64,000 nt of DNA from Opitutus terrae PB90-1. GTDB lineage: Bacteria; Verrucomicrobiota; Verrucomicrobiia; Opitutales; Opitutaceae. The translations under genes and the position numbers were made by a program. The stretch spans positions 2,923,001-2,987,000 of the forward strand of contig NC_010571.1 of NCBI RefSeq assembly GCF_000019965.1. The letters are read 5' to 3'. This document shows positions 1 to 64,000 of the stretch, piece by piece. Numbering within the stretch: position 1 is the first letter of the stretch; each line of letters opens with the position of its first letter. The notes beneath the pieces are model-generated. The model saw only the letters and a program-made list of their open reading frames with translations. It was not told the DNA's origin and ran no database searches.

Positions 1-510
1 ATACGCTGTCACGCCGGTCGGATGATTGAACCGCGCGGCTGACCCGTCACCGTCCGCGCTGCCCGCCGCGCCCGCTTGTCCGGCGAGCGTGCTGACCACG
101 CCGGTGGGCGTGATCTTGCGGATCGTATTGTTGCCCGAGTCCGCGACGTAGAGATTGCCGGCCTCGTCCAGCGCCACGCCATGGGGAGACAGGAAGCGGG
201 CTGCATTGCCGGTGCCGTCGACGCTGCCCGGCTGTCCACCCATGCCGGCGAACGTGCTTACCGTACCCGATGGCGTGATCTTGCGGATGGTGTGATTCGT
301 GGTGTCGGCGACGAAAAGGTTGCCGGCCTGGTCGACCGCCGCGCTGCTCGGTGTGGTGAATCCCGCCGCACGGCCCTGGCCGTCGAGACCGCCAAAAAAC
401 GGGCGCCCAGCGAGCAGGCTGAACGCATAGCCGGAGTCCTGTGCCGGCGCGACGGAAGCGAGGAGGGTGACCAGCACGGTCGAGCATAGCGAGGCTAAGG
501 GCAGTTTCAT
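1..510 (-). CDS. NHL-repeat secreted protein, C-terminus beyond window
   Basis: Partial gene of 170 codons, open to the left edge of the window. It begins at an ATG at 510 and reads in frame to base 1. Residues 1-23 form a signal peptide (charged start, hydrophobic core, cleavage likely after APA). At least three NHL-type beta-propeller units follow, around residues 57-90, 107-145 and 163 onward; the recurring cores are AGNLFVADTTNHTIRKITP and AGNLYVADSGNNTIRKITP. Such propellers usually serve binding or scaffolding outside the cytoplasm; the ligand cannot be told. The rest of the protein, and any extra domain, lies outside the window. The frame and repeats are clear; the function is not. Confidence 0.85.
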   Translation of the reverse strand, partial: MKLPLASLCSTVLVTLLASVAPAQDSGYAFSLLAGRPFFGGLDGQGRAAGFTTPSSAAVDQAGNLFVADTTNHTIRKITPSGTVSTFAGMGGQPGSVDGTGNAARFLSPHGVALDEAGNLYVADSGNNTIRKITPTGVVSTLAGQAGAAGSADGDGSAARFNHPTGVTAY

Positions 511-839
511 CGAGGAGCCTGGGATGACAGGACCCATGGGCATCGCGGGGAGAGAGGCGGACGACAAACGCGACACGGTAACGGAAGTGTTACCTCGCGG
601 GAGCCGGCGGCAGGATTGCGTGACGTCTGCCCCGACGACCCGGTAGCCCGTCGCGCGCAGCGGCGGCGCAGGCTCCTCCTGCGTCGTGTACGGCCGTTTC
701 CTAGACGGGGCGGACGAGTGCGTCCGCGTTCCCAGGGCACAGTAGGGCCACGCATTAAGGCGCGACTGCGGTGCGGGAGACGTCCGCTCCCTTGCGTCGT
801 CGCGCGAGCTGAGGCTACGTTCACGGCACCCTCACTCCC
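511..839. other. Intergenic, divergent promoter region
   Basis: A 329-base stretch between the NHL-repeat gene (leftward) and the DUF5069 gene (rightward), so it must hold both promoters. I see no convincing small gene, tRNA or terminator; the open frames that cross it have no recognisable protein sequence. Confidence 0.5.
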
Positions 840-1301
840 ATGCCTGCCGTTGCCGATCTCCGCAGCCCTTACGTGAAAGTCGGCCGACTCGTCTATTTCG
901 GCCGGATGCTCGACAAGATCCGCTTGCATGCCGCCGGCCGGCTGCCGGCCGCGTATGTCGCCAATCTCGGCGAAACCAAGCCCATCTTCTTCGACGCCCG
1001 CTGCTGCGTGTTTCTCGGTTTGTCATATGCGAGCATTCGCGACCGAACGCTCGCTGGCGGCACCGACGAGGAAATCCTCGCCTGGGCCGAGGAGCAGGGG
1101 AAATGCCATACCGACGCCGAATGCGTGGTCTGGAATCGTTTCATGGTGAAACTCGGCTGGCGCGACGATCGCTCGGCGATGTTGCGCGTGCGCGTGGAGG
1201 AGTTCGGACTGCAGGGCCGCCCGATCGAAACCGTTTTTGATTTGATCGACTACGACGAAGGCCGCGATCCGGTCCGCGATCGCGCCTGGGAATCCGTGTA
1301 G
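840..1301 (+). CDS. DUF5069 family protein
   Basis: A 153-residue soluble protein with no signal peptide or membrane segment. The sequence matches my knowledge of the DUF5069 family, common in Verrucomicrobiota: an early LGETKPIFFDARCC-like segment, a central GTDEEILAWAEEQG stretch and a C-terminal acidic segment around LIDYDEGRD. The function of the family is unknown. It starts at ATG 840 and stands alone, transcribed away from the NHL gene. The family call is fairly secure; no reaction can be proposed. Confidence 0.8.
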   Translation: MPAVADLRSPYVKVGRLVYFGRMLDKIRLHAAGRLPAAYVANLGETKPIFFDARCCVFLGLSYASIRDRTLAGGTDEEILAWAEEQGKCHTDAECVVWNRFMVKLGWRDDRSAMLRVRVEEFGLQGRPIETVFDLIDYDEGRDPVRDRAWESV

Positions 1302-1420
1302 CCGGATCGCTCCAACCGCCGGCGAAAGCACCAGTCCTCGGATTCACCGGCTGGCTGCAGCACGCCCGGACCAGCACTGCCGGCGATCAACGCAGCAGCC
1401 GTCAGCGCGCCGCGCGACGC

Positions 1421-2227
1421 TTATTGGCCGCGCGCAGCGGCGGACTCCCTCCTTGCCGCGGCCGGGGCGGTTCGGCCACGGACGACCACCTCTTGCGTCG
1501 TGCCGTCCAGGAAGGTGACGCGGCACGAGACTGCGAAATTCTGCGGCCGCGCGGTCGAGAGCGGGCGCACCCACACACGATGCTTCGCGCCCTCGATCTC
1601 GGGTTCGATGCGCGCCGTGACGGCGTCTCTGGGATGCGTTCCGGTGATCGCAAGCGAGCGGATCGCGAGCGCGCCTGTCGCCTGCACGAGCACCTCCTGC
1701 GGTTGCGGCTCCGCTCCCGTGGGCCAGATCAGCAGCGGCGAGGAGAGCGTCACGAGCGGCTGAATTTCCGCCCGCAAGTGCAACACGACGGGTTCGGCCG
1801 GCGCGCCGTCGGTGACCACGGCGATCGTTTCCTCCTGCGAACGGGCAACGCTGCCGAGCGCGAGCTTCGCCATCAGCGTGCCTGTTTCACCGGGCGCGTA
1901 AACGCGCTTGGTCAGTTCCACCGTGGTGCAGTCGCAGCTCGTGACGACGTCGACGATCGCGACGGGGGAAGCGCCCGCATTCGTGAAGCGGTACTGAGCG
2001 ACGATCTCGCGCGCGTTCGAGTTGGCTGCGAGCTGCACCTCGCGCGTGTCCCAAACGAGCGCGGCGTGGGCGGCCAGTGGCAGAAGCAGCGCCGCCAAAG
2101 CGCAAGAGCGCAGCTTGCCGCGTCGGTGGATCGTTCGGCACGAGGGCGCAACCAGGTGCGCCCCGACCGCTCGGCTGGCAGCACCCTGCTGGCGGGGCGC
2201 TCCCGCGTGCTTTGCCTGTCTGCGCAT
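1421..2227 (-). CDS. DUF1573 domain-containing exported protein
   Basis: A 268-residue protein. A hydrophobic export signal lies unusually far in, at about residues 40-56 (ending LPLAAHA), so the first ~38 Arg/Ala-rich residues may not be translated; no nearer ATG is available. After the signal comes an Ig-like beta domain with the DUF1573 hallmarks: REVQLAANSNAREIVAQYRFTN, then the VTSCDCTTVEL Cys pair and a YAPGETGTLMAKL segment. DUF1573 proteins are secreted or periplasmic and of unknown role. It lies 66 bases downstream of the CE15-like esterase on the same strand, so the two may be cotranscribed. Confidence 0.8.
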   Translation of the reverse strand: MRRQAKHAGAPRQQGAASRAVGAHLVAPSCRTIHRRGKLRSCALAALLLPLAAHAALVWDTREVQLAANSNAREIVAQYRFTNAGASPVAIVDVVTSCDCTTVELTKRVYAPGETGTLMAKLALGSVARSQEETIAVVTDGAPAEPVVLHLRAEIQPLVTLSSPLLIWPTGAEPQPQEVLVQATGALAIRSLAITGTHPRDAVTARIEPEIEGAKHRVWVRPLSTARPQNFAVSCRVTFLDGTTQEVVVRGRTAPAAARRESAAARGQ

Positions 2228-2293
2228 CGTGCGCCGGAACGAACGGATGATGCGTGGGCCAGCAGAGCCCGCCCACGCACCTTCCTTGACCGA

Positions 2294-4141
2294 CTACGGC
2301 GTCTCGTCGCGCACGGTCACCGGTTGGCTCCAGATTCCGCCAAGGCCAGGACCTTCAGCATCGCTGTGGAACTTCACCCGGAGCGGCTCGGTGGTGTCGA
2401 ATCCCGGACCCGCCGGATTGCCAGCCCCGCCGTTGTTCTGTCCGACCACGCTGAAGAACGAGTTCAACACGATGCCGCCGAAGTCGGCCGGCGCCGAGCC
2501 TTGGAACGTCAGGGGATCGCGCGGATTCCCCGACGGGACCCATGAGCGATCGTTCTCGGGCAGCGTGTAGGACTGGTTGGCGAGCGGAATCGTGAGCGTC
2601 CGGCTCCGGCCGTCCAGGCGGTAGATATCGAGCTGCACGCTCGCGCCAGCGACCGCCACCGTCGCCGCCGGGTGCTCGCGGTGAAGCGCGGCCAACGCAT
2701 AGCCCGCCTGTACGTTGACGCCTTCCTGCACGAGCATCGGCCGCGTCGTCGACATGACCAGCGTGCCATTGCCCGGATTCCAATCGTTGGGGAAAAACGG
2801 CAGCCCGTGACCCCACCACGCCGTCCAACGACGATAGTCGAAGTCTTCGCCGTAGGGATGGACTCTCACCTGGGTGTCGGCGTCCTCGACGCCGAACAGG
2901 AACTTGTCGACGAAGTTCGCGATCGCCGGGTACTGGCTCGCCGGCACCTGACAGTGGCCGTGTCCGCCATCGATGTAGAAACCGAACCGGTCGCCGATCC
3001 CGAGCGTCTCGTAAATCCGCTGGGTGGCGCGCGACGTGACGTAGTTGGAGCGGTTCGAAAGCCACAGAAAATCCGTGTTGCCGGTGACGAGCAGCGCGCG
3101 GGGTGCGACCATGGCCATCAGCTCGTGGTGATCATACGGCAGCTTGTAGACGTTGTTCCCGCTGAACTGGAACAGCTGCGAGGCGAACCAGCGCCGATCC
3201 GTATGCGTCAGCGCCTCCACCACGCGGTCGCCCTCAATCTCCTGCGAGACCCGCCACGAGGGCGCGCCGCCGCCGCCGCTCTCGAGCGGGATCGTCAACG
3301 CGACCCGCTCGTCGAGCGCGCCGGCGAAAAGCGCCATCTTGCCGGCGTAGGAGCAGCCGGTCACCGCGAGGTAGTCAGGGTCGATCGGCAGCGGGTTTTC
3401 CTCCTGCTGACTGGCGAGCACGATGCCGTCGATCAGCCGGCTCACGCCCCACGACCAGGCCGCGTATTGGCCCGAGTCGCTGTCAACGGGTCCGCCCGGC
3501 GCCTTGAATTCCGGATACATCTGATAGAATGGGTCGGGCGTTTTGTCGCCGCCGCCATAGCGCGTGACCTGGTTGTGCACGAAATCCACCGTGGCGATCG
3601 GGCGGGTCGACAACACGGCGGCCAGGCTGCCGTAGTTGGGCCCGGTGGGACTGGCAAAGAACGTCATCGGGATCAGCGCGGGGAACGGCCCTTCGCCCCA
3701 ACCCTGCGGGATGAACACCTTCGAAGTCAGCGTGACGGTTTTCGCGTTCGAGTTTCGCGTTACCACCACGACCAGCTGGCCGATGCTCGTACCGGCGGCG
3801 GGCGGGGTATACGTCGCGGCGATCGTGAGGTCCGACGCGTCGGGCTTCCTGCCGATCTCATATTTCTCGATCGCCGCCTTGATTTCGTTGCGCCGACGTT
3901 CCCAATTTCTGAACGAGGTGCTGCGAGTGCCGTTCTCGAATCGGAACGGATCGGGCAACGGCCGAACGATGGGCAGCCAGTCGAAATCCGGGAAACTGGG
4001 CGCACGGTAGTGCGCGCCGGTGTTTTCGACGTCGTAGACCAACGGAATGCGCGAGCCGTCCTGACGACCCGAGTGTGCAAAGGCGCTGAGCGTCGCCGCC
4101 AGCACCACGAACACCAACAATGGGGAACGATAGCGTTTCAT
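2294..4141 (-). CDS. Secreted CE15-like glucuronoyl esterase
   Basis: A 615-residue exported alpha/beta hydrolase (signal residues 1-22, ending SAFAHS). Residues ~55-430 match carbohydrate esterase family 15, which cleaves ester bonds between glucuronoxylan and lignin. The nucleophile motif is GCSYAGK (Ser264), followed by PLESGGGG (Glu287) and DGGHGH (His394/396). In typical CE15 enzymes the residue after the Ser is Arg; here it is Tyr, so activity or specificity may differ. The C-terminal ~180 residues form an extra domain resembling none I recognise. A purine-rich ribosome site (AGAGAG) precedes ATG 4141. A related acyl esterase is the main alternative. Confidence 0.78.
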   Translation of the reverse strand: MKRYRSPLLVFVVLAATLSAFAHSGRQDGSRIPLVYDVENTGAHYRAPSFPDFDWLPIVRPLPDPFRFENGTRSTSFRNWERRRNEIKAAIEKYEIGRKPDASDLTIAATYTPPAAGTSIGQLVVVVTRNSNAKTVTLTSKVFIPQGWGEGPFPALIPMTFFASPTGPNYGSLAAVLSTRPIATVDFVHNQVTRYGGGDKTPDPFYQMYPEFKAPGGPVDSDSGQYAAWSWGVSRLIDGIVLASQQEENPLPIDPDYLAVTGCSYAGKMALFAGALDERVALTIPLESGGGGAPSWRVSQEIEGDRVVEALTHTDRRWFASQLFQFSGNNVYKLPYDHHELMAMVAPRALLVTGNTDFLWLSNRSNYVTSRATQRIYETLGIGDRFGFYIDGGHGHCQVPASQYPAIANFVDKFLFGVEDADTQVRVHPYGEDFDYRRWTAWWGHGLPFFPNDWNPGNGTLVMSTTRPMLVQEGVNVQAGYALAALHREHPAATVAVAGASVQLDIYRLDGRSRTLTIPLANQSYTLPENDRSWVPSGNPRDPLTFQGSAPADFGGIVLNSFFSVVGQNNGGAGNPAGPGFDTTEPLRVKFHSDAEGPGLGGIWSQPVTVRDETP

Positions 4142-4399
4142 TTTCCGCTCTCTTGGATTTGGGGTTGTCCTTGTTGCCCGTGGGGGCGGTCGGCTGGACC
4201 CAAGCTTAACGGGTCAAACTCTAGTTGGAGTCGCCCGAACCCAAGAATCAGGCGGTTTGCCGATGTCTGCTACCGGAACGCGTCGGATGGCGGCAGCGCG
4301 GCGTGTGTACAGCCGGGCGAGCGGGCGCATCCTCGGCGAATGCCGCCGTGGCCGCAGCGAAGTCTGGCCAAAACCCCGGCGTTTTGATCTCCCTCACGC

Positions 4400-4768
4400 A
4401 TGCCGGAGCCGCTGGTTGTCTACACCTACGCCAATTGCAGCACGTGTCGCGATGCCGTGAAGTGGTTGCGCGCGCACGCGATCGCGTTCGAGGAGAAACC
4501 GATCTACGAAACGCCGCCGAGCGTACCCGAGCTGCGCCGGATGCTCGCGCGGCAATCCGGCGAACTGCGCCGGCTGTTCAACACGTCCGGCCTCAGCTAC
4601 AAGGCGCTCGATCTCAAAACCAAGCTGCCGCAGCTGTCCGAAGCGCAGGCGCTGGAACTGCTCGCCAGCAACGGCCGGCTGGTGAAGCGGCCGTTCGTGC
4701 TCGGCGACAAGGTGGGCCTCGTGGGCTTCAAGCCTGAGGCGTGGGCCGCGGCGCTGGCGCGCGCGTAG
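4400..4768 (+). CDS. ArsC/Spx-like thioredoxin-fold protein
   Basis: A 122-residue cytoplasmic protein with the thioredoxin-like fold of the arsenate reductase/Spx family. The N-terminal redox motif is CSTCRDA (first Cys near residue 13), followed by the family segments IYETPPSVPELRRML, LFNTSG and KRPFVLG. Family members include arsenate reductases and the regulators Spx and MgsR. The lack of any ars genes nearby and the close fit to the Spx/YffB-type subgroup make true arsenate reduction unproven. It starts at ATG 4400; the nearest downstream feature is an inverted repeat. Confidence 0.85.
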   Translation: MPEPLVVYTYANCSTCRDAVKWLRAHAIAFEEKPIYETPPSVPELRRMLARQSGELRRLFNTSGLSYKALDLKTKLPQLSEAQALELLASNGRLVKRPFVLGDKVGLVGFKPEAWAAALARA

Positions 4769-4790
4769 CCGAACGTTTCACCGGGCCGCG

Positions 4791-4831
4791 ACACCCTCGT
4801 CGCGATTGCCAGTGACACGCGACGAGGGTGT
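4791..4831. repeat. Palindromic repeat, CCCTCGTCGCG family
   Basis: Perfect 14-base arms (4791-4804 and 4818-4831) around a 13-base loop. The arm core CCCTCGTCGCG recurs at 10801, 18797, 46278, 47884, 53496 and, degenerate, at 63139. This copy lies between convergent genes and could act as a terminator. Confidence 0.85.
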
Positions 4832-4859
4832 TGTGCTCCAGGACCGGCCGAACCCGCGC

Positions 4860-5243
4860 TCAGATCGTGCTGTGCAGCCCGACGCGGTTGCCCTCGGTAT
4901 CCTGAATGAAGCCGATGAACCCGTGCGGCGGGATGGGTGTGCGCCCCTGGGTGACCTTGCCGCCAGCCGTTCCCACGCGGCCGAGCACCGCATCGAGTTT
5001 TCCATCTGCATTCAAATACACGAGCGTGCCACCGCTGCCGCCGGGCGCGGAGCCCTTCTTCGCGACGATGGCGCCGCCGACGCCGTTTTCCGTGTCGCAC
5101 TGAAAGACGCCCATCTTCGCCTCCGGCGTGTCGAACGACTCGAGCCGCTCGTCGAGAATCGTCTCATAAAAACGCTTCGCGCGATCGAAGTCGGCGACGT
5201 GGATTTCGAACCAGTTCAAGGCATTCGTTTTCATCGTGGTCAT
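4860..5243 (-). CDS. VOC family (glyoxalase-like) protein
   Basis: A 127-residue protein of the vicinal oxygen chelate superfamily: betaalphabetabetabeta modules with ALNWFEIHVADFDRAKRFYE at the N-terminus, a central MGVFQCDTENGVGGAIV segment and a C-terminal PHGFIGFIQDTEGNRVGLHS. This resembles the subgroup often annotated as glyoxalase/bleomycin-resistance or PhnB-like proteins of unknown substrate. It starts at ATG 5243; a second in-frame ATG lies three codons on. Cytoplasmic. The superfamily is certain; the reaction is not. Confidence 0.87.
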   Translation of the reverse strand: MTTMKTNALNWFEIHVADFDRAKRFYETILDERLESFDTPEAKMGVFQCDTENGVGGAIVAKKGSAPGGSGGTLVYLNADGKLDAVLGRVGTAGGKVTQGRTPIPPHGFIGFIQDTEGNRVGLHSTI

Positions 5244-5382
5244 GGGGTGGGGAGTTCGGGTGGATGGTTCGCCGCGGATGCCGGACGCTCCGCGACCGTT
5301 AGATCCCGACTCTACCGCACCGCGCTGACACCCCTATGTCAGGAGGGTGAAGAAACAAGTAAGCCCGTGGACGCGGCCCGGC

Positions 5383-6360
5383 TCACCGGGTCGACACGGC
5401 GACGGTAGTCAGCCAATGTCGGAGCATCGGCTCCCATTCGGCGCGGCGGCCGTCGCGTACGCTGCGCCCGTGATCGCCGCCACCGAGCACATGCAATTCG
5501 AACCGCACTCCCGCGCGGTGCAGCCGCGCCGCATAGGCGAGGCAGTGGGCATACGGCGCGCGGGTGTCGTCGTAGCCGACGATCATGAACGTGGGCGGAG
5601 TGCGCGCGTCGACGAACTGTTGCACGCCCTCGAGCTGCAGCAGCGACGGGAGATCGGTCGTGCCCGGCGCCAGCTGATCAGCCGGCGCGTGCAGAATCGC
5701 CGGATAAAATAGAATCGCCGCCTGCACGCGACTGCCGGGGCGCTCCACAGGATCGGCGGCCTCGGGTTGACCGTCGTCTCCGTGGGTGGACAGATTCGCC
5801 GCGAGGTGTCCGCCGGCGGAAAACCCGATCACGGCGATGCGCTGGGGATCCAGGTTCAGTTCAGCGCTGCGTGAGCGGAGGACGCGCACGGCGCGCAGGG
5901 CGTCGAGCAGCGAGACCGCCGGGTCGTAGGGCCGCAGCCGGTATTGGAGCACGAACGCGGCGAAGCCGTCAGCGCGAAACCGCTCCGCGATCGGGAAGGC
6001 CTCGGACGCGGAGTGATAAGTGTAGCCGCCGCCGGGCAGCACGAGCATCACCGGACGTGGTGGCTCTAAGGCGCTTCTGGCGGGAAGAACCGGATACAGC
6101 AGCGGCACATCTTCCGGCGCGGTTCCACGGGATTCCGGGGCCTGGTCGGGCCAAAGCCGGATCGCACTCGCTTCATGCTGACTGCGGGCGTCGGCGGAGA
6201 CGGCGGCGAAAATGGATTGAGCCGCCGCTTCGGCGGGCCGCTGGGCGTGAGCCGCCAGGCCGGCGCCCAAACTCAGCAGCGCGGCGAACCACCGACAGCG
6301 GCTGGGAGCGGCCAAAGCGAGCGATATCAACGACACGCCGGGCAGGAGCGAAGGACTCAT
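5383..6360 (-). CDS. Exported alpha/beta hydrolase (acetyl-esterase-like)
   Basis: A 325-residue esterase with an export signal in the first ~40 residues (hydrophobic core before AAHAQ). The hydrolase domain has the oxyanion segment MLVLPGGGYTYHS, the nucleophile elbow GFSAGGH, a YDDTRAPYAHC acid segment and a C-terminal GGDHGRS histidine. This pattern is typical of the BD-FAE/acetylxylan-esterase-like group frequently found with plant polysaccharide genes. It ends facing the VOC gene and sits one base from the GH20 remnant on the same strand, suggesting they once formed an operon. Confidence 0.85.
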   Translation of the reverse strand: MSPSLLPGVSLISLALAAPSRCRWFAALLSLGAGLAAHAQRPAEAAAQSIFAAVSADARSQHEASAIRLWPDQAPESRGTAPEDVPLLYPVLPARSALEPPRPVMLVLPGGGYTYHSASEAFPIAERFRADGFAAFVLQYRLRPYDPAVSLLDALRAVRVLRSRSAELNLDPQRIAVIGFSAGGHLAANLSTHGDDGQPEAADPVERPGSRVQAAILFYPAILHAPADQLAPGTTDLPSLLQLEGVQQFVDARTPPTFMIVGYDDTRAPYAHCLAYAARLHRAGVRFELHVLGGGDHGRSVRDGRRAEWEPMLRHWLTTVAVSTR

Positions 6361-6361
6361 G

Positions 6362-7264
6362 TTAGCTGCTTACACCCGCACGGCTGCTCCGGCGAGCGCT
6401 TCGCATCGGCCCGTCCGAGCGCGTGCGGACATTCACGCCGGCGGCGCGCAGCCGTTCGAGATGCGGGGCGAGTCGTCGTTCGAACTCCGCCGGATCGCGC
6501 TCGCCGCGCGGCCGCCAACCGACTTCGGCAATCGCGAGGAGTCGCGGATAGAGTATGAACTCCAGAAAACCTTCCGTGCGGATGAACTGCGTCCACAGCG
6601 CCGCCTCGATGCCGGCGATCTGATTCAACCCCCTTTCCGGCAAGTCAGCCGGCACCGGCTCCCAGCTCAGAATCTTTCCGAGTGACGTCGGTCCGTTGTC
6701 ATTGCCCTCCCATGGAGAACCCGGCTCGCCGGGACCGGCCGCGTAATCGAGATAGACCTGATCGACCGGCGACAACACCAATTCGATGCCATTCGCGAGC
6801 GCCTGGTCGCGGACGTCCGGCTTCGCCTTGCGCCACCATTGGATGGTTGCGGCAGGATCGACGCCAACTTCCGCGGTTTCATCCCAAGCCATCGGACGCT
6901 TGCCTGCCTGCTGGATGATTTTCGCCACGCGCGCGTAGAAATACCGCTGCAACTCGGCCGGAGTCTGCAGCCGCTCGGCGCGCATGAAGGCCGGGACTTG
7001 CGGGAGCCGGGCCCACTGCCCGGTGCTGACCTCGTCGCCGCCAAAATGGAAATACGGTCCGGGGAATTGCCGCGCGACTTCCGCCGCGATCGTGGCGATG
7101 AATTCATACCCGTAGCGGCAGGCTTCCGGGATTGTGTAGTCCGTACGACGAACGGAGCGATACCGCGGTCTCAGCGAGACACCCGGCTTGCAGCGTGCGC
7201 CGCGCCCCGGCAACGTAGCGCATGCACCTCCGCGCCCTTCGTCAGTTCGCGCTGTCGTTGCCAC
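6362..7264 (-). pseudogene. GH20 beta-hexosaminidase, N-terminally truncated
   Basis: Only the C-terminal ~260 residues of a GH20 beta-N-acetylhexosaminidase are present. The catalytic motif HFGGDEV is intact, and later family features are visible: PMAWDETAEVG, TIQWWRKAKPD, LSPVDQVYLDYA, GIEAALWTQFIRT and RLLAIAEVGWRPR. Recognisable homology begins abruptly at about base 7141; upstream there is only Arg/Gly-rich sequence up to a GTG at 7264, and the frame runs into the opposite-strand YjbR gene. The N-terminal GH20b domain and the first half of the barrel, usually 250-300 residues, are missing, so this is most likely a decayed gene left by a deletion or rearrangement. Confidence 0.75.
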
Positions 7265-7584
7265 GGGCCCGTGTTTCCGAACAGTGGGGTGGGTTGGCGT
7301 TCAAGGTCGAGGAGAAGGTGTTTCTCTTCGTGTCGCTGGACGGGGAAATCATCGAGGCGGTCGTCTTCAAGTGTACGCCGGACGAGTTCGCGGAGCTGAC
7401 CGACATCGATGGGATCACGCAGGCGCCGTATTTCGCGAAACGACATTGGGTGCGCGTGGCGGATCTGCTGGCGCTGCCGGCGACGAGTCTGCAGCAGCGC
7501 ATCCGCCGCAGCTACGACCTCGTGGTCGCGAAGCTCCCGAAGAAAGTGCAGGCGTCGATCAGGTCCGCGGCGGATCACGGGTGA
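7222..7584 (+). CDS. MmcQ/YjbR family protein
   Basis: A 120-residue cytoplasmic protein of the MmcQ/YjbR family (DNA-binding-like CyaY fold). Hallmarks are the N-terminal LRALRQFALSLP, the central WGGLAFKVEEKVFLFV strand pair and the C-terminal RIRRSYDLVVAKLPKK. The role of the family is unsettled. The start lies inside the dead upstream part of the GH20 frame on the other strand, which supports the view that the GH20 gene has lost its 5' half here. Confidence 0.87.
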   Translation: MHLRALRQFALSLPRARVSEQWGGLAFKVEEKVFLFVSLDGEIIEAVVFKCTPDEFAELTDIDGITQAPYFAKRHWVRVADLLALPATSLQQRIRRSYDLVVAKLPKKVQASIRSAADHG

Positions 7585-7705
7585 CGCACCCGTTCCCCAA
7601 GTTGAGCGTATCCGCAATACTCGATGCGCGCGCCGCGGCGGGAGAATTCGCGGGAACTTTCGGCGGACCGGAGTTGTATAAGCGACGTCCCTTCAACATC
7701 GCTCC

Positions 7706-8857
7706 ATGAAATCTTCCACGTGGTCCCTCGCTGGCGTTGTGCTGGCTGGTTTTATCCTGGCGACCAGCAGTGTCGCCGCTGAATCGAATGATGCGTCCGC
7801 GCGCGCCGTGACGAACGATCCCGTTGAACGCAGCGAGGCCGGCATCACGGTGGCGATCGATCCGCGCGTGGAACTGGTCGCCGTCACGCAACACCTCAGC
7901 GGCTACGCGGAGCGCTCGCAGCGGTTCAAGGGGCGGATCAACGATTTTGATCATCCGTATCTGAACGCGCTGCGGCAGCACTTTGCCGGCTTCAAGGAGC
8001 ACGAGGCGATCAAGCGGCTCGCGGCCTTGCGCGTGGGCGGCAGCGATCCGATGGGCATCGCCGTGCAATTGTCCGATCCGAACGACGTGGCGTTGCAGGG
8101 CGCGCTCGACCGCGAGATCGTCGGCTCGGAACCCGCTGAGGTCGACGCCTACGTCGCCGCCCTACGCACCTTCGCGCGCGACGCGGCCTTCATGGACTTC
8201 TACACGGCGAATGCCGCGAGCCGCGCGGCGATGGTCGAAGACTTCAAGCAATCGATCGACCTGCACGCCATCGCGACGGAAACCGGGCGCTACTGCGGTG
8301 CCCAGCCGGCGCGCTACACGATCATCCTGGCGCCGCTGCTCGGCCGCACGTCGTTCGGGCCCAACGTCACGACGCCCGACGGCACGAAGGTTTTCTACGC
8401 CATTTTGCCGGCCAGCGGCGTTGCCGACGGACATCTGGTGTTCGGCAACCGCAACCATCTCGACGAGTATCTTTGGCATGAGTTTGGGCACTCGTTCGTG
8501 AATCCGCTCGTCGACGAACATTGGCGTGACCTGGAAAAACTCTCCGGGCTGATGAACAAGATCCAGCCGAGCCGCTCGCTGAACTACGGCCGCGAATGGA
8601 AGATCTGGGTGAGTGAGCACGTCGTGCGCGCCATCGCGGCGCGGATCGTGCGGCAGCAAAAAGGTGAGACGGCTTACGCTGAGCAAGTGGCGAGGGATCA
8701 GGGCCGCGGGTTCGCGTATCTCGGCGAGCTGTGCCGCTCGCTCGAGACCTACGAGCAGAACCGCGACAAGTTCCCGAGCCTCAGCAGCTATTTTCCTGAA
8801 ATTGTCGCGGTGTTCGAACGGCTCAACGAAACCGCGGCGAAGCCTCAGGCGAGCTAG
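7706..8857 (+). CDS. DUF4932-like exported putative metallopeptidase
   Basis: A 383-residue protein with a signal peptide (residues 1-25, ending SVAAES). The mature part starts with ITVAIDPRVELVAVTQHLSGY, which I associate with the DUF4932 family. Near residues 256-262 lies a zinc-protease-type HEFGHSF motif within LDEYLWHEFGHSFVNPL; a third metal ligand is not certain. The protein probably acts outside the cytoplasm on an unknown substrate. It follows the YjbR gene by 121 bases in the same direction but is probably independently transcribed. Confidence 0.75.
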   Translation: MKSSTWSLAGVVLAGFILATSSVAAESNDASARAVTNDPVERSEAGITVAIDPRVELVAVTQHLSGYAERSQRFKGRINDFDHPYLNALRQHFAGFKEHEAIKRLAALRVGGSDPMGIAVQLSDPNDVALQGALDREIVGSEPAEVDAYVAALRTFARDAAFMDFYTANAASRAAMVEDFKQSIDLHAIATETGRYCGAQPARYTIILAPLLGRTSFGPNVTTPDGTKVFYAILPASGVADGHLVFGNRNHLDEYLWHEFGHSFVNPLVDEHWRDLEKLSGLMNKIQPSRSLNYGREWKIWVSEHVVRAIAARIVRQQKGETAYAEQVARDQGRGFAYLGELCRSLETYEQNRDKFPSLSSYFPEIVAVFERLNETAAKPQAS

Positions 8858-8961
8858 GCGGCTCTTCAGCTTGAACTCGCGACTCCCGGAGCGGGCCCCT
8901 GCGATCTGCGTAACCGGGGGATGAGCGCAGGAGGGAATCGCATCCTTCGACGAGGTTCTGC

Positions 8962-10776
8962 CTACGGCGACGAGCTGGCCGCGTGCTCCAGCTGCGCGCG
9001 GCCGGCAGGGACATCTCGGGCGATGGAACTGCGGCCGTCGGCCCAGCGCACGCGGACGAATTCGGCATCGGTGGCGGAGCCGAGTCCGAAGATCACGTCG
9101 GCGCCGTGCTGGCTGAGGTAGGACACATCAGCGCCCCACCAACGGATCTGCGTGCGGCCGGCGGCGCGCACTTCGATTTTTGCGCCAAAGCACGCCGCGG
9201 CCGGCCCCTTCAACTGAACGGTCAATGACCGGTTCTGCGTCGGCGTGTCGTTCCGGAGCAGAAGCACCTCGCCCTGATTCGTGGAGACCGCGAGATCGAT
9301 GTCGCCGTCACCGTCGAAATCCGCTGCCGCCAATCCGCGGGCGTTGTAGGATCGCGCCGTCGCATCGCCGGCGAGCGCAGCCACGTCGCGAAAACCGCGG
9401 CCGTCGTTCATGAAAAGAAACAGCGGCTCGGGCTTGAGCAGCAGCGGATCGGCGTTGCGTTCGAGCGTGCTGCCGTCGGCGACCGCGATGTCCACCTGGC
9501 CGTCGAGATCCAAGTCGGCGAACGCGCAGCCCCAGCCGACGCGGTCGATCGAGATTTCGCCGAGCTGATACGGCCGCGATTTGTCGCGATACTCGACCAC
9601 GCCGGCCGGCGTGGGGAAACTTTGATAAAGCGCGTTTTCCTGCGCGACCCAATGCGTGATGAACAGGTCGGGCAGGCCATCGGCGTGGCCGTCGAGGTCG
9701 CCGAGCTCCGCGATGGAGAGGCCCATCGACCCCCGCGGATCGGCGGTGCCGGTGACGGTCGAGAGGTCGAGGAAGGCGACGGGGTGGTCGGAGCCGAAAT
9801 CGCCACCGGTGTTCCGGAACAGCCGGTTCGGCGAAACGTCGTTGTTGACGTAGAGGTCGAGCCAGCCGTCACCATCGAGATCGACGAAACTCGCCGCGAG
9901 GCTCCGCCCGTCGGGATCGGCCACGCCGGCGCGGGCGGTGACGTCCTCGAACGTGCCGTCACCGCGGTTTCGAAACAGCCGGTTTGGCTGCGGGTCGTAG
10001 GAGTTTGGATTAAGCGTGTAGGGCGCCTCGTAGTCGGCACCGCCGGTCGCCGCCGACGCCGGCGGTTCGCGGCCGGCCGAATCGTAGGCCACGTAGTTGC
10101 ACAGATAAAAGTCGATGTGCCCGTCGCGATCGAAGTCGCCCCACGCCGTGCCCGTGCCCCAGAGCGGATCGTCGACGCCGGCGCGCGCGGCGACGTCGAC
10201 GAAGGTTCCGTCGCCCTGGTTTTGAAACAGCCGATTTGATCCGCGGTTCGTGATGTAGAGATCGAGATCACCGTCGGCGTCGTAGTCGACGAACGTGGCG
10301 CCCATCCCGAATCCTTCGCGATCCGCGACCCCCGCGCGGTCAGTGACGTCGGCGAACGTGCCGTTGCCGAGATTGCGAAAGAGCCGGTTGCCGGGGGAGG
10401 TCCAGCCTGGCGTTGGCACGATCCCCGGGTGGTTGACGAGGTAGAGGTCCAGCTGGCCGTCGCCGTCGAAGTCGCCCCACGCGAGTCCGGAACCGTTGTC
10501 TTCGGGCAGCGCGCGGTGTCGCGCAGGCGCGCCGTGGCGGAAGGTGATTCCGCTCGCCGCGGTAACGTTGGTGAACCGGACCGGCGTGCTCTCCGCGAGG
10601 GCCGACTGCACGAAGGCCGCGGAAACACTGCCGCGCGCGTCGGCTCGATCGGTGTTGCGCGCCCACTCCCACCAATACACGAGCGCGCCGAGCACCAGGG
10701 TGCCGAGCACGATCACGATCGAGGAAAGCCACAGCTTCCGCTGGCGCGGCGAGAGGCGAGAACGGCGCGGCGGCAT
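8962..10776 (-). CDS. CRTAC1-like protein with FG-GAP/VCBS repeats and ASPIC/UnbV domain
   Basis: A 604-residue protein. An N-terminal membrane anchor lies near residues 14-38 (WLSSIVIVLGTLVLGALVYW). At least seven FG-GAP/VCBS calcium-binding repeats follow, such as DFDGDGQLDLYLVN, DYDADGDLDLYITN and DFDGDGDIDLAVS, forming a beta-propeller. The C-terminal ASPIC/UnbV domain is seen in SLTVQLKGPAAACFGAKIEV and VRVRWADGRS. Such proteins are surface or secreted and of unclear role. ATG 10776 is chosen over a TTG one codon upstream. It lies 180 bases downstream of the multihaem cytochrome gene on the same strand; the repeats between them could attenuate readthrough. Confidence 0.88.
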   Translation of the reverse strand: MPPRRSRLSPRQRKLWLSSIVIVLGTLVLGALVYWWEWARNTDRADARGSVSAAFVQSALAESTPVRFTNVTAASGITFRHGAPARHRALPEDNGSGLAWGDFDGDGQLDLYLVNHPGIVPTPGWTSPGNRLFRNLGNGTFADVTDRAGVADREGFGMGATFVDYDADGDLDLYITNRGSNRLFQNQGDGTFVDVAARAGVDDPLWGTGTAWGDFDRDGHIDFYLCNYVAYDSAGREPPASAATGGADYEAPYTLNPNSYDPQPNRLFRNRGDGTFEDVTARAGVADPDGRSLAASFVDLDGDGWLDLYVNNDVSPNRLFRNTGGDFGSDHPVAFLDLSTVTGTADPRGSMGLSIAELGDLDGHADGLPDLFITHWVAQENALYQSFPTPAGVVEYRDKSRPYQLGEISIDRVGWGCAFADLDLDGQVDIAVADGSTLERNADPLLLKPEPLFLFMNDGRGFRDVAALAGDATARSYNARGLAAADFDGDGDIDLAVSTNQGEVLLLRNDTPTQNRSLTVQLKGPAAACFGAKIEVRAAGRTQIRWWGADVSYLSQHGADVIFGLGSATDAEFVRVRWADGRSSIARDVPAGRAQLEHAASSSP

Positions 10777-10800
10777 CAATGAGGGGTCTTGATGGAGCTG

Positions 10801-10846
10801 CGACGCCCTCGTCGCGCTTTCTCTGAATGACGCGACGAGGGCGTCG
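10801..10846. repeat. Palindromic repeat, CCCTCGTCGCG family
   Basis: Perfect 16-base arms (10801-10816, 10831-10846) around a 14-base loop, the clearest intergenic copy of this family. It lies just upstream of the CRTAC1-like gene, in its 5' region. Confidence 0.9.
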
Positions 10847-10875
10847 CGTCCCCATGACCCAAGCGGGCGGAGGAG

Positions 10876-10922
10876 GTAGCCGGGGTCGATGACCCCGGCC
10901 CGGCCTCAGCGAGGCCGGCTAC
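10876..10922. repeat. Palindromic repeat, GTAGCCGGG family
   Basis: An outer palindrome with ends GTAGCCGG/CCGGCTAC enclosing two inner hairpins (GGGGTC-ATGACCCC type and GGCCTC-GAGGCC type). Related copies occur at 46179, 47727 and 49420. Confidence 0.85.
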
Positions 10923-10959
10923 AAAACAAAGCTCGGCTGATTTTCCGAAGCGCATCAGT

Positions 10960-13167
10960 CTAGCGCGCGGCAACGTGGGGCGAGGCCAGCGCGGTTCGAG
11001 CCGTGGCCGCGGGCTGGATCGCGATCTCGCGCGACGCCGAATCCTTCGTGATCGTCGGCTGGTAGACGCCGCTCTCGCGCTCCATGTCGGGAACGACGAG
11101 ATTCAGAAATTCCTGCCGATAGCGGCGGAAATTCAAATCCGCGGTGACCGTCAGCGGTCCGCGCGCGCCGGCCGGGACATTCAGTCGATAAACCTGCTTG
11201 TCGGCATAGCCGGGGAAGATCACGCGGTTGCCGGAGCCGCCCGCCTTGCGCCAAAGCTCGTGGCGCACGATCGGCTGCCCGGCTTCGTCGAGCGGCACGC
11301 CTTCGAGTACGAGGGTGCCGGCATCGCGCGGCCGGCCGGGCGTGTGGATGTGCCCGGGCTCGTCGAGAATCTCGCGCGTGGCGGGATCGATGCCGCCCCA
11401 TTCCGCGAGCAGCACCCCGTTGCCATCCATCACGCGGAGGTGTACCCAGGAGCGGAGGAAATCCAGCGGACCCGTGATGAAATTGTGCCCGGCCTTCCGG
11501 TTCTTTACGATGGCGGTGAGCTCGAGTGTCGTACCCGGCTGCGCTTCGGCCGGCGCCAGCAACTCGATCGAAGAAACCGGACCGCTCGGCCACAGGTGCG
11601 CGATTTCGGGGAGCACCGTCTCGCCGCGAATCCACGCGGTCGTCAGCCGGCGTTGTTCCTCGTGGTGCGGCAGCTTCAGCACGTCCGGCATGAAAAGATT
11701 CGTGGCAATGGTACCGTGATGCCGATGCGCGCCGTCGGAGCTCGCCCGTCGCAGATCTCCCGCTTCGCCGGCGCCGGGGTCGCGCGAGTCGGGCACGAGC
11801 CGCATGTGGCAATCGCGGCAGCTGAGCGTCTTGTCCGCATGCTGCGGATCGACCCAGTGGCTCTTGCGCCATTCGTCGAACTGATTCTGCGAGGGGCTGG
11901 CGCCGAAACGATTCAGCGCCTCCGGGATGAACTGCTTGTGACACGCACCGCAAAACTCCGGCGTGCGGAGGATGTTTCGATTGTAGTCGGCCAGGTGTTG
12001 CTGCGGGTAGGCGCGGATCAGGAAATCGGAGACGCGCTTCGCCAGCCCGCTGGCCGACTCACCGAGGTAGCGCGTCGGCGGCGTGAGCACGTAGTCGGCG
12101 TTGCCGCGCTGGTCCACGTGCGAGATCGAATGGCAGACGACGCACGAGTTGCCCTCCTGCATGCCCGGGGCCGAGAGACTGAGATTGTGGATGTCCTTCG
12201 CGCCGGCGAAGAGTGAGATCGGATCGTGGCAGCCGGCGCAGTAGCGCGTGTCGGCCGGACTGCGATCGCGCGCGAAGGCCTTCTGCACCGCCTGGAACGG
12301 CGGGTTCATCGCGGAGAACCGGTGCGCGCTCGGCTCCCATTCCGCGAGGATCTGCTCGTGACAACCGCTGGTACCGCAAGAGGTCGAGCCCGACAGCACC
12401 GCGGGGTTGACCAGTCCGCCGGTGGAGGTGCGGGCATAGGTCGGCGCGAACGGACTGCCGCGATACTCGTCGAATTTCTGCGCGTATTCGGGCAGCGAAT
12501 AGTCGGACGGCAGCGGAAGATTGACGGAGGTGCGTGGCAGGAGGGCGGCGCCGAGTCCAACGGCGGCGTAGAGCCCGGCGACCATCCCGGCGAGAGCGAG
12601 TCCGCGGCGCCGCAGCCGGCGGCGGAAGTTCGGGATGCTGCGCAGCGGCTCCCGGCGGCGGACATACGCGAGAGCAAAGTGGATGATGAGAACCGCAGCC
12701 GAAGCGAGGCCGGTGACGAGGTGCACCTGGTCGGCCCAGCTGGAGAGCCGACGGCCGAAGAGCGCCTGCGCGGTCACAATCACCCCCGTGACGAGACACG
12801 TGATCGTGAGTGCCATCGCCGCGTAGCCGATCAGTTTGACGACCGAGAGTGTCTGCGCGGACCACAGCTGGTAGTGACGGACCTGGTAAACGGCGAAAGG
12901 AGCGACCAATAGAACGCCCGCGGCGCCGTGCAGCAGGACCACCAGCTGCGTGGCGAGGGAAAACGGAGCGACGAGAATCCAAAGTCCGGTGACGACCTCG
13001 ACGAGCAAGCCCAGGGTAACGGCGAACGTCAGCCAGGCGGTCCAACCGCGAGCGGCTTGTTGGTGCGGTGAGGTGCCTCGATCGGAGGCGGACGCAGGCG
13101 TGGAAGACGGTTGCTTGTCGGGAGGGGGAGTGGAAGCGGACATGGGGTGGGTGCGGGGGGGCCGCAT
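10960..13167 (-). CDS. Membrane-anchored multihaem cytochrome c
   Basis: A 735-residue protein. The N-terminal part has four or five membrane helices (about 43-67, 72-95, 109-133, 149-168, 188-210) with His at helix positions (H80, H98, H149, H163), suggesting a cytochrome-b-like unit. The outside part carries haem c motifs CAGCH (310), CVVCH (342), CGACH (406) and CRDCH (450), plus a CX4CH at 264-270, as in cytochrome c554-type proteins. The last ~200 residues are beta-rich, of unknown role. This suggests electron transfer from the quinone pool to a periplasmic partner. Start 13167 is an ATG; another ATG at 13143 is equally possible. Confidence 0.82.
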   Translation of the reverse strand: MRPPRTHPMSASTPPPDKQPSSTPASASDRGTSPHQQAARGWTAWLTFAVTLGLLVEVVTGLWILVAPFSLATQLVVLLHGAAGVLLVAPFAVYQVRHYQLWSAQTLSVVKLIGYAAMALTITCLVTGVIVTAQALFGRRLSSWADQVHLVTGLASAAVLIIHFALAYVRRREPLRSIPNFRRRLRRRGLALAGMVAGLYAAVGLGAALLPRTSVNLPLPSDYSLPEYAQKFDEYRGSPFAPTYARTSTGGLVNPAVLSGSTSCGTSGCHEQILAEWEPSAHRFSAMNPPFQAVQKAFARDRSPADTRYCAGCHDPISLFAGAKDIHNLSLSAPGMQEGNSCVVCHSISHVDQRGNADYVLTPPTRYLGESASGLAKRVSDFLIRAYPQQHLADYNRNILRTPEFCGACHKQFIPEALNRFGASPSQNQFDEWRKSHWVDPQHADKTLSCRDCHMRLVPDSRDPGAGEAGDLRRASSDGAHRHHGTIATNLFMPDVLKLPHHEEQRRLTTAWIRGETVLPEIAHLWPSGPVSSIELLAPAEAQPGTTLELTAIVKNRKAGHNFITGPLDFLRSWVHLRVMDGNGVLLAEWGGIDPATREILDEPGHIHTPGRPRDAGTLVLEGVPLDEAGQPIVRHELWRKAGGSGNRVIFPGYADKQVYRLNVPAGARGPLTVTADLNFRRYRQEFLNLVVPDMERESGVYQPTITKDSASREIAIQPAATARTALASPHVAAR

Positions 13168-13471
13168 GCAGGTTAGGACACCACCCCGTACGACACGGAG
13201 CCGATTCCCGCCGAACCTTGAGCTGCATCAAAGGCGCCGCGATTTGAGCGGAGCACCCGTTTTTGCGCGCTCGCCCGCGATTTCCGGCGATCGACCGTGA
13301 GCGATCGGCGATTCGCCCTCAGCGGGCGGCGATTGGTCCCGCGAGTCGGCTACCTATCGAGACTTGTCCGAAGACGTGACGCTGCGTCGGAAAGGGCGGG
13401 ACCGCAGGGCCCGCCGTCTGTCGTTCGCGGCGCGCCCAGCGGTCGCGCCCTATCATTGAGGTCTACCTCGA
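13168..13471. other. Intergenic, no gene seen
   Basis: A 304-base stretch upstream of the cytochrome gene and downstream of the apiosidase-like gene (both leftward). It contains several short tandem-like GCGATCG/GGCGATT motifs around 13275-13335 but no gene or clear terminator that I can support. Confidence 0.5.
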
Positions 13472-15082
13472 TCACTCCTTTAGGAACTTCGCTGGAGCTG
13501 TTCGTTGGATACGCAATGCGATCCCAGGTTTGCCCGGCAGCGCGATGCTGCCGCCGTCGACGGCGACGAAGGTATAGTCATCCGATTTCGTGATCACGAA
13601 CTCGCGCTCGACGGGCGTGATCGTCATCGCCCAGGTGTCGATCACCTCCACCTTGAAGCGCATGCCGTCCTTCAGTCCGCTGCGGAAAAGTCGGAATGGC
13701 CACGCGGTCGCGGATTCACGTCCCAAATACACGAGGTAGTACTCACCGGGCACGCCGGCGACGGTGACGTTCTGCCATTTGTCTACTGGATCGAGCCCGT
13801 CGGCGGGGCCGCTTTCGAGGATCGTGCGCAGAAACGCCAGCCGCGGCGCGCTCTCGCCGCGCAGCACGCCGCCGAACGAGGTCCACGTGTCCGGGGCGTC
13901 CTCCACGCCGAAGAAATCGCCGTGGCCGACATACGTTCCGGCCACCGTGCCGCACCAGAACCGATGCACCATCTCCGGCCCGCTGAGCTGGCCCCAGCGC
14001 CGACGTGCGTTGCCCTCGTATTTCACCTCATCGTAGACGACCGGTTTTCGCCACACGTCGCGATACAGCTCGGCGCGACCGGGTTCCTCGACGGCAGATC
14101 CGTTCTGAATGCTCGCATGCGTGACCCATGGCTGCCGGTTGTCGAACAGCAGCTGCGAGTGATGAATCGAGCGGAGGTGATCGAACGGATCCGTGGCCTG
14201 CACCAGCCGACCGAGTTGGTCCCAGTGTTCCTCGGTCTTGGTCCGGACCAAATCATACTCGTTGGCGAGCGACCACCAGACGTTGCGGAACGCCGCGAAC
14301 CGCGCGACCACGTAGCGCACATAGCGCTCGTCCGCGGCGGCGTCCATGGCTTCGAAGCCCCACGCTTTCCCGTAGGGGTGAAACAAAATCAGGTCTGCCT
14401 CGATGCCGAGCTCGCGCAGCTGCGCGACACGCTTTTCGAAGGCGCGGAAATATTCCGGGTTGAACCGCGCGAAGTCCCAATCGCGCGGCGGCTGTCCGGC
14501 GAACGGCCAGCGTGGCGGCGCGAACTGCCGGCGGTAGGCCACGGACTGCGGCGTGAGCAACATTCGCGCTTTGTTGAACGGCGCTGTGGCCAGCGTGCGC
14601 AGCGTCTGCTCCTGCACCTCCTCGGGCGCATCAGTCCAGTTGTAGATCGTCGTGCCGATGGGCTTGAACGGCGTGCCGTCGGCGTAGGCGAAGTGATACG
14701 TGTTGCGGACGCGCACCGGCCCGTGGTTGCCGCGTCGCGCGGGCGTCACCGTGAATTCGCCGCGCTGTCCGGCGAGCAACGGATCGTTGCTGCTTGTCTC
14801 GTAGTGCCACGCGCCCGTCGCATCCGGCATGAAGCGGACGCGATACACGCCGTCGCCATCGTAGAACCCGGGCACCTCGATCGTGCGGGTGCCGTCGGTG
14901 AACCTGGCGCCGAGGCGCACATCGACGAACGGATTGCCGGTCGCTGGTCCGTGGAGCGTGAGCTCAAATGTGTTCCAGCGTTCGACGGCAGGTGATTCCT
15001 CCACGGTCCCGCCTTCCATCGGCGCAGCCAACGCGAGCAGCAGGGCCAGCCACGGCGCGACTTCAAACGTACGCAGGTTCAT
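13472..15082 (-). CDS. Secreted apiosidase-like hydrolase (DUF5060-DUF4038-DUF5605)
   Basis: A 536-residue exported protein (signal residues 1-24). Domain order: an N-terminal DUF5060 beta sandwich (~30-118), a TIM-barrel DUF4038/apiosidase-like domain (~125-435) beginning FAYADGTPFKPIGTTIYNWT, and a C-terminal DUF5605-like beta domain (~445-530). Two candidate catalytic acids lie in SLANEYD (near residue 274) and VVYDEVKYEG (near 352), as expected of clan GH-A enzymes. The substrate is unknown, but the family acts on plant pectin or similar glycans, which fits the divergent GH106-CE15 gene beside it. Confidence 0.8.
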   Translation of the reverse strand: MNLRTFEVAPWLALLLALAAPMEGGTVEESPAVERWNTFELTLHGPATGNPFVDVRLGARFTDGTRTIEVPGFYDGDGVYRVRFMPDATGAWHYETSSNDPLLAGQRGEFTVTPARRGNHGPVRVRNTYHFAYADGTPFKPIGTTIYNWTDAPEEVQEQTLRTLATAPFNKARMLLTPQSVAYRRQFAPPRWPFAGQPPRDWDFARFNPEYFRAFEKRVAQLRELGIEADLILFHPYGKAWGFEAMDAAADERYVRYVVARFAAFRNVWWSLANEYDLVRTKTEEHWDQLGRLVQATDPFDHLRSIHHSQLLFDNRQPWVTHASIQNGSAVEEPGRAELYRDVWRKPVVYDEVKYEGNARRRWGQLSGPEMVHRFWCGTVAGTYVGHGDFFGVEDAPDTWTSFGGVLRGESAPRLAFLRTILESGPADGLDPVDKWQNVTVAGVPGEYYLVYLGRESATAWPFRLFRSGLKDGMRFKVEVIDTWAMTITPVEREFVITKSDDYTFVAVDGGSIALPGKPGIALRIQRTAPAKFLKE

Positions 15083-15343
15083 CGGCCGCTATCCCCACAA
15101 ATTCTCAGCTCAATGCCGAGCCTTTCTCCCGTGCCGACAAGCATCGCAGCGTAGAGCCTCGGGCCGGGAGGAGCGGCTTGGCCCGCCAGCCGCTCGAAGC
15201 GCGTTGCGGGCGGCGCGCTCCGCCTAACCGAAGCGTCCGACGACGCGATGGTGGCGGGCGCGGCAAAAACGCACAGAGTCACTTCGCAGACGCCCTGAGC
15301 CGACCGCGGATTCTGTGCGTCAGGCTTTCACGCTCGCCCCATC

Positions 15344-18300
15344 ATGAAACGACCTTTGCCGCTTTTCGGTTTTGCCGCGTTGCTTCTCACCGTCGTCGCC
15401 GGTTCCCCCGGCGCGCTTCACGCGCAGCCCGCCGGCGCCGTGCTCGAGATGGGATTCCGCAACCCGCCGGACTCCGCCAAGCCGCGCACGTGGTGGCATT
15501 GGACGATGAGCAACGTCACGAAGGACGGCATCACAAAAGACCTGGAATGGATGAAGCGCGTGGGCCTCGGCGGCTTTCAACTCGCCGACGTGAACGTCGG
15601 GCGCGGGCAGGAGGTGGAACCGAAGACGCCATATGGCACGCCGGCTTGGTATGACGCGGTCCGGCACGCGGCGGCCGAAGCCGATCGGCTCGGACTCGAG
15701 ATGTCGATCTTCAGCTCGCCAGGATGGAGCGAGACCGGGGGACCGTGGGTGAAGCCGGAGCAGGCGATGAAGAAGCTCGTGTGGAGCGAAACCGTCGTCG
15801 ACGGCGGGAAACGTTTTTCCGGCAAGCTCGCGTCGCCGCCGAACGCGATCGGGCAGATCCGCGACAGCGGCGCGAGCTACTACACCAGCGATTCAACGTC
15901 GGCGCCGTTTTATGCCGATGCGGCCGTGGTCGCCTATCGCGTGCCCGCCGCGGAGCCGCGGATGGCCGATCTGCACCCGCGGGTGTCGACCCACGAAGGC
16001 GAGATCGATGGTACGGCCTTACTCGACGACAAGCTCGCGACGCTGCTCACCGTCAAGGCACCGGAGGGTGGCGCGGCCTGGGTGCAGTTCGAGTTCGCCG
16101 AACCGTTCACTGCGCGGGCGATTACGCTCGGCGGCAGCGGCGGCAGCGCGAAGGGGATTCCGGTGGGCCGGGTCCTGGCGAGCGACGATGGCGTGTCGTT
16201 TCGCCCGCTGGTCACGCTGCCGGGTGCACAACTCTATCGGCAGGGAATGGTGCGGACGTTCGCGTTGCCCGAAACCACGGCGCGGTTTTATCGGATCGAG
16301 CTGACGGGCGCGCCGCTCGGACCCGCGCAGACGATGAGCCAGGCGCCAAGCGCGCCGGCGAAGGAATATGTGCTGAGCGAAGCCGTGCTGCACTCCGGTG
16401 CCCGCGTGCATCGCTGGGAGGAGAAGGCGGGATTCAGTTTCCTCTTCGAGTATGAAACAGTCGCGACGCCCGAGATCGCGCCGGCGCTGGCTGTCGCACC
16501 AGACGACCTTGTCGATCTCACGGCGAAGCTGCAGCCGGATGGTTCGCTCGAATGGGATGCGCCGCCCGGCCGCTGGACGATTCTGCGGCTCGGCTATTCG
16601 CTGACGGGCGCAAAGAATCGGCCCGCCACGCCGGCCGGCACGGGTTACGAGGCCGACAAGCTCAGCCGGCGGCACATGGAAGCTTACGTGCGCGGGTATT
16701 TCGATCCGCTGCAGCAGGCGCTGGGGCCATTGTTCGGAAAGAGCCTGCGCTACGTCACGATGGACGGCTGGGAGGCGGGCACGAACAACTGGACCGACGA
16801 ATTGCCCGCGGAGTTTCGGCGGCGGCGTGGCTACGCGCCGACGCCCTATTTGCCGGCGCTTACCGGCCGGATCGTTGGCAGTGCGGACGTGAGCGATCGG
16901 TTCCTTTGGGATTTCCGCCGTACGCTCGCTGACCTCTGGGCCGAGGCGCACTACGGTACGATGGCGGAGAAGCTGCGCGAGCGCGGAGTCGGCATCTACG
17001 CCGAGGCGGCCGGCGTGTCGCTCGAAATGCCGGAGGACACCCTGCTGAACAAGAGCAAGGTTGAGATCCCGATGGGCGAGTTCTGGGTGCGCGATCTGCA
17101 TCCGCGGTTGATGTACCTGCAGGACATCCGGGGCGCTGCATCGGCGGCGCACGTTTACGGCAAACCGCTCGTGGCGGCGGAGGCGTTCACCGGCGGCGGC
17201 TATGAGGCGCCGGCGACGCTGAAGAATGTCGGCGACACCTGGCTCGCGCAGGGCGTGAACCGCATCGTGTTCCACACCTCGGCGCACCAGCCGCTGGATA
17301 CGAAGCCCGGCAACATGATGGTTGGAACCCATCTGCACCGAAACATCACCTGGGCCGAGCAGGCGCGACCAATCATGACGTATTTCGCGCGCAGCTGCTT
17401 CCTGCTGCAGCAGGGCCGATTCGTGGCCGACCTCGCTTACTTGCTTGACGAAGGCGCACCCTCGACGCCGCCGATCTGGGGCGCTGGCACGCGACCGACG
17501 CCGCCGGCGGGCTACGATTACGACTTCGTCAACGCGGACGTGCTCCTTCATCGGTTCTCCAGCGGCGGGAACGGCAAGCTGATGCTCCCGGATGGAATGA
17601 GTTATCGCGTGCTCGTGTTGCCCGATACCGACCGGATGCGGCCGGAGCTGGTGCGCAAGCTGCGCGAACTCGTGCTCGGCGGCGCCACGATCGTGGGCCG
17701 CAAACCGACGCGCTCACCGAGCCTCGCTGATTATCCGCGGGCGGACGCGGAGGTGCACGCGCTCGCCGCCGAGCTGTGGGGCGATCTCGACGGGGTGAGC
17801 CGCACGGTCCGCCGGGTGGGGAAAGGCACAGTCGTGTGGGGTCTGCCGCGCGAACGCGTGCTTTCGGATGAGGGCATCGCGAAGGATTTCGACGCGGACC
17901 AGCCGCTTGACGCGGAATTCGCGTGGCTGCACCGGAGGGCGGGCGAAATCGATCTCTATTATGTCGCGAACCTCACGGACCGTACGCAGGCGATTGACGC
18001 GCGGTTCCGCGTCAGCGGCCGGGAAGCGGAGCTCTGGCATCCCGACACCGGCAAGATCGAGCGGGTCGGTTTCACGCAGGCGGACGGCCGGACCACGGTG
18101 CCGCTCCGACTCGCGGAACGGGACGCCGTGTTCGTCGTGTTTCGGCGTGCGACCACCGCGTCGTCGTCGCGTGCTGCGTCCAACGAAGCGCTGACCGTCC
18201 TCGCGCAGCTCAACGGTTCTTGGGACGTGAGTTTTCCGCCAAACCGGGGCGCGCCGGCACGAGTCGAATTGCCGCAGCTCGGCTCGTGGACCGAGCATCC

Positions 18301-20038
18301 GGATGACGGCATCAAGTATTTCTCAGGCACCGCAACGTATCGGAAGACGATCGCCGCGCCGCGTGAATGGTTCGGCGCAGACAGCGGCGTTTTTCTCGAT
18401 CTCGGACGGGTGGGCGATCTTGCAACGGTGCGGGTGAATGGCGTCTCACTCGGAGTTTTCTGGAAGCCGCCGTATCTCGTCGACGTGTCGGGCGCGCTTC
18501 GTCCCGGCGAGAACCAGCTCGAGATTGAGGTCACGAACCAATGGACGAATCGGCTAATCGGCGACCGCAGTGTGCCTCTCGAAAAACGTGTGCTCGGCGA
18601 TGCCTCCGTGCAGCCGCCAGGCTGGGGACGATTCGGTTCGCAGTCACCGGTGCCATCGGGACTGATCGGGCCGGTGCGCTTCGTCTCGAGACCGCTGCTT
18701 CGGGTCGCCGACAGTCCCGACGCGAGCATCGCCGGGATTCCCGTCAACTACACCGAGGCGAAGGCGGGTTCCGACTCCGGGGGGGTGTTGGGGACGCGAC
18801 GCCCTCGTCGCGTTTCCGGTGACAGCCGCGACGAGGGCGTCGGGACTCCAGATAGTCCCGACGAGCCGCGCTACACGCTGCCGGATCCACTCGCGCTCGC
18901 GAACGGGCAACCGGTGCGTGATGCGCAGACGTGGCTCGAGCAGCGGCGACCGGAACTCGTGCGGCTCTTCGAGCAAAACCAGTTCGGCCGCGCGCCGGGC
19001 CGGCCGGCCGGCCTGAATTTCGACGTGTTTGAAAAGGAAGCGCCGGCGTTTGGCGGGAGAGCGATTCGGCGACAGGTCACGATCCGATTTTCCAAGCAAC
19101 CGGACGCACCGCAGCTCGACGTGTTGCTCTATTTGCCGGCGCCCGCGACGAAACCGGTGCCGGTGGTGCTCAATGTCAGCTTCACGGCGAACAACCTCAC
19201 CGTTGATGATCCGGGCGTGAAGCCCGGGTGGGTGTGGAACCCGCAGGAGAAACGGCGCGTTCCGGCCGACGCGAGCGCTCGCCGATTCGGCCGGCTCGAC
19301 GTGATGGCGGCGATTGAGCGCGGGCTCGGCGTGGCCACCCTCAACTATGGCGACATCGATCCCGATGCGCCCGGCGCGATCGCGCAAGGTGTGCGTCAGC
19401 TTTACCTGAAGCCGGGACGGACCGCGCCGGCGGCGGACGAGTGGGGCACCATTGCGGCCTGGGCCTGGGGCATCAGCCGCGTGGTGGACTACTTCGAAAC
19501 GGACGCCGACGTCGATGCGCAACGCGTCGCGATCGTAGGCGTCTCACGGCTGGGCAAAACGGTGTTGTGGGCGGGTGCGTCCGATCCGCGGATCGCGCTG
19601 GTGATTGCGAGCTGCTCCGGCGAAGGCGGTGCAGCGCTCAGCCGCCGCAACTACGGGGAAACGATCGCGCACCTCGTCGCGCCGACGCGCTATCCGTACC
19701 AGTTCGCCGGAAACTATCAGACCTGGGCAACGCGGGTGGACGAGTGTCCGATCGATGCGCACGAACTCGTGGCATTGATCGCGCCGCGTCCGCTCCTGCT
19801 GCAGACGGGCACCACCGACATCTGGTCGGATCCGAAGGGCGAATACCTGGCCGCACTCGCCGCGACGCCGGTGTACCGATTGTTCGGCAAAGCCGGACTC
19901 GAGGTGGAGCAGATGCCCGTGCCCGGCGTGCGGGTGGGAGATACGCTCTCCTACTACATGCACGAAGGCGGCCACGGCCTGGTGCCCGGCGACTGGGAGG
20001 TGTTTCTCGACTTCGTGCGGGAGCACCTCGAGCGGTAG
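15344..20038 (+). CDS. GH106 rhamnosidase-like / CE15 glucuronoyl esterase fusion
   Basis: A 1564-residue exported protein (signal 1-27). Residues ~30-1120 match GH106 alpha-L-rhamnosidases: an early PRTWWHWTMSNVTKDG, a TIM barrel with YVTMDGWEAGTNNWT and LVAAEAFTGGG, and a C-terminal galactose-binding-like module (GRVGDLATVRVNGVSLG). Residues ~1170-1564 form a CE15 domain with nucleophile GVSRLGK (Ser1401), SCSGEGGAAL and HEGGHG (His1544). The linker (about 1150-1175) is made largely by a translated palindromic repeat. Combining both activities in one chain suggests attack on rhamnose/uronate-rich pectin or glucuronoxylan. Both halves keep their catalytic motifs, so the fusion is probably functional; a frameshift-free junction supports this. 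Confidence 0.87.
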   Translation: MKRPLPLFGFAALLLTVVAGSPGALHAQPAGAVLEMGFRNPPDSAKPRTWWHWTMSNVTKDGITKDLEWMKRVGLGGFQLADVNVGRGQEVEPKTPYGTPAWYDAVRHAAAEADRLGLEMSIFSSPGWSETGGPWVKPEQAMKKLVWSETVVDGGKRFSGKLASPPNAIGQIRDSGASYYTSDSTSAPFYADAAVVAYRVPAAEPRMADLHPRVSTHEGEIDGTALLDDKLATLLTVKAPEGGAAWVQFEFAEPFTARAITLGGSGGSAKGIPVGRVLASDDGVSFRPLVTLPGAQLYRQGMVRTFALPETTARFYRIELTGAPLGPAQTMSQAPSAPAKEYVLSEAVLHSGARVHRWEEKAGFSFLFEYETVATPEIAPALAVAPDDLVDLTAKLQPDGSLEWDAPPGRWTILRLGYSLTGAKNRPATPAGTGYEADKLSRRHMEAYVRGYFDPLQQALGPLFGKSLRYVTMDGWEAGTNNWTDELPAEFRRRRGYAPTPYLPALTGRIVGSADVSDRFLWDFRRTLADLWAEAHYGTMAEKLRERGVGIYAEAAGVSLEMPEDTLLNKSKVEIPMGEFWVRDLHPRLMYLQDIRGAASAAHVYGKPLVAAEAFTGGGYEAPATLKNVGDTWLAQGVNRIVFHTSAHQPLDTKPGNMMVGTHLHRNITWAEQARPIMTYFARSCFLLQQGRFVADLAYLLDEGAPSTPPIWGAGTRPTPPAGYDYDFVNADVLLHRFSSGGNGKLMLPDGMSYRVLVLPDTDRMRPELVRKLRELVLGGATIVGRKPTRSPSLADYPRADAEVHALAAELWGDLDGVSRTVRRVGKGTVVWGLPRERVLSDEGIAKDFDADQPLDAEFAWLHRRAGEIDLYYVANLTDRTQAIDARFRVSGREAELWHPDTGKIERVGFTQADGRTTVPLRLAERDAVFVVFRRATTASSSRAASNEALTVLAQLNGSWDVSFPPNRGAPARVELPQLGSWTEHPDDGIKYFSGTATYRKTIAAPREWFGADSGVFLDLGRVGDLATVRVNGVSLGVFWKPPYLVDVSGALRPGENQLEIEVTNQWTNRLIGDRSVPLEKRVLGDASVQPPGWGRFGSQSPVPSGLIGPVRFVSRPLLRVADSPDASIAGIPVNYTEAKAGSDSGGVLGTRRPRRVSGDSRDEGVGTPDSPDEPRYTLPDPLALANGQPVRDAQTWLEQRRPELVRLFEQNQFGRAPGRPAGLNFDVFEKEAPAFGGRAIRRQVTIRFSKQPDAPQLDVLLYLPAPATKPVPVVLNVSFTANNLTVDDPGVKPGWVWNPQEKRRVPADASARRFGRLDVMAAIERGLGVATLNYGDIDPDAPGAIAQGVRQLYLKPGRTAPAADEWGTIAAWAWGISRVVDYFETDADVDAQRVAIVGVSRLGKTVLWAGASDPRIALVIASCSGEGGAALSRRNYGETIAHLVAPTRYPYQFAGNYQTWATRVDECPIDAHELVALIAPRPLLLQTGTTDIWSDPKGEYLAALAATPVYRLFGKAGLEVEQMPVPGVRVGDTLSYYMHEGGHGLVPGDWEVFLDFVREHLER
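18797..18842. repeat. Palindromic repeat translated in frame inside the GH106-CE15 gene
   Basis: Perfect 16-base arms (18797-18812 and 18827-18842), identical to the arms of the intergenic copy at 10801. Here the element encodes about residues 1152-1167 (GTRRPRRVSGDSRDEGV region) in the linker between the two enzyme domains, without breaking the frame. Confidence 0.92.
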
Positions 20039-20368
20039 TCACGCAATCCGCGACATCCGGTCGCAGCCGTCACGCAGGTAACGAGGCTCCGCCGCAACCC
20101 AAGCCCGCATCGATCCGATTGGCCACAAGAGGCACAAAAGGCGCTAGAACATGTGCCGCACTTTTGTGCCTCCTGAGCCTTCGGTGGCCAAGCTTGGGTC
20201 TTCCGGTCCTCCGAACTTAACCACAGATGAACACAGATGCTGATTGGTTGATCGGTGTCTATCTGTGTTCATCTGTGGTTTCGAAAGTCCGAGGGTTGCT
20301 TCGCTGATCCTCGTGTCGCCACTCTTCCAGCATATTTCCTTTCTGATCTCCATCCGGTTCGACCTGCC
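20039..20368. other. Intergenic with two hairpin repeats
   Basis: A 330-base gap between the GH106-CE15 fusion and the DUF2264 gene. It holds an imperfect hairpin at about 20129-20189 (GGCCACAAGAGGCACAAAA pairing with a later TTTTGTGCCTC and GGTGGCC) and a perfect one at 20219-20280. No gene is seen; the DUF2264 promoter should lie near its end. Confidence 0.6.
20219..20280. repeat. Perfect 20-base inverted repeat
   Basis: Arms AACCACAGATGAACACAGAT (20219-20238) and its exact complement (20261-20280), around a 22-base loop. Much lower in GC than its surroundings and unrelated to the other repeat families of the window. Confidence 0.93.
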
Positions 20369-21589
20369 ATGAGTTCCCGAATCAAGATTCTCCTCGGCTC
20401 GCTGCTCTCTCCCGTTCTGCTCGCCGCCGCCGACCTGCCGCCGGTCGGCGGAGACGGGCCGGCGCAGCGCGCGTATCAGGTGGCCGTGCTGGCACGCATC
20501 GCGGAGCCGGTGCTGGTCGCGGGGAGTGAGGGCCGGCTGCGGGTGCGTATCCCGCAGATTGAAGGCGCGCGCAACCAGTACGCGCCGCTCGAGGCGCTCG
20601 GCCGGACGCTCGCCGGCATCGCACCGTGGCTCGAACTCGGTCCGGGCGACGACGCCGAGGGCGCCTTGCGCGCGCACCACATCGGGCTTGCGGTGAAGTC
20701 GATCGCCCATGCGGTCGATCCGCAGTCTCCGGGACATTTGAACTTCACCGAAGGCGGACAGCCGCTGGTCGACACGGCGTTTCTGGCGCAGGCGCTGCTG
20801 CGCGCACCGCGACAACTCTGGGGCAATCTCAGCGACGCGGAGCGCGCCCACGTCGTCGCCGCGCTCAAAGCCACCCGCGCGATCAAGCCTTACGAGAGCA
20901 ACTGGCTCCTGTTTAGCGCCATGGTGGAAGCCGCTCTGCTCGAGTTCACGGGCGAATGCGAGTTGGCGCCGATCGAGCGCGCCGTCACGCGCCATCTCGA
21001 GTGGTATAAGGGCGATGGCACTTACGGTGACGGGCCGGAGTTTCACTGGGATTACTACAACAGCTTCGTGATTCATCCGATGCTGTGGGAAGTGCTCGAG
21101 GTGGCTGGCCGGAAAAACCTCCCGCTTGGCCAGCACTTCGCGCTCGAGCAGAAGCGCGCGCAGCGTTACGCGGAAGTGCTCGAGCGGATGATTTCGCCGG
21201 AAGGCACGTTTCCGATCATCGGCCGCTCGTCGGCATATCGCTTCGGCGCGCTGCACGCGTTGTCGATGATGGCGCTTCGCCACCACCTGCCGGAAACGGT
21301 GACGCCGGCGGGCGTGCGCGCGGCGCTCACCGCGGTGATCCAGCGCATGATCGAAGCCCCGGGCGCGTTCGATGACGCGGGCTGGCTCCGGATCGGCGTC
21401 GTCGGCGCGCAACCGAAAGCCGCCGAGGTCTACGTCAACACCGGAAGCCTGTATCTCTGTACCTTTGGGCTGCTGCAACTGGGCCTGCCCGCCGAGGATC
21501 CGTTCTGGACCGAGCCGAACCAATCGTGGACGCAGCAGCGGCTCTGGGCCGGCGAGAATCTACCCGCCGATCACGCGATCAAGGAGTGA
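20369..21589 (+). CDS. DUF2264 domain-containing exported protein
   Basis: A 406-residue protein from ATG 20369; longer reading frames upstream run through the hairpin repeat and are not credible. A signal peptide covers residues 1-20 (ending LLAAADLP). The rest matches DUF2264, an (alpha/alpha)-barrel family: GARNQYAPLEALGRTLAGIAPWLE, KYESNWLLFSAMVEAALLE-like, GDGTYGDGPEFHWDYYNSFV and FPIIGRSSAYRFGALHAL. Members are linked with polysaccharide lyase/hydrolase loci, so a role in pectin or uronate breakdown is an inference. It follows the GH106-CE15 gene in the same direction. Confidence 0.85.
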   Translation: MSSRIKILLGSLLSPVLLAAADLPPVGGDGPAQRAYQVAVLARIAEPVLVAGSEGRLRVRIPQIEGARNQYAPLEALGRTLAGIAPWLELGPGDDAEGALRAHHIGLAVKSIAHAVDPQSPGHLNFTEGGQPLVDTAFLAQALLRAPRQLWGNLSDAERAHVVAALKATRAIKPYESNWLLFSAMVEAALLEFTGECELAPIERAVTRHLEWYKGDGTYGDGPEFHWDYYNSFVIHPMLWEVLEVAGRKNLPLGQHFALEQKRAQRYAEVLERMISPEGTFPIIGRSSAYRFGALHALSMMALRHHLPETVTPAGVRAALTAVIQRMIEAPGAFDDAGWLRIGVVGAQPKAAEVYVNTGSLYLCTFGLLQLGLPAEDPFWTEPNQSWTQQRLWAGENLPADHAIKE

Positions 21590-21649
21590 CTGGAGAGCCC
21601 CTTCGCGTTCTCCGCGACCTCTGCGTTTCCAGGCTTTGTGAAGTCACGA

Positions 21650-21722
21650 TCTCACGGGCAAGTTGCCCGTGCCACGTGACGCTCACTTCGAATTCACGGG
21701 CAGGATGCCCGTGCCACGTGGC
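21650..21722. repeat. Two tandem CACGGGC-GCCCGTG hairpins
   Basis: Two successive hairpins of the type CACGGGCAAGTTGCCCGTG and CACGGGCAGGATGCCCGTG, each followed by CCACGTG. Placed between the convergent DUF2264 and SRPBCC genes, where they may terminate transcription. The same hairpin type recurs at 24544-24612 and 60994-61012. Confidence 0.85.
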
Positions 21723-21724
21723 GC

Positions 21725-22177
21725 TCAAGCGTCCGGGATATCCGGTTCGACGAGCTTGATCAGTTGCTCGAGCGAGTCCTGCCAGCCGAGGTAGCACATC
21801 TCGGCGGGAATGACGGCGGGCACGCCTTCCTGCACGATGCTAAGCTCGGTGCCGCAGGAGACCTTTTTCAGCGAGGCTGTCGTGATCATTTCACCGGGCA
21901 GATTCGGATCGTCGAATTTGTCCGAGTAGCGCACCCGCTCGCCGGGCACCAACTCGAGATAGCTGCCGCCGAACGAGTGCGACTTGGCGGTGGTGAAATT
22001 GGTGAACGACATCCGAAAGCCGCCGCCCACTTTGGGGTCGAAGTGGTGGACTTTGCAGGTGTAGCCGTGCGGCGGCAGCCACTTGCTCAACGCGTCGGCG
22101 TCGAGGAACGCGCGATACACTTTTTCGGGGGCGGCCCGCAGGACGCGGTGGAGGCGGATGGTATTCGTGGCGGACAT
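21725..22177 (-). CDS. SRPBCC (AHSA1-type) protein
   Basis: A 150-residue single-domain START/Bet v 1-like protein of the AHSA1 subgroup. Features are IRLHRVLRAAPEKVYRAFLD at the N-terminus, WLPPHGYTCKVHHFDPKVGGGFRMSF, a central YLELVPGERVRYSDKF, and CYLGWQDSLEQLIKLVE at the C-terminal helix that closes the cavity. Such proteins bind small hydrophobic ligands; many pair with ArsR regulators, but none is nearby. A good ribosome site (AAAGGAA) precedes ATG 22177. Cytoplasmic. Confidence 0.9.
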   Translation of the reverse strand: MSATNTIRLHRVLRAAPEKVYRAFLDADALSKWLPPHGYTCKVHHFDPKVGGGFRMSFTNFTTAKSHSFGGSYLELVPGERVRYSDKFDDPNLPGEMITTASLKKVSCGTELSIVQEGVPAVIPAEMCYLGWQDSLEQLIKLVEPDIPDA

Positions 22178-22653
22178 GGTTCCTTTCGTGGGGAGGTGTG
22201 ATTATGAGTTGTCGTTGAATTCAACGACTCAACGAACGATCGCTGCGCTGCCGGACAGCGCCAGTGCTTTTGATGTCACCAGAAAGGGCGTGGCCCATTT
22301 TCCGAACCGATCGGCCAACGATCGCCTGGAGCGGCGCGGCCGACTCGGAGGTAGAGAACCACGAAGCACGCGAAAGGAGCGAAACCCGGGAAGGATTCTG
22401 AAACCGCTGATCGACGCTGATCAGCGCGAATGCGGATGACGCTGATCAGCGCGCATGAGCGGTTTCCCAGCTGGCGTCGCCAAAAGGCGTCTCAGGAAAA
22501 GCGGCCTGGTCCGGAGCGGTGGACGAGTCGCGGCGGATCAATTCTGAGGTGGCATTGCTGGATCCATCCGTGTTCACCCGTAGTCACAAGCGGCTGAGCT
22601 GTGCCCTCGCGAGGGCTTGTCGGCGGTCGCGTAGCCGGGCTGCCGATGGGAGG
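22178..22653. other. Intergenic with an imperfect palindrome
   Basis: A 476-base region between the SRPBCC and receiver genes with no credible gene on either strand. An inverted repeat with arms GAAACCGCT (22400-22408) and AGCGGTTTC (22458-22466) encloses two copies of GCTGATCAGCGCG. It may be a remnant repeat or a regulatory site; I see no more. Confidence 0.55.
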
Positions 22654-23037
22654 TTACGGAGCACCTCCGTTGTTTTCCGAGAGCAGCGTTTCGAGCGTGG
22701 CGCCCAGTTGTGGGTAGTCGGCGGTCGAGAGCACGCGGCTGGCGCCGGCCTGCAGCGCTTCCCGGGTGACGATGGGATTGCCGGTAACCATCACAATCGG
22801 CAGCGCTGGAAACCGCGCGCGCACCCAGCGGGTGAGTTCGATCCCATTCACGGGATGCATGCTGTGATTGGTGACGATGGCATGCACGGGCTGCTGTGCG
22901 AGGTGCGCGATGGCTTCGGCTCCCGAAGTACAGTGCATGATCATCGCGTCGCCGAACTGCCGGCGGATGCAGGTCTCCAGAAAAAATCGTTTGTGTTCAT
23001 CATCGTCGACCAGCAACAGCGATGGTGGCGGGGGCAT
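22654..23037 (-). CDS. Stand-alone receiver-domain protein with Asn at the phosphoacceptor site
   Basis: A 127-residue single receiver domain; ATG 23037 fits the fold start (SLLLVDDDEHKR, acidic triad at 11-13). The position that should hold the phosphorylated Asp is Asn57 (VTNHSMHPVNG), while Thr85 (VMVTGNP) is kept. The usual Lys of beta5 is not seen (LSTADYP). This points to a pseudo-receiver that cannot be phosphorylated in the normal way, perhaps acting through protein binding. No histidine kinase or output-domain gene is adjacent. Longer N-terminal extensions are possible in frame but show Arg-rich non-conserved sequence. Confidence 0.82.
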   Translation of the reverse strand: MPPPPSLLLVDDDEHKRFFLETCIRRQFGDAMIMHCTSGAEAIAHLAQQPVHAIVTNHSMHPVNGIELTRWVRARFPALPIVMVTGNPIVTREALQAGASRVLSTADYPQLGATLETLLSENNGGAP

Positions 23038-23317
23038 GGTCGACGGTGACACGGCGCGCGGTACGGACGTTCCGCCACGCCCGCCGCGGTAACGCCGCCC
23101 GCACGCTTCGCGCACGGCAGAATGGGGAAAATTCCGGGAATCCACCGAACCAATGCAGGTCGTTTGAAATCTGGTTCACGCCTCCGGGGATGAAACTCCC
23201 GGATCGCGCGGGGCACAAAGCGGGGGCGGCGCGTTGACGCACGGGCCGACCGGCATACCCGTGGCCGTGAAGGGAAACACGCCGCAGGAAGCGGCGGCGG
23301 AGCAAACCCAGCAACCC

Positions 23318-23809
23318 ATGCAACCACGCCCGATTCACCCGCAGGTCAGCATCGGTCATGTGCACTTGAAGGTGGCGGACTTAAACCGATCGCTCGCGTT
23401 CTATCGCGACGTGCTCGGCTTCGAAGTCACCCAGCGCTTCGGTGCGCAAGCGGTCTTCCTGTCGGCGGGTGGTTATCATCATCACATCGGGCTCAACACC
23501 TGGGAGAGCGCCGGCGGCCGGCCGCCGGCGCGAGGGACGACCGGCCTTTATCATTTCGCGATTCTGTATCCAACGCGGGCGGAGTTGGCGGACGCCTTGC
23601 GGCGGCTGATCGACGCGCAGATTCCGCTCGAGGGCGCGTCGGACCATGGCGTGAGCGAGGCGATCTACCTGCGCGATCCGGATGGCAACGGAGTGGAGCT
23701 CTACTGGGATCGGCCGAAGGACCAGTGGCCCCGCGACGCACACGGCGGAGTGGCCATGGTGACAGACCCTCTCGACCTCGCAGCCCTGCTCAAGGAGGCG
23801 GCGAAGTAA
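23318..23809 (+). CDS. VOC family dioxygenase-like protein
   Basis: A 163-residue protein of the vicinal oxygen chelate superfamily, close to the single-module catechol-2,3-dioxygenase (CatE-like) subgroup: GHVHLKVADLNRSLAFYRDVLGFEV, then FLSAGGYHHHIGLNTW, LYHFAIL and EAIYLRDPDGNGVELYWDRP. His, His and Glu of these segments are the likely metal ligands. ATG 23318 is preferred over a TTG 84 bases upstream, whose extra residues are not conserved in type. Cytoplasmic; an extradiol cleavage substrate cannot be named. Confidence 0.87.
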   Translation: MQPRPIHPQVSIGHVHLKVADLNRSLAFYRDVLGFEVTQRFGAQAVFLSAGGYHHHIGLNTWESAGGRPPARGTTGLYHFAILYPTRAELADALRRLIDAQIPLEGASDHGVSEAIYLRDPDGNGVELYWDRPKDQWPRDAHGGVAMVTDPLDLAALLKEAAK

Positions 23810-23889
23810 GGCCGCGGGCGATCGCCCGCGGCGAGCACGACTTCGCGCCGACGTACTAACGGCGTAGCGGGCGAACAGCGCGCCGGCCG

Positions 23890-24459
23890 CTATTGCTTGA
23901 TGAACTCGCCGTCGGCCTTGATCGCCACCTCGTCGCCGAGCATCGGCGGCGCGAATTTGGGGCCGATGCCGAAGTCCGAGCGCTGCAGCGTGCCGGTGAG
24001 TTGGAAGCCGGCGGTGGTGTTCTTCTGGCTGACGGTGGTGCCGCGATACCAGAGATTCATCGTCACCGGTTTGGTCTGGCCGTGCAGCGTGAGCTCGCCG
24101 GAGAGGGTGTAGCGATCCTTGCCGGCGGGTTTGATCGACGTGCTGCGGAAGGTCATCTTCGGATGCTGCGCCACGTCGAAAAAGTCCGGGCTGCGGAGGT
24201 GGTTGTCGCGCTTTTCCACGGCGGTGTTGATGGAGGCGACATCAATGGTCAGGTCGAAGACGGCATCGCTGAAATCGGGCTTGGCCGCATGGATGCTGAC
24301 CTCGAACTGATTGAACGCCCCGGTGATTTCGGAGATGCCGAGGTGGGTGATGGTGAAGCCGACGCGGGAATGCGGGGGATCCGCCTTCCAGACGTCCTGG
24401 GCGAATGCAGTGACTTGCAGAACGGCGGAGGCCAGAAGGAGAGGGAGGATTTTTTTCAT
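23890..24459 (-). CDS. YceI family periplasmic protein
   Basis: A 189-residue protein with a signal peptide (residues 1-20, ending VTAFAQ). The mature part matches the YceI lipocalin-like family: VWKADPPHSRVGFTITHLG at the start, AVFDLTIDVASINTAVEKRD, HLRSPDFFDVAQHPKMTFRS and a GDLTLHGQTKPVTM-like segment. YceI proteins bind polyisoprenoids such as quinones and may be stress-linked. It faces the VOC gene across an 80-base gap. The family call is firm; its ligand here is inferred. Confidence 0.92.
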   Translation of the reverse strand: MKKILPLLLASAVLQVTAFAQDVWKADPPHSRVGFTITHLGISEITGAFNQFEVSIHAAKPDFSDAVFDLTIDVASINTAVEKRDNHLRSPDFFDVAQHPKMTFRSTSIKPAGKDRYTLSGELTLHGQTKPVTMNLWYRGTTVSQKNTTAGFQLTGTLQRSDFGIGPKFAPPMLGDEVAIKADGEFIKQ

Positions 24460-24543
24460 GGGAGCTGGCTAATTGATTCCTGTGGCGCCAAAAAGCCAAC
24501 CGCCGGGCCGGAATACCATCGCGGCGTGGAGCGCGCGGGGGAA

Positions 24544-24612
24544 CGTGGCACGGGCATCCTGCCCGTGGACGGCGCTCCGCGCCGCGGCTATGGGCGAGAC
24601 GCCCATGCCACG
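24544..24612. repeat. Palindromic repeat, GGCACGGGC family
   Basis: Outer arms CGTGGCA (24544-24550) and TGCCACG (24606-24612) enclose three small GC-rich hairpins (CGGGCATCCTGCCCG, GGCGCTCCGCGCC, GGGCGAGACGCCC). It lies in the divergent region between the YceI and L25 genes. Confidence 0.8.
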
Positions 24613-24719
24613 CACGGGCGGCAAAGTTTTTGTTGCCTTCGAGGAAACGGAGCTATGTCCTCACACCCTTTTCCATTACGCCTGCCCTCAATTCCGGGGC
24701 GACAGGGGGAACGAAAACC

Positions 24720-25538
24720 ATGAGTCAAACATTCCAACTAAACGTCGCGTCGCGCGCCCAGACGGGCCGCAGCGCCTCCCGCCGGCTCCGCAAAACCAAT
24801 CGCGTCCCCGCGATTCTTTACGGCAAGCACACGAGTCCCGAGTCCCTCTCGGTCGATGCGCCGGAGTTCACCCGCCTGCTGAAGACCATCGGTGCCCGCA
24901 CGGTCCTGGTCGAACTGCAGCAAGCCGGGAAAACCGACAAGGCGCTGTCGTTCCTGCAGGAAGTGCAGCGCGATCCGATGACCGACAAGTTCGTCCACAT
25001 CGATTTCCAAGAGGTCAAGGCCGACGAGAAGTTTGAAATTCACGTCACCGTCCGCCCCGTGGGCGAGTCGTTCGGCGTGAAGAACCAAAGCGGCGTGTTG
25101 GAGCTGAACGTCCACGAGCTGCGCATCCGCTGCTTGCCCAAGGACCTGCCCGAGGCCGTCGAGGTCGACGTCACCGAGCTCAAGGTCGGTGAGACGATCA
25201 AGTTGGGTCAGCTCAAGCCCATCGCAGGCGTCGAATTTTTGGACAGCAAGGGCCAGCCGGTCGTTTCGTGCGTCGAGCCCGTCGCCGAAATCGTCACGGA
25301 AGTCGCTGCTCCCGCCGCCGTCGAAGGCGCGGCCGCCGCGGCTCCGGCCGAGGGTGCTGCTGCTCCTGCCGAAGGTGCGGCTGCGGCTGCTCCGGGCGCC
25401 GCAGGTGCCGCTCCGGCCGCCGCCGGTGCGAAGGGTGCGACTCCGGCCGCCGCCGGCGCCAAGGGTGCCGCTCCCGCAGGCGCTGCCGCCAAGGCTCCGG
25501 CCGCTGGCGCGAAGCCCGCTGCTCCCGCCAAGAAGTAA
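24720..25538 (+). CDS. rplY: 50S ribosomal protein L25/Ctc with long Ala-rich tail
   Basis: A 272-residue protein from ATG 24720. Residues ~1-95 form the 5S-rRNA-binding L25 domain (FQLNVASRAQTGRSASRRLR, VPAILYGKH) and ~96-190 the TL5/Ctc C-terminal beta domain. The remaining ~80 residues are an Ala/Pro/Gly/Lys-rich tail with repeated APAEGAA and PAAAGAKGA units, making the protein longer than the usual 190-220. L25 is part of the large ribosomal subunit. It leads the cluster L25-pth-rpsF-ssb; the gap to pth is 60 bases. Confidence 0.95.
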   Translation: MSQTFQLNVASRAQTGRSASRRLRKTNRVPAILYGKHTSPESLSVDAPEFTRLLKTIGARTVLVELQQAGKTDKALSFLQEVQRDPMTDKFVHIDFQEVKADEKFEIHVTVRPVGESFGVKNQSGVLELNVHELRIRCLPKDLPEAVEVDVTELKVGETIKLGQLKPIAGVEFLDSKGQPVVSCVEPVAEIVTEVAAPAAVEGAAAAAPAEGAAAPAEGAAAAAPGAAGAAPAAAGAKGATPAAAGAKGAAPAGAAAKAPAAGAKPAAPAKK

Positions 25539-25598
25539 GTTTCCGCCGTCGGGCCCGCTGCTTGACCGCAGCGGACCGCGACGATTGTTCTTTGAGTC

Positions 25599-26183
25599 AT
25601 GTCCATCTCGCTCGTTGCCGGACTCGGCAACCCGGGCCGCGAATATGCCTCCACCCGCCACAATCTCGGCTGGATCGTGCTCGACGCGCTGGCTGCCAAG
25701 CTCGGCCTCGCGTGGAAGCCGCAGCCGCAGTTCCAGGCGGCGGTCACGCGTTGGAACCGGCCCGGCCATGGCGCCTGCTGGCTCGTGAAACCGCTGACGT
25801 TCATGAACGACAGCGGGGTCGCCGTCGGCGCGCTGGCGCGGTTTCACAAGCTGCCGATCGAGTCGGTCCTCGTGCTCTACGACGATCTCAACATCGATCT
25901 GGGGCTGGTGAAAGTCTCGGTGACGGGCAGTGCGGGCGGGCACAACGGCCTTGCCAGTGTGATCGAGCACTTCGGCGACGGCTTCGTGCGCTACCGGCTC
26001 GGCATCGGCCCGAAAGAACCGCCGCAGATGGACCTCAAGGATTTCGTGCTGGGCAAATTCACGCCCGACCAACAATCGCTCGTCACCCAAAACCTCCCGT
26101 CTTATTTATCTGGTCTCGACCTGTTGCTTTCGCGCGGTGTCGACGCCGCCATGAATCAGCTTAATCGCAGAGAATCCAAATGA
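25599..26183 (+). CDS. pth: Peptidyl-tRNA hydrolase
   Basis: A 194-residue bacterial Pth, which frees tRNA from peptidyl-tRNA that drops off ribosomes. Visible motifs: VAGLGNPG at the start, the catalytic-His segment TRHNLGW, FMNDSG, YDDLNIDLG with its conserved Asp, and GSAGGHNGLASV. Length and order are normal. The last codons overlap the rpsF start by four bases (ATGA-type), so the two genes are translationally coupled. Cytoplasmic. Confidence 0.97.
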   Translation: MSISLVAGLGNPGREYASTRHNLGWIVLDALAAKLGLAWKPQPQFQAAVTRWNRPGHGACWLVKPLTFMNDSGVAVGALARFHKLPIESVLVLYDDLNIDLGLVKVSVTGSAGGHNGLASVIEHFGDGFVRYRLGIGPKEPPQMDLKDFVLGKFTPDQQSLVTQNLPSYLSGLDLLLSRGVDAAMNQLNRRESK

Positions 26184-26482
26184 ACGCCACCGCCACCAAA
26201 CGCAGCTACCGCGCTTCCTTCATCCTCGATAACCGGGGCAAGGAAGACTCCATCGAGCAGATCATCGACGGAGTGAAAGAAGTCATCGCCGCCGTGCACG
26301 GCGAAGTCACCGCGGTCGAAAACCTCGGCAAGAAGGACTTCGTGCGCGTCACCGACCGCAAGATGACCAGCGGCGCCTACGTGCAGATTTCGTTCAATGG
26401 TCCCGCCGAAGCGCCCGCGCATCTGAAAGAGCGGCTCCGACTGAACGGCAGCGTCTATCGCACGTTCGTGCAGTCCGTCTGA
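26180..26482 (+). CDS. rpsF: 30S ribosomal protein S6
   Basis: A 100-residue S6 of the small ribosomal subunit. It shows the ferredoxin-like pattern: RSYRASFILDNRGKEDSIEQII, a central VTAVENLGKKDFVRVT and the C-terminal LRLNGSVYRTFV. It starts inside the end of pth. S6 with SSB next door is the common bacterial order rpsF-ssb, usually followed by rpsR or rplI; neither is seen here. No acidic C-terminal extension. Confidence 0.95.
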   Translation: MNATATKRSYRASFILDNRGKEDSIEQIIDGVKEVIAAVHGEVTAVENLGKKDFVRVTDRKMTSGAYVQISFNGPAEAPAHLKERLRLNGSVYRTFVQSV

Positions 26483-26618
26483 CGCGGGTGGCGAGCGCGC
26501 GGTAGCGGAGCGCGTGAGCGTTTCGCGAAAGCCTCGCGGCGTCCGCCACCTTTCATCCGACGCAGCCGAGCGGCCGACTCTCTCCTTTCTCCTCACCCCA
26601 ACGCAGCAGGCTTCTCTC

Positions 26619-27098
26619 ATGGCCAACTTCAACAAAGTCTATCTCATCGGCAACCTCACGCGCGACCCGGAGCTGCGAGTCACGCCCAAGGGCACGGCCA
26701 TTTGTCAGTTCGGCATGGCGGTCAACCGCCAGTTCAAGGACGAGTCCGGTGCGCTGCGCGACGACACGACGTTCGTGGACATCGAAGCGTGGGGTAAACA
26801 GGGCGAGACGATCTCGAAGTATTGCACCAAGGGCCGCCCGCTGTTCGTCGAGGGCCGGCTGAAGTTCGACCAGTGGGAGGACAAGACCTCCGGCCAGAAG
26901 CGCAGCAAGCTGAAGGTTGTGCTCGAGGGCTTCCAGTTCCTCGGCAGTGGTCAGCGCGATGGCGCGCCGGGCGGTGGTGGCGGCGGCGGGGAGTTCGACC
27001 AGAGCGCGCCTTCGCCGGAGCGCCATGCGCCGCCCCCGCGTGGTACGAGCGGCAAGCCGCCGGCCGCCGAGAACCTCGACGAAGACGTGCCGTTCTAG
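26619..27098 (+). CDS. ssb: Single-stranded DNA-binding protein
   Basis: A 159-residue SSB from ATG 26619. The OB fold covers residues 1-110 (NKVYLIGNLTRDPELRVTPKG, FVDIEAWGKQGETISKY, KGRPLFVEGRLKFDQWEDK). A Gly-rich linker follows, and the acidic tip ends DEDVPF, which binds replication and repair partners. The ribosomal genes upstream suggest growth-linked expression; no LexA-like site is evident before the gene. It is the last core gene before the mobile island. Confidence 0.96.
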   Translation: MANFNKVYLIGNLTRDPELRVTPKGTAICQFGMAVNRQFKDESGALRDDTTFVDIEAWGKQGETISKYCTKGRPLFVEGRLKFDQWEDKTSGQKRSKLKVVLEGFQFLGSGQRDGAPGGGGGGGEFDQSAPSPERHAPPPRGTSGKPPAAENLDEDVPF

Positions 27099-27201
27099 AA
27101 TGGCGTGTTTCGCGGGTGTAAAGATCCGGGCCTGTGAGACAGTGCAGGGAGCGTAGCTCCCCTCCGGGCAATTGGAGCTAATAGATTTGGGTGGGGCCGC
27201 A

Positions 27202-27224
27202 GGGGAGGGGCGTAGCCCCTCCCC
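27202..27224. terminator. GC-rich hairpin after ssb
   Basis: Perfect 10-base stem with a three-base loop, 103 bases past the ssb stop. It lacks a run of T, so a true intrinsic terminator is uncertain; it may be a repeat. Confidence 0.45.
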
Positions 27225-27488
27225 GCCCTGTCCTGGGAGGGAGGGGCTGACTGCATGTCAGATGATCGAGTTTCCCTCGGCTACCGAAGCCGGAGCGCTC
27301 GCGGTTCTCGCGTGATCCACAGACATCGTCTGGAGGGGCAGAGAAGGGTTTGCGCACCGCCGATCCGCTTTTCATTGATTGTTTGCCGAGGGGTCGAAGG
27401 GGGGAGCAATGGCGTCTTCCGATGGCGTTCGCTCGCTGTCGGCTGGCCAGTCTCGCATTAGAGCTCGTTGCGAAGAAATAACGTAAAC

Positions 27489-27501
27489 TTAGAAATTCTA
27501 A
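27489..27501. promoter_or_regulatory. AT-rich palindrome upstream of the first recombinase gene
   Basis: TTAGAA-A-TTCTAA, a 6-base perfect inverted repeat 43 bases before the recombinase ATG, in an AT-rich block unlike the neighbouring sequence. A possible operator, promoter part or recombinase site. Confidence 0.4.
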
Positions 27502-27544
27502 TTGCGATTGCGTAGGCGGTTACGGCGCGGCACCCCTGTAAACG

Positions 27545-28783
27545 ATGCCTCCTCTGGCCTACCGCGTGCATAAAGCGGTGTTCTCAACTGGAGAACGGTT
27601 TCCGATCCTGCTGACACGAGAGGGCCTGCCAGTTTCGCTGCCAACACGGTACGTCATCGACGAGCATCGCGAGAGAAGCCAAACAAACACGATTGGACCG
27701 ATCATAAGGGCGATTTCCTATTTCTACGAATGGTGCGCCACGCTCGCTGAGCCATTCGACCCGGAGGTGCGACTGCGTGACGGGCCGCTCCTAGACCGCT
27801 CTGAGTTGATCGGTCTGCAGCGCTATTTGCGTGCTGGGAGAAGGCACAACGTCATCGTGTTTCCAAAGCGAACTCAGGCGTTCTCCCGCGCCAGTGCCGT
27901 TATGAAAAACGGCAGTTTAAACACGCAGCTAGATAGAATTCGCGACTTTCTGGTTTGGGCCGCGGACTTTGCGATGCAACCTCGAGCTCCGACCCAGGAA
28001 ATTGACCGCCTGAAAAGGGCGATGGATGCCCTCCACCTAACGAGAACGAGGTCGAAGGACAAGTTGGGACTGACGCTGACCCAACAAGGAGAACTGCTGC
28101 GGATTGTCGATTCGGGATCCGAGAATCTGGACAATCCCTTTAGCCGTCAGGTGCGCGCTCGAAATCAGACTATCGTTCGACTGTTGCTCGAGACAGGAAT
28201 TCGCCGCGGTGAGCTGTGCAAGCTGCGAGTTGAGGATGTTAATTTGCGCGACGTGATGTCGGCCAGCATTGCCATCGTGCGAAATCCCGACGACCCGTTC
28301 GATCCGCGACGGGACGAGCCTCAGGTCAAAACGCTTAACCGCCGTATCCCTCTGCGCGGAGCCACCAAGGATCTGATGTTTGAGTATTTACTCAAACATA
28401 GAGGTCTATGCCGGCACCCCTACTTCTTTACGAGTTCTCGAGGCGCCGTTCCACTTGATGTGACGGCTGTGAACAGAATATTCACCCGAATCAGAGAAGC
28501 ATCGAACGCGTTCGCAGGTGTCGAGCTAACGCCGCACATCATGCGGCACACCTTTGAAGAAAATCTCGCACGCCAGGTGGAGGCACTCGGTTGGCCGGAG
28601 AAGAAAGTCAACGACGTCACGAATTATCTCAGTGGCTGGGTTGATCAAAGTAAGCAGGCCGTCGTCTACCTGCGAAGAGCAAATGAGGAGTTTGCGATGG
28701 TCGCAATGAGTAAGCTGCATGCCCTAAACGACAAAATTGGGGAGATGGCCATCCGCAGGGCAAGTGACGGCATCCCACTATGA
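27545..28783 (+). CDS. Tyrosine recombinase 1 of mobile element
   Basis: A 412-residue tyrosine recombinase. The catalytic parts are visible: first Arg in ETGIRRGELCKLRVEDV (near residue 219), HIMRHTF (HxxRH type, near 332) and a candidate nucleophile Tyr in AVVYLRRANEE (near 375). The N-terminal half would be the core-binding domain. The size fits the TnpA-type proteins of Tn554 and the first recombinase of trio elements. It starts at ATG 27545 and its stop overlaps the next gene (ATGA), so the set is translated as an operon. It begins the island and has less GC-rich codons than the core genes. Confidence 0.88.
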   Translation: MPPLAYRVHKAVFSTGERFPILLTREGLPVSLPTRYVIDEHRERSQTNTIGPIIRAISYFYEWCATLAEPFDPEVRLRDGPLLDRSELIGLQRYLRAGRRHNVIVFPKRTQAFSRASAVMKNGSLNTQLDRIRDFLVWAADFAMQPRAPTQEIDRLKRAMDALHLTRTRSKDKLGLTLTQQGELLRIVDSGSENLDNPFSRQVRARNQTIVRLLLETGIRRGELCKLRVEDVNLRDVMSASIAIVRNPDDPFDPRRDEPQVKTLNRRIPLRGATKDLMFEYLLKHRGLCRHPYFFTSSRGAVPLDVTAVNRIFTRIREASNAFAGVELTPHIMRHTFEENLARQVEALGWPEKKVNDVTNYLSGWVDQSKQAVVYLRRANEEFAMVAMSKLHALNDKIGEMAIRRASDGIPL

Positions 28784-30327
28784 ATGAGGCTCTCCCAATT
28801 CCCAGCGACTGGGTCTCGCCACATCTACCGGAGGTTGCACCATATGTATTCGATCGTTTTGGGATGAAAGTAAATACGACCGGACAGGCGTGGCGACTCA
28901 ACGAACCAACACGGCCGCTTGTCGTTACGTGGTCTCTTTTGCCAGCTAGCGGAGAAATTAGGCATGCATGCATGCTCGGGATTCAACACTCGATCTGCTC
29001 GCATGCGCCCAACACAACGATCACTGCCTTCAAGGCGATCGTGTGGGCGCTGCGGGCCGTCGCGCCAATAACATCCGATCTGGCTGCGCTAGACCTCGAT
29101 TGGTGGCGAAAACTTCGCGCAGCGGCCCGGCAAGCACATCAGGAGGAAAGGCTACACCATGTCAGGTGGTGGTACCTTTGGATGGCTGATCTTGGATTTG
29201 AAGGGATCGACGACGAAGATTCTTTCGAGGTCGAGCGTTGGCGAATACCAGGCGGGGTGAAAGGAGAAGCCGTTGCTCGACGTGATGAGGATTGTGGTCC
29301 CCTGACAGATCTCCAGTTCGCAGCACTCATATACGCGGTGCGGCGTGAGCAGCCCCCAACGCTACAGCTCGCTGCGGTAATGTTGTGCATTGATTTGGGA
29401 TCCAATCCAAGGAACCTGGTTTTGCTGGAGGAACGTGATTTAGTGACATACGACGATCCAAAGGGTGGTGAGCGTGTCTACCTGTTATCGGTTCCCCGAA
29501 TAAAGAAACGGCTAGACGAACGAGCGACAAAGTGCAGGAAAATTAGCGCGCAGACGGGGCGCGTTCTAGAAGCTGTGGTGTCGCAGAACCGAGCAAAATT
29601 CGGGGGAATAGCAGATCCGAAACGACCGATTCTCTGTCGAGAGACGCCACGTCACCTGAAATATGACGACCCGGAAATGGAACGGTTTGAGTATCACTGG
29701 ATGACCAGCGACCTTACTAGTGCGGTCAGGTCTTTCTGCGAGGCGAACGATCTACGAACACCCGGTCCAGGGGATCGGCGTTTTCGAGTATACCCGCGAC
29801 GCTTACGATACACTCTCGGGACCCGGCTTGCTGTGCAAGGTGCGCCTCCGAAAGTAATCGCCGAGGCCCTCGATCATAGTGACCTACAGCATGTGATGGT
29901 ATACATCGAGGCCGCTGGGAAGTTCGCTGAACGGCTAACCACGGCGATCGGTCCGCTGATTAAGCCGACGATAGACCGCTTTCTTGGGCGGCTGGTTGAC
30001 GGTCCTGCCGATGCGGTACCTGCGAACGACCTGAGCAAGGCGATACCGGCGGTCTTGGGGGCGAAGCTAATGGGCAACATCGGCACGTGTGGAAGTAGCA
30101 GCCTGTGCCCCCTAGCTCCGCCGCTGACGTGTTATCTGTGCGACTACTTCCAGCCTTGGAGGATTGCCGATCACGAGGGACTTTTGGCGAGCGTAAAAGA
30201 GGTGCGGGAACTGATGGGAAAGGGTATCGCCACACCATTCTCGATGGAGGTGATCGAACGGGTCATCGCGGCCATTGATTCTGTGGTTCAGCTCAAGCTG
30301 GCTTCGAAGGGAGAAAGGGGCACGTGA
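28780..30327 (+). CDS. Tyrosine recombinase 2 of mobile element
   Basis: A 515-residue protein with a C-terminal integrase-type catalytic region: RRLRYTLGTRLAVQG (near residue 345) and ALDHSDLQHVMVYIEA with a candidate Tyr near 375. The first half is Trp-rich and diverged. After the catalytic domain there is a Cys-rich segment (GTCGSSSLCPLAPPLTCYLCDYF), possibly metal-binding. It overlaps both neighbours by four bases (ATGA before, GTGA after). Its place in the middle of three recombinases is typical of trio elements; a direct function in strand exchange versus a helper role is not known. Confidence 0.82.
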   Translation: MNEALPIPSDWVSPHLPEVAPYVFDRFGMKVNTTGQAWRLNEPTRPLVVTWSLLPASGEIRHACMLGIQHSICSHAPNTTITAFKAIVWALRAVAPITSDLAALDLDWWRKLRAAARQAHQEERLHHVRWWYLWMADLGFEGIDDEDSFEVERWRIPGGVKGEAVARRDEDCGPLTDLQFAALIYAVRREQPPTLQLAAVMLCIDLGSNPRNLVLLEERDLVTYDDPKGGERVYLLSVPRIKKRLDERATKCRKISAQTGRVLEAVVSQNRAKFGGIADPKRPILCRETPRHLKYDDPEMERFEYHWMTSDLTSAVRSFCEANDLRTPGPGDRRFRVYPRRLRYTLGTRLAVQGAPPKVIAEALDHSDLQHVMVYIEAAGKFAERLTTAIGPLIKPTIDRFLGRLVDGPADAVPANDLSKAIPAVLGAKLMGNIGTCGSSSLCPLAPPLTCYLCDYFQPWRIADHEGLLASVKEVRELMGKGIATPFSMEVIERVIAAIDSVVQLKLASKGERGT

Positions 30328-32339
30328 GTTCAGGGCCGTTAACGGACAGTCTGCTCCCCGACGACCCGTTGGTGAAACTGGCTGCGTTTATCGCGAAGGC
30401 TAAATGTTCACCTGCACTGAAGAGCATCAATTGGAACGATGTCGAATGGAAGCTGGATGCTTCCGACCCAATAGTTGAAAAACAGCGCTCCCACAAAAGC
30501 TACGGTAGCAGTCTAGCGTTTACGACTCGCGACACCTCAGGACGGGGGCAGATGCGGGTTCGGGCTTCAGAAAGGACAGCGATTGCCTCGCCGTACGCTG
30601 ATTTCGCGAAGGCCGACGTGCGTCTCCACGCCGAAGCGAATAACGTGTCGATCAGTGTCCTGCGCCGGGACCTAACAGCTCACCAGTTTTTGGAAAGGGA
30701 ACTTCGTAGGACTGGAGAGACAAACAGCATCGACCAGCTCACAATTCGGCATTTCGAATTTGCAGAAGAATCAATTGCGAAAGAGCAGGCACCTAGCACG
30801 GCATATAGGATCTCTCAGCAGTTGGTGCGGATCTCCAAGGTCATCGACGAACGCCGTTTGACGGCGCGTCCGATTGGGTACGAGACACGGCTGAAACGGC
30901 CCTTGGACGGAGATGAGCTGACCGAGGAGGGGCAGGCTGAGGGGATGAAGAAAATGATCTCTCAGGAAGCCTTGGATAAGCTCGCTGAGATTTTTGCGAA
31001 TCCTGGCAGCGATTACGAAAGACTAATCATCTCGATCGTCGGACTTTTCGTCGTTGGAGGCTTCCGCGCGGGCGAGGTCCTGACGATCCCGGTAGATTGT
31101 TGGCAACACCAGCTTCAGCAGGGCGACTCACTTGATCCGAAGACGGGTGTGATACTCGGGAACCACGGTATTCTCTACGCAGCGGAGAAAGCGCAAGACT
31201 ACCGAATAAAGTGGTTGCCCAAGGACGCCGTCGAAATGGCGCGCCGCTGCGTGGATGACTTGACGCGGCTGTGCCAACTTGCGCGGGAGACGGCGGCGTG
31301 GATGGAGGCTAGTCCCGGCCGACTAAAGCCGTTCGCCGATCTTGAGCCGACGGACTGGATCAGTGGACACGAGGCCTGCGAACGGCTCGGGTTTGCGAAA
31401 CAAACACATGTCAACTGGAAGATATTCCGTGAAAACCGCGCTACTGTCGGCCGTGCTGGTCGGGCTGCGTGGTACCGAGTTGGAGATATAGAACAATGGT
31501 TCAACTCGAACTCGGTGATCGATCCGGTGATGACAATGCCCAGCGGCAGGACGCAAAGACTGTCGGAAACGCTCGTTGTGGTATTTCGGAATCAGTTTCA
31601 CGGGAACCGGCCGGCTCTCAGCTTCATCCCCGAGTTGATGACCCATTCGGTCCTTTCAGGGGAGATTTCGCCGGCGCCTTCGCAGGAAGGGGATCGTATC
31701 GGTATCCTGTCACGACATGGCCTGCGGGTTACAACGAAGCAGTTCCGACATTGGCTAAATACGTTGGCTGACCGCGGTGGTCTGAATGGGATAGAGTTGG
31801 CGAAATGGATGGGCCGGCTCGAAATATCTCAAAATGCCGCCTACAAACATGGGACTCTAGCCATTCGCACCGAGGCGGCGCAGAGCGTGATTCGCGCCGG
31901 CGATGCTGAAGGGACTATCCCTCGGATATACCGTTCACTGCCACCGGCGGACCGCGAAGCCTTTCTGAAGGCCTCGATCACGGCGGCCCACGCGATGTCG
32001 TTTGGTATGTGCGTCCACAATTTCGCGCAATCGCCCTGTCCAAACTGCAATCAATGTCTGCGCAAATGCCCGGAATATATCCGGATCAAAGGCGACATGG
32101 AACAACGGCAGGCGCTCCTTGAGATGAAGGCCCTCGAGGAGCGGAATCTCCAGCGAGCGCAGGCAGCGCTCTGTGATTCTGACGGGAAAGGTGGCTACTA
32201 CGGGGCTGATCGCTGGGTGACCTGGTCGAAAGAAACTCTCGCGGGTATCGATGAAGCGCTGGCGGTGGATGACGATGACGCGATCAGCTCGGGATCGCAG
32301 ACACGTGTGTTCGAGGAGACAAGGCAGATAGGAGACTAA
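30324..32339 (+). CDS. Tyrosine recombinase 3 (TnpB-like) of mobile element
   Basis: A 671-residue protein starting at GTG 30324 behind a strong ribosome site (GGAGAAAGGGG). The catalytic region has VVGGFRAGEVLTIPVD (first Arg near residue 248), TTKQFRHWLNTLADRGG (Arg-His) and NAAYKHGT with the candidate Tyr. A Cys cluster follows (CVHNFAQSPCPNCNQCLRKC), then a coiled-coil-like tail. Size and layout recall TnpB of Tn554. Together with the two genes upstream and the small gene downstream it forms the likely mobility module. Confidence 0.83.
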   Translation: MSSGPLTDSLLPDDPLVKLAAFIAKAKCSPALKSINWNDVEWKLDASDPIVEKQRSHKSYGSSLAFTTRDTSGRGQMRVRASERTAIASPYADFAKADVRLHAEANNVSISVLRRDLTAHQFLERELRRTGETNSIDQLTIRHFEFAEESIAKEQAPSTAYRISQQLVRISKVIDERRLTARPIGYETRLKRPLDGDELTEEGQAEGMKKMISQEALDKLAEIFANPGSDYERLIISIVGLFVVGGFRAGEVLTIPVDCWQHQLQQGDSLDPKTGVILGNHGILYAAEKAQDYRIKWLPKDAVEMARRCVDDLTRLCQLARETAAWMEASPGRLKPFADLEPTDWISGHEACERLGFAKQTHVNWKIFRENRATVGRAGRAAWYRVGDIEQWFNSNSVIDPVMTMPSGRTQRLSETLVVVFRNQFHGNRPALSFIPELMTHSVLSGEISPAPSQEGDRIGILSRHGLRVTTKQFRHWLNTLADRGGLNGIELAKWMGRLEISQNAAYKHGTLAIRTEAAQSVIRAGDAEGTIPRIYRSLPPADREAFLKASITAAHAMSFGMCVHNFAQSPCPNCNQCLRKCPEYIRIKGDMEQRQALLEMKALEERNLQRAQAALCDSDGKGGYYGADRWVTWSKETLAGIDEALAVDDDDAISSGSQTRVFEETRQIGD

Positions 32340-32343
32340 TCCA

Positions 32344-32802
32344 GTGACAGCAAGTGTAGCAAAGAAACGGGGGAGCGGCCTGCGAGGGCGGCGACTTTTC
32401 GAAGCGGCGCTGCGGGAAGTCGCCGATTTTGGGTCGTGGACGCGTGGTGAAGATTTGACGTGGGCAAACCTCGCTCGGCGACTCGGAGTAAGTCGACAGG
32501 CCCTTGAGTCGAGGCGACCAGATGAAAAAGAGGCGTTGAGAGAGGCCGTCGGGAAGCAGAAGGAGGCTCTTCGCAAAACCGATTATGGAGCGGATTCCGC
32601 CAAGGTCGTTCGGCGAACCTTGGAAGAACGAATCGAAGCTTCGAAGGCAGAGACGGCTCAACTTAGGAAGGAACTCGACTGCTGGATCGAAAAATGGGTT
32701 ACCGTCGAATACAACTGTCGACGTCGGCACATTAATGCGGACGACATACTCACCCCTCTGGCGAAGCCTGATAGAAGTTCGGTGGTCGAAAAACGGAGCT
32801 AG
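32344..32802 (+). CDS. Small HTH/coiled-coil protein (TnpC-like)
   Basis: A 152-residue protein from GTG 32344, with a ribosome site AGGAG just upstream, four bases after the TnpB-like stop. A helix-turn-helix is suggested by LTWANLARRLGVSRQALESR (about residues 41-60), and residues ~65-120 look like a long coiled coil. Tn554 encodes a small third protein, TnpC, which sets orientation or efficiency, and trio elements encode similar ones. No family can be assigned with certainty; position and architecture are the evidence. Confidence 0.7.
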   Translation: MTASVAKKRGSGLRGRRLFEAALREVADFGSWTRGEDLTWANLARRLGVSRQALESRRPDEKEALREAVGKQKEALRKTDYGADSAKVVRRTLEERIEASKAETAQLRKELDCWIEKWVTVEYNCRRRHINADDILTPLAKPDRSSVVEKRS

Positions 32803-32808
32803 GCCCCG

Positions 32809-33108
32809 TTAGGCAGCGCCTCGCTGATCGTTCGCCCGGCTTGCCGATGCCGACGCCGTGCGTGCCGGCTTGAGTAGCCGCCACGCTGGAACTCCCAACG
32901 CCTCCGCCAGCTTTTCGATGGTTTTGAGCTGCAGGCCGGGCCAGTGGCCGGCTTCGATCCGCTGCGCGTACTTGTAATCGATCCCGGCGCGTTCGGCGAG
33001 GTCCTGCTGGGTGAGCCTTTGCTTTTCCCGGAGGCGCTTCAGGTTTTTTCTCAGGATCTCGAGTGCGGACACCCGCAGAGAATAGCGATCCTCGATCACA
33101 CTGGACAC
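32809..33108 (-). CDS. XRE-family transcriptional regulator
   Basis: A 99-residue protein with a Cro/C1-type helix-turn-helix at about residues 16-80: LEILRKNLKRLREKQRLTQQDLAERAG followed by YAQRIEAGHWPGLQLKTIEKLAEALGV. It starts at GTG 33108, 38 bases from the divergent 131-residue gene, so it may regulate the shared region and its own transcription. It converges on the TnpC-like gene with a six-base gap. A role as repressor of the cargo genes is an inference from position. Confidence 0.88.
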   Translation of the reverse strand: MSSVIEDRYSLRVSALEILRKNLKRLREKQRLTQQDLAERAGIDYKYAQRIEAGHWPGLQLKTIEKLAEALGVPAWRLLKPARTASASASRANDQRGAA

Positions 33109-33146
33109 CGCAGGAAGCTACGGTGTAGTGGTCTGAACGACTGATC

Positions 33147-33542
33147 ATGCGAAAGAACCCGCGCAAGTTGCTCAATGAAAGCCTAGCATGGATCCGAGAC
33201 AATCCGCGTGCGACTACGGCTGACGTGCCGCAGCATTTCATCGAGCTATGGTCATGGAGCGATCAACCCGAGGAAAAGCCGAGCGGATGGCATCTTTGCG
33301 TGTTTGGCTTCGGCTTTATGCAGCACGAGCTGATGACCAGCGATCGCCCGCCCGAGGAGGAGCGTGGCGTCTCGCTTCACGAGCTGCTGGAGCGCTTTTG
33401 GCAATGGCAGATGAAACTTGGACTGGCCGAGGTTAACCAAAAGACCGACGTCGCAATCCAGGCACTGCCGCTTTGGGCGTTCCCGGAAGGGGAGCAGGTT
33501 GTTTGGTCTCGTCGGATGCAGACGACCAGCGAAGTGACCTGA
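33147..33542 (+). CDS. Hypothetical protein, first gene of a two-gene unit
   Basis: A 131-residue protein I do not recognise. It is rich in Trp (nine or so), with segments SLAWIRDNPRATTADVPQHFIELWSW and LHELLERFWQWQMKLGLAEVNQK, and no signal or membrane segment. It starts at ATG 33147 and ends two bases before the next gene's ATG, so the two are probably cotranscribed and coupled. Since the next product resembles the toxin-binding part of Xre/MbcA/ParS antitoxins, this protein could be a toxin or partner, but nothing in its sequence proves it. Confidence 0.6.
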   Translation: MRKNPRKLLNESLAWIRDNPRATTADVPQHFIELWSWSDQPEEKPSGWHLCVFGFGFMQHELMTSDRPPEEERGVSLHELLERFWQWQMKLGLAEVNQKTDVAIQALPLWAFPEGEQVVWSRRMQTTSEVT

Positions 33543-33543
33543 G

Positions 33544-33831
33544 ATGCCAAAACACACAACAAAGGACCCACGTGGGGCACTTGTAGTCGCCGCTGAGAAG
33601 GAACTCGCAGTTCGCAGTGCGCGCGTGCAACTGCTCAGAACGCTTGATGTAGACATCGCCTTGCGGGCGATTTCAGTGTTTGCGTCTGCCGAAGCGGCTG
33701 CAGATTGGCTCATCGCCGAAGGACTGGCATCGCTTAACGGGAAGTCTGCGGTTGAAACTGCTCAAACCGTGAAAGGAAGGCAGAGGGTTTTAGCGCTGCT
33801 TGGAGCAATTGAGCACGGCGTGTATACGTAA
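33544..33831 (+). CDS. MbcA/ParS/Xre-like toxin-binding protein (DUF2384-like)
   Basis: A 95-residue protein. The second half (ADWLIAEGLASLNGKSAVE and KGRQRVLALLGAIEHGVYT) resembles the C-terminal toxin-binding domain of MbcA/ParS/Xre antitoxins, which end in IEHGVYS-type sequence and normally pair with a RES-domain NAD-degrading toxin. No helix-turn-helix is apparent and no RES gene is adjacent. It follows the 131-residue gene by one base. It may be an orphan antitoxin or part of a different toxin-antitoxin pair. The domain call rests on motif memory only. Confidence 0.6.
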   Translation: MPKHTTKDPRGALVVAAEKELAVRSARVQLLRTLDVDIALRAISVFASAEAAADWLIAEGLASLNGKSAVETAQTVKGRQRVLALLGAIEHGVYT

Positions 33832-33895
33832 GGTCGCGAAAGCTGACGTGCCGTGGGATCTCGCGGACTGAACCCTCGAATGCTCATCGTATGCG

Positions 33896-35644
33896 ATGTC
33901 GAGATTCATTCGCACTCTCGCGAGGGAGAAGTGCTTCGATTGGCCAAATGGTAAACTCATTGCCAGGGCTATTCACGGTCCCTACTCTGTGTCCATGGCT
34001 GGCAACGTTTTTAGAAGTGAGATTCGTGATTCTGAGATTCGTGAGTTGCTCGAAAAAGTAAGGAAGCAGAGTTACGGAAAGTATCTTGTTGCGGTGACGC
34101 TTGAGAAAATCCGGCAGTTCCAGGGCGGCAAAGTGAGGTTTGATTTCCCCGTCACCGCATTGATCGGCCCTAACGGGAGCGGAAAATCGACGATCCTCGC
34201 TGCGAGCGCATGCGCATATGCCTCGGCCAAGCCGAAGTCCTTCTTTCGGAAGAGCCGCGTCGGCGACGAAGGGATGGAGGGCTGGCGAATCAGCTACGAG
34301 GTGATCGACAAGGGGGTTAATCATAAGGGCCTCACGCTGAGCGTGCTGACGTACCAAAAACCAAACTGGTCTCGCGAAGGGGTGTTGGACCGGTCTGTGA
34401 AATACGTTGGAATCGATAGAACTGTCCCGGCTGCCGAGAATCCGGGGTTCACCCACAAGCGGAAGCTTTCCGAAGATGGGACTGACGAGCACACAACCGT
34501 GGAAGAAAAGAAAGTTGAGGGTAAGGAAATCGAAAACATCCGGCGGCATGCCGAGCGCGTGATTGGCCGGCCTCTCGATAAGTTCGAGTTGGTGCGAGTG
34601 ACGTTCACGGTCACTCGGTCGAGTGCTCCGAAATCGAAGCTGTTGAAAGTAGAAGTGCAGCCGGATGGAACTATCGTTTCGGTTCGTCAACCGTTACCGG
34701 ACGCACCTGTGCGCAAAAAAGTTATTAGCTCACAGCAGACGATCTTTGTTGGGTACAATGGAACCCACTACTACTCCGAGTTCAATTTCGGTGCGGGCGA
34801 GTCCTCAATACTTCGAACTGTGGCGACTATGGAGGCGCTGCCTGAGAATTCGCTAGTGCTGGTTGAGGAGGTCGAGAATGGCCTTCATCCGCTAGCGGCT
34901 ACACGCATGGTTGAATACTTCGTGGATTTTGCTAGGCGTACCGGCGGCCAAGTGGTCTTCACTACGCACAGCGATTATGCTCTTCGACCGTTGCCATCTG
35001 AGGCGATCTGGTCTTGCGTTGATGGGAAGCTTCAGCAGGGAAAACTCTCCATCGAGTCGCTTAGAGCGATTTCGGGGCGGGTTGATCGACGGCTCGCAGT
35101 GTTCGTTGAAGATGATTTCGCTAGAGAGTGGTTGCTTGCGATCGCGAGGGAGCTACTCGGAGATCACGCCGATGAAATTGGCATCTATCCGGTGTTCGGC
35201 GACGGCAACGCCGTGCAGGTTCATCTCGGCCACAGGAACAATCCCGCAGTTAATTTCGGTTCGATTTGTGTTTTGGATGGAGATTCCAAGCAAAACGACG
35301 ACGCCTCGAAAGGGATCTTTCGCCTACCGGGTGCCTCCCCGGAGGCATATATATTCGATCGGGTTCGTGAAAGAGTCACAGCAGACGCAGCCTTGCTGAC
35401 TGCCTCGTTGCAGCGTTCACTCAAATCCCAAGCGGACGTTGTGCGGGTTTTAGGTGAGGTTTCGCACACTAATCGCGACCCTCATCTGCTTTTCAACCAA
35501 GTGGGCGAGAAACTGGGTTTGGTTTCCGAGATAGTCGTTCGAGGAGCGTTCTTTTCTGTATGGCTACATAATGCCGGCGACGTGGCCGCTCAAATTGCGG
35601 GAGTTTTGAAAGCTGCGCTCGACGAGCCGGTCGCAAGGAAGTAA
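33896..35644 (+). CDS. OLD-like ATPase with C-terminal TOPRIM nuclease domain
   Basis: A 582-residue protein. The ATPase of ABC/SMC type has Walker A IGPNGSGKST (90-99), a GAGESS signature-like motif, Walker B LVLVEEVENGLHP and an H-loop FTTHSDYAL. The C-terminal region (from about 400) looks like a TOPRIM domain: AVFVEDDFAREWLL supplies the acidic first motif and CVLDGDSK the DxD motif. This matches the OLD nuclease group of phage-defence proteins. ATG 33896 is used; a shorter start (MAGNVF) is possible. It may be coupled through a 40-codon reading frame to the SIR2-like gene. Confidence 0.82.
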   Translation: MSRFIRTLAREKCFDWPNGKLIARAIHGPYSVSMAGNVFRSEIRDSEIRELLEKVRKQSYGKYLVAVTLEKIRQFQGGKVRFDFPVTALIGPNGSGKSTILAASACAYASAKPKSFFRKSRVGDEGMEGWRISYEVIDKGVNHKGLTLSVLTYQKPNWSREGVLDRSVKYVGIDRTVPAAENPGFTHKRKLSEDGTDEHTTVEEKKVEGKEIENIRRHAERVIGRPLDKFELVRVTFTVTRSSAPKSKLLKVEVQPDGTIVSVRQPLPDAPVRKKVISSQQTIFVGYNGTHYYSEFNFGAGESSILRTVATMEALPENSLVLVEEVENGLHPLAATRMVEYFVDFARRTGGQVVFTTHSDYALRPLPSEAIWSCVDGKLQQGKLSIESLRAISGRVDRRLAVFVEDDFAREWLLAIARELLGDHADEIGIYPVFGDGNAVQVHLGHRNNPAVNFGSICVLDGDSKQNDDASKGIFRLPGASPEAYIFDRVRERVTADAALLTASLQRSLKSQADVVRVLGEVSHTNRDPHLLFNQVGEKLGLVSEIVVRGAFFSVWLHNAGDVAAQIAGVLKAALDEPVARK

Positions 35645-35766
35645 TGTTGGCATCAAGCGGAAGCCGGAGCAGGCGAGATCCTGATTGCCTCCGTCATGAG
35701 GAGGCTAGTGACCTTGCCGTCCTTACTCGAGCTTCTCTCGCCAAAGCCGTCCGCGGAGAACTCTGA
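35644..35766 (+). CDS. Possible 40-residue peptide between ATPase and SIR2-like genes
   Basis: An open frame of 40 codons that fills the gap exactly: its ATG overlaps the ATPase stop (TAATG) and its stop lies two bases before the SIR2-like ATG. Its C-terminal sequence LTRASLAKAVRGEL resembles the final helix of type I restriction specificity subunits (HsdS). It could be a coupling peptide, a remnant of an hsdS gene, or chance. No family assigned. Confidence 0.35.
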   Translation: MLASSGSRSRRDPDCLRHEEASDLAVLTRASLAKAVRGEL

Positions 35767-35768
35767 CC

Positions 35769-36821
35769 ATGGCCCTTTTCGTTTTTGGTGCTGGCGCGAC
35801 CAGAGGATGCAGCTTTGTCGATCCATCAACCCATCCGTGTATTCCGCCTCTCGACCGCGACTTCTTCACGCAACTTCAGCGTATTCGGGGACGAAAGCAT
35901 CAAAAACTTGTCTCCGACGTTATGGGAGACGTGGTTCGTCTTTTCGGGACAAATTTCGACGTGACGATGGAGACAGTATTTACGACGGTCGAACACACAC
36001 GGCGCATGGTAAAGCTCACTGGCGGTTCACGCGACTTCAACGAGGCTGAACTCGCTGAAATCAGCAGCCGCCTTAAGCAGGCTATCGCGGCAGTTTTCGA
36101 GGAGTCTCTGTGCATCCAAAAGAACAATAGAACTACCCGACGGCCGCGTACGTGCAATTGGCACCGTAGGTTTATTCAAAACTGTTTGAGACGTGGTGAC
36201 GTGATCATTTCTTTCAACTATGACTGCATTCTAGACTACAGCTTAAAGCACTTCGGTTCGGGGAAGTGGAACGCGCACAAAGGTTACGGCTTCAAACTCC
36301 AGCCTGGTGGACGTGGTCTCGCTGGCGAAAGTTTCTGGCAACCGGAAAAGCCGACATCGCCAGACCTTACCGTAAAGTTGCTGAAGCTGCACGGTTCGCT
36401 GCATTTTCAAATCGATGATGTGGACGATACATCATCGGCCTTGGAGCTGAAGGAACGGCCGTACACCCGACAGGGCGGAGACCTTAAGTTCAGCATCATT
36501 CCGCCTGAGTGGCACAAGCGATTCGACAAAGGCGTGTTTGCGCACCTTTGGAAGCAGGCAAGCGACTCGATCTATGACGCGGAGCACATCGTTCTCGTCG
36601 GCTATTCCTTGCCGCCGACGGATCTGCATTCTACTGCTCTTTTTCGGACGAGTGTGAGGAAAGATAGACTTAAGTCACTTGTAGTTGTGAATCCGAACCA
36701 AGAGGCCAGAAAGCGAGCTCGCACGGTGCTGCAACGCGGCATCGCGGAACAAACCCGTGTGCTTTCGTTTGATTCCTTAGGCGAGCTTGTCGCAGCGGAC
36801 CGAGCAGTCTGGCGTATCTAG
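35769..36821 (+). CDS. SIR2-like domain protein
   Basis: A 350-residue protein with the SIR2-like NAD-binding fold. The nucleotide loop is FVFGAGATRG (residues 4-13); later come IISFNYD (147-152), LLKLHGSLHF with the candidate catalytic His208, and HIVLVGYSLPPTD followed by VVNPN near the C-terminus. SIR2-like effectors in phage defence (Thoeris ThsA, DSR, Avs5) usually destroy NAD and stop cell growth. It directly follows the ATPase-TOPRIM gene and may work with it. No zinc-binding Cys of classical sirtuins is visible. Confidence 0.85.
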   Translation: MALFVFGAGATRGCSFVDPSTHPCIPPLDRDFFTQLQRIRGRKHQKLVSDVMGDVVRLFGTNFDVTMETVFTTVEHTRRMVKLTGGSRDFNEAELAEISSRLKQAIAAVFEESLCIQKNNRTTRRPRTCNWHRRFIQNCLRRGDVIISFNYDCILDYSLKHFGSGKWNAHKGYGFKLQPGGRGLAGESFWQPEKPTSPDLTVKLLKLHGSLHFQIDDVDDTSSALELKERPYTRQGGDLKFSIIPPEWHKRFDKGVFAHLWKQASDSIYDAEHIVLVGYSLPPTDLHSTALFRTSVRKDRLKSLVVVNPNQEARKRARTVLQRGIAEQTRVLSFDSLGELVAADRAVWRI

Positions 36822-37149
36822 GTTGGTTCTTCGCCGAGACCGGAGCAGTGTGTGCCGTTCTGAGGGTTTCGTCGTTGTGTCCCACAACGCTGGATGTGCG
36901 CGTAGACAGATTGATCTTTCCCCAATTTCATCCTGCCCTCGATTCGACCAGCGCGACAATTGATGAGCGTGGCGCAATGATCCGCTGTGGCAGTTCGTGT
37001 TTGTTTGCTGGCACCCGCACATAGGACTGAGATGTCGGTCGAGACGCAGCGAAACCGATTACGAGCCTCGTGGAAAAGACCATGATCAGCGGCGCTGCTA
37101 CTGCAATAACGGGCTGGAATTTTGCCCAGCCTTTTATTGGAATCGTGAT
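36822..37149. other. Intergenic region upstream of the NACHT gene
   Basis: A 328-base gap with no recognisable gene. Open frames on either strand have unremarkable sequence. The NACHT promoter should lie here; a short inverted pattern GTTGTG-TCC-CACAAC occurs near 36883-36897. Confidence 0.5.
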
Positions 37150-40100
37150 ATGAGCATCGAGCTTCCGGCGCTATTCGATCGAATCGAGCGAGGGCTCGCC
37201 GGCGGATTTCGTTTCGAGCAGTTGATGCATCACTTGCTCCATTCCGAAGCGGCACAATGCAGTTTCAAGTATGAGCCGGGTCCTGGGGTTAAGGACGGCG
37301 GTGTAGACGGCTGGCTGCGTGGAAACTACGAAAACCTAAGGGGCGACACTGCCCTCCAATACAAGTTCGTTGTCTCGCTCTTCGACGATAAAGGTCAGGT
37401 GCGCTCGGATCTTGTCGACTCGATTCGTACGGCCCATGCCAAGTTTCCCAGTCGTTTCTCAGCCTATGCGATCGTGGCCCCATGTAGCCTCCGGGACGGC
37501 GACGAGGCTAAAGTTTTGGATGCACTGACCGCGGCCACGGGTGGATCGATCGGATTCCGGATCACGATATGGCCTGTGACTAAGGTAGAGTACCTTCTCA
37601 CACGGGACCGGTTGATGCTGAACTATTTTTACCCTGATAAGGTCCGACAGTATTATCCTGCCGGCCTATCGTTCGATGTGGTTTCAGCTATTGCCGGCTA
37701 TAAGGAGGAAATCGCCGCCAGTTTCAGTGCAATGAATCTCGCAGGCTCAGCGCGGGCGCAGCTCTCGCGACAGAAGGCCAACAAGCCCCCTTCGCTGCGG
37801 GACCTGTATGTGCCATTGCGGCTCGGGCATGACAACTACGCTACTGCAAAGTTGGAGGCTCTTCTGGTTCTTAAGGGGCCGCAGATCGTGCAAGGCGTGC
37901 CTGGCAGTGGGAAAACAACTTTTGGTAAGTATCTCAGCTTGCTGATCTGCGGCTCGGTACAGTTTGACCAAGCTGCATTGGAGTCTGCACGGCAAATCCG
38001 GGTCCAAAACGAGGCGCGGGCGATGCAGGTGGACAAGGAGCTAACAGAAGACGACGTCACGCGATTGGTCCCCCTGTACGTTCCAATTCGGCGTTTCGTC
38101 AACTATTGGAAGCGCAGTGAAGCAGGGACAATTAGCAGCAATCGCGAGCCGTTTATAGGCTTTCTGGCTTGGGATGCGACGCGCCGCTCGATGACTTCGC
38201 AGGAGGCGCCCGACCTGTTTGAAACCATCCTCCTGACTAGTCGCGGCTTCGTGATCTTCGATGGTTTGGATGAGGCCTCCGAACTCGCGACTCGGCAGCG
38301 AATCGTCGAGGCGGCTTTTGCTTTTATCCGACGCTACCCAGGAAATCGCTTTGTGTTTACGTCGCGGCCTGCTGGCTTGGCCGAGCTGAGAATGCCGAGT
38401 TCGCCCGAAGTGCAGCACTGGCACGTAATGCCGTTCAATGAAGCGGAACGCCAACAGTTCGTTGATCGTTGGTACGCCTATTTCATCGACGACCCTGTGG
38501 AGCGGGAGTCCTACGTTCATTCGCTCAAGAGGGCTCTCGTCAGCAATACCGGGGTCGCTCAGCTCGCAGAGACGCCGATTCTCATCACGATGATGGCTCT
38601 GCTTCATATGGGTAGCAGTCATCTGCCGGAGGACAGAGGGCAGCTCTACAGTCAGTGCGTTGATCTCCTTCTGCACGATTGGGAGATGCACCATAAGCGT
38701 GAAGCGAGCGACCTTGATGACAGCCAGGAGATTCCAAGCCCGCTTCAAGTACTTGGAATAACAGTTCACGAAGCAAGGACCTTTCTGGCCCGTATCGCCT
38801 TCGAAGGCATGCAAAACCGCCGGCGGGATGACGCGAGTTTCCCGCCTACAACAAACGTCCGCATTAGCACCTCGGTGAAGCGGCGTATGCGAGAGAACCT
38901 ACTTCGCTCAGTTGCGGTCATTCAAGAGCATGATCTAGAGGCGATGCTATTCAGCCTCAAGTATCGGCCTGATCGAGAATACGACTCTGAGGCAACGGTG
39001 CGAGAACGTGTAAAAAAATTCATCCGTTATATACGTGATCGCGCAGGTCTCCTTTACGACGAGACCGGAAGCGGAGACTACGTTTTCGCGCACCTTTCTC
39101 TCCAGGAGTATCTCGCCGCATATCATATCTCTATCAATGATCGGCTGAAAACGCCAGAAGGAGAAATAACACGTCACGATTTCGTGATACGAATGTTCAA
39201 GCAACCGGCATGGCGGGAGTCGCTGCTCCTTTTGCTCTACGAAATGCAGAAAGTGAAAAACGTGGAGGGGTTTCCCGATGAGGTTTTGAAGATGATCGAG
39301 CCACGGGACCTCATCGTTCTTCAATTCGTAGTTCGCGCGATGCGTGACAGGATCAAGTTTTCGAAGGTGAGTGATCGTCAGACGGTCGTGCTCGCTTGCG
39401 ACTTGCACGAAGCCGCGGCCAGTTCTGGCGTGGCCGACATCCTTACGTTCTTGGCGGCTCAAGCAGGAGTGGGGGAAGAATTGAGCAAGACTTTCGTGCA
39501 CCGCGTAGAAACTAGGCAGGACGTGAAAGGAGCTTTGGCGGCTATTTCCGGCCTTCAGGTTATCGGTAGGTCCGATTTGGCGGACGTGACCCGGAACCCT
39601 CTATTCGTCACTGAACCTGAGCAGCTGTTTCCGGTCCTTTCCGCTGGTAGGATTTTCGACTTTGTCGTTGGTCAAACGCGGCGTTCGGGATGGGGGCGAC
39701 TGCTTGTGGCGCAACCGCGGCATGTGAGAGATGCCATCTTGCTGAAGGTTCGTGACCCTCAGTATGCGGAAGCGGCTGCCGGTCTGTGCGCGTTTGAACT
39801 GGCGCTACTACTGGACCGTGAAAGGGCAGCGGCAAGAGTTCAGATCGAAGAGGCGAGCGTGCTCAAAATGACATGCCAGGGAGACTTTTGGGAGCTGCAA
39901 ATGCCTATTCGCCGTTGCGAACGTGTAGACGGCTTTTCCGTTACTGGAAAGGTCGTGTTTCCTGAGGGCCTCAGGCCTTCTCCGTACTTTGCGGACGAAC
40001 GCCCGAATCCGCTGATCGGTATTGGACTTGAGCGATGGTTTAGGCCGCTGGTCGGAGCTAGAAAGAGCCTCCGGGATATTCTCGAACGCGGCGAGGAGTT

Positions 40101-40953
40101 CGCGCGCTCTATCCACGAGCGTTTACCTCAACGCATATCCGAGCGTCTCAGCCGGATTTCCCCGCGCAACGTACTTCTGCACCTCGGATCCCAACCGAGT
40201 AACAACCTCCCAAGTGTCATAACGCGGGATGTAGGGAAGGCATTCCGGGGTGAAATGACCAGGGCTGCCTACTCACTTTCGAAGCGTGTCTGGACTGATG
40301 GCGAGCTGCGTGCTAGCGTCACATTGATCGTAGATCCAAACACGCGACGTTCAGTAAGGATGACGTCGAAGGTATTTAGCGGGATCCTTTGTGGGGTCGT
40401 TTATGCCGTGGTGGATAACCTGGCGCGGCACTCTGCGGTGCCCGACAAAACGCCCGAAGAGCTTTCCGAAGACATCGCCGCGCGCTGGCGGCGGCAGTCT
40501 TTCGAACAAGCCCTAGCCGCGCTAATGTTCAGCGAAATTGCCCAACATGTGCTCGGCGACGAATGGCTCTTGGCAACCGATCTGGAGAAGGCGACGGTGC
40601 TCTTCTATGCGGCGGGAGCCTGTTCGGTGTACCATCTGCCCCTAGCTGGATCATTCTGGCGGCAGTTCGAGGACCATATCGCATATAAGATAACGCAGCC
40701 CGGGGCCGAACCTATTTTGCGGGCGGCGTATCACAGCTATCGCCTCTCCGCTCGGACTCACGGGGCAGAGACGGGCGCTGGATTGGTTCAGTCGATTACA
40801 GAGCTGGCTCAGTCACCCGATTGGAAGCCGGTGCTCGAGCTCTTTGAGATCGTTTCTAATGGTTCAATTGTAGTTCGCTCAGGTTCGTCAACTAGTGCGG
40901 ACGTCGTGGTATCCGGCGCTCTAGCGAAGAATTCGGTTGATTCCACCGCCTGA
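37150..40953 (+). CDS. NACHT NTPase with N-terminal Mrr-like nuclease domain
   Basis: A 1267-residue protein. ATG 37150 is preferred; longer forms begin in non-conserved sequence. Residues ~15-80 look like an Mrr/PD-(D/E)xK nuclease: FRFEQLMHHLL (Glu23), KDGGVDGWL (Asp53) and ALQYKF (Gln70, Lys72). A NACHT domain follows, with Walker A GVPGSGKTTFG (249-259), Walker B VIFDGLDEAS (Asp371 region), and VFTSRPAGLAEL sensor-type sequence. The remaining ~700 residues have no obvious repeats and should be the sensor. This is the layout of STAND/Avs or bNACHT defence proteins: sensing a phage protein triggers oligomerisation and DNA cutting. Confidence 0.85.
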   Translation: MSIELPALFDRIERGLAGGFRFEQLMHHLLHSEAAQCSFKYEPGPGVKDGGVDGWLRGNYENLRGDTALQYKFVVSLFDDKGQVRSDLVDSIRTAHAKFPSRFSAYAIVAPCSLRDGDEAKVLDALTAATGGSIGFRITIWPVTKVEYLLTRDRLMLNYFYPDKVRQYYPAGLSFDVVSAIAGYKEEIAASFSAMNLAGSARAQLSRQKANKPPSLRDLYVPLRLGHDNYATAKLEALLVLKGPQIVQGVPGSGKTTFGKYLSLLICGSVQFDQAALESARQIRVQNEARAMQVDKELTEDDVTRLVPLYVPIRRFVNYWKRSEAGTISSNREPFIGFLAWDATRRSMTSQEAPDLFETILLTSRGFVIFDGLDEASELATRQRIVEAAFAFIRRYPGNRFVFTSRPAGLAELRMPSSPEVQHWHVMPFNEAERQQFVDRWYAYFIDDPVERESYVHSLKRALVSNTGVAQLAETPILITMMALLHMGSSHLPEDRGQLYSQCVDLLLHDWEMHHKREASDLDDSQEIPSPLQVLGITVHEARTFLARIAFEGMQNRRRDDASFPPTTNVRISTSVKRRMRENLLRSVAVIQEHDLEAMLFSLKYRPDREYDSEATVRERVKKFIRYIRDRAGLLYDETGSGDYVFAHLSLQEYLAAYHISINDRLKTPEGEITRHDFVIRMFKQPAWRESLLLLLYEMQKVKNVEGFPDEVLKMIEPRDLIVLQFVVRAMRDRIKFSKVSDRQTVVLACDLHEAAASSGVADILTFLAAQAGVGEELSKTFVHRVETRQDVKGALAAISGLQVIGRSDLADVTRNPLFVTEPEQLFPVLSAGRIFDFVVGQTRRSGWGRLLVAQPRHVRDAILLKVRDPQYAEAAAGLCAFELALLLDRERAAARVQIEEASVLKMTCQGDFWELQMPIRRCERVDGFSVTGKVVFPEGLRPSPYFADERPNPLIGIGLERWFRPLVGARKSLRDILERGEEFARSIHERLPQRISERLSRISPRNVLLHLGSQPSNNLPSVITRDVGKAFRGEMTRAAYSLSKRVWTDGELRASVTLIVDPNTRRSVRMTSKVFSGILCGVVYAVVDNLARHSAVPDKTPEELSEDIAARWRRQSFEQALAALMFSEIAQHVLGDEWLLATDLEKATVLFYAAGACSVYHLPLAGSFWRQFEDHIAYKITQPGAEPILRAAYHSYRLSARTHGAETGAGLVQSITELAQSPDWKPVLELFEIVSNGSIVVRSGSSTSADVVVSGALAKNSVDSTA

Positions 40954-41278
40954 GTGACAGGCCGACATTGCTTCGGCATCGGCATTTCAGCGCGTGTCGC
41001 CGGAGGGGAAGATCGCTATTGATGCGCTGCGTGCAAGTTCTCGGGACCTATTGCGGATGTCGCGCACGCCTACTGTGATCTGACAATGCTTGAAGGCCTC
41101 TGGTGGCTAGGCCATGTCCAATGGTATCGCTTGGCTCTCTCAGGTCGAACGTGGCGCCCGATTACTAACTTTTTTGGCGGAACCAAGGTAGTGAGTAGGG
41201 GTGTGGATTCCAATTGAGGTTTTGACGGAATGATAGCATTACGAAAAACGAGGTCACCAGCCTTTGGGCCTCATCACT
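40954..41278. other. Intergenic region between NACHT and TcmP genes
   Basis: A 325-base gap with no gene I can support. The sequence has no strong hairpins and no T-run terminator. It may hold the promoter of the TcmP pair. Confidence 0.5.
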
Positions 41279-42607
41279 ATGCCAAAATCGTCCGGCGGCC
41301 CCCAGTTTGATTGGAGAGACTGGCAACGCGGGGTTTTCCCGATCATGGAAGAGCACAGCCGATGCAAGCTCGAGCTCCTGCGTGATTACCTTGTGCTCTA
41401 TCTGCAGATCGTGCTCGCTAACGCTCAGGGGAAAGCAACCCAATATGTAACGCTTATTGACGGGTTCGCGGGCGGAGGAGTTTATCACGACGGCCGACTC
41501 GGTTCTCCATTAGTAATTTTACGCGCGGTGGAGGAGGCGGCTGCGCTTATAAATATCGAACGGGAAAAACCGGTCTCTATCGTCCCCGTCTGCTACTTTA
41601 TCGATGAGAATCGCGGAGCGATCGAATGCCTTGAGCATCACCTGCGCGGCACTGAGTTCCGCGACCGAATCGGAAATACGATTCATCTACGCCATGCGAC
41701 TTTCGCCGCCTGCGTCGACGAAATCGTCGTCGGGATCAACGAGCGTCACCGCCGCGGGGGGAACAGGACCATTTTTTTCCTGGATCAGTGCGGCTACTCC
41801 GAGGTGCCAGCCGCCGTTGTCCGTGATCTTGACCAGAAGCTAAACGGCCGCGCCGAGTTCATCATCAATTTTTCGATCGGCTGGTTTGGCGATTTTCTGT
41901 CGAACGCGACGGAGGCGAGCTATCAGTCTTTGGTGGACCGCCTCGGGCTTGGCGGCTATGTGGACATCGCTCAACTCTTGCGCCAGCGAACAGAACTTGG
42001 TGGCAACTGGCGCCACGCAGTCGAATCGCACATTGGCCTCGGCTTCCACCACGCGACTGGAATTAGATGTTTCTCCCCATTCTACATTGAACCGGAGGAC
42101 AATCACCGGGGCTACTGGTTGCTGCACCTCGCGCAGAATCAGCGCGCGCGCGCGGCCATGACGTCTATTCATTGGAGCAAGGCTAACCGCTCGAAGCACT
42201 ATGGACCGCGCGGCTATGGTATTCTTAGCTATAAGCCCGACTTGGACCCGACGCTATACATCAACGGGATGTCATTCGACGATACCAGCCGAGTAGAATG
42301 CCAAGCCCTCTTGGCCGAGGACTACGGCCGCCTTGTGCGAGATAACTTTCAGGATGGAATTACTTACTCAGCCCTCGCAGACAAGACGTGCAACGAGACG
42401 ATCGCCGATGGCGCGATGCTGGATAGTGCGCTCTGGCAGCTTTTCACTGACAACGAGGTGGAGATTCAGAGCCGGACGGGGTGTCCGAAGCGCTCGCGCA
42501 CGCTTACTTCGACCGATGTGATCGTTCCAAAAAAGCAGCTGGTGCTTTCGGCGTTTGGCGATGCGCTGATACCAAGACGTCGCCCGCGTCGCCTAGGGCG
42601 AAGCTAG
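41279..42607 (+). CDS. tcmP: Three-Cys-motif partner protein TcmP (first copy)
   Basis: A 442-residue protein from ATG 41279 (a TTG lies 15 bases earlier). It resembles the TcmP family, named for co-occurrence with proteins carrying a radical-SAM-like three-Cys motif. Visible motifs: LRDYLVLYLQIVLANAQ, TLIDGFAGGGVY, GSPLVIL, VCYFIDEN, IFFLDQCGYSEVP and INFSIGWFGDFL. The DGFAG and FLDQCG segments recall motif I and IV of Rossmann methyltransferases, but activity is unproven. It sits nine bases ahead of a second TcmP gene and convergent with a radical SAM gene. Confidence 0.8.
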   Translation: MPKSSGGPQFDWRDWQRGVFPIMEEHSRCKLELLRDYLVLYLQIVLANAQGKATQYVTLIDGFAGGGVYHDGRLGSPLVILRAVEEAAALINIEREKPVSIVPVCYFIDENRGAIECLEHHLRGTEFRDRIGNTIHLRHATFAACVDEIVVGINERHRRGGNRTIFFLDQCGYSEVPAAVVRDLDQKLNGRAEFIINFSIGWFGDFLSNATEASYQSLVDRLGLGGYVDIAQLLRQRTELGGNWRHAVESHIGLGFHHATGIRCFSPFYIEPEDNHRGYWLLHLAQNQRARAAMTSIHWSKANRSKHYGPRGYGILSYKPDLDPTLYINGMSFDDTSRVECQALLAEDYGRLVRDNFQDGITYSALADKTCNETIADGAMLDSALWQLFTDNEVEIQSRTGCPKRSRTLTSTDVIVPKKQLVLSAFGDALIPRRRPRRLGRS

Positions 42608-42616
42608 GGAGGGAGC

Positions 42617-43654
42617 ATGGCGAGATACGATCACCACGACAAGCCCTACGACGAAGGTACGCGGCAGAAATTGAGAATTTATGCGGCGTTCCTGCGCGCG
42701 TGGATTCAGGTATTTTTGCATACCCAAGCCTTCCCTGGACCCCTGCGGTTCTTTGATTTTTTCGCTGGGCCCGGACAGGATATCAATGGAGTGTCAGGTA
42801 GTCCGATGATCCTGATGGAGGAACTTGCCCGACACTACGACCTGATCGGCTCGAGTAATCGAGGGATCGAGATTCTGTTCAACGATTTCAAGGAGAAGAA
42901 GGCTCGAGCGCTGAGCGACCTTTGTGCAGCTCGGCGTTATCCGTTTGTACCGCGAATTGAGTCCGAAGATTTCTTTAAATCGTTTGAAGGGCATCGCGAG
43001 GAGATTGGCTGCAGTCCGTCGTTCGTTCTGCTTGATCAATGCGGGGTCAAGTTCGTCACCAAGGAGATATTTCAATATCTGACCACGCGGCCACAGACCG
43101 ACATGTTGTTCTTCTTCGCTTCATCGAGCCAACGACGGTTCTCGGACCAGTTCGCAAATGACCTCCAAATACCGACGGATACACCGTACTGGGAGGTGCA
43201 TCGCCGCGTCGCAGACTGCTATCGCGCTTGGGCGCCGTTGAATTATTTCGTCGGTCAGTACTCGATCAAGAAAGGCGGCAACATCTACGGTTTGGTATTC
43301 GGTTCTGGGCACTGGCTCGGTATGTACAAGTTTCTCACGACCGACTCGGGCGAGGAAGCGAACTACGAGATCGAGGCCCCGCTGCGTCAGCGGGATTTTT
43401 TCATCGAGACCAAACTCACCAAACTGGAGAAGCTGGAAGAAGAATTGGAGCATCTCATACGAGAGCACGTGCTGTTAAGCGACGGCGCGGTCGCGCTGCA
43501 CTGCGTGACACAAGGCGTTCTTCCGACCAAAGTGGCACCGACTGTTTATAAGCGCCTTCGAGCGAAGGGCGTGCTCGGTCATTCAAGGGAGCAGCAGCCC
43601 AGGTCTAGCGACGACGCGATCAGAAACCCCCGCCCGCTGATTTTCCTTCACTGA
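42617..43654 (+). CDS. tcmP: Three-Cys-motif partner protein TcmP (second copy)
   Basis: A 345-residue paralogue of the gene before it, with a strong ribosome site (GGGAGGGAG) ahead of ATG 42617. It shares the family layout: RIYAAFLRAWIQVFL, FFDFFAGPGQDINGVSGSPM, ILFNDFKEKKARAL, FVLLDQCGVKFVT and LFFFASSSQRRF. The two copies differ widely, so they are an old pair, perhaps forming a heteromer. Transcribed with the first copy. A region near the C-terminus (LEKLEEELEHLIREH) is helical. Function unknown. Confidence 0.82.
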   Translation: MARYDHHDKPYDEGTRQKLRIYAAFLRAWIQVFLHTQAFPGPLRFFDFFAGPGQDINGVSGSPMILMEELARHYDLIGSSNRGIEILFNDFKEKKARALSDLCAARRYPFVPRIESEDFFKSFEGHREEIGCSPSFVLLDQCGVKFVTKEIFQYLTTRPQTDMLFFFASSSQRRFSDQFANDLQIPTDTPYWEVHRRVADCYRAWAPLNYFVGQYSIKKGGNIYGLVFGSGHWLGMYKFLTTDSGEEANYEIEAPLRQRDFFIETKLTKLEKLEEELEHLIREHVLLSDGAVALHCVTQGVLPTKVAPTVYKRLRAKGVLGHSREQQPRSSDDAIRNPRPLIFLH

Positions 43655-43807
43655 GTTGACGGCTGATCCGTTGGCCACGAAGGCCGGCCCCAGCCACCCA
43701 GACATTAGGTAGATCAAGGGAGCAAGGCTACGTTACGGTCCGCTACGCTGGCTCCATCGCGCGGCACTGTCTCGAATGAAGCATCGCGATGTCCGTAGTC
43801 GTGATTT

Positions 43808-44737
43808 TCACGCGATGGCCAATTCACCGGCCGTAGGAGGCGGAAGATACCGATCAAGAAATGCAGTCTGTTCGACTGTGAGGTGGGTTTTCCAGAACCG
43901 TTGAGTATCTGGCCAAGGAATGAAACGGGTGTTTCGCTTAAGCCCGAAAGAAAGAACCTTCCATGTGAACTGCGCCCAATATTTCGCGCTATAGTTCTGC
44001 ATCCGCGAGGCTTCCTCTGGAAACTTTGTCTGCAGCGCTTCGCGCATCATCGCGATATTGTCGCCCTTAGGATTCAGCACCTCGCAAAAAATCTCGCGAG
44101 GCGAGAATGGCCGAATCTCTCGCAACACCTCGTCCATGACCTTCCGATCATGGAAAGGCATGAAAGGGGCAACGCAGACATAGACTTCAAGCCCGCGGGC
44201 ATGGGCCCGCTGCAGCATCTTCAAGCGACGACTGGGGGCAGTGGCACGTGGTTCGAGCGCTCGTGCCAGCCGGTCGTCCAAGTAAGGAAGGGATGTGCCT
44301 ACTAGCACGCGATCCTTATGCGCGACGAGTAAATCGAAATCCCGTTCGATCAGTGCGGATCGAGTCTGCAGCCGCACTTTATGGCCTGCCTCAAGCAGCA
44401 GTTTCAGACATTGCTGGGTGAGCTTGAGTTTGGCCTCGGTTGGAGTGTAGCAGTCCGTGAGAAACGACATCAGGATCCAACCGTCGCCCCACTCAGTGGT
44501 GCGAGCCTTATCCGGTGTGAAACGTTTCAGTTGTTCCCTCAGGGCCTCAACGATGCCTACCTTCGGGAGCAGGTATCTGCCCCAGTCCCGCTGCTTGTGG
44601 CCTTGGTTGTTGAATTTTACGCCGGGCATCGCCGGACAATAGCAGTGGTAACATCCATGTTCGCACCCGACGTATGGGTTGATCACCCAGTCGCCGAGGC
44701 GTTTTTTCCAAAGGCCAGAGGGATTGATCGGAGTCAT
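43808..44737 (-). CDS. Radical SAM protein, SplB-like
   Basis: A 309-residue radical SAM enzyme. The CX3CX2C iron-sulfur motif is seen in NPYVGCEHGCYHCYC; further parts resemble the SplB (spore photoproduct lyase-like, COG1533) group, such as ILMSFLTDCYTPTE, VRLQTRSALIERDFDLL, LVGTSLPYLDDRLARALEP and VYVCVAPFMPF. ATG 44737 is chosen; a TTG at 44812 would add an Ala/Ser/Thr-rich stretch of doubtful value. It converges on the two TcmP genes and is divergent from a small regulator, so the four form one locus. Its substrate is unknown. Confidence 0.83.
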   Translation of the reverse strand: MTPINPSGLWKKRLGDWVINPYVGCEHGCYHCYCPAMPGVKFNNQGHKQRDWGRYLLPKVGIVEALREQLKRFTPDKARTTEWGDGWILMSFLTDCYTPTEAKLKLTQQCLKLLLEAGHKVRLQTRSALIERDFDLLVAHKDRVLVGTSLPYLDDRLARALEPRATAPSRRLKMLQRAHARGLEVYVCVAPFMPFHDRKVMDEVLREIRPFSPREIFCEVLNPKGDNIAMMREALQTKFPEEASRMQNYSAKYWAQFTWKVLSFGLKRNTRFIPWPDTQRFWKTHLTVEQTAFLDRYLPPPTAGELAIA

Positions 44738-44807
44738 TGACGCGGCGGTAGACGTAGCGGCCGCGGCGGCCGGCGTCACGGACGTATTTGAACTTGTGAT
44801 TGAGCTA

Positions 44808-44826
44808 TTCAATGTAAAAGTGAATA
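44808..44826. promoter_or_regulatory. Possible operator, ATTCA-N9-TGAAT
   Basis: A short inverted repeat in an AT-rich block just upstream of the small regulator ATG and within the divergent radical SAM promoter region. Suggestive of autoregulation; not proven. Confidence 0.35.
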
Positions 44827-44829
44827 TCG

Positions 44830-45177
44830 ATGCAGATTAAAAAGAGGGAGCTGGCTGACGCTATACGGCAGCAAATGGCCGATAGGGGTGCGGCGACGCA
44901 GCTTGCCATGATCAGTCTCTTGAGGAGAAACGGCCTGCATATCAGCCAACCGACATTAAGCCGACTCTTGAAAGGTGGTTATACCTCGCCGCCACCCAGC
45001 TTGGTCGAAGTATGCGGTTATTTGTCTATTCAGATGAATAGATTCATAATCAAAACCAACCCAACTGACAGCCAGCAACTCATGAAGGCGCTGGAAACGG
45101 CTTGGGATGGGACTCCAGAGCGCGAGATGTTTCTAGCCCGAGTAATCCGGGCAGCCGGCCGAATGGGACGAGCGTGA
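44830..45177 (+). CDS. Small HTH-type regulator
   Basis: A 115-residue protein with a helix-turn-helix in the first half: ELADAIRQQMADRGAATQLAMISLLRRNG and ISQPTLSRLLKGGYTSPPPSLVEVCGYL, typical of XRE-like regulators. It is divergent from the radical SAM gene with a 92-base gap and may control it. Upstream (44808-44828) lies ATTCA-N9-TGAAT, a possible operator. The second half is helical and unassigned. Confidence 0.78.
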   Translation: MQIKKRELADAIRQQMADRGAATQLAMISLLRRNGLHISQPTLSRLLKGGYTSPPPSLVEVCGYLSIQMNRFIIKTNPTDSQQLMKALETAWDGTPEREMFLARVIRAAGRMGRA

Positions 45178-45189
45178 AATCAAAGAACG

Positions 45190-45780
45190 CTAGCAAGAAC
45201 CCTTGCGGATGAGTCCAATCATGACGCCCTGGATGATTAGCTCTTCAGCGGGGAGAATGTCATCGAAGCCAGGACCTTCAGCCTTCAGGTAAGCGCGGCC
45301 TCTCTCGACGCAGTAGCGCTTAAGGGTCGACTCCTTGTCGACTAGCGCGGCGACGACGTCGCCTTTGCGCGGATCGCGCGCAGCCAAGACCACGACGTCG
45401 CCATCCTTGATTCCCGCGTTGACCATTGAGTGACCGCGCACTCGTAGAGCAAAGACTGGTATGCCGGGCTTCGAATCGAAGAGGCTTGGCTCGACGTCGA
45501 GGAATTCTCCATTTTCGGAGGCAGCATCGATCGGTATGCCGGCGGGAATGGTGCCAAAGATTGGGATGCCGTCGTGGATCGTTACGGGTAGGATGCTCCT
45601 GGCTCCTCGCAAGTCTGAACGCAGCAACCCTGCCTCGCGCAATGCTCGAACGTGATCCTGTGCCGCGTTACTACTTCGCCAACCGAACGCGGCCTGGACT
45701 TCGCGAAACGTCACACCCCGTTGGCTCCGCCGAACGCGAGCGCGAATAAAGTCGAGGACCTTGCGCTGCGTTTCGGTCAT
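45190..45780 (-). CDS. lexA: LexA repressor
   Basis: A 196-residue SOS repressor from ATG 45780 (MTETQRKVLDFIRARV). An N-terminal winged HTH (~1-65) is followed by the S24 self-cleavage domain. The scissile Ala-Gly lies in GTIPAGIP, the nucleophile Ser in RGHSMVNAGIKDGD and the general-base Lys in DKESTLKRY. RecA filaments would trigger cleavage and release of DNA-repair genes. A 14-base palindrome directly upstream suggests self-regulation. A longer start at 45831 would run through that palindrome and is unlikely. Converges with the small regulator; whether it belongs to the island or the core chromosome is unclear. Confidence 0.93.
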   Translation of the reverse strand: MTETQRKVLDFIRARVRRSQRGVTFREVQAAFGWRSSNAAQDHVRALREAGLLRSDLRGARSILPVTIHDGIPIFGTIPAGIPIDAASENGEFLDVEPSLFDSKPGIPVFALRVRGHSMVNAGIKDGDVVVLAARDPRKGDVVAALVDKESTLKRYCVERGRAYLKAEGPGFDDILPAEELIIQGVMIGLIRKGSC

Positions 45781-45782
45781 GC

Positions 45783-45796
45783 TGCACATTTGTGCA
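45783..45796. promoter_or_regulatory. Possible LexA operator, TGCACATTTGTGCA
   Basis: Perfect 14-base palindrome (TGCAC-N4-GTGCA layout) two bases upstream of the lexA start codon. The N4 spacing matches the shape I recall for LexA sites in Verrucomicrobiota, though the half-site sequence differs. Its position would block lexA expression when bound. Confidence 0.55.
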
Positions 45797-46039
45797 GGAT
45801 CGTGTTGTTTGCAAGGTAAATCGATGAACACTCATGTGCCATGTTGTTTCGCCTGTTCGCGTCGCGCCCCTTTGGGGCAGCGATCGCCGACAGCGCAGCA
45901 CTGCACTGGCTTCGCTCCGCGGAGGACTTCTTTACACTTTGGAAGTTTACGCTCCGCGGATTATTGGACGCATATCTAGTTGGAGTTTAGTATCTAAAAG
46001 AGTTGTTTACAGTTTGCACGCAAGATAACCGTTCTGAGC

Positions 46040-46095
46040 GGAGAGCCCAGAGTCTAGAGCTTAGTGTCCAGAGCTGAGAGTCTAGAGCTGAGAGC
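46040..46095. repeat. Tandem AGAGTCTAGAGC-type units
   Basis: Several near-copies of an 11-16-base unit around AGAGTCTAGAGCT/GTCCAGAGCTGAG. Similar units occur at 53350-53400 and 57399-57427, always next to gene ends. Confidence 0.7.
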
Positions 46096-46115
46096 ACCGT
46101 CAGCGAAACAATCAC

Positions 46116-46145
46116 CAGCCCTCCGTTCGCGGAGGGCTTTTTGTT
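46116..46145 (+). terminator. Intrinsic terminator without an obvious gene in front
   Basis: Stem AGCCCTCC-GTTCGC-GGAGGGCT followed by TTTTTG on the + strand. The nearest upstream + gene ends over 900 bases earlier, so an unrecognised transcript may end here. Confidence 0.75.
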
Positions 46146-46178
46146 TGTCCGCATCGGCCGTGATGCCGCAGCTTCATT

Positions 46179-46300
46179 GTAGCCGGGCTCGCTGAGCCCG
46201 GCGCCGGGGTCAGCGACCCCGGCTACATGGAGCCGCGGCGCTCGCGCCGCGGCCCGGGAGAACCGCCGCGCGATGGACGCGACGAGGGCGTCGCGTCTCA
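46179..46300. repeat. Cluster of palindromic repeats
   Basis: Contains a GTAGCCGGG...CCCCGGCTAC unit like those at 10876 and 49420, then a GCCGCGGCGCTCGCGCCGCGGC hairpin, and a half of the CCCTCGTCGCG family (46278-46295). Confidence 0.8.
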
Positions 46301-46449
46301 GGAGGGGAGGTCGACGGGCGCGGCGAACTCCCCGGCAAATAATCTCAATTTTTGGAGCAGGGCTCGACTAGACGCGCTGCCTGTCGCATGAGAACATACG
46401 TACCACCCCGGCGGAGATCCGCCCAACCCAGAACCGAACGGACTGCTTT

Positions 46450-47649
46450 ATGAGAAAACTGCTTTGTGTGCTGCTTTGCGTCGCCAGCTCGGCGTTCGCG
46501 CAAAAGTGGGAGGGCCTCGCGCTGACGCCGCCCATGGGCTGGAACAGCTGGAACACCTTCGCCAATCACATCAGCGAAAAGGTCGTGCGCGAGACGGCGG
46601 ATGCGATGGAGAAAAACGGCATGCGCGACGCCGGCTACGTTTACATCGTCATCGATGACACGTGGTCGTTGCGGCAGCGCGACGCTAACGGCAGCCTGGT
46701 CGCAGATCCCGAAAAGTTTCCCAGCGGCATGAAGGCGCTGGCCGATTACGTGCACGCGAAAGGATTCAAGCTCGGCATCTACAGTTGTGCGGGCAAGACG
46801 ACGTGCGGCGGTTATCCGGGCAGTTGGGGCCATGAATTTCAGGATGCGCGGTTGTGGGCGTCATGGGGCATCGACTACCTCAAATACGACTGGTGCGATC
46901 ACGGCGATGCGAACGCGAAGGATGCCTACGCGCGGATGAGCGCGGCGCTGCGCGCGGCCGGGCGTCCGGTGGTGTTCAGCCTCTGCGAATGGGGCCAGAA
47001 CAGGCCGTGGGAATGGGCTGAGCCCATCGGCCATCTGTGGCGCACGACGGGCGATATCTACGACTCCTACGACGGCCGGAAGGGTTGGGAGTCCGGCTGG
47101 AAGCGATTGCTCGACCTGCAGTATTCGCTGGTCGACAGCTCGGGCGCTTACGATGGGTTGAACAAGTTCGCCGGACCGGGACACTGGAACGACCCGGACA
47201 TGCTCGAGGTCGGCAACGACGGGCTGTCGCTGGCCGAGTCGCGCGCGCATTTCAGCTTCTGGTGCCTGCTCGCCGCGCCGCTCATGGCCGGCAACGACGT
47301 GCGGCACATGAGCGAGGAGATCCGCGCGATCATGACCGACAAGGAGGTGATCGCGATCAACCAGGATCCCGCGGGCAAGCAGGGCTTCCGCGCGCTGGCC
47401 GAGCCGGCGAAATCCATCGAGATCTGGGTGAAGGAGCTGAGCAACCAGGAGTGGGCAGTGTGCGCGCTCAACACCGACACCAGCGCACGGGAGCTCACGA
47501 TCGATTGGGGCCGGCTCTGGACGATCCAGGGCAAGCACAGCGTGCGCGACGTCTGGGCGAAGAAAGCGGTGGGCGACACCAGCAAGCCCTACACCGTGCG
47601 CGTCGAGTCGCACGACGTGGCGATGTTCCGGCTCACGCCGGCGAAGTAG
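46450..47649 (+). CDS. GH27 alpha-galactosidase
   Basis: A 399-residue exported enzyme (signal 1-18, ending SAFAQ) that removes alpha-1,6-galactose, for example from galactomannan. GH27 hallmarks: ALTPPMGWNSWNTF, VIDDTWSLR, LGIYSCAGKTTC, and KYDWC with nucleophile Asp147; Asp202 in RTTGDIYDS is the likely acid/base. WNDPDML follows. The beta-sandwich C-terminal domain covers ~300-399. Single gene, ended by a good intrinsic terminator. Its role fits the mannan-degrading genes that follow. It is the first gene after the mobile island. Confidence 0.94.
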   Translation: MRKLLCVLLCVASSAFAQKWEGLALTPPMGWNSWNTFANHISEKVVRETADAMEKNGMRDAGYVYIVIDDTWSLRQRDANGSLVADPEKFPSGMKALADYVHAKGFKLGIYSCAGKTTCGGYPGSWGHEFQDARLWASWGIDYLKYDWCDHGDANAKDAYARMSAALRAAGRPVVFSLCEWGQNRPWEWAEPIGHLWRTTGDIYDSYDGRKGWESGWKRLLDLQYSLVDSSGAYDGLNKFAGPGHWNDPDMLEVGNDGLSLAESRAHFSFWCLLAAPLMAGNDVRHMSEEIRAIMTDKEVIAINQDPAGKQGFRALAEPAKSIEIWVKELSNQEWAVCALNTDTSARELTIDWGRLWTIQGKHSVRDVWAKKAVGDTSKPYTVRVESHDVAMFRLTPAK

Positions 47650-47676
47650 AATTTCACACCCCCGAGTCAGTCACGA

Positions 47677-47706
47677 AGCCGCGCCGGATTTCGGCGCGGC
47701 TTTTTA
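47677..47706 (+). terminator. Intrinsic terminator after the GH27 gene
   Basis: Stem AGCCGCGCC-GGATTTC-GGCGCGGCT followed by a run of T, starting 28 bases after the alpha-galactosidase stop. Confidence 0.9.
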
Positions 47707-47757
47707 TTGGTGATGGATGCAATGTTGTAGCCGGGCTCGGTGAGCCCGGAATCGATC

Positions 47758-47820
47758 GGGGCGCCGTCTTGCTGCGCCCTTCGGCTCCGATCGAGAAAGG
47801 GCGCAGCAAGACGGCGCCCC
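47758..47820. repeat. Perfect 24-base inverted repeat
   Basis: Arms 47758-47781 (GGGGCGCCGTCTTGCTGCGC and four further bases) and 47797-47820, with a 15-base loop. The longest perfect arms seen in the window; downstream of the GH27 terminator and flanked by copies of other families. Confidence 0.93.
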
Positions 47821-47829
47821 TACACCAAT

Positions 47830-47912
47830 GCCCATGGCGCCGCGGCGCCCTCGCCGCGGCAGGGAAAACGCGACCGAGCTGAAGACGCGACGAGGGCGTC
47901 GCGTCCCCAGAA
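47830..47912. repeat. Palindromic repeat, CCGCGGC / CGCGACGAGGGCG family
   Basis: A hairpin GCCGCGGCGCCCTCGCCGCGGC followed by the half-element CGCGACGAGGGCGTCGCG (47887-47904), as at 46278. Confidence 0.75.
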
Positions 47913-48031
47913 TTTTAGGTCTTCGTCGCAGCCTGCGGGCATGACGTCCGTGCTCTCATGCAAGCGGCTTCGATCGGTGACAAAGCGTCCGCGTTGACGC
48001 GCAACGCGGTTCACGCTGATCTCTCCGCACC

Positions 48032-49396
48032 ATGATGCGCCCCACTCCTGCTTTTCTGTTCGTCGTCCTCGCGCTGCTGGCGGGATTCAGCCCTGCCGCG
48101 CTGGCGGCCACTCCGATCACGCCGGTGCCGCCCGGTGCGCAGCTACGCGTTGCCGCGGTGCAGGTGCGTGTCGCACCCGATCACCGCGACTGGACCTACC
48201 AGCTCGGAGAGCCAGTGAAGTTCAAGGTCGCCGTGACTGCGGACAACGAGCCAATCGACGCGGTGTCGGTCAGCTACACGATCGGGCCCGACATGTTTCC
48301 CGGCGAAAAGAAGACGGCGGCGGTGCCGCTCGACGGGCTCGTGATCGATGCGGGCACGATGCAGGAGCCGGGATTCCTGCGCTGCATCGTGACGAGCGAG
48401 GTTGCGGGCAAGATCTACACGGGCATTGCGACCGCGGCGTTCGCGCCGGAGAAGATCAAGCCCTACCAAACGGAGCCGGAGGATTTCGAGGCGTTCTGGA
48501 AAACGCAGCTCGAGGAACTCGCGCAGGCGCCGGTCGAACCGATCCTCACGCTGCTGCCCGACCAATGCACCGACAAGGTGAACGTCTACCACGTCAGCTT
48601 CCGCACGGTCGGGCCGAGCTGGATGAAAGTGCCGGCGCGCATCTACGGCATGCTGTGCGAGCCGAAGGCGCCGGGAAAGTATCCCGCGGTGTTGAAGGTG
48701 CCGGGCGCCGGCGTGCGGCCGTATCCGGGCGACAAGGGCCTCGCCGCGCGCGGCGTGATCACACTGGAGATCGGGATCCATGGGATTCCGGTGAACCTCC
48801 CCGAGAGTTTCTACGACGTGCTCTATGCGGGCGCGCTGACCGGCTACTGGACCTTCAACTCCGACAACCGCGAAACCTACTATTACCGCCGCGTCTACCT
48901 GAGCTGCGTCCGCGCGAATGATTTTCTGACGGCGCGGGAAAATTGGGATGGCAAGAACCTCGTCGTGATGGGCGCGAGCCAGGGCGGGCAACTCTCGCTG
49001 GTGACGGCGGCGCTCGATCTGCGTGTGAGCGGACTCGCGGTGACGCATCCGGCCGGTTGCGACTGGGCGGCGCCGCTGCACGGCCGTGCGGGCGGCTGGC
49101 CGCATCCGTTCATGCCCGGCGCGGACGGCAAGCCGTCCGCGAACGCGACGCCGGCGCGGATGGCGGCGCTCGCGTATTACGACGCGGTGAACTTCGCGAA
49201 GCGAATCAAGGTCCCGGGCTACTACAACTGGGGCTACAACGACGTCGTCACGCCGCCGACGTCCACCTACGCCGCCTACAATGTGATCACCGCGCCGAAG
49301 ACGCTTGGGCTCACGCTGGAGATGGGCCACCAATACAACGAGGAACAGTGGAAGGCGATCGACAATTGGGTGACGCAGGCGATCGGAGTGAAGTAA
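48032..49396 (+). CDS. CE7-type acetyl(xylan) esterase
   Basis: A 454-residue exported esterase (signal 1-25). Residues ~150-454 match the AXE1/cephalosporin-C deacetylase family (CE7): EDFEAFWKTQLEEL, PARIYGMLCEPK, the oxyanion region and nucleophile elbow GASQGG (Ser316), TRPxGCDW-like sequence HPAGCDWAAP, and a C-terminal WGYNDVVTPP and MGHQYNEEQ holding the Asp and His. The first ~120 residues form an extra beta domain. It would remove acetyl groups from xylo- or manno-oligosaccharides, helping the glycosidases nearby. Confidence 0.9.
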   Translation: MMRPTPAFLFVVLALLAGFSPAALAATPITPVPPGAQLRVAAVQVRVAPDHRDWTYQLGEPVKFKVAVTADNEPIDAVSVSYTIGPDMFPGEKKTAAVPLDGLVIDAGTMQEPGFLRCIVTSEVAGKIYTGIATAAFAPEKIKPYQTEPEDFEAFWKTQLEELAQAPVEPILTLLPDQCTDKVNVYHVSFRTVGPSWMKVPARIYGMLCEPKAPGKYPAVLKVPGAGVRPYPGDKGLAARGVITLEIGIHGIPVNLPESFYDVLYAGALTGYWTFNSDNRETYYYRRVYLSCVRANDFLTARENWDGKNLVVMGASQGGQLSLVTAALDLRVSGLAVTHPAGCDWAAPLHGRAGGWPHPFMPGADGKPSANATPARMAALAYYDAVNFAKRIKVPGYYNWGYNDVVTPPTSTYAAYNVITAPKTLGLTLEMGHQYNEEQWKAIDNWVTQAIGVK

Positions 49397-49419
49397 GGCC
49401 CAGCGATCGGGGATCGGTG

Positions 49420-49525
49420 CAGCCGGGCTCGACGAGCCCGGGCCGGGGTCACCGACCCCGGCTACATGGAGCCGCGGCGCCCAGGGAAGCCGACCGAAAG
49501 ACGCGACGCGGGCGTCGCGTCTCCA
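49420..49525. repeat. Palindromic repeats, two families
   Basis: A GCAGCCGGGCTCG...CCCCGGCTAC unit followed by a GCGACGCGGGCGTCGC hairpin, a variant of the CCCTCGTCGCG family. Located between convergent genes. Confidence 0.75.
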
Positions 49526-49617
49526 GTGGCTGCCGGCCTCGAAATGGCTCGGAGTCTGGTCCTTCGAATTTTTCAAGCCTGGGATTTCGAACTCCGGATT
49601 CTCGGCGTCGGCGGGCG

Positions 49618-50016
49618 CTATTTCACCCGCTCGGCTTTCCACGGCACCGAGATCGGCTTTTCGTCACGGCCGCTGGTTTGGATCGTGCCGGTGATCGTGT
49701 CGCCTTCGACGTTGCCGGTGTAGTGCACGGTGAACTTCTTTTTTCGCAGCCGGCGGCCAAACTCGCGCTGCACGGTGAAGTCGATCTGGTCGTTGGCGAA
49801 GCTCGCCTTTTCGATCGAGGCCTTGCCGGCCCGGTTGTCGATCGTGCCGGTCAGCTGGTTCTGCTGCCAGACGAGCGCGAGCGTGGATTCCGTCGTGCGG
49901 CCGTTCGGCATCGTCGTGCTGAATTTCCATGTGCCGTTGGGATCTGCCGCGAAGGCCGACACGGTCGTGGTGGCGACCGCGAAGAGCATGAGGAGGGAAG
50001 AGCGAAGCGATTTCAT
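49618..50016 (-). CDS. Small secreted protein of unknown function
   Basis: A 132-residue protein with a signal peptide (MKSLRSSLLMLFAVATTTVSAFA). ATG 50016 suits the signal better than an upstream ATG ten codons earlier. The mature chain is a small beta-rich domain (GTWKFSTTMPNGRTTESTLAL, GKASIEKASFANDQIDFTVQ, GNVEGDTITGTIQ), resembling small extracellular beta-barrel proteins found beside glycan genes. I cannot assign a family. It is divergent from the repeat protein at 50121. Confidence 0.72.
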   Translation of the reverse strand: MKSLRSSLLMLFAVATTTVSAFAADPNGTWKFSTTMPNGRTTESTLALVWQQNQLTGTIDNRAGKASIEKASFANDQIDFTVQREFGRRLRKKKFTVHYTGNVEGDTITGTIQTSGRDEKPISVPWKAERVK

Positions 50017-50120
50017 AGGAGGGGAGATGACGACGTGCCCCTTCAACGCGCGGCGGGGAATCTGGTTTCGCCAAAAAAAGCCCGAAACCGGTCGGAGCCT
50101 CGCGCGTTGAGTGCGGTGTC

Positions 50121-50573
50121 ATGAAAACCTTTTCTTCTCTTTCCCAAGCGGCGGCCGGCATTGCGATGCTCGGAGCTTTGCTGGCGATCGTCCCCACCGA
50201 GGCGCAGGCCCGCAGCCGCACCACGGTGGTGCATGGCAGTCGCGGTGCCGTTTATCAGCGGCAGGTCGAGCACGTGCCCGGCAGGCTCAACGCGTCGGGC
50301 GCGGTGACGCGACCGGATGGCCGGACGGCGAGCCGCAGCTTCAGCACGCAAAAGACCAACGCGGGTCGGGTCACGAGTGCCCGCGCGACGGGATTCAACG
50401 GCAAGACGGCAACCTACGATTCGAGTCGCGTGCGCACGGCGAACGGCTACGAGCGCCAGGCAACCGCCACCGGCCCGAACGGCGCCACGGCGAGCAAGCA
50501 TGTTTCCGTCGCGCGGGAAGGTGACACCGTCACGCGGACCGTGACGCACACCAACACGCCGCCGCCGCAATGA
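50121..50573 (+). CDS. Small secreted repeat protein
   Basis: A 150-residue protein with a signal peptide (residues 1-29, ending EAQA). The mature chain has three loose repeats of ~25 residues with cores TRPDGRTASRS, TGFNGKTATYDS and TGPNGATASKH, rich in Thr, Arg, Gly and Ala. I do not recognise a family. Its stop codon overlaps the start of the sigma factor gene (ATGA), so this protein begins a coupled four-gene operon and is probably related to what the sigma factor controls or senses. Confidence 0.72.
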   Translation: MKTFSSLSQAAAGIAMLGALLAIVPTEAQARSRTTVVHGSRGAVYQRQVEHVPGRLNASGAVTRPDGRTASRSFSTQKTNAGRVTSARATGFNGKTATYDSSRVRTANGYERQATATGPNGATASKHVSVAREGDTVTRTVTHTNTPPPQ

Positions 50574-51259
50574 TCGCCCGAGCCACGGTCGCGCGGGCTC
50601 GCCTTTGCGGCGACGCGGCGCACCGTGGGGAGACAACTTTGCTGCGAGTGAATCCGGCTGCAGACCATGCACCCCGCGACGACAGTGACGCGACGCCCGA
50701 CGCTGCGAGCGCCGACACGGATGCCGCGTGGGCGCTGCGCGCGCGGGCCGGCGACGTGGCCGCGATGCAGGGCCTCGTGCTGCGCCATCAAGCCGCGGTC
50801 GCGCGGCTGCTGTGGCGGTTCGCGCGCAGGCGGGCGGATCTCGATGATTTGGTGCAGGAGACGTTTCTGCGGATGGTCCGTGGGTTGCCCGACTGGCAGC
50901 CGGCGCAGCCGTTCGCACGCTGGCTGCTACGGATCGCGACGAACGTCGGTCGGGACTATTTTCGCCGCCAGGCGGTGCGGCGTCGTTGGACCGCGGAGCC
51001 GGCGACGTCTCCGCTGGGTGAACTGCTGCCCGAACCTGTGGAACCAGGCGCCGATCCGGCGGCGCGGGCGGCGGCGAACGAGGTGAAAGCCACGCTCGCC
51101 CAACTTTCTCCCGACGAGCAGACGCTGCTCACACTGCACTACCTCGAAGGATGGCCGCTCGCGGACATCGCGGCGCAATTTGGCTGGACTGTGACGGCTA
51201 CGAAACTCCGCGCCTGGCGCGCGCGACGCCAGCTGCGAAAACTTCTTCAAACATCATGA
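50570..51259 (+). CDS. ECF-type RNA polymerase sigma factor
   Basis: A 229-residue sigma-70 family protein without region 1. Sigma2: RARAGDVAAMQGLVLRHQAAVARLLWRF and DLVQETFLRMVRGLP; sigma4: LSPDEQTLLTLHYLEGWPLADIAAQFGWTVTATKLR. The first ~50 residues are an uncommon extension; a GTG at 50648 would remove 26 of them. It overlaps the repeat protein upstream and the next gene downstream (ATGA both times). With the membrane protein behind it, this forms an ECF sigma/anti-sigma-type unit responding to an envelope signal. Confidence 0.9.
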   Translation: MIARATVARARLCGDAAHRGETTLLRVNPAADHAPRDDSDATPDAASADTDAAWALRARAGDVAAMQGLVLRHQAAVARLLWRFARRRADLDDLVQETFLRMVRGLPDWQPAQPFARWLLRIATNVGRDYFRRQAVRRRWTAEPATSPLGELLPEPVEPGADPAARAAANEVKATLAQLSPDEQTLLTLHYLEGWPLADIAAQFGWTVTATKLRAWRARRQLRKLLQTS

Positions 51260-51558
51260 AAGATCCTGAATCGAAACCTGAGCCCGCGTGGGCCGCGCGA
51301 GTCGCCCGGGCCCGCAACGACGTCGCGCCGCCGGTGGACGTCGAGGCCTTGCTGCGCGCGGTGCGCACCGCGACGGTGGCACCGCGGCCGGGCTGGCTCG
51401 TCGAGCTGGCCAGCTTGTTCGCAGGATCGCGGGCAGTGCCTGCGTGCCTCGCCGCGACACTGCTGCTCGGCGGCGTTGCGAGCTGGGAAGCCTGGAGCCT
51501 GTGGCAGGCGCTGCCCTGGGCGGAGATGATCGTCGAAACGACCGGAGGTGTTCCATGA
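51256..51558 (+). CDS. Putative anti-sigma-type membrane protein
   Basis: A 100-residue protein with a cytoplasmic N-terminus (MKDPESKPEPAWAARVARARND) and one membrane segment at about residues 64-83 (AVPACLAATLLLGGVASWEA). Position between a sigma factor and a CpxP-like protein, with four-base overlaps on both sides, suggests an anti-sigma factor. No zinc-binding HX3CX2C motif is present, and I see no family signature, so this role rests on context. Confidence 0.68.
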   Translation: MKDPESKPEPAWAARVARARNDVAPPVDVEALLRAVRTATVAPRPGWLVELASLFAGSRAVPACLAATLLLGGVASWEAWSLWQALPWAEMIVETTGGVP

Positions 51559-51992
51559 ATCCGATCCGATGGCGCGGCTGGCTGATTGCAGCCGTCATTT
51601 TTGTGCTGGGCGTCGTCGTGGGCGGCGCGAGCGTGACGTGGTTGGGTGCGCGGGCGGTGCGCCGTTCACTACAAGGCGGGCCGGGCGCCCCGGCCGGGCT
51701 CGCGGAACGCGCCGCAGTGCGGATTGGCGCCGATCTCCGCAAGAACCTCCAGCTGACGCCAGACGAGGCGCAGCGCGTGCAGGCGATCCTTGATGAGTCG
51801 GCGGCGAATCTGCGCACGATGCGACGTGAAGCATTGCGAAACGCGCGGGCGGAGCTGCGTAGCTCGATGCGGCGAATTGCGGCGGAACTGCCGCCGGAGA
51901 AACGCGCGCAGTTCCGCGAAATCATGGTGCGCCGCTTCGAGCGGCTCGGTCTGCGAACCCCGGCTGGTCCGGAAGCGCAAGAGCCGGAGTAG
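51555..51992 (+). CDS. CpxP/heavy-metal-resistance-like membrane-anchored protein
   Basis: A 145-residue protein with one N-terminal membrane helix (residues 8-30: WLIAAVIFVLGVVVGGASVTW) and an outer helical domain. LRKNLQLTPDEAQRVQAILDES is the LTxxQ-like motif of CpxP/Spy/CnrX-type proteins, followed by long charged helices. These act as periplasmic sensors or chaperones, often tied to sigma/anti-sigma units. It is the last gene of the operon starting at 50121. Confidence 0.78.
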   Translation: MNPIRWRGWLIAAVIFVLGVVVGGASVTWLGARAVRRSLQGGPGAPAGLAERAAVRIGADLRKNLQLTPDEAQRVQAILDESAANLRTMRREALRNARAELRSSMRRIAAELPPEKRAQFREIMVRRFERLGLRTPAGPEAQEPE

Positions 51993-52056
51993 CGGACGAG
52001 TCCACCAGTTGCCAGACGGCGGCCGGGCTGGCCGCGCTCCCGCGCAGGCGTAATCG

Positions 52057-53334
52057 TCAGCCGAGCAGCTGCCGGTTGGCGCGGATGAGCGCGAGCCGCT
52101 GATCGACGGACTTCCGCGTCGTGAATCCATCTTCCGGCGTGTTGAGACACCAGTCGACGAGCTTCGCCACGGAGGTGCGCGCGGCGTAGCAGCGCGTGTC
52201 GGAGCCACCGTAGTAAATGATCACGGTGTCATCCGGCATCCGGATCCAGCCGTTGGTGAAGGTGACATTCGACACGTCGCCGACGCGTTCGGTGAACCGC
52301 GGTGAGATGAGATGGCCGCCGGGACGCGCGATCAGCTTCGAGGGATCCTCGAGCGACGTCATGAACATGTAGATCGTGTAGCGGAGGCCGGCGGCGCAAC
52401 CGCGGACGCCGTGCGCGAGATGCAGCCAGCCCTTGTCCGTTTTGGCCGGTGCCGGGCCCTGGCCGTTCTTCACCTCCTTGATCGTGTGGTAGGCGCGCTC
52501 CTCGATGATCTTCTCCGGTCCGGTCACGCCCGTCGTGATGTCATCGCACAGCGTCCAGCCAATGCCACCGCCCGAGCCGACGTCGATGAATCCGTCCATC
52601 GGCCGCGTGTAGAACGCGTATTTTCCGCCGACGAACTCGGGATGAAGCACGACGTTGCGCTGCTGCGAGGCGGGCGTCTTCAGGTTCGGCAGTCGTTCCC
52701 ATTTCTTGAAATCCTTCGTACGCACCATGCCGGCCTGCGCGACGGCCGAGGAGAGGTCGCCATGCGGTGCGTTCGGGTCTTTCGATTCCGAGCAGAACAC
52801 GCCGTAGATCCAGCCGTCCTCGTGGAACGTCACGCGCATGTCGTAGAGATTCGTCTCGCCGGGCATTTCGGGGATGTCGCAGGGCTCGTCCCAGAACCGA
52901 AAGTTGTCGACGCCGTTGGGCGACTCGGCGATGGCGAAGAAGCTCTTGCGGTCGGCGCCTTCGATGCGCGCGACGAGGTGGGCCTTGCCGTTCCAGAAAA
53001 ACGCGCCCGGGTTGTAGGCGCCGCCGACGCCCAGTCGCTCCATGAAGAACGGATTCGTGGCCGGGTTGAAATCGTAGCGCCACTCGAGCGGCACGTGATG
53101 GGCGGTGAGGACGGGATATTTGAACCGCTCGTAGACGCCGTTTTCCCAGTCGGTCTCGACCGGGTTCTTGCGCTTGAGAAATTTCTCATGGGCGGCGCGG
53201 ACCGCCTTCACGCGTGCGGTGAAGAGCTTGTTGGACGCGGGTGCGGCGGGCTTGGCGGCCGGTTTGCGTGCGGCTGACGTGGTGGACGCGTGCGCGGCGG
53301 ATTTGGAGAATTTCGGGGCGGACTTGGATTTCAT
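52057..53334 (-). CDS. GH130_1 mannosyl-glucose phosphorylase
   Basis: A 425-residue cytoplasmic enzyme that matches 4-O-beta-D-mannosyl-D-glucose phosphorylases (GH130 subfamily 1): YDFNPATNPFFMERLGVGG, YNPGAFFWNGKAHLVARIEG, ADRKSFFAIAESPNGVDNF, MRVTFHEDGWIYGVFCSE and NVVLHPEFVGGKYAFYTRP, five-bladed propeller throughout. The reaction would release mannose 1-phosphate plus glucose. The first ~35 residues are a Lys/Ala/Ser-rich extension unlike other members. It is next to the epimerase gene that makes its substrate, on the same strand. Confidence 0.9.
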   Translation of the reverse strand: MKSKSAPKFSKSAAHASTTSAARKPAAKPAAPASNKLFTARVKAVRAAHEKFLKRKNPVETDWENGVYERFKYPVLTAHHVPLEWRYDFNPATNPFFMERLGVGGAYNPGAFFWNGKAHLVARIEGADRKSFFAIAESPNGVDNFRFWDEPCDIPEMPGETNLYDMRVTFHEDGWIYGVFCSESKDPNAPHGDLSSAVAQAGMVRTKDFKKWERLPNLKTPASQQRNVVLHPEFVGGKYAFYTRPMDGFIDVGSGGGIGWTLCDDITTGVTGPEKIIEERAYHTIKEVKNGQGPAPAKTDKGWLHLAHGVRGCAAGLRYTIYMFMTSLEDPSKLIARPGGHLISPRFTERVGDVSNVTFTNGWIRMPDDTVIIYYGGSDTRCYAARTSVAKLVDWCLNTPEDGFTTRKSVDQRLALIRANRQLLG

Positions 53335-53349
53335 GGTGCGGAGAGTCTT

Positions 53350-53400
53350 GAGAATGAGTTCAGAGTCTAGAGCCGAGAGCGGAGAGTCTAGCGCGGAGAA
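53350..53400. repeat. AGAGTCTAGAGC-type units
   Basis: Near-tandem copies of a unit around GAGTCTAGAGCCGAGAG, related to those at 46040 and 57399. Confidence 0.6.
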
Positions 53401-53566
53401 TTGAGAATGCCGCGACAGGAATTAAGAACCAAAGCGAGCCGAGACGTGGGGCCGCGATGCCCTTGTCGCAGCGGATTGATGAGGATTGGAGACATCGACG
53501 CGACGAGGGCGTCGCGTCCCCAGAAACCCGACGGAGAAAGCCTGTCAGGGCGGTGGAAGTTAGCCC

Positions 53567-53595
53567 GGATATTTCACGAAGTTCGTGAAATATCC
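53567..53595. repeat. Perfect hairpin GGATATTTCACGAA-G-TTCGTGAAATATCC
   Basis: Two perfect 14-base arms around a single base. It sits downstream of the epimerase gene. The AT-rich stem differs from the other repeats of the window. Confidence 0.9.
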
Positions 53596-53774
53596 GCCCT
53601 CCGGGCCGACTCTGTCGGGGCTAGCCGCGACAAGGTCGCTCCGCCGCAGGCGGACGGAAATTTCGGACTGAGCTTCACTCCTGTTCATGAAATTTCCGGG
53701 TTCGGAATCCCAGAGCGGCCGAGGGCGGCCGCGCTCCCGAGGCTTGGCCTAAAGCTTACGCCTATCGCCTGGTG

Positions 53775-54986
53775 CTACCTGCGAGCCAGCGCGCGCAGCC
53801 GGGCAGGCGCTTCCAAACCCGTGCGGCCATTGTGATACGGGCATTTCCAGAAACTCACCTTGAGCTGATCCGCGAGCACCTTGCCGTCACGCGTCACGCC
53901 GCGCAGCCATTCGCCGCGTTGTTTGTCGATCAAACGCTGATCGATGAAATCCCAGCAACGCAGCGCCGCTTGCAAGTGGCGCTCGTCGTGCGACAGCGCG
54001 TAAGCGTTGAGGAACCCGACCACCGCTTCGGCTTGCGGCCACCACTCCTTGTTCGTGTCGGTTAGCCCGCGCGGGCCGCCCTCGTTGTAGATGCCGCCGT
54101 CGGCATCGACGCCTTCGGCAAGCGTCACGTCGGCGATCCGGACGGCGAGCGGGTGAATCCGCGCCGTGAGCGAACTGTTGCCCAACACCTCTGCGGCCTC
54201 GGTGAAGAGCCAAGCCGCCTCGATGTCGTGGCCATAGGAAATCTTGTCGGAACGCAGTGACCAATCATGGGCGAAGAACAGTCCGAGGTGGCAGGTTTCC
54301 GGATTCACGATCCGGTCGAGCATCGTCTCGAGCAGTCGGGTCTGAGCGCGCCGCAGGGAGGCATCGGGCCACACGCGGAGAAGGTTGGTGTAGGCCTCCA
54401 TCACGTGCAGGTGCGTGTTCTGCGACTTGGGCTCGTTGAGGTCGACGTCGCTCAGCCGCATGTCGGCGATCGGCTGCCAGGAGCGCGAGAACGCCTCGAG
54501 ATAGCCGCCGTAGTTCGAGTCGCGGGCGTATTTTTCCAGCAAGCGGAAGACAGCGATCGCGGTGTGCAGCGCGGCGGGCTCGCCGGTGGAGCGATAGTAT
54601 TCCGCCAGTGCGTAGATGGCGAACGCCTGCCCGTAAACCTGTTTGCGATCGCGGAGCACGCGCCCGTCGGCGGCGATCGACCAGTAGAATCCGCCGCAGT
54701 CGCCGTCGGCGAAGTTCGTCAGCAGATCCGCATAAGCGCGGTCGGCCATCGCGCGATAGTCGGAGTCGCCGTAGCGGTGGTAAGCGGCGGAGAAGGTCCA
54801 GAGGATCCGGCAGGTGAGGAGTGCCCCGCGCTCGGCGTTGCAGTCCACGGTGAGCTCGTTCGTGAGCGCACCGAAGAACGTGCCGCGTTCGTGGTCGACG
54901 ACGTGACGGATCCAGAACGCGAGGATGTTGGAGCGCAGGTCGGATTCGATCCGAGCGGCGTAGTCGGTTAAGTCGAACGAAGGCAT
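53775..54986 (-). CDS. Cellobiose 2-epimerase (AGE family)
   Basis: A 403-residue cytoplasmic (alpha/alpha)6-barrel enzyme of the N-acylglucosamine 2-epimerase superfamily, closest in length and motifs to cellobiose 2-epimerases. Key segments: RIESDLRSNILAFWIRHVVD, RDRKQVYGQAFAIYALAEY, NTHLHVMEAYTNLLRV, SYGHDIEAAWLFTEAAEV, KEWWPQAEAVVGFLNAY and WKCPYHNGR; the His residues in the last four are the expected catalytic ones. It would turn mannobiose into mannosyl-glucose, the substrate of the GH130_1 enzyme. It lies 15 bases after the GH94 gene, same strand. Confidence 0.9.
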   Translation of the reverse strand: MPSFDLTDYAARIESDLRSNILAFWIRHVVDHERGTFFGALTNELTVDCNAERGALLTCRILWTFSAAYHRYGDSDYRAMADRAYADLLTNFADGDCGGFYWSIAADGRVLRDRKQVYGQAFAIYALAEYYRSTGEPAALHTAIAVFRLLEKYARDSNYGGYLEAFSRSWQPIADMRLSDVDLNEPKSQNTHLHVMEAYTNLLRVWPDASLRRAQTRLLETMLDRIVNPETCHLGLFFAHDWSLRSDKISYGHDIEAAWLFTEAAEVLGNSSLTARIHPLAVRIADVTLAEGVDADGGIYNEGGPRGLTDTNKEWWPQAEAVVGFLNAYALSHDERHLQAALRCWDFIDQRLIDKQRGEWLRGVTRDGKVLADQLKVSFWKCPYHNGRTGLEAPARLRALARR

Positions 54987-55001
54987 TGGAGAGGCAGAAG
55001 G

Positions 55002-57386
55002 CTAGCCGAGGATCGCGACGATTTTTGAGTTGGGTTTGATCCGGCCGGCGGGGACGAGGTCGCCCTCGAGCGGCTTGCCATCGAGCGTGAGCGAGCGCAC
55101 GCCGGAGGAGACGCCGTGCGGGTTCTGCACCTCGATCGTGATCAGCCGGCCGCGGAAGTTGCGGCGCATCTTGAATCCGGGCCAGTTTTTCGGGATGCAC
55201 GGAGCAATGCGCAGTCCGTCGACTTCCGGCCGGATGCCGAGGATCCAGTGCGTGGCGCTGTAGTAGGCCCACGACGCCGTGCCGCTGAGCCACGGCACGC
55301 GCGAGGCGCCTTCGTTTACGTTGTAGCGCGAGTAGGTGGTCTGGCAGTGGACGTAGGGTTCGACCTGGCGGATCTCGGCGCGATCGTTGTAGGCCGACGG
55401 CATGAACGCGCGGTAGTAGGCGTAAGCCTGGTCGCCGTTGCCCTGCAGGCACTCGGCCATCACGGCCCAGCTCTGCGTGTGCGAGAAGATGCCGGCGTTT
55501 TCCTTGATGCCCGCGTTGAAGAGCGTGGCCTTCATGATTTCCGGGTTCGCTTTGATGAACGGCGGCGCACAGAGCATGAGCCCGTAAGGTGTCGCGAGTT
55601 TTTCCCGCATCGTCGCGAGCGCCTGCTTCGTCTGCGCCGGCGTGGCCGCGCCCGAGAGGATCGCCCACGCCTGCGTGTTCATGTAGACCTGCCCTTCGGG
55701 GAAGTTCTTCGTCCCGTAGATCGTGCCGTCCTGGCCAATCGCCCAGATGAACCACTCGCCGTCCCAGCAGGTTTTTTGGATTTTCTCGTCGAGTTTCGCG
55801 AGCTCCGCGCGCGCCCAGTCGGCTTCGCCGGGCTGGACAAGTTTTTCGGCAATGCCCGCGTAGACGTCCAAGCCGTAACGAACCTGGAAGGCGACGAACA
55901 CGCTCTCGCCGTGGTAGCCGAGTCGGATGCAGTCGTTCCAGTCCGCGGCGAGCCCGCAGGGCAGACCGTTGCGGCCGGTACGTTCGAGGTTGAATTCCAG
56001 CGCGCGGCGCAGATGGCCCAGCACCGTGGCTTCGCCACGGTCGGCGTAAGGCAGGACCTTCGAGTAGAAATCGATGTCACCGGTCTCGGCCACGTAGGCC
56101 GGGATGGTATTGAAGAACCACAGGCAGTCGTCGGAGCGGTATTCGTGATCTGGTGGCGGCGGTTCCTTGCCCGGCTGATGCGAAAACGGCTTGATGACGG
56201 GAATCGCGCCACCGTTAGCGAGCTGGCCCGTGAGCATCAGCTCGAGCCGTGACTGTACGCCGTCCTTCAGGAGCGGCGTGGCGCCAAGGATGTCCTGCAC
56301 CGTGTCACGGAATCCGAGCCCGTCGCGCTCCCCGTTGTAGACGAGCGAGGCGGAGCGCGACCATGAGTAGGTGATCAGCGCGTTGTAGGCGTTCCAGGTG
56401 TTGATCATCGCGTCGAAGTTCGCGTCGGGGGTTTCGACCTGCAGGTTCTTCAGCGGCGCGTGCCACGAGGCCTTCAGCTTCCGGAATTCCTCCTCGCAGC
56501 GTGCGGGGTTGCCGAACTCGGCGACGGTTTTCCAGCCATGCGACTTCACCGTGCCGAGCCCGAGCAACACGAAGACTTCCTTGGTCTCGCCCGGCGCAAG
56601 GGTGAGATCGGCCTGCTGGCCGCCGACGATGTTGTCACCTTCGCCGAGGAAGTTGGAGCAACGGCCCTTCACGACCGCGTCGGGCGCGGCATAGCCCCCG
56701 TAAGGTCCGCAGAAACGTTCGCGCGTCGTCTCGACGCCGGCGAGCGGCGTGCCGCTCAGGGCCATCCAGGTCCGGTTGCAGCTGGTGAGGTCCTGGCCAT
56801 CGAAATCGAAGTTCGGATTGCAGGTGATGCCGAGAATCCCGTCCTCGAGCGTCGCGCGGGTGATGAACTGCGAATACTGCAGGTTCACGAGGTCCTGGAA
56901 GGTGGACCACAGGTTGGCGAATTCGCAGTAGGTGAAGAGCGACAGCTTTCGCTCGCGCTTCGACTTGTTGGTCACGCGCAGCCGCCAATATTCGAAGGTC
57001 TGGCCGAGTGGCACGAAGTAGGTCGCTTCCGTCGTGATGCTGGCGTAGCGGCTCTCGATGATGGTGTAGCCCATGCCGTGCCGGCAGGTGGATTTGTATT
57101 TATCGAGCGGCTTGCCGACCGGCTGCCACGACGTGGACCAAAAGTCGCCGTTCTCCTGATCGCGCAGATAGAACAAGCGGCCGGGTTGGTCGAGCGGCAC
57201 GCTGTTGAATCGCATTCGGAGAAAACGGCCGGTGGCGCCGCTCTTGTAGAAGGAGTAACCGCCCGCGTGGTTGGTGATGATCGCACCGTATTCGGTTGAG
57301 CCGAGATAGTTGGACCACGGGCGCGGGGTGTCCGGGCGCGTGATCACATACTCGCGGGCTTTGTCGTCGAAATGGCCGTAGTGCAT
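55002..57386 (-). CDS. GH94 phosphorylase (cellobiose/cellodextrin type), copy A
   Basis: A 794-residue cytoplasmic GH94 enzyme. The N-terminal beta domain starts YVITRPDTPRPWSNYLGS and ITNHAGGYSFYKS; the (alpha/alpha)6 barrel contains SRSASLVYNGERDGLGFRDT, RSDDCLWFFNTIPAYVAETGD and GLAADWNDC, the latter giving the catalytic Asp. A C-terminal beta domain ends the chain. GH94 enzymes cleave beta-glucosides such as cellobiose with phosphate. It shares ~half its residues with the copy at 58487 and lies next to the epimerase, suggesting use of cello- and mannosyl-disaccharides from glucomannan. The exact acceptor is not predictable. Confidence 0.9.
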   Translation of the reverse strand: MHYGHFDDKAREYVITRPDTPRPWSNYLGSTEYGAIITNHAGGYSFYKSGATGRFLRMRFNSVPLDQPGRLFYLRDQENGDFWSTSWQPVGKPLDKYKSTCRHGMGYTIIESRYASITTEATYFVPLGQTFEYWRLRVTNKSKRERKLSLFTYCEFANLWSTFQDLVNLQYSQFITRATLEDGILGITCNPNFDFDGQDLTSCNRTWMALSGTPLAGVETTRERFCGPYGGYAAPDAVVKGRCSNFLGEGDNIVGGQQADLTLAPGETKEVFVLLGLGTVKSHGWKTVAEFGNPARCEEEFRKLKASWHAPLKNLQVETPDANFDAMINTWNAYNALITYSWSRSASLVYNGERDGLGFRDTVQDILGATPLLKDGVQSRLELMLTGQLANGGAIPVIKPFSHQPGKEPPPPDHEYRSDDCLWFFNTIPAYVAETGDIDFYSKVLPYADRGEATVLGHLRRALEFNLERTGRNGLPCGLAADWNDCIRLGYHGESVFVAFQVRYGLDVYAGIAEKLVQPGEADWARAELAKLDEKIQKTCWDGEWFIWAIGQDGTIYGTKNFPEGQVYMNTQAWAILSGAATPAQTKQALATMREKLATPYGLMLCAPPFIKANPEIMKATLFNAGIKENAGIFSHTQSWAVMAECLQGNGDQAYAYYRAFMPSAYNDRAEIRQVEPYVHCQTTYSRYNVNEGASRVPWLSGTASWAYYSATHWILGIRPEVDGLRIAPCIPKNWPGFKMRRNFRGRLITIEVQNPHGVSSGVRSLTLDGKPLEGDLVPAGRIKPNSKIVAILG

Positions 57387-57398
57387 GAGAGGGGAAGT

Positions 57399-57427
57399 CT
57401 AGAGCGAAGAGCTGAGAGTCTAGAGCA
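57399..57427. repeat. AGAGTCTAGAGC-type units
   Basis: Two copies of a GTCTAGAGC-centred unit between the PfkB and GH94 genes; same family as at 46040 and 53350. Confidence 0.6.
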
Positions 57428-57440
57428 GGAGAAAAGTTGA

Positions 57441-57494
57441 GGTAGGGATCGCTCTCCGAGCGATCCGCGGACGGCTCGGGGAGCCGTCCCTACC
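57441..57494. repeat. Palindrome GGTAGGGA...TCCCTACC with inner hairpins
   Basis: Outer arms GGTAGGGA and TCCCTACC enclose GATCGCTCTCCGAGCGATC and GACGGCTCGGGGAGCCGTC. Its right end overlaps the stop codon of the PfkB kinase gene (CTA at 57490-57492). Confidence 0.85.
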
Positions 57495-58431
57495 AGTCGG
57501 GCAGCGCGACGCCGCGATCGGCCAGGAAGGCGCGCACTTCGGCGAGGGTGGGCGAGGCCACGCAGCCGGGCGCCGTGGTGCACACGAGGGCCGCGACCGC
57601 GCTGGCGAACTGGAGTGAACGCTCGTCGCTCCAGCCGCGGAGCAGGCCGTAGATGAGGCCGCCGCGAAAGCTGTCGCCCGCGCCGGCGCTGTCGACGACG
57701 GTGACTTTGAACGCGGCGAGTTCGCGACGCGCGTTCGCGGGCTCGCCGCCGCGCGCATACCACAGTGGTTGCGAGCCGCTGGTGAAAACGACAAGACCGG
57801 ATGAACGCTGCAGGTAGTCGGCAAACAGCTTCTCGCGCGCCGCAGGCGATTTGGCGGCGTCGGGGTATTCGCGGTGAATCAGCTCGTTCGAGACAATATT
57901 CACGTCGGCCAGCGCGTGCAGCGGCGCATCGGCGCGGGCGTCGCAGGTGACCACGGGCAGGTTGGCGGCCTTGGCGGTGCGCGCAACCGCCAGCGTGGTG
58001 TCGCCGAACGCCGGGTCGACGCACACGATTTTCGCGGCGCGAATGCGCGAGGTGGTGGGCGGATTCCACTGCGGCGTGGTGAAGAGCAGGTCGACGTAGC
58101 GGCCGAACACCGTGCGCGACCCGCCATCGGAGATCACGATTTCCGTGGCGCCGCGGTAGCCGGGTTTGACGACGAGTCCGGCGCAGTCGATGCCGCGCGA
58201 CTGAAGAAACGCCAGCGTGCGACGGCACTCGGGGTTGTCGCCGATCCAATTGCCCTCGAGCGAGACCGTGGCGCCGAGTCGCGCCAGCACCATGGAGGAG
58301 CCCGCGGCTTCACCGCAGTGGTTTTCGAGGGTCTCGGCGATCTCGGCGTAACCGTCGGGTGCCGGATAGCGTGCCTTCAGGCGCACGATCGTCCCGGTGC
58401 TCACGTGGCCGAAGCAGTAGACGTCAGGCAT
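57490..58431 (-). CDS. PfkB family sugar kinase
   Basis: A 313-residue ribokinase/PfkB-family kinase. Seen: the N-terminal FGHVSTGTIVRLKARYP, the glycine pair GEAAGSSMVLARLGA, and the C-terminal catalytic motif VVDSAGAGDSFRGG with the base Asp. It probably phosphorylates a sugar or sugar acid released in the same cluster, such as mannose or a keto sugar. Its stop lies at the edge of a palindromic repeat. Between the two GH94 genes, same strand; gap of 55 bases to the upstream GH94 copy B. Confidence 0.9.
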   Translation of the reverse strand: MPDVYCFGHVSTGTIVRLKARYPAPDGYAEIAETLENHCGEAAGSSMVLARLGATVSLEGNWIGDNPECRRTLAFLQSRGIDCAGLVVKPGYRGATEIVISDGGSRTVFGRYVDLLFTTPQWNPPTTSRIRAAKIVCVDPAFGDTTLAVARTAKAANLPVVTCDARADAPLHALADVNIVSNELIHREYPDAAKSPAAREKLFADYLQRSSGLVVFTSGSQPLWYARGGEPANARRELAAFKVTVVDSAGAGDSFRGGLIYGLLRGWSDERSLQFASAVAALVCTTAPGCVASPTLAEVRAFLADRGVALPDW

Positions 58432-58486
58432 GGGGGCGGGGGAGGATAGGACCTATGGGATCGAATGGGACGAATAGGAGAGCAGC

Positions 58487-60880
58487 TCAGCCGAGCTCGG
58501 CGACGATCGTGACGCCGTTCTTCAGCAGCTTGGCGGGGAGCAGGTTTCCTGCGATCGGCGTGCCATTCAGCGTGAGCGATTTCACACCACGCGAAACTCC
58601 GCGCGGATTCTTTACCTCGATGTGGAGCGTTTTTCCGCGGAATACGCGCTTCACGGAAAAGCCGGGCCACGACTTCGGGATGCACGGATCGATGCGCAGG
58701 CCTTCGATCTCCGGCCGAATGCCGAGGATGTGCTGCGTGGCGGTGAAGTGCGACCACGACGCCGTACCCGACAGCCACGGCACGCGCGAGCGGCCATACT
58801 TTTTCGACGCCGGGGCGTGCGTGCTCTGGCAGTGAACGTAGGGCTCGATCTCGCGGATTTCCGCCTGGTCGTTCTGCGCGGCCGGCATGAAGGCGCGGTA
58901 GTAGCGGTACGCTTCGTCACCGTTGCCGCGCGCGATTTCGGCGAGCACGACCCAGCTTTGGGTGTGCGAGAAGATTCCGCCGTTCTCCTTGTTGCCCGGG
59001 TTGAAGAGCACCGCGCGCATCACTTTCACCGGCGTCTTGGCGAAGGGCGGGTTGCAGAGCGCGACGCCGTACTCGGACGAGAGGTGCTTCTTCACCGCCG
59101 CGAGCGCCTTGTCCGTCTGCTCGGGCGTGGCGGCGCCGGAGAGGATCGCCCAGCACTGCGTGTTCAGGTAAACCTTGCCCTCCTTCGCCTTCTTCGTGCC
59201 GAACACCGTGCCGTCTTCCGCGATGGCCCAGATGAACCAGCCGCCGTCCCAGCAGACCTTGGCGATCTTCTTGTCGAGCTTGGCGAGTTCGGCGAGCGCC
59301 CATTTCTGGTCCTTGGGCTTGCCGAGCTTCGCCGCGAGGTCGGCCAACACCTGCAGTCCGTAGCGAACCTGGAAGGTGACGAAAACCGATTCGCCCTTGT
59401 AGCCGAGTTTCAGGCAATCGTTCCAGTCGGCGAGCAACCCGCAGGGCAGCCCGTTGCGACCCGTGCGCGTGAGGTTGAACTCGAGCGCGCGCCGCAGGTG
59501 GCCGAAGACCGTGTCCTTGCCCTTGTCGGCGTAGGGCACGACTTCGTTGTAGAACTCCACGTCGCCGGTTTCCGCGACGTAGGCCGGCACGGAGTTGAAA
59601 AACCACAGGCAATCGTCGCTGCGGTAGTGGTGCGGCGGTGTGGGCTTCATCTTGCCGGGCGCGTGCGACCACGGCCGGATCTCCGGCTGCGCGCCGCCGG
59701 TGGAGTCCTGGCCCGAAAGCATCAGCACCATCCGTTCGCGCACGGCGTCGGGCATCATGCCGGTGACGCCGAGAAAATCCTGCACGGTGTCGCGGAAGCC
59801 GAAGCCGTCGCGCTGATCGCCGGTGTAGACGAGCGAACACGAGCGCGACCACTCGAACGTCATCAGCGCGTTGTAGGCGCCCCAGACGTTCGTCATGTGA
59901 TCGAAGTCCGCGTCGGGGGTCTTCACCTGCATCGTGTCGAGCAGCGCGTGCCAATGCTGCTTCAGCTTCGCCAATTCGCGCTCGCAGGCGGCGACGTGGC
60001 CGAATTTCGCGCGGACGGATTTCGCCTTCGGTCCCTGGCCGATGCCTAGCAGAACGAGGACATCGGCGGATTCGCCGGGTGCGAGCTCGAGATCGCTTTG
60101 GATCGCGCCGCAGCCGTTGTCGGAAAAGTGCTCGTGATTGCCGCAGGCCCCGCGCTCGACCGCTTCGGGACGATCGTAGCTGCGATAGACGCCGAGGAAC
60201 TTTTCGCGCTCGCAATCAAAGCCGGCGATCGTGCCGCCGAGCTGCGTCATCCACCACCAGCGCGACTGGTCGTGATTGGCGAAATTCTGCGGATCCTCCG
60301 GCAGCCGCTTGCAGGACGACGCGAGAATGATCCCGTCGCGCCACACCGCGTCGGAGATATATTGGGCATATTGCAGGTTCAGCGTGTCCTGGATCAGGTT
60401 CCACTCGGTGGTGAATTCGCAGTAGGAGAACACGCTGAGTTTCCGCGTCGCGCTGCCGGGGTTGGTGACGCGGAGCCGCCAGTATTCGAAATCCTGATCG
60501 AGCGGGACGAAGTACGTCGCCTCCGACGTGATGCCGCGCCACGCACTCTCGATCACCGCGTAGCCGGGACCAAAGCGGGTGGTGGACTTGAATTCGTCGA
60601 GCGGCTTGCCGACCGGCTGCCACGCGGCGGACCAGAAGTCGCCGCTGTCGCGGTCACGCAGGTAGAATTGCCGGCCGGGCAGATCCATCGGGACGGCGTT
60701 GTAGCGGTGGCGCAGGAAGCGGCCCTCCGCGGGCGAGCGCGTGAAGCTGTAGCCGCCGGCGTGGTTGGTGATGATCGCGCCGTAGCGGCGTGAACCGAGA
60801 TAGTTGGACCACGCGCGCGGTGTGTCCGGACGCGTGATCACATATTCGCGGGCAGCGTCGTCAAAGGTGCCGTAGTTCAT
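58487..60880 (-). CDS. GH94 phosphorylase (cellobiose/cellodextrin type), copy B
   Basis: A 797-residue paralogue of the GH94 gene at 55002, with the same architecture and motifs: YVITRPDTPRAWSNYLGS, YTGDQRDGFGFRDTVQDFLG, RSDDCLWFFNSVPAYVAETGD and GLLADWNDC with the catalytic Asp. Several loops differ (for example TGGAQPEIRPWSH against NGGAIPVIKPFSH), so the two may prefer different chain lengths or acceptors. It is first of a leftward operon: GH94-B, PfkB, GH94-A, epimerase, then GH130_1. Promoter should lie in the 345-base divergent gap upstream. Confidence 0.9.
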   Translation of the reverse strand: MNYGTFDDAAREYVITRPDTPRAWSNYLGSRRYGAIITNHAGGYSFTRSPAEGRFLRHRYNAVPMDLPGRQFYLRDRDSGDFWSAAWQPVGKPLDEFKSTTRFGPGYAVIESAWRGITSEATYFVPLDQDFEYWRLRVTNPGSATRKLSVFSYCEFTTEWNLIQDTLNLQYAQYISDAVWRDGIILASSCKRLPEDPQNFANHDQSRWWWMTQLGGTIAGFDCEREKFLGVYRSYDRPEAVERGACGNHEHFSDNGCGAIQSDLELAPGESADVLVLLGIGQGPKAKSVRAKFGHVAACERELAKLKQHWHALLDTMQVKTPDADFDHMTNVWGAYNALMTFEWSRSCSLVYTGDQRDGFGFRDTVQDFLGVTGMMPDAVRERMVLMLSGQDSTGGAQPEIRPWSHAPGKMKPTPPHHYRSDDCLWFFNSVPAYVAETGDVEFYNEVVPYADKGKDTVFGHLRRALEFNLTRTGRNGLPCGLLADWNDCLKLGYKGESVFVTFQVRYGLQVLADLAAKLGKPKDQKWALAELAKLDKKIAKVCWDGGWFIWAIAEDGTVFGTKKAKEGKVYLNTQCWAILSGAATPEQTDKALAAVKKHLSSEYGVALCNPPFAKTPVKVMRAVLFNPGNKENGGIFSHTQSWVVLAEIARGNGDEAYRYYRAFMPAAQNDQAEIREIEPYVHCQSTHAPASKKYGRSRVPWLSGTASWSHFTATQHILGIRPEIEGLRIDPCIPKSWPGFSVKRVFRGKTLHIEVKNPRGVSRGVKSLTLNGTPIAGNLLPAKLLKNGVTIVAELG

Positions 60881-61225
60881 GGGGTGAGGGGTGATTCAGG
60901 CGTCACGCGCCGCACAGGCAATCCCGCGCTGCTGAGTTTGTTTGCACGCGCGCTGAGTTTATTGTGGTGGCTTGGGCGGCGCACCCATGAAATCACGGGC
61001 GAGACGCCCGTGCCACGACTCTCAGCGGACGCGACCACCCACGTGCTCCGGACCGGAAACCCGTCTTAATGCTGTTGCAACCAGTCTCCTTTCCGCGTGC
61101 GGCCAAACCGGGTAAGATGGAAAGTCCGTCGAGTCGGAGTGCGTGCGGTTGACTGCTTAGGGCGGACCGCTGCACCTTCGGCGCTCATCAAGACCTTTTA
61201 CCCCGTAACCTACTGACTGTTTTCC
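60881..61225. other. Divergent promoter region
   Basis: A 345-base gap between GH94-B (leftward) and GH130_2 (rightward), so both operons start here. A hairpin CACGGGCGAGACGCCCGTG lies at 60994-61012. No gene or tRNA is seen. Confidence 0.6.
60994..61012. repeat. CACGGGC-GCCCGTG hairpin
   Basis: Stem of seven bases with a five-base loop, same family as the hairpins at 21650 and 24544. Confidence 0.8.
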
Positions 61226-62215
61226 ATGAAGCTATCGATCGTCGGTCCCGAGATTCCCAATATTCCCTGGCAGCCCCGTCCTGCCGGAAACCAAGACCTG
61301 CTGTGGCGCTACGACGCCAATCCGGTGATTGGCCGGCGGCCGCTGCCGCGTGTGACCGGGATCTACAACAGCGCGGTGGTGCCCTGGCAGGGCGGTTTCA
61401 TCGGCGTGTTCCGCACCGAGGGCATGGATCGCGTGCCGCACCTGCACGTGGGGCGCAGTCCCGACGGCTACAAGTTCACCTTCGAACCCAAGCCGATCGA
61501 TTTCAAATGCGATGATCCGGAAGTACGGAAGCATGAATATGCCTATGACCCGCGCGTGACGGAGATCGAAGGCACGCACTACGTCACCTGGTGCAATGGC
61601 TATCACGGCCCGACGATCGGCATCGCGAAGACGAAAGATTTTGTCGCCTTCGAGCAGCTCGAGAACGCGTTTCTGCCGTATAATCGCAACGGCGTGCTGT
61701 TTCCCAAGCGGATCAACGGCAAGTTCCTGATGTTGAGCCGGCCTTCCGACACCGGGCACACGCCGTTCGGCGACATCTTCCTGAGTGAAAGCCCGGATCT
61801 CGTTTATTGGGGCAAACACCGCCACGTGATGGGTCGCGGCTGGCCGTGGTTCCAGGGGCAGAAGATCGGCGCGGGGCCGTCGCCGGTCGAGACCAGCGAG
61901 GGTTGGCTGCTGATTTATCACGCGGTGACGAGCACCTGCAACGGGTTCGTTTATTCGATCAGCGCGATGCTGCTCGACCTCGAGCAGCCGTGGAAGGTCG
62001 TCGCGTGTGCGAACCAGGCGCTGCTGTGTCCCGAGGCGGAATATGAGCTCAAGGGCTTCGTGCCGGGCGTGTGCTTCCCCGTCGGACTGCTGTGCGATGC
62101 GAAGACCGGCAAGCTCGCGATCTACTACGGCGCGGCGGACACGTTCTCGGCGCTGGCCTTCGGCAACGCGCAGGACATCGTTCAGTTCATCAAGGACAAC
62201 CCGCTGAAACGGTAA
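61226..62215 (+). CDS. GH130_2 beta-mannoside phosphorylase-like enzyme
   Basis: A 329-residue cytoplasmic five-bladed-propeller enzyme that matches GH130 subfamily 2 (mannosyl-N-acetylglucosamine or mannooligosaccharide phosphorylases): DLLWRYDANPVIGRRPLP, GIYNSAVVPWQGGFIGVFR, YAYDPRVTEIEGTHYVTW, CNGYHGPTIGIAKTKDF and KIGAGPSPVETSEGWLLIYH. It would split beta-1,4-mannosides with phosphate to give mannose 1-phosphate. It heads the rightward unit with the GH2 mannosidase 116 bases downstream. Confidence 0.9.
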   Translation: MKLSIVGPEIPNIPWQPRPAGNQDLLWRYDANPVIGRRPLPRVTGIYNSAVVPWQGGFIGVFRTEGMDRVPHLHVGRSPDGYKFTFEPKPIDFKCDDPEVRKHEYAYDPRVTEIEGTHYVTWCNGYHGPTIGIAKTKDFVAFEQLENAFLPYNRNGVLFPKRINGKFLMLSRPSDTGHTPFGDIFLSESPDLVYWGKHRHVMGRGWPWFQGQKIGAGPSPVETSEGWLLIYHAVTSTCNGFVYSISAMLLDLEQPWKVVACANQALLCPEAEYELKGFVPGVCFPVGLLCDAKTGKLAIYYGAADTFSALAFGNAQDIVQFIKDNPLKR

Positions 62216-62331
62216 GCGAGAGCCGCGGCACAACAGGTGGGGCGCGTTATCCCTCACGCGCCGTTACTTCTGCGCACAACCAAAGCAGATTCCCGAATCC
62301 GGCGGGTTAAGGATAACCTGCGCTACCTTCC

Positions 62332-64000
62332 ATGCACGTCCTTCCTTTGGCCACGGCCCCGTGGCGTTTTCGGGATGCCACCCAAGGATCCGTCTGGCGC
62401 GATGCGATCGTGCCGGGCTGCGTGCATCGCGATTTGCGGCGGCACGGGCTGATCCCGGATCCGTTCTGGTCGAGCAACGAAGCCCAGCTGCAGTGGATCG
62501 AGGAGCGCGACTGGGAGTATCGTGCGAGCTTCACGGTGCATTCGGATTTGCTGCGCGAAGAAGTCGTCGAGCTCGTGGCCGACGGACTGGACACCGTGGC
62601 GACCGTGTGGCTGAACGGCGCGGAGATCGGCCGCACGGAAAACATGTTCCTTGGCCAGCGCTGGAACGTGCGCTCGCAGCTGCGGCGCGGGAAAAACGAA
62701 CTGCGGGTGCGGTTCGAAAGCGCGATGCACTACATCCGGCGCAGTCGGCCCGAGCATCACCCGCGCGAGATCAACGACCCGGTGGGCCGGTGCGTGGTGA
62801 TTCGCAAACAGCAGTGCCAGTTCGGCTGGGACTGGGGTCCGCGCTTTGTGACGGCCGGCATCTGGCGCGATATCCGGCTGGAAGCGTGGTCCGGCAATCG
62901 GCTGGAGAGCGTAAAGGTGACCCAGGAGCACGAAGAGGGAGCGCGGGGACGCCGCCCGTCTTCCGATCGTGCGGGCAAGATGCCCGCGCTCCCAGAAACG
63001 ACGCGGCCGGGGGCGGCCGCGCTCCCAGGAAACCGCGTGCGGCTGACGCTCGAACCGGAATTCGCGCGGTCGGCAAAAGATGTGACGCTGCGGTGGAGAC
63101 TGACGCTAGTGAACGCCGCGAATTCGCAGGCTGCGATGGGGCCGCGGCGACCTCGCCGCGGCACGAAGGCGGGAATCCGCGCCGAGGGCGTCGCGGCTCC
63201 AGCTTCGGCGCAGGCGGGCGAGGGCAGGGAGATCGTGATCGAGAATCCCCAGCTCTGGTGGCCGAACGGACACGGCGCGCAGCCGCTCTACCGACTTGAA
63301 GTCGAGGCGCTCGCGGCGGACGGCGCGAAACTCGGGCGCTGGGCCCGCCGGATCGGACTCCGCACAATTCGGCTCGACCGGCACAAGGACGAGTGGGGCG
63401 AGTCGTTCCAGTTCGTCGTCAATGGCCGGCCGGTGTTTGCGAAAGGCGCGAACTGGATTCCGGCGCACACGTTCGTCGCCGGCTTGGGCCGCGCGGACTA
63501 CGCGCGCGATCTCACCGCCGCGGCGGCGGCGCACCTGAACATGATCCGGGTGTGGGGCGGCGGGATTTACGAGAGCGAGGAGTTTTATGATCTTTGCGAC
63601 GAGCACGGGCTGCTCGTGTGGCAGGACTTCATGTTTGCCTGCACGATGTATCCCGCCGACGACGCGCTGGTCGACAGCGTGAGACACGAGGCGGGATTTC
63701 AGGTCCGGCGGCTGCGGCATCGCGCGTCGCTCGCGCTGTGGTGCGGTAACAACGAGATTCCCGGGCTCAACCTGAAGGAACTCGCGGATCCGGCGACGCG
63801 GCGCGGCTACGAGGAGATTTTTCATCGGACCTTGCCGGAAGTGGTGCAGACAGTCGGCGCCCGGACGGATTATTGGCCGAGCTCGCCCTGGCGGGGTGAG
63901 TTCGAGAACGCGCACGCCCACGGCGAGCAGTGCGGCGACACGCACTATTGGGACGTCTGGCACGCACGGCACCCGGTGAAGGATTACGAAAAGTATGTGT
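62332..64000 (+). CDS. GH2 beta-mannosidase, C-terminus beyond window
   Basis: A partial gene: 556 codons from ATG 62332, still open at the window end. No signal peptide is evident (MHVLPLATAPWRFRDATQGS), so it is probably cytoplasmic. The N-terminal jelly-roll domain contains WRDAIVPGCVHRDLRRHGLI, EERDWEYRASF, RKQQCQFGWDWGPRFVTAG. The barrel begins FVVNGRPVFAKGANWIPA and contains MIRVWGGGIYESEEFYDLCD; the acid/base is Glu475 in WCGNNE. It would remove terminal beta-mannose from mannan oligosaccharides. Two palindromic-repeat insertions are translated in frame at about residues 204-233 and 269-290. Confidence 0.92.
   Translation, partial: MHVLPLATAPWRFRDATQGSVWRDAIVPGCVHRDLRRHGLIPDPFWSSNEAQLQWIEERDWEYRASFTVHSDLLREEVVELVADGLDTVATVWLNGAEIGRTENMFLGQRWNVRSQLRRGKNELRVRFESAMHYIRRSRPEHHPREINDPVGRCVVIRKQQCQFGWDWGPRFVTAGIWRDIRLEAWSGNRLESVKVTQEHEEGARGRRPSSDRAGKMPALPETTRPGAAALPGNRVRLTLEPEFARSAKDVTLRWRLTLVNAANSQAAMGPRRPRRGTKAGIRAEGVAAPASAQAGEGREIVIENPQLWWPNGHGAQPLYRLEVEALAADGAKLGRWARRIGLRTIRLDRHKDEWGESFQFVVNGRPVFAKGANWIPAHTFVAGLGRADYARDLTAAAAAHLNMIRVWGGGIYESEEFYDLCDEHGLLVWQDFMFACTMYPADDALVDSVRHEAGFQVRRLRHRASLALWCGNNEIPGLNLKELADPATRRGYEEIFHRTLPEVVQTVGARTDYWPSSPWRGEFENAHAHGEQCGDTHYWDVWHARHPVKDYEKYV
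62941..63030. repeat. Palindromic repeat translated in frame in the GH2 gene (first)
   Basis: A repeat of the GCGGGCAAGATGCCCGC/GGGGGCGGCCGCGCTCCC family, encoding about residues 204-233 (Arg/Pro/Ala/Gly-rich, with DRAGKMPALP in the middle). The flanking protein sequence resumes normal GH2 character on both sides. Confidence 0.85.
63136..63203. repeat. Palindromic repeat translated in frame in the GH2 gene (second)
   Basis: A degenerate member of the CCCTCGTCGCG family: GGGCCGCGGCGACCTCGCC then, after a spacer, GCCGAGGGCGTCGCGGCTCC. It encodes about residues 269-290 (GPRRPRRGTKAGIRAEGVAA), close to the translated copy in the GH106-CE15 protein (GTRRPRRVSGDSRDEGVGT). Confidence 0.85.

Follow-up and report, generated by a model that had tools for sequence, protein, structure and literature searches.

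Short palindromic repeats that lie within genes have been described in Opitutus terrae itself. The text of a 2013 paper covers repeats tagged GTAG, of which it names families 17, 19, and 20 for O. terrae, and repeats tagged CGTC. Intragenic GTAG repeats are reported there to be most numerous in this species, with uvrA, DNA ligase, and RNA helicases as examples (PMC3733652). The presence of REPs inside O. terrae genes is therefore an already published phenomenon. The Rickettsia palindromic elements (RPEs) are likewise dispersed palindromes that sit in frame in many unrelated genes; RPE-4 and RPE-6 bear the CGTC tag and, according to the same text, CGTC repeats do not flank transposase genes (PMC3733652). 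In REPINs, two inverted REP units are separated by a short spacer, and REPs of the same type lie on both sides of the RAYT transposase gene (PMC3116915, PMC2817692). O. terrae also encodes OtCE15C, a CE15 enzyme fused to GH106 (PMC10807430), the CE15 part of which, when expressed, acts on the methyl esters of glucuronate and galacturonate (PMC6069808, PMC10807430). The gene analysed here encodes a GH106-CE15 fusion protein of the same kind and contains a repeat that goes without mention in the passages describing OtCE15C in these two papers.

We analysed a window of 64,000 nucleotides from the O. terrae genome, which consists of one contig of 5,957,605 bases. The original prediction held that perfect 16-base arms seen near position 10801 recur in frame within the GH106-CE15 gene, and this proved exact: a pattern search returned palindromes at 10801-10846 and 18797-18842, each of 46 bp with 16-nt arms, a 14-nt spacer, and no mismatches, and the fused ORF runs in frame across the second palindrome without a stop codon. 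Shuffled sequence gave an expectation of 0.00 for a palindrome with arms of this length. Since inverted repeats I4 and I6 of an inverted-repeat search have arms of 24-25 nt that are 88% complementary, the element must be larger than 46 bp. It spans 62 bp (18789-18850) and is composed of two inverted REP hairpins, and its single-stranded DNA folds at -27.3 kcal/mol (z -5.63). The copy between genes lies 8 kb upstream of the linker copy (Table 1).

Table 1. Features of the fused gene, its REP pair, and related copies in the window
Feature	Positions	Strand	Basis
Fused GH106-CE15 gene, 1564 aa	15344..20038	+	ORF; matches the description of OtCE15C in the text of PMC10807430
GH106 domain, aa 40-911	15461..18076	+	PF17132, 1040.7 bits
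Fusion joint, ~aa 1120-1121: GH106-derived sequence ends and mature-CE15-derived sequence begins	18701..18706	+	Alignment with fused L032 and unfused L033, L034, L037, L067, and L069
CE15-derived N-terminal segment 5' of the insert, ADSPDASIAGIPVNYTEAKAGS	18707..18772	+	Alignment
Insertion of 33 aa (99 nt), aa 1144-1176, in no aligned homologue	18773..18871	+	Alignment
REP unit 1, exact family consensus CGCGACGAGGGCGTCGCGTCCCCA on the minus strand	18789..18812	-	Comparison with family consensus
REP-pair spacer, 14 nt, commonest spacing genome-wide in sampled copies	18813..18826	.	Pattern search
REP unit 2, CGCGACGAGGGCGTCGGGACTCCA, two tail changes relative to consensus	18827..18850	+	Comparison with family consensus
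Secondary hairpin GTCGGGACT-CCAGAT-AGTCCCGAC, altered tail of unit 2 plus right flank	18839..18862	+	Sequence
Remaining CE15 domain	18872..20035	+	Profile match; alignments to solved CE15 enzymes start at query aa 50, next to the insert
Second copy of the linker REP pair, intergenic	10793..10854	+	Inverted-repeat and pattern searches
Diverged REP-pair copy in frame in a GH2-type glycosidase gene, peptide MGPRRPRRGTKAGIRAEGVAAPA	63137..63201	+	Sequence

The element belongs to a family dispersed over the genome. Allowing up to one mismatch, we counted 166 occurrences of the 16-mer half-site, versus 6 for a reversed-pattern control. We derived a consensus from 100 perfect copies sampled over 0-4.84 Mb, all but the last 1.1 Mb of the contig, and obtained a unit with sharp edges, [AC]-CGCGACGAGGGCGTCGCGKCYCCA, that forms a stem-loop with an AGGG loop. 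The base 5' of the core is A in 56 and C in 42 of these copies, while the K position is T in 52 and G in 43, matching proportions that are expected if the two positions pair. Of the 100 copies, 54 have an inverted partner on the 5' side and 11 on the 3' side, most commonly at a distance of 14 nt. The family thus has the short hairpin in many dispersed copies that characterizes REPs as well as the inverted units with a short spacer that characterize REPINs, an arrangement that 18789-18850 fits.

These properties bear on whether the palindrome could be a coincidence of codon usage, as might be imagined for a charged linker encoded in a GC-rich genome. We give this idea next to no credence, given that none is expected in shuffled sequence and that the linker copy has the exact consensus tails and the spacing of a dispersed family; the shuffles and the genome-wide family together rule out a chance or codon-usage origin.

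The unit falls outside both tagged superfamilies as the text of PMC3733652 describes them. The GTAG superfamily has GTAG or the variants GYRG, GTMG, or GTGG at one end, whereas the conserved end here is TGGRG, with G at the second tag position in 98% of copies, where T or C would be expected, and with the fifth base, T, kept in 96%. The CGTC superfamily has an unpaired CGTC tag by the stem, but in our unit the pre-stem positions are not conserved, and the sole feature common to the two is a CCA tail at the other end. Like the GTAG repeats of PMC3733652, the TGGRG units come from the same species and occur as REPs and REP dimers within genes, among them those for DNA ligase and RNA helicases, and outward-tailed dimers are common in both; the TGGRG end of the linker unit is the difference. 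The TGGRG type may be additional to the O. terrae REPs described in that paper's text. GTAG-type REP pairs (GTAGCCGGGCTCGCTGAGCCCGGC and relatives) adjoin TGGRG copies at 10876-10922, 46179-46226, and 49419-49465 of the window.

In two relatives, a RAYT-type Y1 transposase gene has the TGGRG REP on both sides: G001, of the same genus (L181/L208), and G024 (L197/L207). These genes are flanked by REPs of this one type, as described for RAYTs and their REPINs (PMC3116915, PMC2817692), and control DNA contained no TGGRG REP in 267,549 bp. Flanking of a RAYT gene in two relatives, together with the lack of a CGTC tag, also distinguishes the TGGRG REP from the RPEs. None of the Y1 genes examined in O. 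terrae is flanked by TGGRG REPs, and the closest, 43% identical, has GTAG REPs as its flanks; the TGGRG copies of O. terrae may accordingly be orphans or have been moved by another RAYT. Two differences from the described REPINs (PMC3116915, PMC2817692) are, then, that we found no cognate RAYT in O. terrae and that the linker copy lies in coding sequence. The linker feature is very probably a REPIN, a short non-autonomous element made of two inverted REP hairpins with outward-pointing tails, such as RAYT (HUH/Y1) transposases mobilize, and we infer that a RAYT moved it. Elsewhere in the genome, a Y1 transposase gene at L236 (region of G000:C1:5903715) has inverted GTAGGGCGCGTTATCCTTAACGCGCC hairpins as flanks and is apparently another RAYT with a separate REP family.

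A major question was whether the repeat had any part in the fusion. When fused and unfused homologues were aligned, as the original prediction had proposed, the fused protein of G063 and the unfused relatives all lacked it. The G063 homologue (L032, Opitutaceae) has a matching joint, with the motif RPxxRVAD[ST]PD common to O. terrae and G063 (RPLLRVADSPDAS and RPVNRVADTPDGS). Past the joint, the G063 sequence continues uninterrupted (IPVNYTATRIADYDLPDPL; an unfused example reads IPVNYTEAKTGSYTLPDPL). Only in O. terrae is GS separated from YTLP, by 33 residues (NYTEAKAGS, the insert, and then YTLPDPL), so that the insert is present in one of ten aligned proteins and absent from the nine homologues. 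Sequence inherited from CE15 flanks the repeat on both sides, with about 24 residues of it separating the repeat from the joint upstream. The view that the repeat forms part of the interdomain linker holds, but not that it sits exactly where the two enzymes meet. In the unfused L033, L034, and L037 (relatives G023, G029, and G043), a stop codon separates the neighbouring GH106 and CE15 genes, and CE15 starts with what appears to be a signal peptide of its own.

One reading of the locus is that the repeat, or recombination between its two copies, joined the GH106 and CE15 genes and then remained as the linker. The interdomain location and the second copy 8 kb upstream would suit it, but we regard it as very improbable: CE15-derived sequence occurs on either side of the repeat, the REP has zero copies at up to two mismatches over 24 bases in the genome of G063, where the joint is nonetheless matched, and no REP lies between the genes of the aligned unfused GH106/CE15 pairs. 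The repeat had been suggested to have created or lengthened the fusion; lengthening is borne out by the 33 residues peculiar to O. terrae, and creation is contradicted by the G063 joint without a repeat and by the interrupted CE15 sequence.

We found no GH106-CE15 fusion beyond those of O. terrae and G063 in 252 genomes of the family and a sample of 384 genomes of the class. The two fused proteins are not sisters in the GH106 and CE15 trees, and AU tests did not reject their grouping (p 0.098 and 0.159), so the fusion may have happened once or twice; were the two fusions independent, the location of the insert inside the CE15-derived part would still speak against a role in the joint. Because the trees accommodate independent fusions and the insert is wholly within CE15-derived sequence, the REP pair could conceivably have entered the N-terminus of CE15 first, at a time when the O. 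terrae lineage had yet to fuse this gene to GH106. This order seems quite improbable to us, as the insert is in none of the aligned unfused CE15 genes and as the similarity of the joints suggests one shared fusion, which makes the insertion later.

Our conclusion is that a REPIN very probably entered the disordered linker of an already fused GH106-CE15 gene in frame, lengthening the linker and not making the fusion. The starting point would have been two separate neighbouring genes, one for a rhamnosidase (GH106) and the other for a secreted esterase (CE15), which would have fused first when the stop codon of GH106 and the signal peptide of CE15 were lost. The REPIN would have inserted afterwards, in the lineage of O. 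terrae, into the CE15 part at its disordered N-terminal tail, with a net gain of 99 nt that kept the frame open. Such an insertion would be tolerated owing to the flexible segment and to the hairpin unit, whose six frames are all free of stop codons. We infer the order and number of these events as well as a near-neutral effect of the insertion. Two events that look like one can in this way be told apart, a gene fusion and then a mobile palindrome stretching the linker.

The net insertion exceeds the 62-bp element by 37 nt, made up of 16 and 21 extra flanking nucleotides, and these flanks gave no convincing match in the sampled REP loci. The right flank includes GATAGTCCCGACG (18851-18863), a near-repeat of GACAGTCCCGACG (18710-18722) 5' of the insert, and part of GATAGTCCCGACG is perfectly complementary to the altered tail of REP unit 2.

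In an AlphaFold2 model covering aa 940-1564, pLDDT falls below 50 at aa 1120-1175, with confident domains on either side; the CE15-type domain match lies at the C-terminus (aa 1366-1515). This stretch takes in almost the whole insert, and with the insert the linker grows from roughly 24 to 57 residues. The model suggests that the linker is probably disordered.

The likeness to the in-frame elements of Rickettsia, also put forward in the original prediction, extends well beyond this gene. By a test combining ORFs and codon usage, the TGGRG REP lies in frame within genes at 17 of 89 sampled loci. The family occurs in frame in several unrelated genes, including those for HrpA- and HrpB-type helicases, NuoG, CysJ, DnaE, HemF, MetH, and PurL (NCBIfam names), and an exonuclease-DNA ligase protein has three in-frame loci. 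Alignments of HemF, DnaE, PurL, and MetH with solved homologues break at the REP, and the homologues lack the insert. The family thus parallels, in a free-living bacterium, the in-frame palindromes of Rickettsia, with insertions in the genes for such well-known proteins as DnaE, MetH, PurL, HemF, and a DNA ligase. In four relatives, none of 30 loci passed as in-gene copies with a codon table trained on O. terrae and a sample favouring perfect copies, which makes this negative a weak one.

The in-gene units are biased in frame: 16 of 18 are read as ATPSSR or RDEGVA, two of six possible frames (binomial test 2e-6, the two frames having been named after the data were seen). Because these frames encode small polar peptides, and because the insert mRNA folds at -56.8 kcal/mol (z -3.33), the insert could have been selected, either as a longer polar linker or as an mRNA hairpin imposing a translational pause between the domains. 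We think this unlikely, since removal of harmful insertions explains the frame bias equally well, the first unit of the linker copy is in the unusual Arg-rich frame RRPRRV, and the same element occurs in unrelated genes. The simplest reason for the bias is loss of those insertions that yield harmful peptides. A broader proposal strikes us as unlikely, namely that the TGGRG family, outside the described GTAG and CGTC groups and with its own RAYT in sister species, broadly entered O. terrae proteins as ready-made polar linkers, selection having favoured copies read as ATPSSR or RDEGVA and copies at interdomain places.

Two of the proteins with in-frame TGGRG copies also have, or seem to have, GTAG-type sequence. 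The exonuclease-DNA ligase ORF (L127, G000:C1:4090444-4094803) includes one GTAG-type repeat besides its three TGGRG loci. PurL (L145) has its REP between aa 490 and 535; a further peptide, HVAGVADPGTGLSEAGYKSS at about aa 375-411, is absent from the solved homologue and resembles a translated GTAG REP.
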